From: a virus
Length of the DNA: 40,209 nucleotides
Virus record (IMG/VR): IMGVR_UViG_3300042294_003328
Span: 1 to 40,209 of that record
Direction: 5' to 3' (one strand)
Under the pieces are notes generated by a model. The model was given only the letters and a program-made list of their open reading frames with translations, did no database searches and had not been told where the DNA came from. Below, one piece after another: positions 1 to 40,209 of the stretch. How positions within the stretch are numbered: position 1 is the first letter of the stretch; each line of letters opens with the position of its first letter. Made by a program: the position numbers and the translations under genes.

Positions 1-108
1 GCATAAAAGGCGAACAAGGTTGGTGCTGGCAACCCCTGCCAGCGGGTTAGTCGATACTGTTATCGTTGCTCCTGCGGCGCTGGCTGGGTTGCCAGACCAC
101 CGACGTTC
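1..108. repeat. 108-bp inverted-repeat element, copy A (window edge)
   Basis: The first 108 bases are the exact reverse complement of 6905-7012. The element is itself an imperfect palindrome bounded by GAAC (12-15) and GTTC (105-108), with a central stem built from CTGGCAACCC and GGGTTGCCAG arms. It covers the 3' end of the exonuclease gene and supplies its last 16 residues. The window starts inside the repeat, so its outer boundary is not visible; the contig probably stopped here because the repeat could not be resolved. Confidence 0.9.
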
Positions 109-605
109 AAAATCTTCATCAAGTGCATGGCCTGATACCGGGCGTCGTCGAGGGCGTGGTGGTGGGTGCCGGTGCGCTCGAGCGTCACTTGGGGGTGGAG
201 GTTTTTCAAAGTGCGGTAACAGCGGTCATTCCAATGTTTCCACGGGGGCTTGACCTGAAGGTAAGCATAGGCGGTGTCGAGGAGGACGTTGTCAAAGCCG
301 ACGCCGCAGCCCCAGACCTCGGCCTCGGGATCTGCGACCCACACGCTGAATGCCTCCAGCGCCGACCGCAACGGGACGGACGGAGCCAGCAATTCCGACC
401 GCGCCTTTTCACTGCGCTGCAACCACCAGAGCAAGGTGGCGGGATCAATGACGAGCCCGGCATCGACCGAGCTTTGCATGTCGATGCGGACGTAAAAGTC
501 GGACGTGATCTCGCCCCCGCCAAACTTGACGGCCCCGATGGAGGTGATGACCGACCCCGGGCGGGTGCCGAGGGTTTCAAGGTCTAACATGATTTGGGTT
601 TTCAT
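60..605 (-). CDS. DEDDh 3'-5' exonuclease (Rv2179c/RNase T-like)
   Basis: Predicted to remove nucleotides from 3' ends of DNA or RNA during phage replication or host nucleic-acid turnover. Visible motifs are ExoI (MLDLETLGT, acidic Asp and Glu near residues 8-10), ExoII around GVGFDNVLLD, and ExoIII HHALDDAR with the His-Asp pair of the DEDDh group. The size (about 180 aa) fits the phage Rv2179c-like exonuclease family. I place the start at the ATG at 605 because the bases just upstream are the GAACCGA-type leader seen before other genes. An in-frame ATG at 626 overlaps the previous stop as ATGA and is the alternative. The last 16 residues (NVGGLATQPAPQEQR after Leu) come from the 108-bp repeat and are identical to the end of the unrelated protein at 6630-6953, so the native C-terminus has probably been replaced. 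Confidence 0.82.
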   Translation of the reverse strand: MKTQIMLDLETLGTRPGSVITSIGAVKFGGGEITSDFYVRIDMQSSVDAGLVIDPATLLWWLQRSEKARSELLAPSVPLRSALEAFSVWVADPEAEVWGCGVGFDNVLLDTAYAYLQVKPPWKHWNDRCYRTLKNLHPQVTLERTGTHHHALDDARYQAMHLMKILNVGGLATQPAPQEQR

Positions 606-624
606 TTTGTTGGGTTCTCGGTTC
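606..624 (-). repeat. GAACCGA heptamer leader before exonuclease
   Basis: One full heptamer (GTTCTCG on the plus strand, 614-620) plus a partial one precede the ATG at 605. It is the same leader family found between genes at 32.5-39.6 kb. Confidence 0.55.
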
Positions 625-1063
625 ATCGTGCCCTGGCTGGCTTTGTCGGAAGTTTTGGAGCATAGGCTTCCATCAGCTTAATTGGTTCCGCCCCGTCTTT
701 AAACTTGCCGAGTTCGACCGCATCAATCAGCGATTGCGCGTAACGATGCCCATCGGCGTTGGCGTCTGCGTGCTTCTGCTGCTCGGCTTTCAGTTCGGCC
801 ATTGCGTCCTTGTATGACTGAGGTGGCTCAAATAACTGCGTGAGATTTGCCTCCATGTCGCGGTAGCTTTCGCCCTGCTCGATGATGCGCTTTTCAAACA
901 TCGCCGTGATTTCCTTAGCGGATTTTATTTTTGAAGTTCCCGCCGCGATTGCTCGGCGGATGTGCTTGTTGAGGTCCGGTTTTTCGCACTCACACTTGAA
1001 CTCTTTGCCCTTGGCAATTTTGTTGATGCGGCCGATGGTGTAGTCTCGTTGTTGTTTATTCAT
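623..1063 (-). CDS. Hypothetical early protein
   Basis: A 146-residue hydrophilic protein between the helicase and exonuclease genes. It is rich in Lys, Glu and Ala, with a long predicted helical middle (roughly residues 45-110), no membrane segment and no recognised catalytic motif. A CEC pair near residues 24-26 is its only cysteine motif. Its stop overlaps a possible exonuclease start (ATGA), so the two are probably co-translated. Position in the early block suggests a role in DNA metabolism, but I do not recognise the family. Confidence 0.7.
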   Translation of the reverse strand: MNKQQRDYTIGRINKIAKGKEFKCECEKPDLNKHIRRAIAAGTSKIKSAKEITAMFEKRIIEQGESYRDMEANLTQLFEPPQSYKDAMAELKAEQQKHADANADGHRYAQSLIDAVELGKFKDGAEPIKLMEAYAPKLPTKPARAR

Positions 1064-1096
1064 GGTCTTGGATTTCCTGTTGGGGGAAAGGGGTGC

Positions 1097-2749
1097 CTAA
1101 AAGCCGATGAGTTCGACTTGGCGACTGTGGGGGTTGTTGGCGTGGAGGAGGGTGGTGCGATTGGTGAAGCGCTGGCGCTCGAGCTCGAAGCGGAGGCAGA
1201 TGTTGTCGGGGGTGGCTCCGTGGCGGTTTTTGGCGATGTTGACGACGAGGTGCTCCTCGTAGTCCTTCATGTGCCAGGGGCGGGGCTGAAAGAGGGTCTC
1301 GCCTTCGGCGCTGTCGGGGATCTCTTCGACCCAGTTCTCGGGGACGATCTCGGGGCTCCAGCACTCGGGGTTGACCTTTTTGTATTCGTCCACTTTTTTG
1401 GCCCAGGCTTCCTGCCGCTGGGCGGTTTCTTTGGGCTTGCTGCCGAGGGTGCGGAAGGGGCGGGCCAAGACGGGGCGATGGAGGAACATGCAGTGGGTGG
1501 CGAGCTCGCCGATCTCAGAGGCTCCGCGCAGGCTGGCGAGGGTGGGGGCCTGATGGAGGGGGGTGTCGCGGCCGGCTTTGTTCAACTGCACGAGCAGGAC
1601 GACGAGGATGCCGAGCTCGCGCCGGATGGCGTGGAGCTTTTCCATGATCTCGATCTGACCCTGAAGCTTGTCCTTTTTGCCCTCGGGGCTGGAGGCTTTG
1701 ACATGGCCAAAGTGGTCGATGATGATGGCTTTGATGCCGTGGTTTCGGACATGGACCTTGGTGCGGGCGCAGAGGGTGTCGATGTCGATGTTGTTGCTGT
1801 CGTCCCACCAGATGGGGGAGGTGGCGATGTCCTGGGCGGAGCGCATGACTTCGGATTCGCCATTGCGACTGAGCAGTCCTTTTTTGGCAAAGCCGTTTCG
1901 GCTGATGGCGATGTCAACGCGGGCGCGGCCAAGGTAGAGGCGGTGACCGACGCCCATGCGGCCCATTTCGAGGGGGAAGACGAGGAGGCGGTGCTTATCC
2001 TCAACGGCGATTTTTTCGATGAGGGAGACGGCGGCGGCGGTCTTGCCATTGCCGGGATATCCGGCGATGACGACGAGGTCGCCGCTGCCATCGGGATTGA
2101 GCCCTCCGAAGGCGCGGTCGATGTCGGTCCAGCCGGTGGCGATGCCTCGGATGCGGCCTTTGTTTTTCTCGATCTTTTCCATTTCCTCGAGCCACTGCTC
2201 GGTCATGAGCATGGAGTCGATGATTTTGCCCTGGCCGCCGCCGTCTTGGGCCTCGGAGAGGACGGTGAAGATGCGTTGCTCCCCAGTGGCGATGCAGTCG
2301 GTGACGGAGGCGGAGGGATCGGCTGCGCCGTGCTCGAAGAGGGCGGCGAGGCTGTGGGCGTGGGCGAGGATGCCGAGGCGGAGGAGGTGCTTATTGAGCA
2401 CGAGGGTCTGGTAGTGCTGCCAGGAGCCGGAGACGTCGATGAAGGTGTAAATCTCGGAAATGGTGGCAGCGCCGCCGATGCGCTCGAGGTCATTGGCGGT
2501 GCGGAGCCAGTCGGTGACGGAGGCGGGCTCGATGGGGAGGCCCTTTTCGTCCATGGCAAGGAGGGCCTGGTAGAGGACGCGCCAGCGCTGGAAGTGGAAG
2601 GCGTCGGGGCTGAGCTTCATGCGGGTCTCGGCGATGAGGGCAGGGCTCTGGATGAGGCAGGAGAGGATGCCGCGCTCGCCGTCCTCGCTGCTGGGCAAGG
2701 GGGCGGAGGCGCGGGCGATGAGGTCTTCAAGGGTGGGGGGTGCGGACAT
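1097..2749 (-). CDS. dnaB: Replicative DNA helicase, DnaB-like
   Basis: Hexameric helicase that unwinds the phage replication fork using ATP. Residues about 20-140 form the DnaB N-terminal helical domain (starting EDGERGILSCLI). A linker leads to a RecA-like domain with Walker A GYPGNGKT (230-237), Walker B AIIIDHF (Asp345), the VQLNKAG segment (387-393) that carries the polar residue after Walker B, and a C-terminal IAKNRHG (505-511) motif typical of DnaB. At 550 aa it is longer than the usual 450-470. The extra length lies between residues 425 and 500, where an insert rich in Lys, Glu and Pro interrupts the ATPase domain. It follows the replication initiator gene by six bases, so loader and helicase are probably made together. 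Confidence 0.9.
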   Translation of the reverse strand: MSAPPTLEDLIARASAPLPSSEDGERGILSCLIQSPALIAETRMKLSPDAFHFQRWRVLYQALLAMDEKGLPIEPASVTDWLRTANDLERIGGAATISEIYTFIDVSGSWQHYQTLVLNKHLLRLGILAHAHSLAALFEHGAADPSASVTDCIATGEQRIFTVLSEAQDGGGQGKIIDSMLMTEQWLEEMEKIEKNKGRIRGIATGWTDIDRAFGGLNPDGSGDLVVIAGYPGNGKTAAAVSLIEKIAVEDKHRLLVFPLEMGRMGVGHRLYLGRARVDIAISRNGFAKKGLLSRNGESEVMRSAQDIATSPIWWDDSNNIDIDTLCARTKVHVRNHGIKAIIIDHFGHVKASSPEGKKDKLQGQIEIMEKLHAIRRELGILVVLLVQLNKAGRDTPLHQAPTLASLRGASEIGELATHCMFLHRPVLARPFRTLGSKPKETAQRQEAWAKKVDEYKKVNPECWSPEIVPENWVEEIPDSAEGETLFQPRPWHMKDYEEHLVVNIAKNRHGATPDNICLRFELERQRFTNRTTLLHANNPHSRQVELIGF

Positions 2750-2755
2750 GGGGTG

Positions 2756-3748
2756 TTAGGCGGCGGTGGATTGTGCTTTGCGGCGCTGCTCGCTGTCCCA
2801 GTTCCGCTGGAACTCGGAGCGCTGGCCGGGGCTGAGATCCTCCCAGCGGAGGGTGGAGTCGGGCGGGAGTGCCCAGCCGACGGTGGTGCGGGCGAAGTGG
2901 TGCCAGTCGGGGGTGGGACAGGGTGGAAGGGGGGCGGTTTCTTTTTTTGCTGCGGTGGCGACAGGGGTGGCGAAGGAGGCGAGCTCGCTGCGCTGCTGGT
3001 AGGAGCGGGCAAGGACTTTGAGGTCGCCGAGGCGGGCGCTGAAGTCGTTGGGGATGGGGGTCTCGCTTCCGGTTTTATACCAGGCGGTGGAAACGCGGAG
3101 GTTATGCCAGTGACGGACGAAGGCGGGAGGGATGACGAGGCCGTCGGGGTTGCCTTTGTTGTATTTCTCGATGGCGACGAGGTAGCTGATGAGGTCTGGC
3201 GGATCGCCGCCTTCTTCTTTTTTTTCGGCGGACAGGATCCTGTCGGAGGGTGACGGGGTTGAACTCAGATTCGGCTCCCCCTCTGCACTCCCCCTGCTCT
3301 TTCTCTGTGCCTTCTCCTTCTCTTTCTCTTTCTCTTGTGCTTGGCATGGGCTTGGTAAGCCCTTGCCAAGCACTTTCAAAAGAGAGGGATATTCGGAGAA
3401 GATCGCTTCGCTGATCTCTGAAGGTGTAGCGATGGCCGCCTTGACGCATGGCGGGGCCATGTTGTTGTCTGCAAGCTTTTGACCGTCACCGATCTGCTGG
3501 CGGATGAAGTCGCGCAGCCAATAGCCGTCTGGATGCACTACGATAGCCCTTCCAAGGGCTTGGGTAGCCCTTTGAAGGGCTTCGATAGGGCATGCGGTTT
3601 CAAAGACAAATCGGCGCTGGGAAACGGAGACCCATCCACACATTGAAATGTGAGCCGTTTGAAGCCAGAGAAGGGCTAGTTTGGCCTCGGCATCGAGCGG
3701 CTCAATGGCGGGGTCGAGCCAAAAGGAGGGGGAAATTTTGGTGTCCAT
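2756..3748 (-). CDS. Phage replication initiator / helicase loader
   Basis: A 330-residue protein immediately upstream of the helicase, the position of lambda O/P-type or DnaD-type replication proteins. The N-terminal 90 residues look like a winged-helix DNA-binding domain (starting KISPSFWLDP, ending WLRDFIRQQIG). The middle (about 125-185) is a low-complexity charged linker with a KEKEKEK run, and a second helical domain follows at about 185-245. No ATPase motif is present, so it is not a DnaC-type ATPase. The gene contains the palindromes described separately as a candidate origin, as in lambda O. Functional call rests on context and domain layout rather than a diagnostic motif. Confidence 0.65.
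   Translation of the reverse strand: MDTKISPSFWLDPAIEPLDAEAKLALLWLQTAHISMCGWVSVSQRRFVFETACPIEALQRATQALGRAIVVHPDGYWLRDFIRQQIGDGQKLADNNMAPPCVKAAIATPSEISEAIFSEYPSLLKVLGKGLPSPCQAQEKEKEKEKAQRKSRGSAEGEPNLSSTPSPSDRILSAEKKEEGGDPPDLISYLVAIEKYNKGNPDGLVIPPAFVRHWHNLRVSTAWYKTGSETPIPNDFSARLGDLKVLARSYQQRSELASFATPVATAAKKETAPLPPCPTPDWHHFARTTVGWALPPDSTLRWEDLSPGQRSEFQRNWDSEQRRKAQSTAA
3339..3581. other. Candidate replication origin (palindromes inside initiator gene)
   Basis: Two 16-bp palindromes of form AGCCCTT-NN-AAGGGCT lie at 3545-3560 and 3566-3581, their starts 21 bp apart (two helical turns). A third element at 3339-3373 has 16-bp arms (15 of 16 paired) around a three-base loop and reuses GGGCTT/AAGCCC. 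A pyrimidine-rich tract (CTTTCT repeats, about 3298-3337) adjoins the hairpin. Repeated initiator sites plus a strand-asymmetric tract inside the initiator gene resemble lambdoid origins. Function is inferred. Confidence 0.45.
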
Positions 3749-3751
3749 GGT

Positions 3752-4039
3752 CTAAAGGGTGTGGGAGAGGTCGCGATACAGTTGAGCTCGGAACTGGTGG
3801 GAGGTGCGGGCGGGTTTGGGGGGATGGCCGCGCCAGACGGCGGCGATGGCGGTGCTGCCGACGTAGCGCTCGATCACCAGGGCGACGGGGATGCCGGTGC
3901 CCGCAAAGTCGGACAGGACGGGCATGAAGATGGAACGGCGGTTGGCCTCGGTAAACGGGTAGGGCCGTGTCACGGGGGTGCCGATCTTGGCCTTCTTGGC
4001 CTCTTTGGCCGTGAGGATGGGGGTGATTTCAGAGGTCAT
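3752..4039 (-). CDS. Hypothetical early protein, possible helix-turn-helix
   Basis: A 95-residue protein three bases upstream of the initiator gene. Residues about 55-92 are predicted helical and basic, with a spacing that could be a helix-turn-helix (VALVIERYVGSTAIAAVWRG), but there is no clear family match. No membrane segment or cysteine motif is present. It overlaps the end of the gene at 4029-4220 by about 11 bases, which supports it being part of the early operon. Confidence 0.6.
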   Translation of the reverse strand: MTSEITPILTAKEAKKAKIGTPVTRPYPFTEANRRSIFMPVLSDFAGTGIPVALVIERYVGSTAIAAVWRGHPPKPARTSHQFRAQLYRDLSHTL

Positions 4040-4220
4040 GGTCGGAAAGGGTGTAGGGTTGTCGGGCTGGGGGGAGGATGCGGCTCGCGAGGATGGGCTG
4101 GGCCATCTCCACGATCTTCTGCATCAGGATCTCCCTGCGCAGGCTGCAAGGCTGCTTGTCGCGCTCACGCTGGAAGATGAACCAGGCGTCCTCGATGATG
4201 TCGTCGAGCGGGTTATTCAC
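4029..4220 (-). CDS. Hypothetical small protein (GTG start)
   Basis: About 63 residues if the GTG at 4220 is used. The reading frame stays open further upstream to 4409, but that part is Arg/Gly-rich and reads as a shadow of the 4213-4674 gene. The body (NNPLDDIIEDAWFIFQRERD) is helical and charged. Its GTG overlaps the stop of the upstream gene, consistent with coupled translation. Function unknown. Confidence 0.5.
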   Translation of the reverse strand: MNNPLDDIIEDAWFIFQRERDKQPCSLRREILMQKIVEMAQPILASRILPPARQPYTLSDHDL

Positions 4221-4674
4221 AGCCGCGCCCCCCTTCTTTTTTTTTGCTGATCCGGACCCGTGCAGGAGTGGGTGCTGTCGGTGTCCCCTCGTGAGAACCC
4301 GAGATCCCCAAGGCCGAGGCAATGCGAATAAATTTTGTCCGGCGGAATGCATCATACGCAGCCAGCGGTTGCGGCCTGCCGACCCCCGCCCCCCCGGCTG
4401 AAGGGCCACCGGCTGCGCTCGTCGCGCCGTCCAACCAGTATGAAGCGGCGTATGCTATCGGCTCAATGCGCTGACAACCAATCGGATAGCAACCATTGCT
4501 GGGTGATGGATTACCACTTAGAGACCGACGAGGGGCCGACCCACCGACCTCGCCGATCGGGCCGCCTGTTGGTAAAAGTTTTCCCGGCGAACAATCCATT
4601 GCAGGGACCGCCACTGCCCAGCCAGCCACCAGCAGAGACAATGCTCCTTCGAACTGCTCCACAGCAGAGGACAT
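4213..4674 (-). CDS. Hypothetical protein with N-terminal hydrophobic segment
   Basis: A 153-residue protein. Residues 10-26 (ALSLLVAGWAVAVPAM) form a signal-like or membrane segment. The rest is Gly/Ala/Pro/Ser-rich and ends in a KKKEGGRG basic tail encoded by an A-run followed by a G-run. The start codon shares its A with the upstream stop (TGATG), which is good evidence that the frame is used. It may be a small envelope-associated early protein; no family recognised. Confidence 0.5.
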   Translation of the reverse strand: MSSAVEQFEGALSLLVAGWAVAVPAMDCSPGKLLPTGGPIGEVGGSAPRRSLSGNPSPSNGCYPIGCQRIEPIAYAASYWLDGATSAAGGPSAGGAGVGRPQPLAAYDAFRRTKFIRIASALGISGSHEGTPTAPTPARVRISKKKEGGRGCE

Positions 4675-5126
4675 CAGCGTTCCCCCTTCCCGTTCAGGCC
4701 CATGACTCGGAGGAGTTCCTCTTCAGGGATCCTCTTCATCGGCTTGGCACCTGGGTTCAAAAAAAGAGGAAGGGCCCGCACCGTCTTGCCTGCTGGCAGA
4801 GGATCGCCCAGGGCACTCACCAAAGCCACGCGCCGGAACAGAGTGCCATAGTCCACTCCCAGCCAGCCTGCGGCCTGCTCGATGGTGTAGCTCGGCTGGA
4901 TCCGTCCCAGCGCCATCTGCCTCACCGCCGTCTCAGGGATCACCCAGCCACCCTCGGGACCGCTCACAGCGTCCGGCAGCAGGCCCAGCTCACAGCGAGC
5001 CTGCACAAACTCCGGCCGCAGATCGAACAGCGCCGCCACAGCCTCCACCGACCACAGAGCAGCCCGAGGGCGACCCACTGGGCGTGTTGGCAGTTCAGTG
5101 CGCTGAGTCATCATTGGCATCGGCAA
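4674..5126 (-). CDS. DNA-binding protein with two helix-turn-helix segments
   Basis: A 150-residue protein with two similar MerR/excisionase-like helix-turn-helix units: residues about 24-70 (SVEAVAALFDLRPEFVQ...WVIPETAVRQM) and about 79-145 (TIEQAAGWLGVDYGTLFRRV...IPEEELLRVMG). Each runs recognition helix, loop, then a short helix starting with Pro-Glu, as in phage Xis and terminase-small-like proteins. It lies in the early operon transcribed away from the repressor, so excisionase, Cro-like control or a replication accessory role are all possible. Several Met codons at the N-terminus leave the exact start uncertain; MTQRTELP (ATG at 5111) is an alternative. Confidence 0.68.
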   Translation of the reverse strand: MPMPMMTQRTELPTRPVGRPRAALWSVEAVAALFDLRPEFVQARCELGLLPDAVSGPEGGWVIPETAVRQMALGRIQPSYTIEQAAGWLGVDYGTLFRRVALVSALGDPLPAGKTVRALPLFLNPGAKPMKRIPEEELLRVMGLNGKGER

Positions 5127-5147
5127 AAAAAAGAAAAGCGCCGCAGG

Positions 5148-5291
5148 TTAGAAAGGTCCGCCTTGGCCCACATGGCCGGCCACAGCAGCCGCGAACACAC
5201 AGCCCAGGATCAACACCGCAAACGTCACGCCACGCGACCCACAGAGGCCCAGCACCGCGCTCAGCACCAGCAAACACAGAGCCGCCATCAT
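5148..5291 (-). CDS. 47-aa membrane microprotein
   Basis: Reading from the ATG at 5291 gives MMAALCLLVLSAVLGLCG, a short turn (SRG), then VTFAVLILGCVFAAAVAG and a stop at 5148-5150. These are two hydrophobic helices with little else, so a double-pass inner-membrane peptide is likely. The ATG overlaps the stop of the upstream gene by four bases (ATGA), continuing a chain of such overlaps. Roles such as superinfection exclusion or an early antiholin are possible, but nothing in the sequence decides. Confidence 0.6.
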   Translation of the reverse strand: MMAALCLLVLSAVLGLCGSRGVTFAVLILGCVFAAAVAGHVGQGGPF

Positions 5292-5497
5292 ACCAGCGCA
5301 GCCCTCCGGTTCATCCTTGCCGGATCCCCGCAGATTGAGCGGTACTTAGCCCACTCCTCCTCATCCATCCGCCAGGACTCGCCCACAGGCACAGAGCCGT
5401 CAGCAAAGGGAACATCCGCCACAGCCTCGCAGCCCATCAGCGCAAAAAGAAACGCAGCGTCCACCAGGGACCGTCCATGGGAGTCGAGGCGGATCAT
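5288..5497 (-). CDS. Hypothetical small early protein
   Basis: 69 residues: a short hydrophobic stretch (VDAAFLFALMGCEAVADV, about 12-29) then an acidic segment (RMDEEEWAKYRSICGD). Overlaps both neighbours by four bases (ATGA at each end), so it is embedded in a translationally coupled string. Family not recognised. Confidence 0.6.
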   Translation of the reverse strand: MIRLDSHGRSLVDAAFLFALMGCEAVADVPFADGSVPVGESWRMDEEEWAKYRSICGDPARMNRRAALV

Positions 5498-5709
5498 GAC
5501 GCCGTCACCTCCAAGGCTTGCAGTTCCTTCCAGTAGCCACGGGCCTCGGCACCACAGCGCCGGGCATCCCGCAGGTAAAACTCACGCACAGCCTCAGAGC
5601 TCGCGTGTTTAGCACGCACCAGCATCATTCGGGCCTCAGTGCAGGCAGCACCAAAACGTCCAGCCAGCAGCGCCATCTCACCGAGGTGCCAAAGTCGAGC
5701 GCGTTTCAT
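5494..5709 (-). CDS. Hypothetical small helical protein
   Basis: 71 residues, almost entirely predicted helical and rich in Ala, Arg and Glu (GEMALLAGRFGAACTEARMML...ARGYWKELQALE). No membrane segment. Four-base overlaps with the genes on both sides. Function unknown. Confidence 0.6.
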   Translation of the reverse strand: MKRARLWHLGEMALLAGRFGAACTEARMMLVRAKHASSEAVREFYLRDARRCGAEARGYWKELQALEVTAS

Positions 5710-5852
5710 GGCCGATACCTCCTCGAGCAGCCCACGATGCGGTGGTCAAATTTCACATTGCCGGCACTGCGGCGAGCACGCCAGGTGCGCAGCTCGAGCA
5801 CCACGGTGCCCAGGCACAGCGTCAGCGCAGCCGAGAAAAAGAGTAAGCCCAT
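5706..5852 (-). CDS. 48-aa membrane microprotein
   Basis: From the ATG at 5852 the protein begins GLLFFSAALTLCLGTVVLEL, one membrane helix, and continues with a basic cytoplasmic-type tail (RTWRARRSAGNVKFDHR). The stop overlaps the next ATG as ATGA. Small single-pass proteins of this kind are common in phage early regions; function unknown. Confidence 0.58.
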   Translation of the reverse strand: MGLLFFSAALTLCLGTVVLELRTWRARRSAGNVKFDHRIVGCSRRYRP

Positions 5853-5856
5853 AAAA

Positions 5857-6075
5857 CTACGCGGCCTCCTGGTTAGGGTTGATCATCCCGTCCGCCGCCC
5901 ATTGCTCGCGGGTATTCAGCAGCACCCTTTCGAGTTCCGCATGAGCCACTCGGGCCGCCGGATCATTTGCCCGGCGGGCAAACAGTTTTTGTTGGTCTAG
6001 CACTTCAGCGAGTGCCTGCTCCCGGGCTTTTTGCAGCTCCTCGGGCCTAAAAATGGAGTCGATTGATTGGCTCAT
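5857..6075 (-). CDS. Hypothetical small protein, first gene of early operon
   Basis: About 72 residues from the ATG at 6075 (MSQSIDSIFRPEEL). An in-frame ATG at 6099 would add eight residues but overlaps a probable operator half-site. The body is a charged helix (QKAREQALAEVLDQQKLFARR) followed by a second helix. As the first gene transcribed leftward from the divergent control region it takes the position of Cro/CII-type genes, but no helix-turn-helix is evident. Confidence 0.6.
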   Translation of the reverse strand: MSQSIDSIFRPEELQKAREQALAEVLDQQKLFARRANDPAARVAHAELERVLLNTREQWAADGMINPNQEAA

Positions 6076-6085
6076 TGGCCTACGG

Positions 6086-6156
6086 TTAGCATGGCGCATG
6101 ATTTAGCGCAATCTTAATTTGCTAAATTGCGTAAAATAATGCAGATTGCTAATATG
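6086..6156. promoter_or_regulatory. Divergent operator region for repressor and early operon
   Basis: The only AT-rich intergenic stretch in the early half. Related half-sites occur four times: TTAGCATGGCGCA at 6086 and TTAGCGCAAT at 6103 on one side, then ATTTGCTAAATTGCG at 6117 and ATTGCTAATATG at 6145 in the opposite sense. They are arranged roughly symmetrically between the leftward early genes and the rightward repressor. TAAAAT at 6132 could be a repressor -10 box. Likely bound by the adjacent Xre-type repressor. Confidence 0.55.
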
Positions 6157-6582
6157 ACCGCAACCTCCCAATCGGCAAAAGTGCTTGCCGCCGCTCTTAC
6201 AGCGCACGGCTGGACCCAGTCCGACCTCGCCAAACTCTCATCCATCGCAATCCCCACGGTTAGCCACCACCTCACCGGGCAGCGAGTCATTCGCGACGAC
6301 CATTTAGCTCTCTATGTCAAGGTGCTGGACAAAACCGAGCAAACCATGCTCGTCAGCGCCTGGCTGCGCGATTGCCTCCCCGAAAGCATCATTTTGAACG
6401 TCCTCGAGCCGCAAAAGATGAGCATACGCGACGAGGTCCGCGAATGGGCCCCAGGGCTCAGTGCCGAACAAAAAGACATGCTCACCTGGTGGGCCAAAAA
6501 GCTTGCTGCCGACGATGAACTTGCCTTAATCTTTGAAGCCATCACCGCCAAAGCAGGCTGGAAATACTCGCCAAGCTGTTAA
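6154..6582 (+). CDS. Xre/cI-family transcriptional repressor
   Basis: A helix-turn-helix protein that probably maintains lysogeny by binding the adjacent operator. Residues about 7-55 form an HTH_3-type domain (LTAHGWTQSDLAKLSSIAIPTVSHHLTGQRV), with the WTQSDLAKLS and IPTVSHHL helices typical of phage repressors. The C-terminal part (about 60-142) is helical. It lacks an Ala-Gly cleavage site or S24 peptidase motif, so induction would not follow the LexA/cI self-cleavage route. I use the ATG at 6154; ATG 6139 and TTG 6127 are in-frame alternatives that overlap operator half-sites. It is the first gene of the short rightward unit, opposite to the early operon. Confidence 0.75.
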   Translation: MTATSQSAKVLAAALTAHGWTQSDLAKLSSIAIPTVSHHLTGQRVIRDDHLALYVKVLDKTEQTMLVSAWLRDCLPESIILNVLEPQKMSIRDEVREWAPGLSAEQKDMLTWWAKKLAADDELALIFEAITAKAGWKYSPSC

Positions 6583-6629
6583 ATCTTATCCCTTAAAGAC
6601 AAGGCTCAGGCGACGGCGAGCATACCACA

Positions 6630-6953
6630 ATGAAAACACCAAAGATCAACTTCGAGCCGTTGCCTGCTGCCGCTGGTTCTGTGAGGGATACTCCACGCAC
6701 AGACTGGAGAGAAGCACGGTCAGAGGGACTGCACGATGAGTGGTGCTTCTCGCTATGCCGTCAGTTAGAGCGAGAACTGAATACCTGCCGAGAAGCACTT
6801 CAAGCCGCCGACGAATGCCTCTCGCTCATTGAGGACGTAGGACATGGAGCCATGTCAGACAACGTGACTGTCGCTCGCGGCATAGTCCTAGCTGCGCTTT
6901 CACAGAACGTCGGTGGTCTGGCAACCCAGCCAGCGCCGCAGGAGCAACGATAA
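6630..6953 (+). CDS. Hypothetical phage accessory protein (TPRTD/LERELN type)
   Basis: 107 residues. DTPRTDWREARSEG followed by CRQLERELNTCREALQ resembles small coiled-coil phage proteins in which a TPRTD motif precedes an amphipathic helix. No enzymatic motif. The final 16 residues are encoded by the 108-bp repeat and match the end of the exonuclease at 60-605. The gene is more AT-rich than the structural genes and sits between repressor and integrase, a usual location for lysogenic-conversion cargo. Confidence 0.6.
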   Translation: MKTPKINFEPLPAAAGSVRDTPRTDWREARSEGLHDEWCFSLCRQLERELNTCREALQAADECLSLIEDVGHGAMSDNVTVARGIVLAALSQNVGGLATQPAPQEQR

Positions 6954-7012
6954 CAGTATCGACTAACCCGCTGGCAGGGGTTGCCAGCACCAACCTTGTT
7001 CGCCTTTTATGC
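6905..7012. repeat. 108-bp inverted-repeat element, copy B
   Basis: Exact inverted copy of bases 1-108. It covers the end of the 6630-6953 gene and finishes at the start codon of the next gene (ATG 7009). Internal structure includes GCTGGCA/TGCCAGC arms around a five-base loop, CTGGC/GCCAG arms around six bases, CGATA/TATCG around four bases, and a larger pairing of the two outer halves through CTGGCAACCC. The GAAC...GTTC bounded part is 97 bp, within the size range of integron attC sites, but the terminal boxes do not match the GTTRRRY consensus. Confidence 0.85.
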
Positions 7013-7275
7013 AACTACCGACACCACCTCAAATCAGTCAAAACAATGAAAATCTCACTGCGGACATTGCCGCTGTCGAGCAATGGGCGCTGCGCAACGA
7101 TCCCATGTGGGCTAACTGGCAACACTTCGGGGAGCATTCCGAAATGGATCAGCGCGACATCTACCGCATCATTGCAGCCCGCCAACTCGCGGAACGATAC
7201 CGCCTCCAGAACGAGCTAATCCGACTGGTGGAACTATCGCCAAACCCGCCGCGTCTCTTTGAGGCGAACACTTAG
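7009..7275 (+). CDS. Hypothetical accessory protein
   Basis: 88 residues, hydrophilic, with helical segments (ADIAAVEQWALRNDPMWANWQHFGE and DIYRIIAARQLAERYRLQNELIRLVE). No recognised domain. The start codon lies at the very edge of the 108-bp element, so the leader comes from the repeat. It is followed at once by a hairpin terminator and faces the convergent integrase gene. Confidence 0.6.
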   Translation: MQLPTPPQISQNNENLTADIAAVEQWALRNDPMWANWQHFGEHSEMDQRDIYRIIAARQLAERYRLQNELIRLVELSPNPPRLFEANT

Positions 7276-7277
7276 CT

Positions 7278-7308
7278 CACCGACACGCGGCCTTGCGCGT
7301 GATCGGTG
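7278..7308. terminator. Hairpin between convergent genes
   Basis: Twelve-base arms (CACCGACACGCG with CGCGTGATCGGTG, one bulged A) around a six-base loop, directly after the stop of the 7009-7275 gene and before the 3' end of the integrase gene. There is no strong T-run, so termination in either direction is probable but unproven. Confidence 0.5.
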
Positions 7309-7349
7309 CAGCGGGAGTTCACCAGTCTCCCCTCACCGCCCGCACTAGC

Positions 7350-8708
7350 TCACCGCGCCCGGTGCAGCATCTCGTCCGTCATCGTGCGTAAAAGCTCCGG
7401 CTTCTGCTCAATGTAATGCAGCAGGCTCGTCGCCTCCTTTGAGTGGCGCAGATACTTCATCACCGCATGAGCCGCCCGCTCATAGCTCCCATGGTCCGCC
7501 AGCTCCGCCACATACAGCGCCGTCGCACAGTAGCCGCGCAGCCGATGATTCCCCTTCCGGCTCCTCACCTCGCCGATGAACCCCTTGATCCATTCATTGT
7601 GACGGTCCCTCACCAACTCACGCCGCTCCTTCCGCTCCTCCCCTAAAGCATCCGCTCCTGGCACCCTCGGCAAAATCAAAAACGGATTCTCCACTCCCGC
7701 CTTCCGCGCCGCAGCACACCGCGACCGCAACCGCGCAGCCAGTCCCGCATTCAAAGGCAACAGCGCCTCATTCTTGCTCTTGCAGCTAAAGTTCTCCTCC
7801 AGCCGATTCCGCACCCACAAAAACACCTGGCCGCCGTCCTCGTGCAACCAACTCTCCCGCGCCATCACCAGTTCCCCCGACCTCAGAGCCAGCAGCCGCA
7901 GCAACTCATTGCACAGCGCCAGCTCCTCATCCTCCAGCACCTCCCACGCCAGCATCATCTGCCGAAACTGTTTCGGCGTCGGCAGATCCTCACCGACCAC
8001 ACGCGAAGGATTCGGCAACCGGAACCCCCGAAAGCCCTCCACCTTCCGCCAGTCCACCTTCAGCGACTCCACCGCCAGCATCCGGCTCCGTTCACTCAGC
8101 ACCACCCCAGCATTCCCCAGCGTCGAGTTAATCGTCCCATTCACCAACGGCGGCAGCGCCTTGTCCAGATTGATCACCTCACCGCCTTGCAACCGCCGGG
8201 CATACTCCATCGCAGAACCCGTGCTGAACACCTCATAAAAATCCAACGCATCCACCTGCTTCAGCAACCGTCCCCCATCCGTATCCATCCGCACCTTTGC
8301 CAGCGGCTCAATGATCCCATGGGCCACCGCCGCCACCAGTCTCACCGAAGAGATCGCACGTCGAAACTCCTTCAGCCTCCGCGCCTCCGCCACCTTCTCA
8401 AACGCCTCCAAAAACGTCCCCAGCGTCAGACCCACCTTCCGCGCCCGAGTCCCCTCCACCGCCGCCCGCAGCGTCTCCCACTTATCCGACTCCCGAGCCG
8501 CCACCAGCAGTCGCGCCCGGCTAATCGCCTCCGCCTGGTTCGACGTGTCCAGGCACTGCATAAACTGACTGCCCTGCGCCCGCTGATACTTCGCATAAAA
8601 GCTATCATAATATTCCGGCACCCCCGCATCCGCCCACGATTTCGCTGGCCTCCGCACCTTCCCCACCCACAAGCCCTTCGGCAGTTTAGTCTTCGTCTTC
8701 GTTTTCAT
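7350..8708 (-). CDS. int: Tyrosine recombinase, phage integrase
   Basis: Catalyses site-specific recombination between attP (just downstream in this window, 8790-8937) and the host tRNA-Val gene. The C-terminal catalytic domain shows box I Arg in LALRSGELV, a Lys in the beta-hairpin (CKSKNEALLPL), HRLR (His388, Arg391), a second His422 in YLRHSKEAT, and the nucleophile Tyr432 in HYIEQ ten residues later. The first 150 residues form the arm-binding and core-binding N-terminal part. At 452 aa it is longer than lambda Int. The promoter side faces attP, as in most temperate phages, and TATAAAA just before the ATG may be its -10 region or part of an integrase-regulated promoter. No IntI-specific insertion is recognisable. 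Confidence 0.88.
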   Translation of the reverse strand: MKTKTKTKLPKGLWVGKVRRPAKSWADAGVPEYYDSFYAKYQRAQGSQFMQCLDTSNQAEAISRARLLVAARESDKWETLRAAVEGTRARKVGLTLGTFLEAFEKVAEARRLKEFRRAISSVRLVAAVAHGIIEPLAKVRMDTDGGRLLKQVDALDFYEVFSTGSAMEYARRLQGGEVINLDKALPPLVNGTINSTLGNAGVVLSERSRMLAVESLKVDWRKVEGFRGFRLPNPSRVVGEDLPTPKQFRQMMLAWEVLEDEELALCNELLRLLALRSGELVMARESWLHEDGGQVFLWVRNRLEENFSCKSKNEALLPLNAGLAARLRSRCAAARKAGVENPFLILPRVPGADALGEERKERRELVRDRHNEWIKGFIGEVRSRKGNHRLRGYCATALYVAELADHGSYERAAHAVMKYLRHSKEATSLLHYIEQKPELLRTMTDEMLHRAR

Positions 8709-8789
8709 ACTGATTTTATACTAAACCAGAAAACAAAACGAAACAAACAGAAACAAAGATAAAACGCCCATTCCGTCCCGTCGCCACCC

Positions 8790-8856
8790 TTCCCTCAGTG
8801 ATCAAAAACCACCCATTCCCCCAGTAAAACCAGTCAGAAACCCTCATTCCCCCAGT
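8790..8856. repeat. Three direct repeats, probable integrase arm sites
   Basis: TTCCCCCAGT occurs at 8816-8825 and 8847-8856, each inside a longer match (CATTCCCCCAGTAAA), spaced 31 bp. A third, one-mismatch copy TTCCCTCAGT lies at 8790-8799. They sit between the integrase start and the tRNA-like core, where arm-type integrase sites are expected. Confidence 0.6.
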
Positions 8857-8860
8857 AAAC

Positions 8861-8937
8861 CCACTTCATCGAAGTGGTGCGCGGTACAGGGTTCGAACCT
8901 GTGACCCCTACCATGTCAAGGTAATGCTCTACGCCTC
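8861..8937 (-). other. attP: attP core: 3' part of tRNA-Val(GAC)
   Basis: Read on the minus strand, 8934 down to 8875 gives the 3' half of a D-arm, an anticodon stem-loop with loop TTGACAT (anticodon GAC, valine), the variable loop, a perfect T-arm around GTTCGAA, the acceptor 3' strand ACCGCGC and an encoded ACCA end. The matching 5' acceptor strand (GCGCGGT) is absent upstream, so this is a fragment that would restore the host tRNA gene after integration. A 7-bp-arm hairpin (CCACTTC/GAAGTGG, 8861-8877) abuts the CCA end. Confidence 0.8.
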
Positions 8938-9009
8938 AGAGGGCTTTTGTAAGGGGTTGGGGTTGAGGGGGGACATTGGAAATCAGGGCCGTTTATACGG
9001 GTTATTGGA

Positions 9010-9153
9010 TTATCCTTTGAGTAAATCTCGGGCCAAACTCACCACGGTCACGACAATGAATAAAGCAGCGTAGCCGAGCATGAGAATCCCTGCAATCACG
9101 TCGCCATTGCTCATGTCGGGGTCAGCCTTGAGAAATTTACGGATTCGCTGCAT
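9010..9153 (-). CDS. 47-aa single-pass membrane protein
   Basis: From ATG 9153 (or the preceding in-frame ATG at 9156) the protein starts MQRIRKFLKADPDMSNGD and then has one long membrane helix (VIAGILMLGYAALFIVVTVVSLA) and a short ARDLLKG tail. It is the last gene of the late operon, after the giant virion protein and before attP. Possible roles include a holin-like or superinfection-exclusion peptide. The frame is clean and the hydrophobic pattern is convincing, but there is no homology evidence. Confidence 0.6.
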   Translation of the reverse strand: MQRIRKFLKADPDMSNGDVIAGILMLGYAALFIVVTVVSLARDLLKG

Positions 9154-9193
9154 CATGGGTGAAGCTTACCACCGTTGTCAAATCGAGGTCGGG

Positions 9194-12100
9194 TTACTGG
9201 GCGCGGGTGTTGGTGCCAATGCCGAGCAGGGCGGCAGGGATGAGGGCGGCTTGACGTTGGGCGGGCTCCATCCGGTAGATGTCGTAGATGGCTCCGGCGG
9301 TGATCGGCGTGACCGATCTTTGGAGTCCTTGAAGCATGCTCTCAGCGTTGCCCATGGGGTCGGTGCCGGTGAGTCGGTTGGTGACAAACGCGGCGCCGGG
9401 GCTGAGTTTGCCTCGGGCGAACCGTTGGGCGATGTCGATCCAGCTTTGGCCCATCGGCACGTCTTCGCCTCGGATGGGCTTGATTTTGCCGTCTTTGGTT
9501 TTGGTTTCTCCGGTGATCGTGCGAGTCAAAAACGTCGCCATCGAGTTGAGGCCGGCCATCAAATCAACGGACGTGGCACCAAACTGCATCTTGAGCCAGC
9601 CACTGCCGCGAGGGTCCAGTTCCATTTCCTCCTCGTCGTCGCCTTGGAGGGCAGCGGCGAGGGCGAAGAGCGCGGCGTAGCCGGCCATGATGCGGATGTA
9701 TTCCTCGCCGATGATGGCGCGGGTTTGCAGGTTGCCCCCGAGCAGGGAGGCCCCGGTGAGCAGGCGGAGACGCGATGCCATGAACGAGGGCGAGAAGAAA
9801 ATCAGACTGGCGAGATCCTTTTGGTTGCCTCGCAGTTCGATGTTCCCGATGCCCAGCTTGCCGGAGCCGGTGGAGTCGTTGACAAATTCGGCGATGGCGG
9901 CGGCGGCGCTGTCGCTGATTTCCGCCTTGGTGCGCCGTTCATACTTCGCCACCAGAGAGTCGAAGAGATCGGCACGCATGTGGCTCAGGAGCGCGGTGTA
10001 GGCGCGTCCGGTGTGGGAGAACCACGGGATCTTATTGGCCAGCTTGCTGCGGGCGGCACCTTCGGCGAGGAGATCACTGTAATCTTCGGGATTGTGCAGA
10101 GCCAGCTTGGCGCGTTTGTAGCGTCCATTGATTGCGTTGGGTCGTCCGGCCAGTTCCATAAACATCTCCGTCTCGCCTGCCTCCGACTTGAAGGCTTTCA
10201 TCATGGCCTTCAGGTCACCGGCAAAGCGCACCGGATGGGTCAGGGCCTTGAGCAGACCTTGCCTGCCGATGCCGGAGAACTCACCGCCCGCCATTATGCT
10301 GCGAGCGGTAAATACAAACGTCCGCAGCTTCTCGATGCCCTTGTTCCAGATTCCCATCTTGGCAAACTTGGCCGCCACCTTCGCGTCAATGAAGGCTCGC
10401 TTGGCTTTGTTCAGCTCGGTCAGGAGTTTGGCGCTGTCGGCATCGTGCTTGATCTGGCGGGGCGTGCGCTTGACGGGATCAAATTCACCCTTGGCGATGC
10501 GCTCGTTGAGTTTGTCGATCTGACCTTGGATGCGCTTCTTGAAGGCGGCCAGCTCCTTGGCGTTGGGGTCAAAGTTGGGCTGGGCGGCGCGTTTGAGGTC
10601 GAGGAATTGCTGACGGGCAGCAGCCGCGGCGGCGCGGGCCTCGGTCACGGCTTGGGTCTGGGGGCCTTGGATCTTCCCCTGGGCTTTCCATTCCTTGGCC
10701 TTGATGCGGCGTTTGTATTCGTCCTCACTGGCTTTGGCAGCGGCCTCGGCGGCGGTGTTGCGGCGGAGCTCACTGGCGAGCCGATGCTGCGGCAGTTCGG
10801 CCACCAGCACCTTGAGGGAGTTGCGCAGGGTTTTCAGGGCTTGGAGGTTGGCGTCATAGACCTGGCGTTGGCGCGGCGCCGTGGGCGTGCCTTGGCCGGC
10901 CAGCACGCGCTGCAGTTCCTCGATCTGGTTTTCCAGTGTCTTCTGGATCCGGTCGCGGATCGATTTCAGCTCGTCCTCGCGGCTGCGTCCCGTGTAGCCG
11001 GTGTCCTTCTTGAGTTGCTCGACTTGCTTTTGCAGCTCGCGCAGGCGGGCACTGGGTTCTTGGCGTTGGGGACCGCTCTTGAGCAAAGGCTCCTTCTTGA
11101 GCAGGGCTTCCAGTTGAGTCAGCTTCTGCATCTGCGCGGAGAGATCGCGCAGAGCCACCCGGGCTTCCTCCTTGCTGGGCTGGGTGCTCTTGCCGTAGCC
11201 GGAGATCAGGTCGCGGGCTTGGCGCACTTGGATGCCGGGGAAGAACTCTTGCAGGTCATCGGCCACCAGTTTGGCGATCTTCTCGGCGCTGAGCGTTGGG
11301 TCTTGGCGTTCGAGGTGATCAATGATGTGCGCCAGGGCAAATTGACGGGCGAGATTGTCGGGGGCCTTGCCCGTGCGTCGGACGGTCTCTTGAGCTTTGC
11401 TTTTGACATCGCTCACGGTTTTCTTCTGGGTTTCACCGCGCAGAAGTTGCTCTGACTTGTCACGGATCTGACCGAGGAAAGGACGAATCTTCTCGCCAAA
11501 CTCTTGAACCATTCGGATGGTGAAGTCGGCACCTTCGGCCAGAAAGCCCATGCCGGCCTCGGCGAGATCGAGAATGATGCTGGGGTCGATGCCCACGTTG
11601 GTGGTGCCCCCAAAGAAACCTTTGGCGCGGAGTCGCTCGCGGGCCATGGCTCCGCGATCCGCCACCGCTTTGAGGATGCCCTTGTCCTTGATGGCTTGGG
11701 GCCTTGGCTTGGCTGCGTTGGTGAGATCGAGCGCGGCTTGTTTCAAAGCAGCCTCTTGCGCGGCGATTTGGGCCTGCGCCTCCTTCAGCAGTTTCTCCAG
11801 CTCCAGATTGAACGTGTTCTTGGCACCGCCCACGCCTTCCTCCTGCTGCGTGTCGGCAGCGGCTTTGGTGTCGATGATGGTCTTGTGCATCTCCTCGATC
11901 TTGGCACGCTCCTCCGGTGGCAGAGGCGTCCTGCCGGTGGGGTCCATGATGATGGTGATGTCGGCCACCATTTTGTTGAGGCTGGGGATGTCCTCGCGAT
12001 CCAGTCCGAATCTCCGCACGCCCAGGGCGGCACCGGCTCTGCTGCCGGAGATCTGGGCCACCACTTCGAGCTTGTCCTTCATCGCGTCCGCCTCGCGCTT

Positions 12101-15100
12101 GCGGGCGGCGGCGTCGCCTCGGTCGTCCTCGGTCGTGGCCGGGTCACTGAGGATGCCTTCCGCCTGGGCCAGCTCCGCGTCCAGTTGGCCTTTGAAATTG
12201 AGCAGTGTGTAATGCTCCAGCGGCGTAGCGGGGCGTTGCTGCGCGAGGATGTCATCGAGGATGGCCTGCACCCGGCCCGGCTTCTGCACCTCGGCACGCG
12301 CGGCGGCGGTGAGTTGCTCCACCGTGAATTGTCCACCCGTGGGCAAGGCGTCTCTGCCTGCAGCTTCCCGCTCAGCAGCGATGGTGTCCTGCGTGAGCTT
12401 GACCTCGGAGGGGTCGGCTGGGGAGGGCGAGCCCGGCTGAATGAACCCACCCTCGGGTCGGCGCACGGTGACCCGACCGCCGCCCATGCGGGGCATGGTG
12501 CGGGTGGTGGCGGCTTGCCAGATTCCTTGGAGATACTCTTGGATGGCACGGCCAAAGCGCGTGATCATGGCCCGACTCCAGTTCGCGAAGTCAGTGAAGC
12601 CCTGGCGGATCAAGTCAACGGCCTCGTTGACGATGTCGGTGTTGAGGAACCCGGCGGTGGTGCCGCTGGTGTTGAGGTTTTTAAAGCTTGCCGTGCCTTC
12701 TGCGGCACGGGGATCGGTTAGAGAATCTGGGTTGACTTCGGTAGAGGATGGGGGAGTTTCGCCCTGCCTCACAGCGGCCCCGTTGGAGTTCACTCCTGCA
12801 ATCACTGATTCATTGGAAATATTTCCTTCCGCTGTGGGGCTTTTTTGTGTAGCTGCTTCGGCAATATCTTCTGCAAAGATGCCTTGTGGCCTGGATTCAC
12901 TATACAGTTTGCGAGTTTGCCGACTGGAAGGAATTAAATACAGTGTTGCGGATGGAAGCGCCCATTTCCACTCGCGAGGAAGGCCAATTCCCAAAGATTC
13001 CCCGTGATCCTTGATATTTTTAACAACGACCCCGTCGTAATCCTGGGACTTTAGCCACTCACCAAACGGCACGACAGATTGCATGTCATAGCCTAACATT
13101 TCCATCAGTTCCTCTTCATCGTAGCGGCGGTTATCGTAATCGACAACAAGGGGTTTTCCCAGTTTCAACGCATACGCTGCCACATACGAACCATAAGAAT
13201 GACCAACGCTCCTGCTTGATGATAAAGATATCACACCGTTCGATGATGGATTTTCGCCAGTGCCAAGACGCAGCGCGCCTTTTATAGGAGAAGGAGACCC
13301 ATGCCATGCCAGTCTTTCACCTTTGCGTAATTGACTCCTTATGGAGGCATAGTCTTCCCTTGATAATTTCACTTTAAAAGCTCCTGCCTCAGTAAGACCG
13401 CCCGGCGAAGGCTCATTGGATTGGGCGGCCCCTTCGGTGGATGCCATGGCGTTACCTCTACCACGGGTGTCAAGGGGATCACCGCCGATGCTTCCCCGCT
13501 GGCTTGTCTTCCGTGCGGCTTGCCATGCTCCTTGCAGGTAGTTTCTCACCTTGTCACCGAATCTCCGCAGCATCTCCGCGCTCCATTGGGCGAAGGTGGT
13601 GAAGCCCTCGCGGATGAGCTGGGCTCCTTTGACGGTGTAGGCGGCCATGAGGACGGGGTCGATGCCGATGAAGGGCGTCTCCATGGAGCCGCGGATCACG
13701 TCGTCGGCCCAGGTGCCGGAGGTGTCTTCGGGCGGGGGTGCTTTCTCAAAGCCTTCCACGGCGAGGTCGGCGGTGGTGGCGGCATCGAGCGTCACGGTGC
13801 CGAGGCGTCCGCTTTCGGAACGGAGGGTGACGCTGTTGTTGAAGCCGTCGTCGTTCACGTCCTGCGCCACCACGGTCATCGTCTCGCCGCCCAGGGTGAT
13901 CGTGTCGCCCTTGTTCATGCTGTCGATGGGGACGCGCTGGGTGCCGGTCTTGCGGCGGGCGGCGCGGGTGACGGCTTTGTCAAAGAGCACGCGGGCTTTC
14001 TCGGCCTGACTCATCTGGGACTGCTGGCTTTTGGCATCGGCCTTGTAACTCTCCCGGCTTTCGATGGTCTTCTGGATCTCGGCCATCAGCGCATCGGGCG
14101 TGGGTTCGGAAATAATGTTCAGATCATAAGCATCTTGAGCCACCTCGTTGATGTTCCCTGTGTCGCCTGGCAGGGTGAGAAACTTGGCGTAAGTCTTGGG
14201 CAGTCCGGCTTTCTCAGCCCAGTCCATGTCTCCACCGATGGCGATCTGAGGGATGACAATGGGGTTGTCATTGACAAAGTCGAGGACGTCGCGTCCGCCG
14301 TAGGGGGCGTCTTCGATCACGGGGACTTTCCGCGTGGCGAGGGGCACGGAGGAGGGGGAAAACTGGGGGACTTGGGGACTTGGAGAGGGGGAAAGAGCGC
14401 CAGCGGCAGGAGTCGAACCTACAATTCCCTCGTCCACGGTGGCTGGGCCACGCTGCGGGACGGTAGGGATGGCCGCGTTTACACTGGCAGGGGGTTCAAC
14501 AGTCAACGATTCGTTGACTGTTGGGGAGACGGGTGGATTTGGAAAAGGGGAGACTTGGGGACTTGGAGAGGGGGAGACGGGGGGCTGCGTCGGGAGCGGG
14601 GGTGGGGAGACTTGAGCGGTCGGAGGGCTTGGCGGGGGCTGCGTGGGGAAAGAGGCGGCGGCGGCGGCCAAGGGATCGGCTACGGGGGCGAGGGTGGGGG
14701 TGGGTTTAAACCTTTCAGCACCCAGATACGTCAGCCCAAAGCCTACGCCACCTACTGCACCGCCGAGGGCGTCGTAACCTCTGCGGGCTAACCATTCGGG
14801 ATTGACGGTAAGATCGGGCGTCAGTGGATTGAGTGGCGCGGTGTCGTAAGTGTTGGGTGCAAAATTGGCAGAAAGAGAGTCTTGCGCAGCGCCGGTGACG
14901 AATTCTTCTCCGGCTTCCACGCCGGTGGACTTTCCTAGCTTGACTAGGTTTTGACCGAGTGTGCGCTTGGCCGCACTGAGCACTGCGTCTTTGGCGGCTT
15001 TGCTTCCAATGCCACCTGCTTTTTCAATCAAAGCCTCAACGCCTCCAAAGGCTGTGCCGAGAGCGATGCGCTCGGCCGGAGATTCAAGCCCCATTTCGTT

Positions 15101-15607
15101 GGCTTGATCAATCCCTGCATCAAAGCCGCGCACGCCACCTTGCATGAGCGGAATCGCAGGATTCACAAGTCCGCTGACTACCAGATTAGGGATGTCACCG
15201 ATGACGCCGCCCACGGTGGCTGCCTTGGGGTTGGTCCTTGAATCGGGCGCGATGGCTTCTTGGTTTTGTTCAACCACGTCACGGGCGAGAGGTGCCAGTG
15301 TGCGCGGCACGACAGACAGCGCATCAAAGACACGTCGGGGAATGCCGGCCGCGGTGTCCCCAATGAACCCTGAGATTTCATCGCGGACGGTGCCGATGGC
15401 TGCCATCGTGGCGTAAGGACCCGTGGCAAACGATAGGCCAGCAGCGCGGGTGCCGGTTTCCATGGGTGACTGAAACGCATCATCTGAGACTGGCGCGGGC
15501 GGTGCGCCTTGGTTCAGGAAGTCATTGATGTCATCGTCTGTCGGCGCAATGTCGGACTCGACGTTGAACTTTCGACCGTCTTCGAGTTCGACAAGGAATT
15601 GAGGCAT
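9194..15607 (-). CDS. Giant polyvalent internal virion protein with ADP-ribosyltransferase-like domain
   Basis: 2137 residues, almost certainly injected with the DNA as in other podovirus-type internal proteins. Residues 1-40 form a small N-terminal domain, and 50-300 hydrophobic helical stretches (ATGPYATMAAIGTV, GGAVGGVGFGLTYLG). A Pro/Ser linker covers 300-420. The segment 743-905 resembles the ART-PolyVal group of ADP-ribosyltransferases: WHGSP with His769, an SSSRSVGHSYGSY stretch, and YDGVVVKN at 857-864. A repeated amphipathic unit occurs at 648-697, 990-1034 and 1339-1384. Long coiled coils occupy about 1420-1780. The C-terminal 300 residues, with a membrane-like helix (YAALFALAAAL), resemble LPD38-type phage domains. 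DNA encoding 730-956 is visibly more AT-rich than its surroundings. Its start overlaps the upstream stop (TAATG). Confidence 0.8.
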   Translation of the reverse strand: MPQFLVELEDGRKFNVESDIAPTDDDINDFLNQGAPPAPVSDDAFQSPMETGTRAAGLSFATGPYATMAAIGTVRDEISGFIGDTAAGIPRRVFDALSVVPRTLAPLARDVVEQNQEAIAPDSRTNPKAATVGGVIGDIPNLVVSGLVNPAIPLMQGGVRGFDAGIDQANEMGLESPAERIALGTAFGGVEALIEKAGGIGSKAAKDAVLSAAKRTLGQNLVKLGKSTGVEAGEEFVTGAAQDSLSANFAPNTYDTAPLNPLTPDLTVNPEWLARRGYDALGGAVGGVGFGLTYLGAERFKPTPTLAPVADPLAAAAASFPTQPPPSPPTAQVSPPPLPTQPPVSPSPSPQVSPFPNPPVSPTVNESLTVEPPASVNAAIPTVPQRGPATVDEGIVGSTPAAGALSPSPSPQVPQFSPSSVPLATRKVPVIEDAPYGGRDVLDFVNDNPIVIPQIAIGGDMDWAEKAGLPKTYAKFLTLPGDTGNINEVAQDAYDLNIISEPTPDALMAEIQKTIESRESYKADAKSQQSQMSQAEKARVLFDKAVTRAARRKTGTQRVPIDSMNKGDTITLGGETMTVVAQDVNDDGFNNSVTLRSESGRLGTVTLDAATTADLAVEGFEKAPPPEDTSGTWADDVIRGSMETPFIGIDPVLMAAYTVKGAQLIREGFTTFAQWSAEMLRRFGDKVRNYLQGAWQAARKTSQRGSIGGDPLDTRGRGNAMASTEGAAQSNEPSPGGLTEAGAFKVKLSREDYASIRSQLRKGERLAWHGSPSPIKGALRLGTGENPSSNGVISLSSSRSVGHSYGSYVAAYALKLGKPLVVDYDNRRYDEEELMEMLGYDMQSVVPFGEWLKSQDYDGVVVKNIKDHGESLGIGLPREWKWALPSATLYLIPSSRQTRKLYSESRPQGIFAEDIAEAATQKSPTAEGNISNESVIAGVNSNGAAVRQGETPPSSTEVNPDSLTDPRAAEGTASFKNLNTSGTTAGFLNTDIVNEAVDLIRQGFTDFANWSRAMITRFGRAIQEYLQGIWQAATTRTMPRMGGGRVTVRRPEGGFIQPGSPSPADPSEVKLTQDTIAAEREAAGRDALPTGGQFTVEQLTAAARAEVQKPGRVQAILDDILAQQRPATPLEHYTLLNFKGQLDAELAQAEGILSDPATTEDDRGDAAARKREADAMKDKLEVVAQISGSRAGAALGVRRFGLDREDIPSLNKMVADITIIMDPTGRTPLPPEERAKIEEMHKTIIDTKAAADTQQEEGVGGAKNTFNLELEKLLKEAQAQIAAQEAALKQAALDLTNAAKPRPQAIKDKGILKAVADRGAMARERLRAKGFFGGTTNVGIDPSIILDLAEAGMGFLAEGADFTIRMVQEFGEKIRPFLGQIRDKSEQLLRGETQKKTVSDVKSKAQETVRRTGKAPDNLARQFALAHIIDHLERQDPTLSAEKIAKLVADDLQEFFPGIQVRQARDLISGYGKSTQPSKEEARVALRDLSAQMQKLTQLEALLKKEPLLKSGPQRQEPSARLRELQKQVEQLKKDTGYTGRSREDELKSIRDRIQKTLENQIEELQRVLAGQGTPTAPRQRQVYDANLQALKTLRNSLKVLVAELPQHRLASELRRNTAAEAAAKASEDEYKRRIKAKEWKAQGKIQGPQTQAVTEARAAAAAARQQFLDLKRAAQPNFDPNAKELAAFKKRIQGQIDKLNERIAKGEFDPVKRTPRQIKHDADSAKLLTELNKAKRAFIDAKVAAKFAKMGIWNKGIEKLRTFVFTARSIMAGGEFSGIGRQGLLKALTHPVRFAGDLKAMMKAFKSEAGETEMFMELAGRPNAINGRYKRAKLALHNPEDYSDLLAEGAARSKLANKIPWFSHTGRAYTALLSHMRADLFDSLVAKYERRTKAEISDSAAAAIAEFVNDSTGSGKLGIGNIELRGNQKDLASLIFFSPSFMASRLRLLTGASLLGGNLQTRAIIGEEYIRIMAGYAALFALAAALQGDDEEEMELDPRGSGWLKMQFGATSVDLMAGLNSMATFLTRTITGETKTKDGKIKPIRGEDVPMGQSWIDIAQRFARGKLSPGAAFVTNRLTGTDPMGNAESMLQGLQRSVTPITAGAIYDIYRMEPAQRQAALIPAALLGIGTNTRAQ

Positions 15608-18237
15608 TAGGAGACAGGGGTGACGGTTTTGATTTTGGCGCGAGGTGCGGCGGTGCCTGCGGCGGGGGCTGCTGCGGCTGTCGTCTTGGGTCGGGGTTGT
15701 CCCGTGGTGAGGTAATAGGCATCAGTCCAGTCGGCTTCCGTCTGCGGGGCTTTGCCGTATTGGTGCTTGAAGCGCTCGCTCATTTGATCGGGTCGCGGGT
15801 TCTCGATGGTGATCGGGCGGGTCGTGTTGTCGCTCATGGTGGCGTATTCCCACTCCGGCGCTTCCTTGGTGGCACCGGGGCGGGGCGCACTTTTGCGGAC
15901 GGTGGGGGGCTTAGGCGCGGTGGCGGGGTCTTCCATCGGTGTGTAAGTCGTGCGACCGAGTCCCTCACGGAACGGGCCGGGGGTGGTCTGCGCTTGCATC
16001 AGCGGTGTGCCTGGCACGCGGGAGCCTCCCATCATGGCCACGTTATAGCCGGGGGTGCCAGGGATGGGCTGCATGGTGATTTGACGGGCGGCGGCATCCG
16101 CTTGGGCTTTCTGCTGAGCTTCCATCAAGGCGCGTTGATCGGCGCGGTCTTGTTCGGCAGCGTTCAGAGCGGCGGCGTTATTGATGTTCCGATTCTCGCG
16201 GGCCATGTCAAAGTTCTGCCCGATTTGCTGCTGCTGCTTCCACCATTCTTGAGCGGCGGCGGTTGCGTCGGCGGCACGGCGGTCAGCGTCGGATTGCTTG
16301 GCGGCATCGCGGGCATCGATGTTGGCTTGCTCGATGGCGGCGCGGCCTTGGTTGCGTTGGAAGGTGGCTTCTTCCATCGCTAAGGCACGTCGAGCGTTGC
16401 GTTTCTGCATGCCGGTCAGGCCGGTAAGTGCGATTTCAAAACCTGCAGGGGCGACGCGATTGGCTCCATAGGCTGACCATTTCTCTTTTTCCTGGGCGTC
16501 TTTCTCGGAGGGCGAGAGAAACGCTGGACGCGGATACCCGCTGGGCATCGTGGCGGGCTTGTTGGTGTCCATGGGAGAGGAGAGGACGGGCTGGGGTTGG
16601 CGTCCGTTGGCCATCGCGGGGGCGGGGACTTGGGGACTTGGAAAGGGGGAGACTTGGGGACTTGAGGCCATCGGCGTGAGGGAGTAGCCGGTCTCGACGG
16701 AGTAAGGGTTGGGCGGTAGGCGACGGATGATATTCTGGGGCTGTTGCATGGCCGCTACGGCAGGTGCCGCTACGGCGGGTGCCGCTGGGCGCGGTTGAAA
16801 GGCGGGGCTGTCGGTCATCGTGGGGCCGTAGGCTTGATCACCGACCACGGCGGTGAGACGCTGCGGGCCAGCCATCGGACCTTGTTCGTCTTCAATTTGT
16901 TGCGCAGCGGACGCTAGCCATTCCGGGTTGTTTTTAAGCCATTCCGGGCTTGTCATGTTGCGGATTCGCGTTTGCCGTGCGGCGGATTGTTCATCCGATA
17001 GTCGATTGAAGTCGTCTTGTGCGGCAAGAAATCGATCCACTTCCTCCATGGCCTGCTGCGTGGCACTGGATGCGGCTTGGGAGCTGGCGATTCCTGCGTC
17101 TCCTCGTGGACCGACGCCGAGGCCCATCATCGCGATGGGACCCGTGTTGTCATACTGGGCTCGCGCATTGGCTTGGATGGCTCTATAAAGTGACTGATCC
17201 AATTCCTCTGGAATCTTCAGCCCACCCTCGGCATACCCGGGCACCGGCATTGACTGGGCCATGCCGCCGTAGGCGAAGGCGGGGGTGGGTTGGGGCATGG
17301 TGACGGGCAGGGGCGTGGGGAGGGCTTGGGGGGCGGGCTTGATTTCGGCCAGTCCCTCTTTGGCTTTGGCCATCATTTTGTAGAGTCGGTCGAGGCCGTG
17401 GAACTTGACGGCGTCGGCGGACATGACGAACTCGCCGTCGCTGAGTTTGGCGTTGATCAGGTCGTCCTTGGGTCCGCCGGGGCCTTCGACGGGGCCTCCT
17501 TCGGCGTAGCCTTGGTTAGGGCTTGAGAAGGGGTTGACTCCCGCCCCTCCGACCATTCGGTCTTTGAGGGACATCTTTTTGTAATAGTCTCGGAAGGGAC
17601 CGGTCATGGGGTCGCCGGAGTGAGACATGGCAAACGGTTTGCCCCCCGAGTCTGCGGAGACCTCGTCAATCGTGGGTGTCATGCCCCGATCATACGGGTT
17701 GCGCATCACGGGGCCGCCCATGGCGTAGCCGGGCATGGGCATGCTGAACAGGCCTCCTTCGGCTAAGCGCATGGGCTTGCGGGGGCGTTTGCTGTAGTAG
17801 GGGTCACTGGGGTCGGTGGCTTGGTAGCCTGCGCCGGGGGCAAAGGGGTCGGGCTCCTTGGGTGCCATGCGGGCGCGGTAGCCGCCGGGCTGGGCGGTGG
17901 GCTGGGGGGATCCCTGACCGAGTCCGCGTGAGTAGGCTTTCCCATCGACAAACGTGGTGTTGTCCTCGGCAAAGGCAAGGGGTTGCAGTTGGTTGATTCG
18001 ATCCATGGGCGCGGCTCCGGTGCCTCCGGCCATGCGCTCGGCTGAGTAATCATCGACAGCGCCGCGCTGCAATTGCCCAGCGCGATCCAGCGGATTGAAG
18101 CTGGGGTAAGGCGTGCGGAAGTCGGACGTGCGCCCGGTGATGTCGCGCACGGCATTGAGGTCCATTCCCGAGTTTCGCATCTTGTTGCGCTCTTGGTTGG
18201 TCGGGGTGTTGCGGAACATGGGATTGGTGCTGACCAT
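15607..18237 (-). CDS. Internal/structural virion protein with DGEFVMSADAV motif
   Basis: 876 residues, low-complexity, rich in Gly, Pro, Ala and Met. Repeated YAxGGPV/YAEGG-type motifs occur at about residues 155-180, 240-255 and 325-340. Around residues 258-290 is a block GGPKDDLINAKLSDGEFVMSADAV, a signature seen in internal or tail-associated proteins of podoviruses and related phages. The C-terminal half has long Ala/Gln-rich helices (about 610-730), likely coiled coil. It is translationally coupled to the giant protein by a TAATG overlap and shares DNA-level Pro/Ser linker repeats with it, so the two probably act in the same particle compartment. Confidence 0.65.
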   Translation of the reverse strand: MVSTNPMFRNTPTNQERNKMRNSGMDLNAVRDITGRTSDFRTPYPSFNPLDRAGQLQRGAVDDYSAERMAGGTGAAPMDRINQLQPLAFAEDNTTFVDGKAYSRGLGQGSPQPTAQPGGYRARMAPKEPDPFAPGAGYQATDPSDPYYSKRPRKPMRLAEGGLFSMPMPGYAMGGPVMRNPYDRGMTPTIDEVSADSGGKPFAMSHSGDPMTGPFRDYYKKMSLKDRMVGGAGVNPFSSPNQGYAEGGPVEGPGGPKDDLINAKLSDGEFVMSADAVKFHGLDRLYKMMAKAKEGLAEIKPAPQALPTPLPVTMPQPTPAFAYGGMAQSMPVPGYAEGGLKIPEELDQSLYRAIQANARAQYDNTGPIAMMGLGVGPRGDAGIASSQAASSATQQAMEEVDRFLAAQDDFNRLSDEQSAARQTRIRNMTSPEWLKNNPEWLASAAQQIEDEQGPMAGPQRLTAVVGDQAYGPTMTDSPAFQPRPAAPAVAAPAVAAMQQPQNIIRRLPPNPYSVETGYSLTPMASSPQVSPFPSPQVPAPAMANGRQPQPVLSSPMDTNKPATMPSGYPRPAFLSPSEKDAQEKEKWSAYGANRVAPAGFEIALTGLTGMQKRNARRALAMEEATFQRNQGRAAIEQANIDARDAAKQSDADRRAADATAAAQEWWKQQQQIGQNFDMARENRNINNAAALNAAEQDRADQRALMEAQQKAQADAAARQITMQPIPGTPGYNVAMMGGSRVPGTPLMQAQTTPGPFREGLGRTTYTPMEDPATAPKPPTVRKSAPRPGATKEAPEWEYATMSDNTTRPITIENPRPDQMSERFKHQYGKAPQTEADWTDAYYLTTGQPRPKTTAAAAPAAGTAAPRAKIKTVTPVS

Positions 18238-18289
18238 AAGTTTGGGCGGGCTAAGATTGTGAGGTGAGGTTACACTTGTTTGTCGGGAC

Positions 18290-19396
18290 TTAAAGATAAA
18301 TTACTTGGCCAGCGGCGGCGAGGTTGGCAAAGATTCGGGCTTCGGCTTCTCCGTCGTGTTCGGGTGGTGTTTTGAAGCTGCGCGGGATCCAGTAATGGTG
18401 TTGTCCCGTGTGCTGCTTGGAGAAATGATCAAAGCCTGCCAGTGTCAGTTGGGGGACTTGGTGACACTCCAAGAGCCAGAGGGCTACGACGAGTCCGCTG
18501 GTCGGCAGCAGAGGTTTGCGACGGTCGGCTTCTTGGATGCGGCTTTCGGCTTGCACCCTTTCCCGGACCTGATCAAAAAACGGTCGCGGGATGCCCCAGG
18601 CTTCGGCGACGGAGTAGGCAAAGTTTTTGGGCTGCTCGCCATGAATGAAGATGGCGCGGCTGGGTCGTTGGTCGGCGTCCTTCGGGAGCGAGCCACGGCC
18701 AAAGGTGCTCCAGATGCTGGTCTTCGTGCCGACATGGGGCTCAAAGCCGCTGATGGCAAACCAGTTGAAACGGATGACGATGTCATGCGCGTCGATCTGC
18801 GGGCCGTAGGTCGCCCGCAGGACGGCGGGGCCATTGCCTACCAGACAGACGGTGGCACCTGGTGGGATGGGGTTGTCCGTGCGGACGTGTTGAGGCGGCA
18901 GGGATTGCGGTTTTCTAAGCCACCATGAAGGCAGTGCGTCATCGGTCGTGAGGCTCACATGGAGATGACGTTGCTTTACAAACTGATCGACGGTGGCAAT
19001 GGTGGCCGGGTATTTACGGGCGTAGTCATGCCCTGCAAAGATGCCGCCCGGCTTGAGCTTGGGCCACCATTCCTCGAGCGTCTGTCCGGCGTCCTGTCCG
19101 GTGTGGGCATAGCCGTCGATGTAAATGAAGTCGAGGGATTCATCCGCAAACAAGGGAGCCGCTTCGGAAAAGGTCAGGCGCAGCGGCGTGCTGCGCTGGG
19201 GCCCCACTTCGGTCAGCAGATTGGCAGCATGGAAATACTCGCGCACGTCGTGATGGTCCTGCCAGCGGTCAATCGACCACAGTCGGTCCACGCGGCCACC
19301 CTCCAAGATTTGCCGGGAGTATTCGCCCTTGGCCACTCCAAGCTCCACGCCTTGGCCTTCAAACTGTAAAGCTAAATCGAATCGAGTTTTCATCAC
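18290..19396 (-). CDS. Methyltransferase fused to GT29 sialyltransferase-like domain
   Basis: Two enzymes in one 368-residue chain. Residues 1-165 are a class I SAM-dependent methyltransferase of the Methyltransf_24 type: VELGVAKG (17-24) is the SAM-binding loop, [11 protein letters not shown] (90-100) carries the acidic motif, then [12 protein letters not shown]. Residues 180-368 match glycosyltransferase family 29: a sialylmotif-L-like block with VGNGPAVL (186-193), D205 and IRFN (208-211), VGTKT (222-226), a sialylmotif-S-like block [13 protein letters not shown]...LAGFD (298-323), and a late HHYW (333-336). Substrates are unknown: CMP-sialic acid or another CMP-sugar for the second domain, a glycan or protein for the first. 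It sits after the Thr-Pro stalk gene, overlapping it by four bases, so decoration of the stalk or of cell-surface glycans is plausible. Confidence 0.78.
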
Positions 19397-19965
19397 AAGG
19401 TTGGCGTCGGGGTCGGCGTTGGCGTTGGCGTCGGCGGAGTTGGCGTTGGAGTTGGAGTTGGTGTGGGTGTCGGTGTTGGTGTCGGAGTAGGCGTCACGGT
19501 TGGGGTCGGCGTCGGTGTTGGGGTCGGCGTCGGCGTGACTGTCGGTGTGGGTGTCGGCGTTGGGGTCGGCGTCGGCGTGACTGTCGGTGTTGGTGTCGGC
19601 GTTGGGGTCGGAGTAGGCGTGACTGTCGGTGTTGGGGTCGGTGTTGGGGTCGGAGTAGGTGTTGGGGGTGTCGGGGTGGGCGTTGGCGTTGGGGTCGGCG
19701 TTGGGAGCGGTGTGGGAACAGGGTTTTGTAATAGCACCATGCTCACCACGTCCGGCCGGTCGGCGCTCCGAGTCACCACAAACGGGACATCGCCAAAGTA
19801 GGGGTTGTCCTGCCGAGCTCCGGGTCCGTTGGGGTCGGTGTTGGGAAATGCGATGACATGCCGGGATCCATTGCGCAGCACGTTGATGGCGCAGTTGATC
19901 CCGATCGGGAGGAGTCGGCGCTCTGCCTCGATCTCGCGCACGCGGGGATGGTCAGGCAGGTCCAT
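19393..19965 (-). CDS. Virion protein with Thr-Pro repeat stalk
   Basis: 190 residues. The first 80 form a compact domain ([40 protein letters not shown]) like small phage structural proteins. From residue 83 to the end the sequence is almost only alternating Pro and Thr, broken by Val every 14 residues. Such stretches make extended rods and are typical O-glycosylation targets. The end of the protein overlaps the start of the methyltransferase-glycosyltransferase gene. Probable role: spacer or surface stalk on the virion. Confidence 0.7.
19398..19720. repeat. 42-bp-period tandem repeat encoding Thr-Pro units
   Basis: Nested six-base units (GGxGTx on the plus strand) group into a 42-bp higher-order period, marked by GTGACTG-type variants at about 19493, 19535, 19577 and 19619. 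Each unit encodes 14 residues with one Val. Length variation by slippage is expected. Confidence 0.85.
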
Positions 19966-19971
19966 GAAGGG

Positions 19972-20337
19972 TTAAGCCGAGGCGGCCATCACGAGCAAGT
20001 CACAGGCGGCGGTGTTGGCCTTGGCGTAAAGGGTGGCGGTGCTGGGAGGGATTGGCATGATTTGACCTGGCATCAGCTTGGCAAAAATCTGGGTGACAGG
20101 CGTGTTGAGCCCCACCTCAATGAAGTTGGTGGCATTCAAGTTCTTGAGCACGATCATACCCGGCACGCCGGTGAGATCGGCGGGAAACTCAATCTGCTCG
20201 GTGCTGGTGCCGATGGCCTGCACATTCTGATACAGCACCGCGCCTGCCATGTCGCGGGTGCTGCTGGTGGAATGGGTTAAGGCGACGCCGCCCTTGGCCC
20301 ATTTGAGTTGGAGGATCATGGATAGTTCATTGGCCAT
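19972..20337 (-). CDS. Phage virion protein (decoration/tail-associated type)
   Basis: 121 residues with the pattern of small phage structural proteins: an N-terminal strand-rich part (LSMILQLKWAKGGVAL), then AGAVLYQNVQAIGTSTEQIEF, PGMIVLKNLNATNFIEVGL, KLMPGQIMPIPP and YAKANTAACDLLVMA. The KNLNATNFIEVGL...YAKANTAAC layout is common in phage proteins placed among tail and fibre genes. All-beta, no membrane segment. Precise role (adaptor, decoration, fibre base) is not decided. Confidence 0.65.
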   Translation of the reverse strand: MANELSMILQLKWAKGGVALTHSTSSTRDMAGAVLYQNVQAIGTSTEQIEFPADLTGVPGMIVLKNLNATNFIEVGLNTPVTQIFAKLMPGQIMPIPPSTATLYAKANTAACDLLVMAASA

Positions 20338-20355
20338 AAGAGGAGGAGGTAGAGG

Positions 20356-21585
20356 TTAAGGGACTTGAAAGGTGAACCAGCGTCCGTCAAACTCGTTCCA
20401 AGGGCGTTCCGTGACGGTGGAGTCGGCGGTGCCGTAGCCAGGCGGTCGGTGGTAGGTCTCTTCAAGGATTTCGTAACCGCCATTCACAAAACGCTGGCGG
20501 GCCGTGACGATGGTGGCCGGCCATTCCGTCAAAGCGGTGGCGCTGTAATTAAACTGAAGGACCACAAGGTCTGACGTGACAACGGTGCCATACCAAGCGC
20601 TTTGGGCGTCATAAAAACGGATGTTCGGCTCCTCATAAGTCAGAGGCCCGTGAAGACAATCTGGGACGGCAAAGCTCTCAAAGTTGCCTCGGATGTTGAT
20701 GCCAGAACCAATGAGCGCATCCACCTCTCCCACGTCATAGGGAGTGCTTTGCCACCAGAGGCGGCTGGTCACCTTGCAGTCGCCACTGTAAGGACTGCGC
20801 AGGTTGGTGGTGAGCAGTTTCTTGAGGGTTTCCAGATCGGGCTTGAGCACGTTGATGAACTCATGCGACTGCAACACGGCGGGCCAATACATCTTGTCGT
20901 GGCTGTCCCAGGTGATGGCGGTGGCGCGTGAGTTGGGCAGGGTGCTGGCTTTGTCGGTGACGCTGAGAAAGGTTTTGTGGCCTTGCTGCGTGACGGTGGT
21001 GTATTCGCCAGCGGTGTCGGGGGCGGAGCCGGTCGGGGTGGTGGCGGCCAGCGTGTAGGTCTTGGTGCGGGTGTAAAGCGAGCCCGAGGTGAGGTCCACT
21101 GGCTTGTCCGTCTGCGTCACCGTCGCGGCGGCGGTGGTGGTGACGGTGAGGAGGGCGACGAGGCTGGACACTTCTTGGATCTGGACTCGCTGGACAAAGC
21201 GGCCACTGCCGGGGGTGCCGAGGGCGGAGACGTTGGTGTCGGCAATGTCGGGGATGCCTGCGGAGCGGAGGGCGTAGTAGGAGTGATCGAGCACGGGGCC
21301 CCAGATTTCGTCTTGGCGCGTGGCGACGACGGGGGCGGTGGGCAGGGCGGGGAGGAAGACGTAGGCGCTGTAACCGGCGGGGGCTTCCTGCGGGAAGCCG
21401 TAGACGTAGGTGCCCCACTCCTGGACGCCGGTGCGGGTGGGGAGCAGGCAGGCAGAGTAAGCGGTGCCGGGGGTGGGGACGAGCTCGGGGCGGATCTTCG
21501 TGTCGGCCACGCGGATGACGAAGCAGAGCGCTGCGACGTTGGGCAGCGTGAGAGTTTCGAAGAGGCGTGGTTCTTGGGGGTCCAT
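20356..21585 (-). CDS. Virion structural protein, unknown
   Basis: 409 residues, predicted mostly beta, rich in Thr, Ser, Tyr and Trp, without catalytic or membrane motifs. Thr-rich stretches (LLTVTTTAAATVTQTDKP, about 145-165) and many aromatic residues in the C-terminal third (FYDAQSAWYGT, YHRPPGYGT, WNEFDGRWFTF) suggest a tail or fibre-associated structural role. It lies between endolysin and the 121-aa structural gene. Family not recognised. Confidence 0.6.
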   Translation of the reverse strand: MDPQEPRLFETLTLPNVAALCFVIRVADTKIRPELVPTPGTAYSACLLPTRTGVQEWGTYVYGFPQEAPAGYSAYVFLPALPTAPVVATRQDEIWGPVLDHSYYALRSAGIPDIADTNVSALGTPGSGRFVQRVQIQEVSSLVALLTVTTTAAATVTQTDKPVDLTSGSLYTRTKTYTLAATTPTGSAPDTAGEYTTVTQQGHKTFLSVTDKASTLPNSRATAITWDSHDKMYWPAVLQSHEFINVLKPDLETLKKLLTTNLRSPYSGDCKVTSRLWWQSTPYDVGEVDALIGSGINIRGNFESFAVPDCLHGPLTYEEPNIRFYDAQSAWYGTVVTSDLVVLQFNYSATALTEWPATIVTARQRFVNGGYEILEETYHRPPGYGTADSTVTERPWNEFDGRWFTFQVP

Positions 21586-21603
21586 GGGGGGAATGAGGAA
21601 GGA

Positions 21604-22128
21604 CTACGGGGCGAGGAGGCGGATGAAGTGTTTGACTCGGGCTCGGTTGCGGGGTTTTTCAAAGCAGCCTTCGCCATCCCGGGAGGCGGCGGCGTTGGTG
21701 TTGGCTCCGATGGCGATGAAGGGGCCGGTGAGGGTGCCGTCGTCGTCGGTCACGATCTCAATGTGACTGTAGTCGTAGATCACGAGGTCGCCCCGGCGCA
21801 AGATGCTGCGAGGGGGGAGGAGTTGCAGTTTCTTTTCCTTGGCCCACTTGGACCAGCCGGCCACGGAGGCGGACTTGCAGCGCCAGGCTTCGGCCTCGGG
21901 AGGCGACATCTGAAAGGCCCGCAGTGTTTCCGGCTGCGTAAGCCATTGCTGCACCCAAAAACAGCAGGCTGCTGCGCAATACGGTTCTTGATTGGCCATG
22001 CCGGTGGGGTAGGTGGTGGCTGGCCAAAATTTCCGAATCCAGGGCGCGGTGTTCTTGGTGACCTCGACTTTGTCTTTGTCGGCCCGGGCAATGTTGACCA
22101 GCAGGGTGCGTGTCGGGAAGGTGCTCAT
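21604..22128 (-). CDS. Endolysin, cysteine peptidase (CHAP/NlpC-P60-like)
   Basis: 174 residues; probably cleaves peptidoglycan peptides at lysis. The motif EPYCAAACCFWVQQWL puts the candidate nucleophile at Cys51 at the start of a helix, and RRGDLVIYDYSHIEIVTDD (111-129) supplies the Gly-Asp strand and His122, the arrangement of CHAP and NlpC/P60 folds. FIAIGANTN (137-145) completes the core. There is no signal peptide, so it would depend on a holin. The start is ATG 22128, which overlaps the previous stop; upstream open frame is a shadow. Two extra Cys (55, 56) beside the nucleophile are unusual. Confidence 0.72.
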   Translation of the reverse strand: MSTFPTRTLLVNIARADKDKVEVTKNTAPWIRKFWPATTYPTGMANQEPYCAAACCFWVQQWLTQPETLRAFQMSPPEAEAWRCKSASVAGWSKWAKEKKLQLLPPRSILRRGDLVIYDYSHIEIVTDDDGTLTGPFIAIGANTNAAASRDGEGCFEKPRNRARVKHFIRLLAP

Positions 22129-22427
22129 GCTGGGATTTTCGGGCGAGGTGAGGGATGGCGCGGCGGGAGATTGACCACGCGCATGGAGACGAGGAGATCG
22201 CTGTATCGCTGGGCAATGTGGGCGCGTTGGCTCTCGGCTCCGGCGTGGAAGATGGCGTCGATCACATCGGAGATGCAGGCATCGGTGGGGATGGAAATGA
22301 GGATGTGCAGGGTGCCCTGCTGGCGCAGCCACAGACCTTGCTGGCGGTCATCGGGATTGATGCCGCAGGGCTCAAAGCCGAGGCCCTCGAGGAAGGTTTT
22401 GGCGGGGCTGTTGTCCATGAGGGTCAT
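22125..22427 (-). CDS. Hypothetical protein in lysis region
   Basis: 100 residues starting MTLMDNSPAKTFLEGLGFE. The central part (GLWLRQQGTLHILISIPTD) alternates strands, then a helix (ISDVIDAIFHAGAESQRAHIAQRYSDLL). Soluble, no known motif. Four-base overlaps with both neighbours place it firmly in the lysis operon. Confidence 0.62.
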   Translation of the reverse strand: MTLMDNSPAKTFLEGLGFEPCGINPDDRQQGLWLRQQGTLHILISIPTDACISDVIDAIFHAGAESQRAHIAQRYSDLLVSMRVVNLPPRHPSPRPKIPA

Positions 22428-22612
22428 CGGTGGGCGGAGTATTTCGGGTTGCGATACAAAATTCGGGGGCCGTCGCGCTTGACCACGAGGTCTTGCGGGA
22501 AGTGGTCGGTGGTGCGACCGCAGGACTCGCACCGGACCAAAAGGAAACCGCGCTTGTGCTCGGGTCGCTCGATTTGGTGGGCGCAGCCTTTGGTGGCACA
22601 GCAGAGTTTCAT
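22424..22612 (-). CDS. Small zinc-finger protein
   Basis: 62 residues with cysteines at KLCCATKGC (Cys4, 5, 10) and RCESCGR (Cys28, 31), suitable for one zinc ribbon. Basic overall. ATGA overlaps at both ends. Such small ribbons are common in phages; the partner (nucleic acid or protein) is unknown. Confidence 0.62.
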   Translation of the reverse strand: MKLCCATKGCAHQIERPEHKRGFLLVRCESCGRTTDHFPQDLVVKRDGPRILYRNPKYSAHR

Positions 22613-22845
22613 GTGGCCGATCCTTTGGCTTTGAGGTAAACGAGCGCGGACTCCAGCACCCAGTTGGCCAAGCTTTTGGTCATGCGTGGGAACTTGGTCT
22701 GGAACTGCGTCAGCACCCAGGCGCGTTTGTCGTGACTGCTTTGGAAGGTCTGCGCGGCGGTAGCCAGGGCGGCGAGGATCCAGCGCCAGTCATCGGCACT
22801 GAGGGAGGCAAGGATGCGGACGAGGTAGGCGAGCAATGCGTTCAT
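22609..22845 (-). CDS. Small helical protein in lysis cassette
   Basis: 78 residues starting MNALLAYLVRILASLSADDWRWILAALATAAQTF. The first 35 residues are amphipathic to hydrophobic helices, and the rest is basic. Could be a membrane-associated accessory to the holin, or a structural helix pair. Overlaps the holin stop by four bases (ATGA). Confidence 0.6.
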   Translation of the reverse strand: MNALLAYLVRILASLSADDWRWILAALATAAQTFQSSHDKRAWVLTQFQTKFPRMTKSLANWVLESALVYLKAKGSAT

Positions 22846-23105
22846 GGCACGATCTCCGGTTTGGGTGCTTGGGTTTCCTTGCGCCACACGTTGATCAGGC
22901 CATTGATGGCCATCACGGCGGTGACGATGTGCGGCACCATGTCGGGGTGGATGGCGATGCCAAAGGCACCGATGATGCTGATGAGGCCACGGATGGTGGA
23001 GGGCTCGAGGAGTTTGGAAATAACGGCGGACATGATGACAGGGGTGGGTTTGAGTTGGTGGGGATTCTTGACGCGGACGCGGCGGAGGAAGGGCGGCTCG
23101 ATCAT
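22842..23105 (-). CDS. Holin candidate
   Basis: 87 residues (or 63 from the internal ATG of MSAVISKLLEP). Two membrane helices, GLISIIGAFGIAIHP and MVPHIVTAVMAINGLINVW, joined by a short turn and followed by a charged tail (RKETQAPKPE) match the pattern of small phage holins that open the inner membrane for the endolysin. The two possible starts could yield holin and antiholin forms, as in lambda S. Context with the endolysin and spanin candidates supports the call. Confidence 0.68.
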   Translation of the reverse strand: MIEPPFLRRVRVKNPHQLKPTPVIMSAVISKLLEPSTIRGLISIIGAFGIAIHPDMVPHIVTAVMAINGLINVWRKETQAPKPEIVP

Positions 23106-23329
23106 GGCTGAAAGGGTTTGAACGGACAGGCGGGCGCAGGACAGGCGCGGTAGGCTTTCTGAGTGCCGCGCAGCTCACCGACTTCCTCTTTTACGGTCTC
23201 GATCTCCTCGCGGAGTTGCAGTCGGTCGGTCTTGCAGTCCATGACCTCACTCCACAGCAGGCGCGCAATGAAAATGAGGGCACCGGTGACGGCGGAGAGG
23301 GCAGCGAGGAGTGCGGATTCGAGGGTCAT
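23102..23329 (-). CDS. Membrane-anchored coiled-coil protein (inner spanin candidate)
   Basis: 75 residues: N-terminal membrane helix (LLAALSAVTGALIFIARLLW), then a charged coiled coil (DRLQLREEIETVKEEVGELR) and a Pro/Cys-rich end (ACPAPACPFKP). This is the architecture of Rz-like inner spanins, though shorter than most. The lipoprotein at 23728-23895 could be its outer partner. A structural role as a lysis accessory is the alternative. Confidence 0.55.
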   Translation of the reverse strand: MTLESALLAALSAVTGALIFIARLLWSEVMDCKTDRLQLREEIETVKEEVGELRGTQKAYRACPAPACPFKPFQP

Positions 23330-23418
23330 GGTTTGGAAAAGCGGTGCAGGATTTGCAGCACAAGCGCGATGGCGAACCCGAGGGCGATGACCAGTGCGAA
23401 GTGCTGAAGCGGGTGCAT
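23326..23418 (-). CDS. 30-aa membrane peptide
   Basis: From ATG 23418: MHPLQHFALVIALGFAIALV then LQILHRFSKP and a stop that overlaps the next ATG (ATGA). One membrane helix and a basic end. It is the first of an unbroken run of genes linked by four-base overlaps down to the endolysin. Possibly a lysis regulator. Confidence 0.52.
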   Translation of the reverse strand: MHPLQHFALVIALGFAIALVLQILHRFSKP

Positions 23419-23420
23419 GG

Positions 23421-23723
23421 TTAAAAGTGGATGGTGCCTTTGATCTGCCCTTCGATCTCTTGTATCTCGGTGCGCAGGGCGTGAGGCGAGCAAAAGTCGA
23501 AGGTGCGGTCGCGGGGGTTGAGGCTGAAGCTAAAGCTGAAGCGCTCCGGGGTCTCCGGTGCAGCCTCAAAAGGAGAGGCAGAGGCCGGCAGATCGGCGGC
23601 CTGCTGCGCGGCGAGGGCGGCCACGCTAGCGATGGCTTCCTGAGCACCGGGAGAGTGTCGAGGCACACCGGGCAGATTGGTCAGGGGCGGCGCGGCGCGG
23701 ATGGAGTCGAGTACTTTTCCCAT
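23421..23723 (-). CDS. Hypothetical protein
   Basis: 100 residues: Pro/Ala-rich first half (PGVPRHSPGAQEAIASVAALAAQQAADLP), then alternating FSFSFSLNPRDRTFDF strands and a C-terminal helix (HALRTEIQEIEGQI). No membrane segment. Lies between the lipoprotein and the 30-aa peptide. Function unknown. Confidence 0.6.
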   Translation of the reverse strand: MGKVLDSIRAAPPLTNLPGVPRHSPGAQEAIASVAALAAQQAADLPASASPFEAAPETPERFSFSFSLNPRDRTFDFCSPHALRTEIQEIEGQIKGTIHF

Positions 23724-23727
23724 GGTG

Positions 23728-23895
23728 TTAGCGTTTGGGTTGTTGGTCGTTCCACCATTGTTCGATGGCGGTGGGGCCGTTCCAGTTGGGGTCGGTTTGG
23801 CGCAGTCCTTGCCAGAGTTGGCAGGAGGTCAGCATAAAAGTCAGCGTGGCCACGAGGGCGACGATGAGAAGGAGTCGTTGGTTCTTGCGTTTCAT
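23728..23895 (-). CDS. Small lipoprotein (outer spanin candidate)
   Basis: 55 residues: basic N-terminus (MKRKNQR), hydrophobic signal (LLLIVALVATLTFM) and lipobox LTSC with Cys25 as the lipidated residue. The 30-residue mature part (QLWQGLRQTDPNWNGPTAIEQWW) resembles small outer-membrane spanin subunits such as Rz1 in size, but lacks strong proline richness. It presupposes a host with an outer membrane. Confidence 0.6.
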   Translation of the reverse strand: MKRKNQRLLLIVALVATLTFMLTSCQLWQGLRQTDPNWNGPTAIEQWWNDQQPKR

Positions 23896-24398
23896 GGCTT
23901 CGTGGTGAGGAGGTAGCGGAGTTGGCCGAGATCGCTTTCGGTGAGGTGGGGGAAGCGGGGATTGCTGTGCATGACGCTGCCGGGGTCGGGGTTGTGGTAG
24001 GCGGCACCGGAGGGGAGTCGGGGGTAGAGCCCGATGATGTGCAGCAGCTCGTGCAAGCAGTGGGTGTAGAGGTCTTGGTTGCGACCCATGAACGGATGCC
24101 ACCAGCGGGCCGCCCAGGCGTATTTGGCATTGAAGGCCACCTCGTAAATGACCGGCACCTCGGCCCGCACGCGCCGCCACTGCGCGGTGTCGTCATTGGA
24201 GAACGGACGAAAGCGAAAGGTGAGGATGGGATACGCGCTGTGCTCGAGGTCCATCTTGTCCAGCGGCTCCTCAAAGTTGATCAACCCGGGCGCGAGCTTC
24301 TCGAGGTGACGGCAGGCTTTCTCCACGACTCGACGCACGTCGGCTTCCTTGACCGGATCGGCGGGCTGGGTGTCGAGGTAGAGAAAGTAGGTTCTCAT
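23892..24398 (-). CDS. Zinc metalloprotease, matrixin-like (HExxH)
   Basis: 168 residues starting MRTYFLYLDTQPADP. HELLHIIGL (116-124) supplies the zinc ligands His116 and His120 and the base Glu117, and SVMHS (141-145) looks like the Met-turn of metzincins. In matrixins the third ligand is a His three residues after the Gly; here that position (126) is Pro, and His135 in AYHNPD is the nearest substitute. No signal peptide is visible. Location between fibre and lysis genes suggests a virion-associated or lysis-time protease acting on cell-envelope or capsid proteins. ATGA overlaps at both ends. Confidence 0.7.
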   Translation of the reverse strand: MRTYFLYLDTQPADPVKEADVRRVVEKACRHLEKLAPGLINFEEPLDKMDLEHSAYPILTFRFRPFSNDDTAQWRRVRAEVPVIYEVAFNAKYAWAARWWHPFMGRNQDLYTHCLHELLHIIGLYPRLPSGAAYHNPDPGSVMHSNPRFPHLTESDLGQLRYLLTTKP

Positions 24399-24715
24399 GG
24401 GGTGGGTGGCGTTAAAGGTTGCAGACCCATACCGGTGAGAACTTCCCACGGCCTCTGCGGCTCGGTGTCCAGTTTGTATTCGTGGCACTTGGCCCATGGC
24501 AAAGAATCCACAAGTTGGCGCAGCGCAGCGATTTGGTCTGGCGTAAAAAGGCCACTGGCCCAATAGTGCGTGGCGGGAGCAGCGCCGGAGGGACTGCCCG
24601 CAGGCACAAACAGAGTGGCCGCACATGCGGGCGATAAACTAAAGGGTGGCACCTTGGCCATGGCGCGAGCGTCAGGCAGGTGCTCAGCCGTGATGATCAA
24701 AAGGGCGCGGGTCAT
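24395..24715 (-). CDS. Hypothetical tail/fibre-associated protein
   Basis: 106 residues from ATG 24715. The pattern is TRALLIITAEHLPDARAMAK, FVPAGSPSGAAPATHYWASGLFTPDQIAALRQLVDSLPW and a Pro-rich end. No membrane or metal motif. Overlaps the fibre gene stop and the protease start by four bases each, so it may assist assembly of the LamG protein or act with the protease. Confidence 0.6.
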   Translation of the reverse strand: MTRALLIITAEHLPDARAMAKVPPFSLSPACAATLFVPAGSPSGAAPATHYWASGLFTPDQIAALRQLVDSLPWAKCHEYKLDTEPQRPWEVLTGMGLQPLTPPTP

Positions 24716-25470
24716 GGAATACTGGTCCCCCATTTTTGTGCAAGGTAAGTCCACATGGAAGTCAGTTGGCCGCTCGTCAGCGTGCCACTGCCTAGCACTA
24801 GCTCACCGATCCTGGCGTTAAAAAACAACCCTCCGCCTGCTCCTCGCGCAAAGATGCCCGACGCAAAGTTTCCAAGCCGCCCATCGTTGCCCGTGGTTGG
24901 GAAGTTACCAGCCAACCCTGTCTTTGAGATCGGGCTGCCATTGTCGGCTTGGTAATGCACGGAGGTGGGGTGCCCCTCCATTCGAATTGCTCTTGTCACT
25001 CCATTGGCGAGGGTAATGCTGGACGACATGGGTCCGGCGCTCTGGTTGATGTTGATTGTGCTTACCGCATTTGTTTCGAGGAGACGATAAAGGACCGGCG
25101 ATTGAGGAAAGTCATTCACGGCCCAAAGCTCTTTTGTTGAACCCATCGTAACTGGGGCCGCCACGATAAATGCCCACCAGTCGAGATGCGCACCAATCGC
25201 GGCTCGGGTCATTGCATCGTCTACGCCATCTCCCTCAATGGCAGGACGCCCATTGATGCCATTAGAAACAAACGTGGGGCGTGCCGTTCCGCTGCTGATG
25301 TAGTGGTAATTATTTCCGCTCAAGTCAGTAAACTCAGAGACCGGATTACCATTGCTCAGAGCCAACTGTGTGGCATCACACCAAATCAGAGGTGATAACG
25401 ATAGAGGACTAAAGCCTTGACCCCTCGGGCGGGAGCCGATGACATTGGGGAATGGGCGGGTGCCGAGCAT
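24712..25470 (-). CDS. LamG/concanavalin-like tail fibre or receptor-binding protein
   Basis: 252 residues with the layout of phage LamG-like jelly-roll proteins. IWCDATQLALSNGNPVSEFTDLSGNNYH near the start is the usual beginning, then RPTFVSNGINGRPAIEGDGVDD, a run of beta strands, ARIGELVLGSGTLTSGQ and a final helix WTYLAQKWG. These domains bind glycans or Ca2+ and often form receptor-binding tips. The DNA is distinctly more AT-rich than the neighbours, consistent with horizontal exchange of a host-range determinant. The N-terminal 25 residues (TRPFPNVIGSRPRGQG) may attach it to the particle. Confidence 0.72.
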   Translation of the reverse strand: MLGTRPFPNVIGSRPRGQGFSPLSLSPLIWCDATQLALSNGNPVSEFTDLSGNNYHYISSGTARPTFVSNGINGRPAIEGDGVDDAMTRAAIGAHLDWWAFIVAAPVTMGSTKELWAVNDFPQSPVLYRLLETNAVSTININQSAGPMSSSITLANGVTRAIRMEGHPTSVHYQADNGSPISKTGLAGNFPTTGNDGRLGNFASGIFARGAGGGLFFNARIGELVLGSGTLTSGQLTSMWTYLAQKWGTSIP

Positions 25471-25473
25471 GGG

Positions 25474-25716
25474 CTAGAGGTTGTAGAGGTCGATGTCGCC
25501 GGAGGTGAGATCGACGGCGGTGAAGAGGCCGTAGATCCACTTGCCTTTCTCGTGGGTGATGCCGGTGACGGTGCCTGCGTAGCTGCCGGTGAGGACACTG
25601 AAATTAGTGTCCGCATTGCAGTAGATGGCACCAAAGGTGCCGGTGCGGAGAGCGGTGCCGGTGACGACTCGTTCAGAGCCGTTGTAACCGTTGATGACGT
25701 TGACGGGAGTGGCCAT
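25474..25716 (-). CDS. Small structural protein
   Basis: 80 residues starting MATPVNVINGYNGSE, mostly beta strands (FGAIYCNADTNFSVLTGSYAGTVTGITHEKGKWIYGLFTAVDL). Similar small beta proteins are common in phage structural regions as fibre adaptors or decoration proteins. No membrane segment. Confidence 0.62.
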   Translation of the reverse strand: MATPVNVINGYNGSERVVTGTALRTGTFGAIYCNADTNFSVLTGSYAGTVTGITHEKGKWIYGLFTAVDLTSGDIDLYNL

Positions 25717-25718
25717 GA

Positions 25719-26435
25719 TTATTGATTGGGGTTTTCGGGTTTGAGGGTGCGTCGGAGTTCGGCGCGGTAGGTTTCCATGAGGTCGTCGAGGGCTTCGCGT
25801 TGCATCGGTGCACCGGAAGCGATCTGGTCGCAGGACTCGCGCTGGTAGGTGCCGTGGAGGTGGCGGATGAGGAACTCCTCCATCACTTCCAGCACGGGCA
25901 TGAGCACCCAGTTGCTGGCGGCGAGGTCGGTGGCGAAGGTGCCGCTGGTGTGGGCAACGATGCAGCGGTAGCACTCGCCCGAGGTGGACAGGGTGCGGAC
26001 ATCGCCGACGACATAGGCGGTGGCGGTGAGCCAGTTGGTGGTGTTGAAATGAAAACGGCGGGGCAACCAAGATGCCCAGACGGTCGTCAGCTCGGCGTTC
26101 AAAGTGATGCCAGTTTTGTCCGTGGCGACCATGACGCGCTGGGCGAGCCGGGTGACGCGGGGATCGAGCGTGTAGATTTCAAAGGAGCGGGCATCGCCAA
26201 AGACGTCGTAACTGATGGTGCCATTGACCGGGGTGATCTGCGCCCAGGTGCGGGCGTCTTCCCACATGCCATCACTCTGCCAGGGGAGCTCGTAGCCGAT
26301 CTTGTAACTGCGATTGAACATGCCAAGCAGCACCGCTTTGAGGTCGGCATTGCTGTTCATGGAGGTCACGTTTCCGGTCGGGCGGACGGCGGCCTCGAAC
26401 GCTGCAATGAAGGGGATGTGAGCGCGGGCAGCCAT
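25719..26435 (-). CDS. Neck/tail structural protein with inserted chitin-binding-like module
   Basis: 238 residues. The outer parts (NADLKAVLLGMFNRSYKIGYELPWQSDGM...VTRLAQRVMVATDKTGITL and LMPVLEVMEEFLIRHLHGTY) look like a podovirus head-tail connection or tail tubular protein. Between them, about residues 138-178, is TAYVVGDVR..SGECYRCIVAHTSG, the pattern of carbohydrate-binding module 5/12 folds found on many phage tails. The C-terminus is helical and charged. Position right after the capsid genes supports a connector or tail tube role. Confidence 0.6.
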   Translation of the reverse strand: MAARAHIPFIAAFEAAVRPTGNVTSMNSNADLKAVLLGMFNRSYKIGYELPWQSDGMWEDARTWAQITPVNGTISYDVFGDARSFEIYTLDPRVTRLAQRVMVATDKTGITLNAELTTVWASWLPRRFHFNTTNWLTATAYVVGDVRTLSTSGECYRCIVAHTSGTFATDLAASNWVLMPVLEVMEEFLIRHLHGTYQRESCDQIASGAPMQREALDDLMETYRAELRRTLKPENPNQ

Positions 26436-26444
26436 GAGGAATGT

Positions 26445-26945
26445 TTACGCTACGAGGCGCTGGCGGCCCTCCTCTGCCGCTTTCTTGAGGGTCAGACTGA
26501 CCTTGGCCATTTCCATGGCTTTGCGCATGCGGCCTTCTTGGGCGGCTTTCTCAAGCGCAGCAGTCCATCCACTGCGGATGTCGCCCGTGACGATTTTCTG
26601 CGGTGCACACTCGGGATTGCGCTTCAGGAAGTCGCGCATGAAACTGTCATCATCGAAGACCTCTCCGCCCTTGCAGCCACGCTGGCCCAAGGTGCTGCGG
26701 TGAAGCTGCTTAAAGGTGAGCGGGGCCAAGTGGTAGGCCGGCATCATTTCAAAGTCGTTCCGCACCACGGCAGGACCGCGTCGAGCGCGGGCGGCGGCGG
26801 CGGCTTGCTCCATCTTGGTGACGCGCACGTTCTCGATGCGGAGCTTCTCGCGGTAGGCAGCGAAGATGGCGCGGGCTTTGTGCACACCGACCCGGCGGGC
26901 CAGTGATTCAAAACCTAAAGCGGGGGCTTTGTCGGGGTTCCACAT
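26445..26945 (-). CDS. Hypothetical protein after major capsid
   Basis: 166 residues from ATG 26945 (MWNPDKAPALGFE). Very helical and basic (ARRVGVHKARAIFAAYREKLRIENV, EQAAAAARARRG, ALEKAAQEGRMRKAMEMAKVSLTLKKAAEEG). No catalytic motif. Size and location resemble head-completion or adaptor proteins, but this is a context guess. Confidence 0.58.
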   Translation of the reverse strand: MWNPDKAPALGFESLARRVGVHKARAIFAAYREKLRIENVRVTKMEQAAAAARARRGPAVVRNDFEMMPAYHLAPLTFKQLHRSTLGQRGCKGGEVFDDDSFMRDFLKRNPECAPQKIVTGDIRSGWTAALEKAAQEGRMRKAMEMAKVSLTLKKAAEEGRQRLVA

Positions 26946-26967
26946 GACAAGAAAGGAAAGGGAGCCA

Positions 26968-27063
26968 CCGCGCAGGGGAGCGGGAGAAACCGGGGAAGGG
27001 TGTGCCGGAGCAGAAACAACAAGAGTTCCAAACAACAACACGACCCCCGCCCCGCCTGCGCGG
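26968..27063. other. Long-range inverted repeat in the post-capsid gap
   Basis: The 129-bp gap after the capsid gene contains CCGCGCAGGGG (26968-26978) and its near complement CCCCGCCTGCGCGG (27050-27063), separated by about 70 bases. An mRNA stem here could set capsid expression above downstream genes or terminate. Only the pairing is seen. Confidence 0.35.
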
Positions 27064-27074
27064 TAGCGAATGGA

Positions 27075-28307
27075 CTAGGCGACGGCGGTGTAGACCTTGC
27101 CATGCACAGCCGGCATCGAGCAGAAGAGGGAGAAGAAGCCCTCGACGTAGCCCTGATTGCCACTGCCATCCATGGAGAGATCGACTTCTTCGAGACCGTT
27201 GAGTATCTCGTAGAAGTATTCCATCTCGAGTGCCAAAGCGTGGTCGAAGTCCGACTCCGTCAGCGTCGGGGATCCGGTGGCCGTGGCCGCTGCGGAGAGC
27301 ACAAACGTGGTGGAGTTGGTGATGCTGGCGATGTAAGCCCCAGACGGGATGCCTGTGCCTGCGATCTTCATGCCGCTTTGCAAACCAGCGGTGCTGGTCA
27401 CGGTGACCGTGGTGCTGGTGTTGGTGGTGGCAGCGCCTGCGAGGGAGCCTGCATTGCGCGAGGCATTGAGCAGTTCGGTCGGGATCACCATGAGCGAGCC
27501 CATGGCGGTCTTGTAACCGGTGAGCATGGAGGTGATCTCGTTGTTGCTGCTGTCCTGGTTGTAGCGGCGGATCGGGGTGACCGAGTTGGCGGTGCTGCCG
27601 GCATCGAAGAACGTGGCCAAGTGATTGGCGAAGTCCGTGGTGGCGAACATGCTCAGCTTGACGTTCTTGCGTTTCGCCTTGCGGGTTTCCAGCAGGAGCG
27701 TGCGCATGTTGGTCTCCGTGAATGCGGAGGCACTGGCGACGTTGATGAGCTGGGCGGCGGCGGGGCGGTAGAGGGCGTCCACCTGGAAGGTGGTGTCTGT
27801 GGTTTTCTGCGCACCGGACTCGACATAAGCGGAAGCGCCCATGGTGAGGTAGCCGGTGGCCAGCACGTCTTCTTCATTGTAAAAGGACGCACCGGACGCG
27901 GCAACCTGCTGCGAGAGGTAGGTGAGCTCGACGCCTTGCTTGTAACGCTCAAGGGCGCGGTAGCGGGCCTCGCCGACTTCGTTGGCGACGCCTGCGGTGT
28001 TCTCGACTTTCTCGACACGCTTGGAGACGCCGTAGGACTCGCGCTTTTGCTGCACGGCTCCGGAGATTTTCTTGCGGTTCAAAAACTGGTTGGCGACGTT
28101 GGCGCGGGTAACGGCAGCGCCTTCTGCGACGGCACCGAGGCGACCGGTCAGGTGCTTATCGGCAACACGGGAGTAGGTGCTGTTTTCGGCTTGGCCACCG
28201 GACTGAACGGTGGAGGAGAAGATCGTGTTTTCGTTGTCGAGCAGGGCGAGTTCGTCGGCGAGATCTTCGTGGATCGCGGCGATGGTAGAGGTAAGGGTCT
28301 GGGCCAT
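27075..28307 (-). CDS. Major capsid protein, SU10/DUF5309-like HK97 fold
   Basis: 410 residues that build the head shell. Signs are an N-terminal helical arm (STIAAIHEDLADELALLDNENTIF), the E-loop-like EGAAVTRANVANQFLNRKKISGAVQQKRESYG (62-93), a long spine helix (ANEVGEARYRALERYKQGVELTYLSQQ), then AFTETNMRTLLLETRKAKRKNVKLSMF and a C-terminal beta end. This order matches the DUF5309 group of capsids. Residues about 275-340 hold an extra module (VTSTAGLQSGMKIAGTG, TTFVLSAAATATG), a short beta domain that may protrude from the capsid surface. Located between scaffold and tail genes as in other tailed phages. Confidence 0.82.
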   Translation of the reverse strand: MAQTLTSTIAAIHEDLADELALLDNENTIFSSTVQSGGQAENSTYSRVADKHLTGRLGAVAEGAAVTRANVANQFLNRKKISGAVQQKRESYGVSKRVEKVENTAGVANEVGEARYRALERYKQGVELTYLSQQVAASGASFYNEEDVLATGYLTMGASAYVESGAQKTTDTTFQVDALYRPAAAQLINVASASAFTETNMRTLLLETRKAKRKNVKLSMFATTDFANHLATFFDAGSTANSVTPIRRYNQDSSNNEITSMLTGYKTAMGSLMVIPTELLNASRNAGSLAGAATTNTSTTVTVTSTAGLQSGMKIAGTGIPSGAYIASITNSTTFVLSAAATATGSPTLTESDFDHALALEMEYFYEILNGLEEVDLSMDGSGNQGYVEGFFSLFCSMPAVHGKVYTAVA

Positions 28308-28351
28308 AAAAGTGGGTTTCTAAAAAGTTGGGTTTGGTTCCACGCGGTGCA

Positions 28352-29575
28352 TCAGCGGCGAACCGCCGCCGAGAGGCGACTGGGTCCGAGTTTGATGGCT
28401 TGTTTGAGGAAGTTCTGGCGTTCGTCTTCGGTCTTCGCAGTCCTCGCCTTCTCCATGAGAAAGCTCTTGCGGGCCTGAACGTCAGATCCCTCGGAGTCCA
28501 CCGCTGCCAGGCGTGGAGTGCTGGCGGGCGATTCCGAGGGCGGTGTTTTGCGGTGGGCGTTGTCAGATCCCGCTGCCCGTGCGGAGGTCGCGCTCGTCGC
28601 CGCGACTGCTGTATCTGTGAAAGAGATGCTCGCCTTGCGCGAGTGAAGGACATCGTAGAGCGCGGCCTTGCTGACCAGCTCCTCGATGCGAGCGGTAAGG
28701 CTGTGGTCTTTTAGGTAACTGGCGCGTGCTTCGGCGTAGCCTTTGAGGTCTTTGTGCTTCTCAGCCAATTTCTGCGCGGTGGCGCGGTTCTTGGAAGCCA
28801 CGTCATCGTGCTCAAACCAAGTGCGGGCGTCGGCGATGCGGTTCTCAAAGAACGCGGCATCGGCCAAGGAGAGATCGACCTCGCGACCATCGGGCAACAA
28901 ATGCAGGACGGTGGCATCGGCATCGGCGCGTCCCGCTTTGATCTGGCGATCATGCGAGCGGAGAAGCGCGATGGCCTCCTGGGCATTGGTTCCCCACTTG
29001 GCGACCTCGCTGGCGTTCTTGAACTGGGCAAACGAATTGCCGGTGAGGCCGATGCTGCGGGTGGTGTTCTCTTCGGCTTCGGCTTTGAGGGTGGCGAGTT
29101 GCTGCTCAAGTTCCTTGGCTTTGGCTTCGGATTCCTGCGCCCGTTTGCGGACCTTGGCGGCTTCTTTGCTCGCTTCGATAACGCGCTTTTTGGCTTTGTC
29201 GTCCAGCGCGGAAAGTTCGGCCTCCGTCAGCTCGGCGGCTGCGGGTGGCTCGTCGCCGGTTGTGGTGGTCGTCGTCGTGTCGGACTCTTCACCGAGCACC
29301 AGCGTTTCGACTTCGGGCGCGGGGGCCTCGATGGCGGTGGGCTTTTCCGTGGGCGTCTCGACTGCCGGGGCGGCAGGCGCAGCAGGAGTTGCGGGGGCTT
29401 GGGCTTTGGCGGCTTTCTTGGCGGCGCGGTTGGCTTTGAAGATTTTGGCTTGCTCGGGTGGAAGCGTGCGGGCGATGCGCTCGGCGGTGGCGTCTTGCGG
29501 CGTGAGGATGTCCACCGGCGCAGGGGCGGCGGTGGGGGTTTCAGCGGCAGGAGAGGCAGGAGCGTCGGCGGGCAT
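28352..29575 (-). CDS. Scaffolding protein
   Basis: 407 residues directly upstream of the capsid gene. Ala/Pro/Thr-rich N-terminus (1-115, including a Thr run), then a strong coiled coil about 125-175 (ALDDKAKKRVIEASKEAAKVRKR...KAKELEQQLATLKAEAEE), a folded middle and a basic Arg-rich end (SRLSAAVRR) that could bind capsid. No serine-protease motif is visible, so it is a plain scaffold and not a protease fusion. The call rests on position, charge and coiled coil. Confidence 0.68.
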   Translation of the reverse strand: MPADAPASPAAETPTAAPAPVDILTPQDATAERIARTLPPEQAKIFKANRAAKKAAKAQAPATPAAPAAPAVETPTEKPTAIEAPAPEVETLVLGEESDTTTTTTTGDEPPAAAELTEAELSALDDKAKKRVIEASKEAAKVRKRAQESEAKAKELEQQLATLKAEAEENTTRSIGLTGNSFAQFKNASEVAKWGTNAQEAIALLRSHDRQIKAGRADADATVLHLLPDGREVDLSLADAAFFENRIADARTWFEHDDVASKNRATAQKLAEKHKDLKGYAEARASYLKDHSLTARIEELVSKAALYDVLHSRKASISFTDTAVAATSATSARAAGSDNAHRKTPPSESPASTPRLAAVDSEGSDVQARKSFLMEKARTAKTEDERQNFLKQAIKLGPSRLSAAVRR

Positions 29576-29684
29576 GTGCCGGAGATTAGCGGCACTCGTC
29601 GGTGTTCAGCAATCGTTGCCAGTGATGTGCAGCGATGTGCGGCTAAGTTTGACACCGCAGAGATTGGAGAGACGCAGAGGTGAG
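29576..29684. other. Portal-scaffold gap with degenerate CTCTGCG repeats
   Basis: A 109-bp gap. On the minus strand 29680 to 29654 reads CTCTGCG, TCTCTCC, AATCTCTGCGG, a degenerate heptamer array of a kind common between genes in some environmental bacteria. CAGTGATGTGCAGCGATGTGC (plus strand, near 29620-29640) is a short imperfect direct repeat. No coding sequence seen. Confidence 0.4.
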
Positions 29685-29975
29685 CTATTCCTCGTCTTCG
29701 ATCTCGTCCTCGGTGCCTTCGAGCCAGGTGCGGGCGAGGCCGTAAACGTAGAGGGCACCGTAGGCTTGGCCTTGCTGGTGGGGTCCGGACTCGGGCTGGA
29801 TGGCGTCGGCTTGGAGGCGGAAGGTCGTGCGCTCGATGAGGTTGAACAGGGCACGGACGCCGGGGTTGTTGCTGTGCTTGCGGAGGAGGTTGCGGGCCTC
29901 GCGTTTGTCCTCGACATCGAGGTGCGCGGGGCCATTGAACAAGGGATAGAGCAGAGCGGGCGGGGTGTCGGGCAT
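29685..29975 (-). CDS. Small protein between portal and scaffold
   Basis: 96 residues: LYPLFNGPAHLDVEDKREARNLLRKHSNNPGVRALFNLIERTTFRLQ then GQAYGALYVYGLARTWLEGTEDEIEDEE. Helical and acidic at the end. Four bases after the portal gene. Possibly a head assembly accessory; no family recognised. Confidence 0.6.
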   Translation of the reverse strand: MPDTPPALLYPLFNGPAHLDVEDKREARNLLRKHSNNPGVRALFNLIERTTFRLQADAIQPESGPHQQGQAYGALYVYGLARTWLEGTEDEIEDEE

Positions 29976-29978
29976 GGG

Positions 29979-32273
29979 TTAAGCGGCGGCTGCGGGTGGG
30001 GCCAATTGCGGTTGGTTCATTTGCGCGAGGCTGACGCCGTCGGGTAGCTGCTGGAGACGCTCGAGCAGCATCTCGGCCTGGCTGGGCTGGGCGAGCGGGT
30101 CTTCGGTGAGCGTGCGTCCGATCCGTGCGTTCTCGCCTCCGTGTTGCTTCTGGTTGTTGACCAGGCCACCGAGGTAACTGATGAGCACGACGTGGACTTG
30201 ACCGCCGCCGATGATGGCTTGCTGACGCAAGGGGCTGCGTTGGATTTCCTCGGTGACGGCAGTGGCGAGACCGCCGAAGTCCATGCCATCGACCACGTCG
30301 GGTGCGCCACCGGAGAAGATTTCCGAAAGGTGTGCGCGGGCGGTGTCGAGCGTTTTGCGCTGGGCACTTTCGAGGCTCTGCGGCAAGCTGCGGGCGGCGA
30401 GGTTGGGGTCAAAGAAATTGAACGCGGACTCCAACATCGGCAAATAATTGATGTGTCCACCGGGGTCCAGCGGACGGAGCATGTCCATGAGCTTGATGTG
30501 CTCGGCCGCCCATTCGACATCGAGGGACTTGACGCTGAACTTGACTTGGAAGTCATAGCTGCCGCGCACTTCTTCGGCGGTGGCGGAAACGTATTCCTCG
30601 GTGCCGGTGATGCGAACGCCTTGCAGGGGCGGCATGTATTGCTGAATGAGTCGAGCGGTGCGGGCCACGGCCTGCGACACGGCGAGCATGAACCAGTCCA
30701 TGTCGGCCTGCCCCATCATCATGGCCATGCTCTCGGGCACGGTCTTGGAGGTGAAGCCGAAGAAGAGATCGACTGAGGAACGAAGGTTGTCCTCGATGGC
30801 AATGCTGCGGCTGTCGGGCGGTGGGATTTGGAGGGCGGTGGGAATCTTGCCACGGATGCTGGGCAGGAACACACCGGGCGCGGGGCGCAGACCTTCGAGC
30901 TCGGGATCTCCGGTCCATGTCGGGAAGGTCGTGAGACTTGCGGCATCGGTGCGGCTGTCCCACTGGGCCTTGATGGCTTGCTCCTTGGTCATCGTGACCT
31001 CGGGCACGCTGAGTCCTTCGAGTAGCAAGCGCTCGTCACAGGAGAAGGCGAAGGGGATGAACGGGTAGCAGCCGTCCCAGTCGTCGCGCAATTCACGCTT
31101 GGCTACCTTGTCCAGAATGTCGGGGTGCAGGACGGTGTGGTAGGTGCCGGTGAGTCCGTCCTCGGTGACGGCCTTGTCCCAAAATTCGACGATCTGGTAG
31201 AGGTGATTTTGCGCTTCGCCGTTGGGCTTGGCGGACCAGTTGACCCCGGCGGCATTGAGTGCCCAGGGGTAGGTGGCCATGGCGTTGGAAAACATCTTGC
31301 TCTTGCCCTTGTGATTCTTGATGACCTCCTCGACCCAGGCTTTGTCCCAGCCGTGGATCTGGCCTTGCTCACGCAACCACTGAGCACTGCGCCAGCGCAC
31401 CCGGGCGATCCAGCGACTGCTTTCCAATCCGTCCTCCATGATGGTTTCGGCAGGGCAGAAGACATCGACAAACAGTTGCAGGGCTTCCCAGCACGGGGAG
31501 CTGCGCTTGACGTAGCTGGCGTGAATGAAGGCGCGGTCTTCGCCTCGGCGGAGTTGAGCCAAGGCTTTCTTGGCCGAGGCCAGACCGATCTTCCCACGCG
31601 AGGCCACGCCTTGCAGGCTGCGGCGAATGAGGGCGAGGGTGGTTTCCTCGGCAGCGGGATCGAGCGCGAGTGCAGCGTAGTCGGTGCCTTCATCGATCAG
31701 CATGCCTTGGGATGCGGCGGCGAGCTCCATTTTGAACATCTCGCCCACCATGTCGTAGGTGAGCGCGATGGCTTCGACCCCGCGCTCCTCTTTCCATCCG
31801 ACATAGAGCAGGCTGGCGCGGAAGCGGTCGGCGTAACTGCCGGCCTTCAAGCCCTGCGTCATGAACTCGGTGCGCATGGGGCCGTTGAGGTAGTAGCGCA
31901 GCACCTGGCGCATGAGTCCGGCTTGTTTGCCATCCGTGCTTTCCATGGGCGTGACGGCCAAGGCTCCGCCTGCGAGGGCTGCGGTGCGGGCGGCATTCCG
32001 CCGATTCATCACGGTCTGCGTGAGGTGGACTTCGTGGTCCGCTGCGCCGTTGAAGGGTTTGGCATCGGCTTGCTTGGTCTTTTCCTTCTTGCCTGTGCCG
32101 GTCTTCGTGGGCCACCAGCACTTGCGCGTCTTTTCGTTGTTGGAGGCTTGCTTCAGAAAGCTGCTCGCGTCCCGGCAGGCGGCCTCCATCTCATCGATGG
32201 CGTCTTTGGCGCTCCATCCGACCAAGGGCTTGGCCGGGTCAATGACGGCAGGGAGTTCAGCAGGGGCAGACAT
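29979..32273 (-). CDS. Portal protein (large, podovirus-like)
   Basis: 764 residues, the size of P22-type portals. It starts with an acidic helical part, has a basic loop (TKTGTGKKEKTKQADAKPFNGAADHEVHLTQTVMNRR, about 54-90), then long helices and strands, a central wing/stem region (VTEDGLTGTYHTVLHPDILDKVAKREL, about 385-415) and a C-terminal helical barrel with a Gln-rich end (QPSQAEMLLERLQQLPDG). It lies downstream of terminase and upstream of scaffold and capsid, the conserved order of head genes. The protein would form the 12-fold DNA channel at the head vertex. Confidence 0.75.
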   Translation of the reverse strand: MSAPAELPAVIDPAKPLVGWSAKDAIDEMEAACRDASSFLKQASNNEKTRKCWWPTKTGTGKKEKTKQADAKPFNGAADHEVHLTQTVMNRRNAARTAALAGGALAVTPMESTDGKQAGLMRQVLRYYLNGPMRTEFMTQGLKAGSYADRFRASLLYVGWKEERGVEAIALTYDMVGEMFKMELAAASQGMLIDEGTDYAALALDPAAEETTLALIRRSLQGVASRGKIGLASAKKALAQLRRGEDRAFIHASYVKRSSPCWEALQLFVDVFCPAETIMEDGLESSRWIARVRWRSAQWLREQGQIHGWDKAWVEEVIKNHKGKSKMFSNAMATYPWALNAAGVNWSAKPNGEAQNHLYQIVEFWDKAVTEDGLTGTYHTVLHPDILDKVAKRELRDDWDGCYPFIPFAFSCDERLLLEGLSVPEVTMTKEQAIKAQWDSRTDAASLTTFPTWTGDPELEGLRPAPGVFLPSIRGKIPTALQIPPPDSRSIAIEDNLRSSVDLFFGFTSKTVPESMAMMMGQADMDWFMLAVSQAVARTARLIQQYMPPLQGVRITGTEEYVSATAEEVRGSYDFQVKFSVKSLDVEWAAEHIKLMDMLRPLDPGGHINYLPMLESAFNFFDPNLAARSLPQSLESAQRKTLDTARAHLSEIFSGGAPDVVDGMDFGGLATAVTEEIQRSPLRQQAIIGGGQVHVVLISYLGGLVNNQKQHGGENARIGRTLTEDPLAQPSQAEMLLERLQQLPDGVSLAQMNQPQLAPPAAAA

Positions 32274-32288
32274 GGGGAGGCGGACGAA

Positions 32289-32522
32289 TCACAAATTGGA
32301 TTCCGCAGCCGACACACCCTTCCCCAAGGGTGCGTTACCTTGTTTTACCTTTTCGATAAAGTCAAGCACCGTGTCGCGCCGCCAGCGTCGGCGACTGTGC
32401 AACTGGTGCTCGACGGGCGGGGGCTGGTTGTCTTTTAGCAACGCTTCCGCCTCGCGATAGCGGAGGTCGGCTTCGTTCATCAAAAGATCGCGGACTTCGG
32501 AAAAGGAGAGGAGGAGGGTCAT
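32289..32522 (-). CDS. Small putative DNA-binding protein
   Basis: 77 residues from ATG 32522. FSEVRDLLMNEADLRYREAEALLKDNQPPPVEHQLHSRRRWRRDTVLDFIEKVKQG resembles a short excisionase-like or winged-helix unit, in which an Arg-rich wing (SRRRWRRDTVLDFI) follows two helices. Sits between the portal gene and an unknown gene. The leader before the ATG contains a GAAC-type heptamer. Confidence 0.55.
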   Translation of the reverse strand: MTLLLSFSEVRDLLMNEADLRYREAEALLKDNQPPPVEHQLHSRRRWRRDTVLDFIEKVKQGNAPLGKGVSAAESNL

Positions 32523-32551
32523 GGGGAGTTGTTGTTGTTGGTTCTCAGTTT
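32523..32551 (-). repeat. Heptamer leader
   Basis: Intergenic bases with GTTCTCA (plus strand 32541-32547), a degenerate second copy GTTTTCA and a GTT run, directly before the ATG at 32522. Confidence 0.5.
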
Positions 32552-33184
32552 TCAATACGCCCACTGGGCATCGCCGAGGATCTCGGTGCTGTCGGCCCAC
32601 CACTCGTCCCATTGGGCGTTGGTGGCGACTTGCCAATCGGGAATGGTGGCGGCGGCGTTGGGGCCGGTGAGGGAGAGGGGGAGCCACTTGAGGCGGTTGT
32701 TGGGGTAGATGGCGATTTGGCCGTTGGATAGCTTGATGACGTTGGCTTCTTTGTGCTCCTCGAGCAGCTCGGAGTCGCCGACATCGAGCAGGCCCTGCGC
32801 TTGGCCTTCCGGCAGGTAGTCGAGGGTAAACCAGTAGTGCCCACCGATGGGCTTGTTTCCTTTGCCCAGATTGACGAGCACGGGCACGTCGGTGAGTTGG
32901 TCTTTACGCCAGAGCTCAATGCTGCCACTGAGGCACTCCCACATTTGCACCTGGTGCAACGGCAGAGGCTGGTGGTCGTCCTCGGGCTCAAACCAGTAGA
33001 CGCACTGGGGTGGGATCTTGTCAAAACAAGCGGCAAAGCGCTCGACCCAGACTTGGAAGCAGAGCGGACGATTCCGCAGGGCGCGAACGGACACAAGCCA
33101 CGCGGGTTCAAAGTGATCAGCGAATCCGCCAAAGGCATCGCCGCGGATGAAGACTTTGGTTTTCGGGAGGTTGATGTTTCTCAT
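32552..33184 (-). CDS. Hypothetical phage protein
   Basis: 210 residues, soluble, mixed alpha/beta, rich in Trp (QVWVERF, YWFEPEDDHQPLP, WECLSGSIELWRKD, HYWFTLDYLPEG, QWDEWWADS). No catalytic signature or cysteine cluster. GC-rich like the core genes. Its leader is a double heptamer fused to the 31-bp shared element. Function unknown. Confidence 0.62.
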   Translation of the reverse strand: MRNINLPKTKVFIRGDAFGGFADHFEPAWLVSVRALRNRPLCFQVWVERFAACFDKIPPQCVYWFEPEDDHQPLPLHQVQMWECLSGSIELWRKDQLTDVPVLVNLGKGNKPIGGHYWFTLDYLPEGQAQGLLDVGDSELLEEHKEANVIKLSNGQIAIYPNNRLKWLPLSLTGPNAAATIPDWQVATNAQWDEWWADSTEILGDAQWAY

Positions 33185-33228
33185 GGTTTTGTTCTCAGTT
33201 CTCGGTTTTGCGGCTAATCGTTGTTCTG
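33185..33228 (-). repeat. Heptamer leader with 31-bp shared 3' element (copy 1)
   Basis: Plus strand: heptamers GTTCTCA and GTTCTCG (33191-33204), then a GGCTAATCGTTGTTCTG block ending at 33228, just after the stop of the AT-rich gene to the right. The 31 bases 33198-33228 match 34209-34239 and 37126-37156 with few differences. Confidence 0.75.
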
Positions 33229-33564
33229 CTAAGAAAGCATGTCGGCAGTGATCCCGAGTGCTTTCATTTCGGTGGTCATGCGTTTGATGACCTCTTTTCT
33301 TTTCCAGCCTGCTCGCGCTTCGATTGCATAGTCCACGAGAGCCTTTCCCATGTCGTCCCAGTAGTCGGGAAGTTCGGTGTAGCTCTCAAAGTCCCGCGTC
33401 TCAAAACCAATTAATTCGCGAGCATCATAGAATAACTCATCAACTTGCTTTAACAGCGCGTTCATTTTCTTGCCAATGGCTTCTAATTTCTTGCGGTCAC
33501 TACTGGGCACAAGGGCAACCCCATGCAAAGCAGCTAACTCGGTGGTCTGAGATGTTGTATTCAT
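33229..33564 (-). CDS. Hypothetical accessory protein (AT-rich gene)
   Basis: 111 residues, helical and charged (SSDRKKLEAIGKKMNALLKQVDELFYDARELIGFETRDFESYTELPDYWDDMGKALVDYAIEARAGWKRKEVIKRM). No known motif. The gene is clearly more AT-rich than the neighbours and is bracketed by GAACCGA leaders, with the 31-bp shared element directly after the stop. Likely a recently acquired accessory gene. Confidence 0.62.
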   Translation of the reverse strand: MNTTSQTTELAALHGVALVPSSDRKKLEAIGKKMNALLKQVDELFYDARELIGFETRDFESYTELPDYWDDMGKALVDYAIEARAGWKRKEVIKRMTTEMKALGITADMLS

Positions 33565-33587
33565 GTTTTTTTGTTCTCGGTTCTCGG
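33565..33587 (-). repeat. Heptamer leader
   Basis: Two consecutive GTTCTCG heptamers (plus strand, 33573-33586) between the glycosyltransferase stop and the ATG at 33564, followed by a T-run. Confidence 0.65.
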
Positions 33588-34193
33588 TTACTGCATGACG
33601 GGAAATTTACACTGACCGACGTGACCGACGAAGACGCGCTTGTCGATGAGGACGCGGCCTCCGAGCGCACGCCAGGCGGCGCAGAAGGCGAAGTCCTCGC
33701 TGGTGCCATCGACGGAGGTGGGCCAGTAGCTGTGCATGGGGCCAAACTCGGTGTGCTCCATGAGCGGGGCCTGCGGTTTCATTTTCTCAAACACGCTGCG
33801 ATGCACGCGCATGAATCCTCGGGCGGTCTTCTCGACTTCCCAAAGCAGACCGGGCTGCTCGTCGGGATTCTCGTTGCCCTCGATGGGGACGATGGGCGGG
33901 TCAAAGCGCACGGTGCGCTTGGAGTAAAGCCCGAAGACGAGCGGCTCGTCATGCTCGCGCAGGTGGGCGAGGTCGGTGGGCTTGAACACGAGGTCGGTGT
34001 CGATGACGATCATCTCGTCGCACTCGCTTTGGAGGAAGCGGTGGGTGGCGATGTCCATGGCGTAGCCGGGGTAAGGCGTGGAGATGTGGCAGAAGATACT
34101 AGCGCCCTGCACGGCTCCGAGCATGGACACAGCCCAGCCGGTGACGGATAGGCCCATGCCGTTATCGATGATGGGGAAGAAGGTGGGTTTCAT
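33588..34193 (-). CDS. Glycosyltransferase, GT-A fold
   Basis: 201 residues. DEMIVIDTDLVF (59-70) holds the metal-binding DxD (Asp65, Asp67). GFMRVHRSVFEKM (126-138) resembles the acceptor-site loop, TSEDFAFCAAWRALGGRVLIDKRVFVGHVG (164-193) has the catalytic Glu-Asp and a late metal-binding His191. Such compact GT-A enzymes in phage genomes transfer a sugar from a nucleotide donor to phage DNA bases, virion proteins or host surface glycans. Which applies is not shown. It has a typical GC-rich composition, unlike the AT-rich genes on both sides. Confidence 0.72.
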   Translation of the reverse strand: MKPTFFPIIDNGMGLSVTGWAVSMLGAVQGASIFCHISTPYPGYAMDIATHRFLQSECDEMIVIDTDLVFKPTDLAHLREHDEPLVFGLYSKRTVRFDPPIVPIEGNENPDEQPGLLWEVEKTARGFMRVHRSVFEKMKPQAPLMEHTEFGPMHSYWPTSVDGTSEDFAFCAAWRALGGRVLIDKRVFVGHVGQCKFPVMQ

Positions 34194-34239
34194 TGGGTTT
34201 GTTTTGGGGTTCTCGGTTCTGTAGCTAATCGTTGTTCTG
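34194..34239 (-). repeat. Heptamer leader with 31-bp shared 3' element (copy 2)
   Basis: Bases 34209-34239 (GTTCTCG, then GTAGCTAATCGTTGTTCTG) match copies at 33198 and 37126. Here the stop codon of the adjacent AT-rich gene lies inside the element, and the last four residues (QNND) are encoded by it. Confidence 0.75.
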
Positions 34240-34617
34240 CTTTACCCTCATGTGCTTAGGCAGTTTTTGCCCGCAACACTTGCAGCGAGGAACTGGGTCA
34301 ACCGGAATGTTGAGAATCTGACACAGCAGGGCACGGCTCTTAGCTCCAATATTTCTGGCGTTCATCCTGCCGGATAGGCACCTCAATACGAGTCCTTCCA
34401 TATCCAGATTTACATGCTGTGCGTTTTCTTCATAGAACCACCGCCCTCGCATGTTTGGCGGTTCTTTAACCAAGCCCATATTGGAAATGCTATTTCCAAG
34501 CCTAGCGCCGATTGGCCCTGCTTGTCGAATAGCTGTGGCCAAGTCAACAGCAGAACAAGCGGATGCAGGGTCAACAGCCTCGCGGCTTGGTTTTTGAGTG
34601 TCGGTTTCTTCGGCCAT
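34225..34617 (-). CDS. Hypothetical accessory protein with C-terminal Cys cluster (AT-rich gene)
   Basis: 130 residues. Middle part ATAIRQAGPIGARLGNSISNMGLVKEPPNMRGRWFYEEN and LSGRMNARNIGAKSRALLCQILNIP; end VPRCKCCGQKLPKHMRVKQ with Cys-Lys-Cys-Cys suited to a small zinc knuckle. The final QNND comes from the shared 31-bp element. More AT-rich than its surroundings. No family recognised. Confidence 0.6.
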   Translation of the reverse strand: MAEETDTQKPSREAVDPASACSAVDLATAIRQAGPIGARLGNSISNMGLVKEPPNMRGRWFYEENAQHVNLDMEGLVLRCLSGRMNARNIGAKSRALLCQILNIPVDPVPRCKCCGQKLPKHMRVKQNND

Positions 34618-34683
34618 ATTTTTAGGTGTTTGAGGGTTGATTGTGGTCTTTCGGCTGTGCCTGATCCTTGACGTTCGGTTGGG

Positions 34684-35097
34684 TTAAATGCGAATGCGGC
34701 GGGGTTTGGGGCCGTCGAACTCAAAGATGCCGGGGTGCTCGGTGGGGAGGACTTCGAGCGGATCGTTGCGGCGGAACTGCGAGGCGAAGACACGCGGGGC
34801 GGTGAGGCGCACGGTGGCCATGCCGCCGTCCGGCAGCTTGACGCGCAGCATCCGCGGCAACGCGCCCGCCGCCTGCACGACGACGGGGAGGCGGGCGATC
34901 TCAGCGGGGGGCGACTCAATGCCGGCCAATCGCAGCACCTCCGCCTCGCCCTCGGGGGTGAGGACGTAGGCGCGGTTTTCGTCTTGCTGGTAGTGCTGCT
35001 CCTTGACGATCAAGCCAGCGCTCCGCCACTTGGCAAAGCTGCTGCGAGGGATGCCCAGTCGGGCGGCGAGGACGGATTCGGGAGTGAGGGTGTGCAT
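34684..35097 (-). CDS. DNA-binding protein with helix-turn-helix, next to terminase
   Basis: 137 residues from ATG 35097. Residues 5-35 (PESVLAARLGIPRSSFAKWRSAGLIV) form a MerR/Xis-like helix-turn-helix, followed by a wing (YQQDENRAYVLTPEGEAEVLRLAG). The C-terminal half is beta-rich (ALPRMLRVKLPDGGMATVRLTAPRVFA) and ends in basic residues. It could be a packaging-site recognition protein, although the better small terminase candidate lies at 38262-38891. The frame upstream of 35097 is a shadow of terL. Confidence 0.62.
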   Translation of the reverse strand: MHTLTPESVLAARLGIPRSSFAKWRSAGLIVKEQHYQQDENRAYVLTPEGEAEVLRLAGIESPPAEIARLPVVVQAAGALPRMLRVKLPDGGMATVRLTAPRVFASQFRRNDPLEVLPTEHPGIFEFDGPKPRRIRI

Positions 35098-35138
35098 GGG
35101 AGGTAAGGGTGTTCTCGGTTCTCTGTTCTTTGTTCTCA
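35098..35138 (-). repeat. Four-unit heptamer leader
   Basis: Clean array on the plus strand: GTTCTCG, GTTCTCT, GTTCTTT, GTTCTCA from 35111 to 35138, all in a seven-base register. The last unit overlaps the terL stop codon. Best example of the heptamer family here. Confidence 0.75.
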
Positions 35139-37118
35139 GTAGCCAAATTCCAAATTGGGGCGGTTGCGGAAGCGTGTTAAATCGATGTGCTTGGGCTCCC
35201 AGGACTCGAGGTATTTCATGAGGTCGAACCACTCGACACAGGCTTCGTCTTTCTTTTGGGGGCCTTCCTTCCAAGGGGGGAGGGTGAAGCTGGCAAACAT
35301 GAATCGCGTGTTTTCACACTCGCGATTGATCCTGACTAACGGGCTGCCTTCGACATCGCGGGCGAGGGAGTCGAGGATGAACTTGATGCCGTCGTCATCG
35401 CTGGGGGCGGAGACCATGACCTCTCCGCTGTCGGTCTTCCATGGCTGGAGGTAGATGCCGTTTTCGGCGTCGGCGTATTTGCGACCGAGGCTGGCACCCT
35501 CGACCGTTTCCTCGACGCCACGCGGATCGGGAATGGTGAAGTAGGGCAGAGCAAAGGGGCCTTCCAGCTCGGTGGAGGCATCTCGCAGCGGGTGCTTCCA
35601 GGTGAGCTTGTCCGTCCGCACTTCTCCGGTGTAGGGTTCTCCGGTCTCGGCGAGCTTTTGCACAAGTCGGGCACGCATGGCCCAGATCTCGCGCACGATG
35701 CGGGCGCTGTCCCACTTCAGGCGCAGGCGGTAGGCGGGGCCTTCGTCTCCGTTGTAGCGTCCGGTCTCGCTCGGCACGGCCCAGGCACCGGGCAGGAGCA
35801 CGCGGCCGGCCATGGGGATGCCGATCTGCGGCGACGGCCACTCCTGCGCGAGCCAGCGGCGTCCGAGGTAATCGACAATCCACCACTGCAAAGCAGGGGG
35901 CTTGGCTTTGCCGAAGTCGATGACCTCGTAGAGCGTGATGTTCTTGCGGGGGATGTCGGCCCAGTCGCAGAGGTTCTCGGGACCGAAGGAGGAGAAGACG
36001 ACGGCCTCGCCTTTGTCCACGTCGCCGTAGAGTTTGATCCGCACTTCATGCTCGGGGGCGTTTCGCAGGCTGGCGCTGAGCTCCTCGTAGGCGGGCTTGA
36101 TTTTGTTGTCGGAGGTGAACACATAGGCCACGAGGCCAGTCTCATGCGGGGGCTGGGCAAAGCGCGGGACTCGCGGATCCAAGACGCCGTGTTTTCCGAC
36201 GAGGTCGGGGGCGGTCTCCCAGGCGTATTTGGTGGCTCCATTGAGGAAGTAGTTCACGGTGTCGTTCCACCCGAGGTAAGGCGTGAAGCTGATCAGATGG
36301 ACGCCGTGATACAGGGCACCGAGCAGGGCGATGGGGAGTTTTCCTCCGCTTTCCAGTAGCTTCACCGCTTGCTCGATGCGGTAGAGAAACTCTGGCCTCT
36401 TGGTCTGCTGGGCGCGGGTGGCCATACGCTCTCTGACGGCCTTGACATGGCCGAGGGGGACGAGCTCATCACTCCACGCGCTGGACAGTTCGTAACCTTG
36501 GAAGGTGCCGATGTCCTGGCCGAAGAAACGGAAGACGAAGTCACCGCCGCCGAGGTAGGTGCGCTCCGTTTCATCGCTGACGGGGACGCGGAGGGAAAAC
36601 ATCTCATTGGTGAAGTGACCGCCGCTAAACTTGAAGCGCTCGTGCTTGGTGGACTTGTGCTTGCCACTGATCGGCGAGACCTCCTCGGGCAGAAACATTT
36701 CAACGGGCTGCTGCTGGAGCTTGCCGGAGGTGTCGCGTGTCTCGGACAAGGCGAACACAGTAGCCTTTTCGGTGTAAACCCAGTGCGCGGTCATGCGCCG
36801 GGCGCAGGAGAACGACTTGCCAGGGCGCATGCCACCCGTGATGAAGACCTCGATCACGCGACCGGGATGGGCGAGACGTTTGCGAGCTACTTCCAGATCG
36901 ATCTGCCGCCAGATCGCAGGCTCCCAGCAATGGGTGAGCGGGTAAGCGGTCATGTGCAAGATGGCGTCTTCGCGGCGACCCAACTCCACCGCCGCCTGAT
37001 CGCGACCGAGGGCCATCAGCTCGTCGAGCGTGAACTTCTCGACGACGGGGCTCTCAGTCTGCTGGTCATGCCAGCCGGCCATCGCGATGCGTTCGGGGTT
37101 GAGGGGGTCGGGGGTCAT
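35136..37118 (-). CDS. terL: Terminase large subunit
   Basis: 660 residues from ATG 37118 (MTPDPLNPERIAMAGWHDQQ); the open frame continues 31 codons further upstream, but that is leader repeat. ATPase domain: Walker A GGMRPGKS (about 95-102), then an adenine-binding stretch, and Walker B with SAWSDEL giving Asp217-Glu218. The nuclease domain begins near TLYEVIDFGKAK, Asp401 being the likely first RNase-H-type metal ligand. It pumps DNA into the procapsid and cuts it. ATPase motor and nuclease are on one chain as in other tailed phages. The first 10 codons are duplicated at 38236-38265. Confidence 0.86.
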   Translation of the reverse strand: MTPDPLNPERIAMAGWHDQQTESPVVEKFTLDELMALGRDQAAVELGRREDAILHMTAYPLTHCWEPAIWRQIDLEVARKRLAHPGRVIEVFITGGMRPGKSFSCARRMTAHWVYTEKATVFALSETRDTSGKLQQQPVEMFLPEEVSPISGKHKSTKHERFKFSGGHFTNEMFSLRVPVSDETERTYLGGGDFVFRFFGQDIGTFQGYELSSAWSDELVPLGHVKAVRERMATRAQQTKRPEFLYRIEQAVKLLESGGKLPIALLGALYHGVHLISFTPYLGWNDTVNYFLNGATKYAWETAPDLVGKHGVLDPRVPRFAQPPHETGLVAYVFTSDNKIKPAYEELSASLRNAPEHEVRIKLYGDVDKGEAVVFSSFGPENLCDWADIPRKNITLYEVIDFGKAKPPALQWWIVDYLGRRWLAQEWPSPQIGIPMAGRVLLPGAWAVPSETGRYNGDEGPAYRLRLKWDSARIVREIWAMRARLVQKLAETGEPYTGEVRTDKLTWKHPLRDASTELEGPFALPYFTIPDPRGVEETVEGASLGRKYADAENGIYLQPWKTDSGEVMVSAPSDDDGIKFILDSLARDVEGSPLVRINRECENTRFMFASFTLPPWKEGPQKKDEACVEWFDLMKYLESWEPKHIDLTRFRNRPNLEFGY

Positions 37119-37156
37119 TCTGTTTGTTCTCGGTTCTGTGGCTAATGTTTGTTCTG
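37119..37156 (-). repeat. Heptamer leader with 31-bp shared 3' element (copy 3)
   Basis: Bases 37126-37156 (GTTCTCG...GGCTAATGTTTGTTCTG) match 33198 and 34209. The element begins three bases after the stop of the PAPS-reductase-like gene and ends in the terL leader. Confidence 0.75.
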
Positions 37157-37158
37157 GC

Positions 37159-38211
37159 TCATATGCCGCACATCCCCTCGCATTCGTTGTTAAAGAGATC
37201 CTGCTGTCCATGATCTTCGTCCGTGCTGAAATCGACTTGATCTAAAGGGACCAGTGAGGCGTGAAGGTATGGGATGCCCTTGAACTTGCCGGGTGTCGTC
37301 ACAGATTGGTGGACGGCCTGCATTGCCTTCTCGACACGAACAGCTTCCGCGAAAGCATCAGGCTCAATATCTCTTAGCCTCCGCCACTCATTGTCAGAAT
37401 GAAATGGACAGTAGCAGCACGCTGACCGTGGCGGAGTGGGAAACCCATGAGACTTCATCCACTGAAGACAGTCATGGCGTTTCATTCTCTTATCCACTAA
37501 CGGCCATTGGTGCCTAGACCACACGTCTCGCGACGGTTTCATTCGCTGCACTTCATCAAGTGATATTCCAATCCATTGAACGACCATTGCGTTTGCATGG
37601 CAATGCTTCCATGCGTCCGCTGGGTAGCAGGTTTTGGCGTTCTGGAGTTTCTTCTTTTCATGCTCTCGTATTTCATTGAGTGCTGACGCATGGACTTTCC
37701 TCCATTCACGAAGCTCCTGCCTTCCAATGATCTCCCTCAACTTCTTCACGATTGGGTCGATCTTGAAGTTCAGAGTGCAAGAGCGCCCCGCTATTCCTTT
37801 GGTCCCGTTCTGATTTAATACCATCGCAGGGATCATGTTGGAATAGTAGATATTGCCATTTTTCTGGTTCGTGCGTGTCGTGGTCACTCTTTCCGTCAGA
37901 CTGCCAGCCGTGACGCGATAGACCGGAAACGGTAGCTGTGTTTCCAGCCAGTCCAGCCACTTGTAAACACTGGCAGGCTCCGCCTGCGTGTCCGCGAAGA
38001 TGGCAGCGGTAGGCATCGGGGTGAGTTCCCCACACGCAGCCATGAGCGCCATCGTGGACGATTGCACGCCAGCGCCAAGCGAGATGATATGCACCGGCTT
38101 AACCAAGCGAGAACAATCAGATGCACCCGACAAAATGGGGCGATCTGTCGAACTGCCATGTTTTACGGCTTCGGAGGAGGTTTCTAGTAGTGCGGTGTTC
38201 ATTGTGGTCAT
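37159..38211 (-). CDS. PAPS reductase-like / adenine nucleotide alpha hydrolase (AT-rich cargo gene)
   Basis: 350 residues of the ATP-pyrophosphatase (PP-loop) superfamily. HIISLGAGVQSSTMALMAACG (41-61) is the modified P-loop; ADTQAEPASVYKWLDWLE follows as in phage PAPS-reductase-like proteins. RSCTLNFK (Cys145), SACCYCPFHSDNEW (Cys265, 266, 268) and a C-terminal ECEGMCG (Cys344, 348) could hold an Fe-S cluster or zinc. Members adenylate or thiolate substrates such as sulfate, tRNA or modified nucleobases; the substrate here is unknown. It separates terS from terL, is more AT-rich than either, and is followed by the 31-bp shared element, so it looks like an inserted accessory gene. Confidence 0.75.
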   Translation of the reverse strand: MTTMNTALLETSSEAVKHGSSTDRPILSGASDCSRLVKPVHIISLGAGVQSSTMALMAACGELTPMPTAAIFADTQAEPASVYKWLDWLETQLPFPVYRVTAGSLTERVTTTRTNQKNGNIYYSNMIPAMVLNQNGTKGIAGRSCTLNFKIDPIVKKLREIIGRQELREWRKVHASALNEIREHEKKKLQNAKTCYPADAWKHCHANAMVVQWIGISLDEVQRMKPSRDVWSRHQWPLVDKRMKRHDCLQWMKSHGFPTPPRSACCYCPFHSDNEWRRLRDIEPDAFAEAVRVEKAMQAVHQSVTTPGKFKGIPYLHASLVPLDQVDFSTDEDHGQQDLFNNECEGMCGI

Positions 38212-38214
38212 GCC

Positions 38215-38265
38215 CTATTTCGCGGGTGATCTGAAGCGTTTGGGGTTGAGGGGGTCGGGGGTCAT
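38215..38265 (-). pseudogene. Duplicated terL start fragment
   Basis: Reads MTPDPLNPKRFRSPAK then stop. The first 30 bases (38236-38265) match the terL start (37089-37118) with one difference. Its ATG overlaps the terS stop (ATGA), so this is probably where terL originally began before the accessory gene was inserted. It is too short to be functional. Confidence 0.75.
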
Positions 38266-38891
38266 GCTTCCGCTTTCACGGGGGTGAGGGGAGTGAGGAC
38301 GGTTTCCAACACGGCTTCGGGGAGCGGGGGTGGGGTTTTGAGGGTCTCGACCTCGATGACTTTGCCCTGGGCCGCGGCTTTGACTTTCTCGAAGTCATCG
38401 ACGCTGAAGCGATGATGCACGGCTTTGATTTCGGTGGGGCCACCGGATTGAATCTGCTTGATGTTGTGCGCGGCGGTCATGACCATGGCCACGGCTCCGA
38501 GGTCTTTGGTGCTCTTGGCCTTCTCGATCAAGTCCCGCGAGGCTCCGATGCTTTCCATGGTGAGCAAGGCACTGCTGCGGGCGATGATTTGATTGATCTC
38601 GCCGGGCTTGAAGACGGTGGTGTCGTTGATGAGCGCGATGATGGAGTTCCGCGACACGCCCCCGAGCCCGCGCTCCTTCCGGTGGGCGTCCACCTGGCGC
38701 TCCAACTCGCTGCGATTGGTGATGCCCAGCTCGCGGATGAGGTAGATGCAGTAGTCGTAACTCAAGGGGTCTCCGCGCACCGGATCCCGCCACCGCTCGG
38801 CGGTGTGCTCGCGGTATTCCTCGCCGGGTGGCGGCGGCAGGGCCTCACCATTGGCGAGCGTGAGGGGAAGCGGGGGTTGGGTGGGGTTCAT
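38262..38891 (-). CDS. terS: Terminase small subunit candidate
   Basis: 209 residues. After a Pro-rich start, YCIYLIRELGITNRSELERQVDAHRKERGLGGVSRNSIIALIND (about 48-90) resembles a helix-turn-helix DNA-binding domain. A helical oligomerisation region follows (INQIIARSSALLTMESIGASRDLIEKAKSTKDLGAVAMVMTAAHNIKQIQSGGPTEIK), the kind seen in small terminases, with a Pro-rich end. It precedes (the duplicated start of) terL with an ATGA overlap, the expected terS-terL coupling. It would recognise the packaging site. Confidence 0.65.
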   Translation of the reverse strand: MNPTQPPLPLTLANGEALPPPPGEEYREHTAERWRDPVRGDPLSYDYCIYLIRELGITNRSELERQVDAHRKERGLGGVSRNSIIALINDTTVFKPGEINQIIARSSALLTMESIGASRDLIEKAKSTKDLGAVAMVMTAAHNIKQIQSGGPTEIKAVHHRFSVDDFEKVKAAAQGKVIEVETLKTPPPLPEAVLETVLTPLTPVKAEA

Positions 38892-38915
38892 TGCGGTTCT
38901 CGGTTGTTGGTTTGT
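38892..38915 (-). repeat. Heptamer leader
   Basis: GTTCTCG followed by GTTGTTGG (plus strand, 38896 onward) just before the terS ATG at 38891. Confidence 0.55.
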
Positions 38916-39113
38916 TTAGGGCAAGGGGGCGGATGTGTGGCGATCCTCAATGAGTTTCACCCAGCGGAGGTAGCGCTCTTTGGCAGCGTCACTTGCCTCG
39001 ACGTCAAAGGTGACGCTGAAGGTGTCGTTGACCTGGCGGCGGTGGCGAAGCGTGACTTTGATCTCAAGCTGCGAGGTGCCGGTGGGGAGAGGTGCGGATT
39101 TCATGGGTTCCAT
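38916..39113 (-). CDS. Small hypothetical protein
   Basis: 65 residues (62 from the second ATG at 39104). TGTSQLEIKVTLRHRRQVNDTFSVTFDVEAS is beta-rich, then a helix (DAAKERYLRWVKLIED). Overlaps the end of the ribbon-helix-helix gene. Unknown function. Confidence 0.6.
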   Translation of the reverse strand: MEPMKSAPLPTGTSQLEIKVTLRHRRQVNDTFSVTFDVEASDAAKERYLRWVKLIEDRHTSAPLP

Positions 39114-39274
39114 GAGGTGGGGCTGGCGTGAAGGAGGAGGAGACGCTCGACGAGTTCACTCAGGGAGATGCCTTGGCCGTGCGCGGCGGCTTTGGCGATT
39201 TTGAGCGTTTCGGGTTTGAGGGTCAGGTTGAGCTGACGCTTGCGGAATTGGGGTTTAAGTTTGGGGCGGGCCAT
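39101..39274 (-). CDS. Ribbon-helix-helix DNA-binding protein
   Basis: 57 residues from ATG 39274. KRQLNLTLKPETLKIAKAAAHGQGISLSELVERLLLLHA has the beta strand (RQLNLTL) then two helices with the GISLSELVERLL core of Arc/CopG-type regulators. Basic N-terminus (ARPKLKPQFRK). Probably a dimeric repressor of nearby genes or of its own operon. Confidence 0.7.
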   Translation of the reverse strand: MARPKLKPQFRKRQLNLTLKPETLKIAKAAAHGQGISLSELVERLLLLHASPTSWNP

Positions 39275-39281
39275 GGGGATT

Positions 39282-39548
39282 TTAGGCTTCTTGTTCCTCG
39301 GCCCATGAGCGCCAGCGGGCGGCCATGGCGGCGACTTCGGACACTTTAGTTTCCAGCTCGGACAGGGTGAGCAGGAAGTCGTCAACGACGAGGCTCGCGC
39401 CTAACGTGTTGCCTTGGTCGGCATCGCTGGCGGCCTCCCTCAACTGACCGGAGGCGGTGCCGAGCATTTCAAGGAGGGAGTGAAATTCACAGCGGGCTTC
39501 GAGGAGCAGATCGGGGGAGACGGGATTGGATGTTTTGTTTTTGGGCAT
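39282..39548 (-). CDS. Small hypothetical helical protein
   Basis: 88 residues, mostly helical and acidic (LLLEARCEFHSLLEMLGTASGQLREAASDADQGN, LLTLSELETKVSEVAAMAARWRSWAEEQE). Could be a coiled-coil dimer. Seven bases before the ribbon-helix-helix gene. Unknown function. Confidence 0.6.
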   Translation of the reverse strand: MPKNKTSNPVSPDLLLEARCEFHSLLEMLGTASGQLREAASDADQGNTLGASLVVDDFLLTLSELETKVSEVAAMAARWRSWAEEQEA

Positions 39549-39605
39549 GGTGTTGATTTTGTTTTCGGTTCTTGGTTGGTGGTTCTCGGTTGTTGGTTTC
39601 TGCGC
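39549..39605 (-). repeat. Extended heptamer leader
   Basis: Degenerate GTTxTCG/GTTCTTG units in a 57-base stretch (TTTTGTTTTCGGTTCTTGG, then GGTTCTCGGTTGTTGG) between the zinc-ribbon gene and the ATG at 39548. Confidence 0.6.
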
Positions 39606-39659
39606 ACCTGTGAGTGATATTCAGTCAATTCGTTGTCCCATCTGGATTGTTGGGCGGCG

Positions 39660-39893
39660 CTAGCACGTCACGTATGGGACGGTGAATGTTGTCCGCTGTC
39701 CGCATGATGGGCAGACGTATTCGTATTCGCCAGGGTCGAGGACGATGTGCGATGGCGGATTGTGTTCAGGACTCAGGCACGGCGGCTTTGTATCGCGTAT
39801 CTTTCGCAACCCTCCCGTGCCGCCCAACAAGCGAGTGGAGCTAACAGCCCCCGCGCTTTCAGTTTGTTCGATGTTGTTTTGCATATTGGTCAC
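39660..39893 (-). CDS. Small zinc-ribbon protein (cassette-like gene)
   Basis: 77 residues from GTG 39893, which overlaps the previous stop (GTGA); ATG 39884 is an alternative. The conserved part is KPPCLSPEHNPPSHIVLDPGEYEYVCPSCGQRTTFTVP: Cys and His in the first half, then Cys-Pro-Ser-Cys, a small zinc ribbon of a type common in phages. The N-terminal 30 residues are encoded by one arm and the loop of the attC-like palindrome, so they probably are not part of the original fold. A GCCCAAC box (39649-39655, minus strand) follows five bases after the stop. Confidence 0.6.
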   Translation of the reverse strand: MTNMQNNIEQTESAGAVSSTRLLGGTGGLRKIRDTKPPCLSPEHNPPSHIVLDPGEYEYVCPSCGQRTTFTVPYVTC

Positions 39894-39938
39894 TTTTGGT
39901 TGTTCGGCGGGGGCTGTAGCTCACCCGCAGCGTTCGGC
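39822..39938. other. attC-like recombination site
   Basis: 117 bp bounded by GCCCAAC (39822-39828, fits RYYYAAC) and GTTCGGC (39932-39938, one change from its complement). The inner arms GTGGAGCTAACAGCCCCCGC (39835-39854) and GCGGGGGCTGTAGCTCACC (39907-39925) pair almost fully, leaving one extrahelical A. Size, boxes and single unpaired base all fit integron attC sites. It joins two minus-strand small genes. Confidence 0.6.
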
Positions 39939-40108
39939 TTCAGTCGGGCGAGTGCTCCGAGAGCATGATTGATGTGGGATTTAGCCTTGTGAATCTCCAT
40001 GAATACTCTGTGTCTTTCCGGCCCCCGCGCTTCATCGGCGGTTGTTTTTGCTAGCTCCATTAGCTGTGATACCAGTGATTGGAGCCGTTCGTAATCGGTT
40101 GCTGTCAT
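39890..40108 (-). CDS. Hypothetical protein (cassette-like gene)
   Basis: 72 residues, helical (TATDYERLQSLVSQLMELAKTTADEARGPERHRVFMEIHKAKSHINHALGALARL), like small Lys/Glu coiled-coil proteins. The last ten residues (ELQPPPNNQK) come from the attC-like arm. Stop overlaps the next GTG (GTGA). Function unknown. Confidence 0.55.
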   Translation of the reverse strand: MTATDYERLQSLVSQLMELAKTTADEARGPERHRVFMEIHKAKSHINHALGALARLKPNAAGELQPPPNNQK

Positions 40109-40122
40109 AGTCTTGGGTCAAT

Positions 40123-40169
40123 CCGAGCCGAACAAATCAGATGCAGACAACGGCTCGGGGCTGTCTGCA
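40123..40169. other. Palindromic site, partial attC-like
   Basis: GCCGAAC (40127-40133) followed by TGCAGACA (40142-40149) and TGTCTGCA (40162-40169) gives an 8-bp stem with a 12-base loop. A competing perfect 8-bp stem CCGAGCCG/CGGCTCGG (40123-40130, 40151-40158) overlaps it. No GTTRRRY box follows before the window end, so an attC call is incomplete. Confidence 0.4.
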
Positions 40170-40209
40170 CTGTAAACTTAGTCTTTCGCTCGCCGTGTGT
40201 GATCTGAGG

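Follow-up and report, generated by a model that had tools for sequence, protein, structure and literature searches.

Integrons are gene-capture systems which are best known for antibiotic-resistance genes in bacteria. In the class 1 integron (IntI1/attI1; PMC8876359) a single attI, which includes a small translated ORF, lies beside the Pc promoter, the genes read away from attI, the start codons are situated in the cassette body and the cassette ends are paired. Bacteriophages with integrons and CALINs are already known (Qi et al. 2023, PMC9892861). The text on phage integrons there covers IntI, attC sites and cassettes in phages with methyltransferases as prominent cargo, presents arrays in which the cassettes point in one direction, as is typical of bacteria, and describes them without an intI in the head operon, without attI copies at multiple junctions and without ORFs starting inside attC. 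In the reverse integron of Treponema denticola (PMC3607928, PMC4909258) intI and the cassette genes are transcribed the same way, intI toward attI and the genes away from it. Delta-attI-type cassettes (PMC12901181), which are resistance cassettes of mobile integrons, are bounded by an attI-derived site that recombines there with IntI1.

The phage loci analyzed here, namely a window of 40,209 nucleotides (the whole stretch of viral DNA studied; features in Table 1) and its relatives, share with one or another of these systems the paired cassette ends, a translated attI, cassette genes in the same direction as intI and a boundary formed by an attI-like site. They differ in that attI lies 5′ of intI, the cassette genes read toward attI and the start codons are located inside the upstream attC. 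ORFs facing attI with their starts inside attC, as well as attI copies dispersed in the head operon, are apparently new, and an open-access literature search found no paper with the present arrangement. Judging from sequence comparisons, the lineage of this phage very probably carries an integron of its own, with the genes at 34225 and 37159, and possibly the one at 33229, being cassettes in junctions of the late operon.

Table 1. Features of the window that bear on the putative phage integron, by position.
Feature	Position	Strand	Remark
attC copy matching 6906-7000	13..107	-	after exonuclease gene, left contig end
Cassette body	6676..6908	+	GTT-CTGTGA .. TCACAG-AAC
attC hairpin between two cassettes	6906..7000	+	fold z -5.1
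Cassette body	6998..7269	+	GTT-CGCCT .. AGGCG-AAC
Portal-like core gene	29979..32273	-	74% to L210, ~73% to L248/L249
attI-like element 1	33204..33227	-	AAC at 33223-33225
AT-rich gene followed by element 1	33229..33564	-	unproven as cassette
Core gene P201 between two cassette slots	33588..34193	-	73-82% to relatives
attI-like element 2	34215..34238	-	AAC at 34234-34236; codes N-N-D-stop
Probable cassette gene of unknown function	34225..34617	-	homologue at other junction in L249
Degenerate attC, 5′ end of cassette 34225	34554..34675	-	arm score 9.0
Heptamer leader	35111..35136	-	core-core junction, no cargo
Large terminase-like core gene	35136..37118	-	41% to L210; intI upstream of it in relatives
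36-nt direct repeat, downstream copy	37086..37121	-	5′ end of terminase gene
attI-like element 3	37132..37155	-	crossover triplet AAC at 37151-37153; then leader and terminase start
Probable PAPS-reductase-like cassette gene (phrog_424)	37159..38211	-	E=3.2e-41
attC-like hairpin, 5′ end of PAPS cassette	38112..38240	-	start codon inside
36-nt direct repeat, upstream copy	38233..38268	-	joined to attC around AAC triplet
Two small cassette genes	39660..40108	-	39890-40108 and 39660-39893
attC between two cassette genes	39826..39934	-	near right contig end; fold z -3.1

A preliminary description of this DNA had reported that three AT-rich accessory genes each carry a nearly identical element at the 3′ end, and this observation was confirmed. 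The 24-mer AGAACAANNATTAGCYRCARAACC (minus strand) matches exactly at all three elements, with 0 copies expected by chance (100 dinucleotide shuffles, up to 3 mismatches allowed). Two elements directly follow the stop codon of their gene (TAG for 33229-33564, TGA for 37159-38211) and the third lies across it, as gene 34225-34617 terminates inside element 2 with VKQNND-stop. The three genes are indeed AT-rich, with GC contents of 48.2, 50.9 and 52.3% (window 60.6%, neighbouring genes 60-63%), and lie 8-12 points below their neighbours. Each element is a composite of a gene-side half, AACAANNATTAGC, which resembles an integron attI site, and a heptamer leader half, which reads GTTCTCG.. on the plus and AGAACCG.. 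on the minus strand. As had been noted, the element runs into the leader of the next core gene; the heptamer half is also present without cargo at the core-core junctions 32534-32552, 35111-35136 and 38895-38913, and the cargo-linked part of the element is only the GCTAATNNTTGTT half. Tandem AGAACCR heptamers are intergenic leaders in this phage group (for example at 35111-35136 and in the arrays of the contigs L018 and L126); as each of them contains an AAC, they could be secondary integrase sites or ribosome-loading leaders.

Integron integrases (TIGR02249) are encoded in at least 25 phage loci of IMG/VR. The ORF at 5200-6189 of locus L141 reaches 347 bits against a cut-off of 265, the catalytic residues of the phage integrases are invariant and the phage IntI is about 44% identical to the class 1 IntI (phage P1 copy). 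In almost all loci an attI motif, AACA..ATTATCC, is found 35-65 bp upstream of the intI start (27 matches in the loci, 1.0 in shuffled sequences), so that intI is not transcribed toward attI as it is in the Treponema type. At these sites the sequence switches sharply at the AAC, being variable before and conserved after it, and arrays of attC-bearing cassettes precede attI-intI. Chaining back from attI yielded 30 cassettes, several of them recurring in overlapping loci, and most have an ORF whose start lies within the upstream attC and whose end is close to the next AAC. Sense-strand cassette ORFs match four DNA methyltransferases, an RNA ligase, a PAPS reductase, a HAD domain and an acyl carrier protein, which confirms that the cassette genes read toward attI. 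As regards genes reading away from attI, these loci gave the contrary result, the cassette ORFs facing attI. The attI is translated in one and the same frame in several loci (N-S-D-Y-P or N-K-N-Y-P-D-stop), and the QNND-stop of the window and the QNKD-stop of another phage, G001, represent the same attI frame with TAG replacing TAT; the predicted protein tags are MKTRKTTSAPKVGSS.., ..NDQTLPTEGAAKKP and ..NKNYPD.

The two attI copies of locus L208 (positions 6950 and 11590) have 50 of 51 bases in common. The first precedes intI, the second follows two cassettes in the interval from terminase to portal, and each terminates a cassette run. The elements of the window lie in the same part of the genome. 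The proposed polarity, with ORFs pointing toward attI, depends on the placement of attI and of the hairpins. It would be the ordinary one if the motif beside intI were merely the leader of intI, with the true attI at the 5′ end of the array and the genes in their usual orientation. As the hairpins are nearly symmetric they do not by themselves prove the crossover end, and a conserved extra base fits both readings in identity and side. Yet the variable sequence stops exactly at the AAC by the motif, where no hairpin is present, each gene has its hairpin distally, at the 5′ end, and the second motif copy in L208 likewise closes a cassette run, which makes an ordinary polarity improbable.

The window contig, G001 and L126 do not contain an intI. 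The window elements resemble attI over their first ~15 nt only. With a matrix built from intI-adjacent attI sites they rank 2, 3 and 5 among 968 AAC positions, with scores that are not above the best ones from shuffled windows; the same matrix places the site of G001 first of 754 and that of L126 first of 302. The 15-nt attI pattern (up to 2 mismatches) has four matches in the window (0.71 expected), the elements being three of these. Each window element is a putative attI, which may be a working one. In L126, an 86-aa ORF (6659-6917) follows the attI-like site, at the place that intI takes in other phages. An integrase with 41% identity, annotated as xerD, is encoded at 4680-5678 of Virus Rctr41k (L242, KX853513) among small same-strand genes, and this run may be another phage integron. 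A long-branch IntI within the phage group (G145:C60) was set aside, as its 3.7-kb contig gives no context.

By pattern scan the element was also detected in G001, where it stands between a small gene with the end RQNKD-stop and a heptamer leader. On both sides the flanks in L126 match those of G001 at 92-94%, and the slot comprises 1378 bp in L126 compared with 333 bp in G001. The L126 slot consists of several small ORFs, two joints between which are formed by an 88-nt repeat. This repeat, which separates unrelated ORFs in a further 14 viral contigs, is an imperfect hairpin from AAC to GTT of the attC type, and attC hairpins gave 136 matches in the loci compared with 5 in shuffles (both strands counted). 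The bases after the GTT at one end of a cassette complement those before the AAC at the other end; such complementary cassette ends are a signature of integron cassettes. In a hand-picked set that included the window, 65 of 72 bases were paired (permuted mean 36.9). In an independent set of 27 cassettes, with attC taken from the hairpin alone and attI from the position of intI, 111 of 162 bases were paired, whereas 100,000 permutations averaged 70.5 and reached at most 97. Only 14 of these 27 paired ends attain 5/6, a shortfall due in part to attC sites that the scan overlooks.

Of the search of relatives and hosts that the preliminary description had proposed, the part with a strict 30-mer of the element had no match in GTDB genomes. 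GTDB genomes likewise contained no full copy of the 88-nt repeat, and the 45 short matches to the attC core CTGCCGACCGAAGNGGCGGC in them could not be extended to a full attC. Most of the first 20 viral matches to the element were coincidences in coding sequences, with only L018/G001 being real, and most heptamer matches in other viral contigs fell within unrelated coding repeats. Terminase peptide patterns did not find close viral relatives.

In the window, complementary cassette ends are present for genes 34225 and 37159 and for the array at 6676-7269. The ends of the PAPS cassette (GTT-CTCGCT at 38114, AGCCAG-AAC at 37153) are complementary at 5/6, and its attC-like hairpin has a hairpin score of 15, a fold z of -1.8 and an arm score of 16. 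The two copies of a 36-nt repeat that flank this cassette are 92% identical. Since the copy of the terminase 5′ end that stands before the cassette changes to attC within 2 bases of the AAC, it is suggested that cassette, element and terminase start entered as one. The ends of cassette 34225 (GTT-CTGCT at 34556, AGCAG-AAC at 34236) also pair at 5/6; the arm score of its degenerate attC is attained by 2.6% of random pairs and the fold of this attC is not significant. For gene 33229 neither an attC nor a matching left cassette end was found. The view that all three genes are cassettes is supported for 34225 and 37159 and unproven for 33229, which has the tag and no demonstrable 5′ end. The attC hairpins at the 5′ ends of the genes and the 36-nt repeat had escaped the preliminary description. 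The cassette next to the attC at 39826-39934 is bounded by GTT-GGGCGGC .. GCCGCCC-AAC, and both ends of the window contig are attC sites. The left end (1-107) duplicates an internal attC and cassette start (6906-7012), so that the assembly probably broke there.

Comparison with relatives bears on mobility. In L210 (portal 74%, P201 73% identical), the closest integrase-bearing relative, the order is array-attI-intI-terminase, with attI-intI directly upstream of the terminase gene and exactly at the site of one window element; at this site the window contains the PAPS cassette with its element and lacks an intI. The P196-P201 junction is occupied by gene 34225 in the window and by a different gene in L248, and holds no gene in L210, L245, L249 and L254. 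A homologue of gene 34225 with 86% protein identity is found in L249 between P201 and portal, so that the accessory genes are not universal and co-inherited. The DNA similarity of the two 34225 cassettes (91%) is limited to the stretch from the attC start to AGCAG/AACAA. In the sister L248 (97% identical in the flanks) the P201-portal site is empty and carries TGCCTAAC, and in L249 TGCCTA stands at both edges of the ~520 bp insert; GCCTAAC is the usual form of the integron core site. The empty P196-P201 junctions of the four relatives lack the element, which is thus not a fixed resident attI; it appears either to have arrived with the cargo or to have been lost there. The empty sites at the compared junctions keep a leader and no tag, and the tag does not stand between these core genes without cargo, so that neither of the results named beforehand as refuting was obtained. 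A gene similar to phrog_3704 has also moved: in the window (32552-33184, minus strand) it sits between element 1 and portal, and in L248 (1572-2201, 74% identity) upstream of the terminase gene.

The tag precedes core start codons and holds in-frame stops, and its heptamer half recurs as leader, as would be expected of a transcription or translation signal (a terminator or ribosome-loading leader) at the ends of accessory genes without any role in insertion. This reading is very unlikely given that the tag is missing at the cargo-less junctions of relatives and that its gene-side half matches the attI beside intI. A further explanation regards the genes as morons, which homologous recombination between short leaders in common (heptamers and tag) would have spread, with the integron sites as incidental relics. 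Heptamer leaders are indeed present at many junctions, elements 1 and 2 have AGCAG-AACAACGATTAGC in common, as if one had been copied from the other, and the third gene has the 36-nt repeat, which may be interpreted as the footprint of a recombination. However, the similarity of the 34225 copies is bounded by the start of attC and by the AAC triplet and does not end in the leaders, the pairing of cassette ends exceeds every permutation, and intI, attI and arrays occur in the same lineage. We therefore doubt that such recombination brought in the genes, although it could later have moved cassettes and copied elements.

The suggestion of a cassette-type acquisition thus gained support, with integron cassettes as the probable route (attI-like tag, attC, paired ends and IntI in relatives). 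According to the integron model, a cassette ORF would start inside the 5′ attC hairpin and run to the conserved AAC triplet, where the cassette would meet the 31-bp element; the first ~15 nt of the latter would be attI-like and able to provide the final codons together with the stop, and the remainder would serve as leader of the next phage gene. The phage IntI, encoded next to the first attI upstream of the terminase gene in relatives, would recombine the attC of a circular cassette with attI copies or other AAC-containing sites, and phage late transcription would then read the cassettes. IntI is accordingly only the presumed agent of insertion, and the route by which the extra attI copies originated is one that we infer. 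It appears somewhat more probable than the contrary that this is a distributed integron, in which one integrase would serve several attI copies between structural genes, the coding strand of the cassettes and the attI order would be reversed compared with bacterial integrons, and the translated sites would give unrelated cargo proteins the same N- and C-terminal tags.

If this is true, integrons would be a resident gene-capture device of phages and not occasional passengers, the inverted polarity would let the phage operon express cassettes that have no promoter of their own, and insertion at multiple points of the late operon would become possible through several attI copies. The cargo (DNA methyltransferases, RNA ligase and PAPS-reductase-like proteins) would be plausible tools against host defences, and the system offers a direct test of how integron polarity is set. 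With regard to the host, IntI was found in 100 of 388 Verrucomicrobiota genomes, with the best about 51% identical to the phage IntI, which is a hint to Verrucomicrobiota and not a proof. The strands of ORFs upstream of chromosomal Verrucomicrobiota intI genes were not decisive owing to short flanks and overlapping ORFs. A tRNA search of the window found no tRNA. A 452-aa ORF of the window (7350-8708, minus strand) exhibits tyrosine-recombinase-like motifs by eye and has no PHROG or NCBIfam match. As a tRNA-Val-like stretch near 8880-8940 adjoins it, the two are possibly a prophage integrase and attP, in which case the phage may be temperate.
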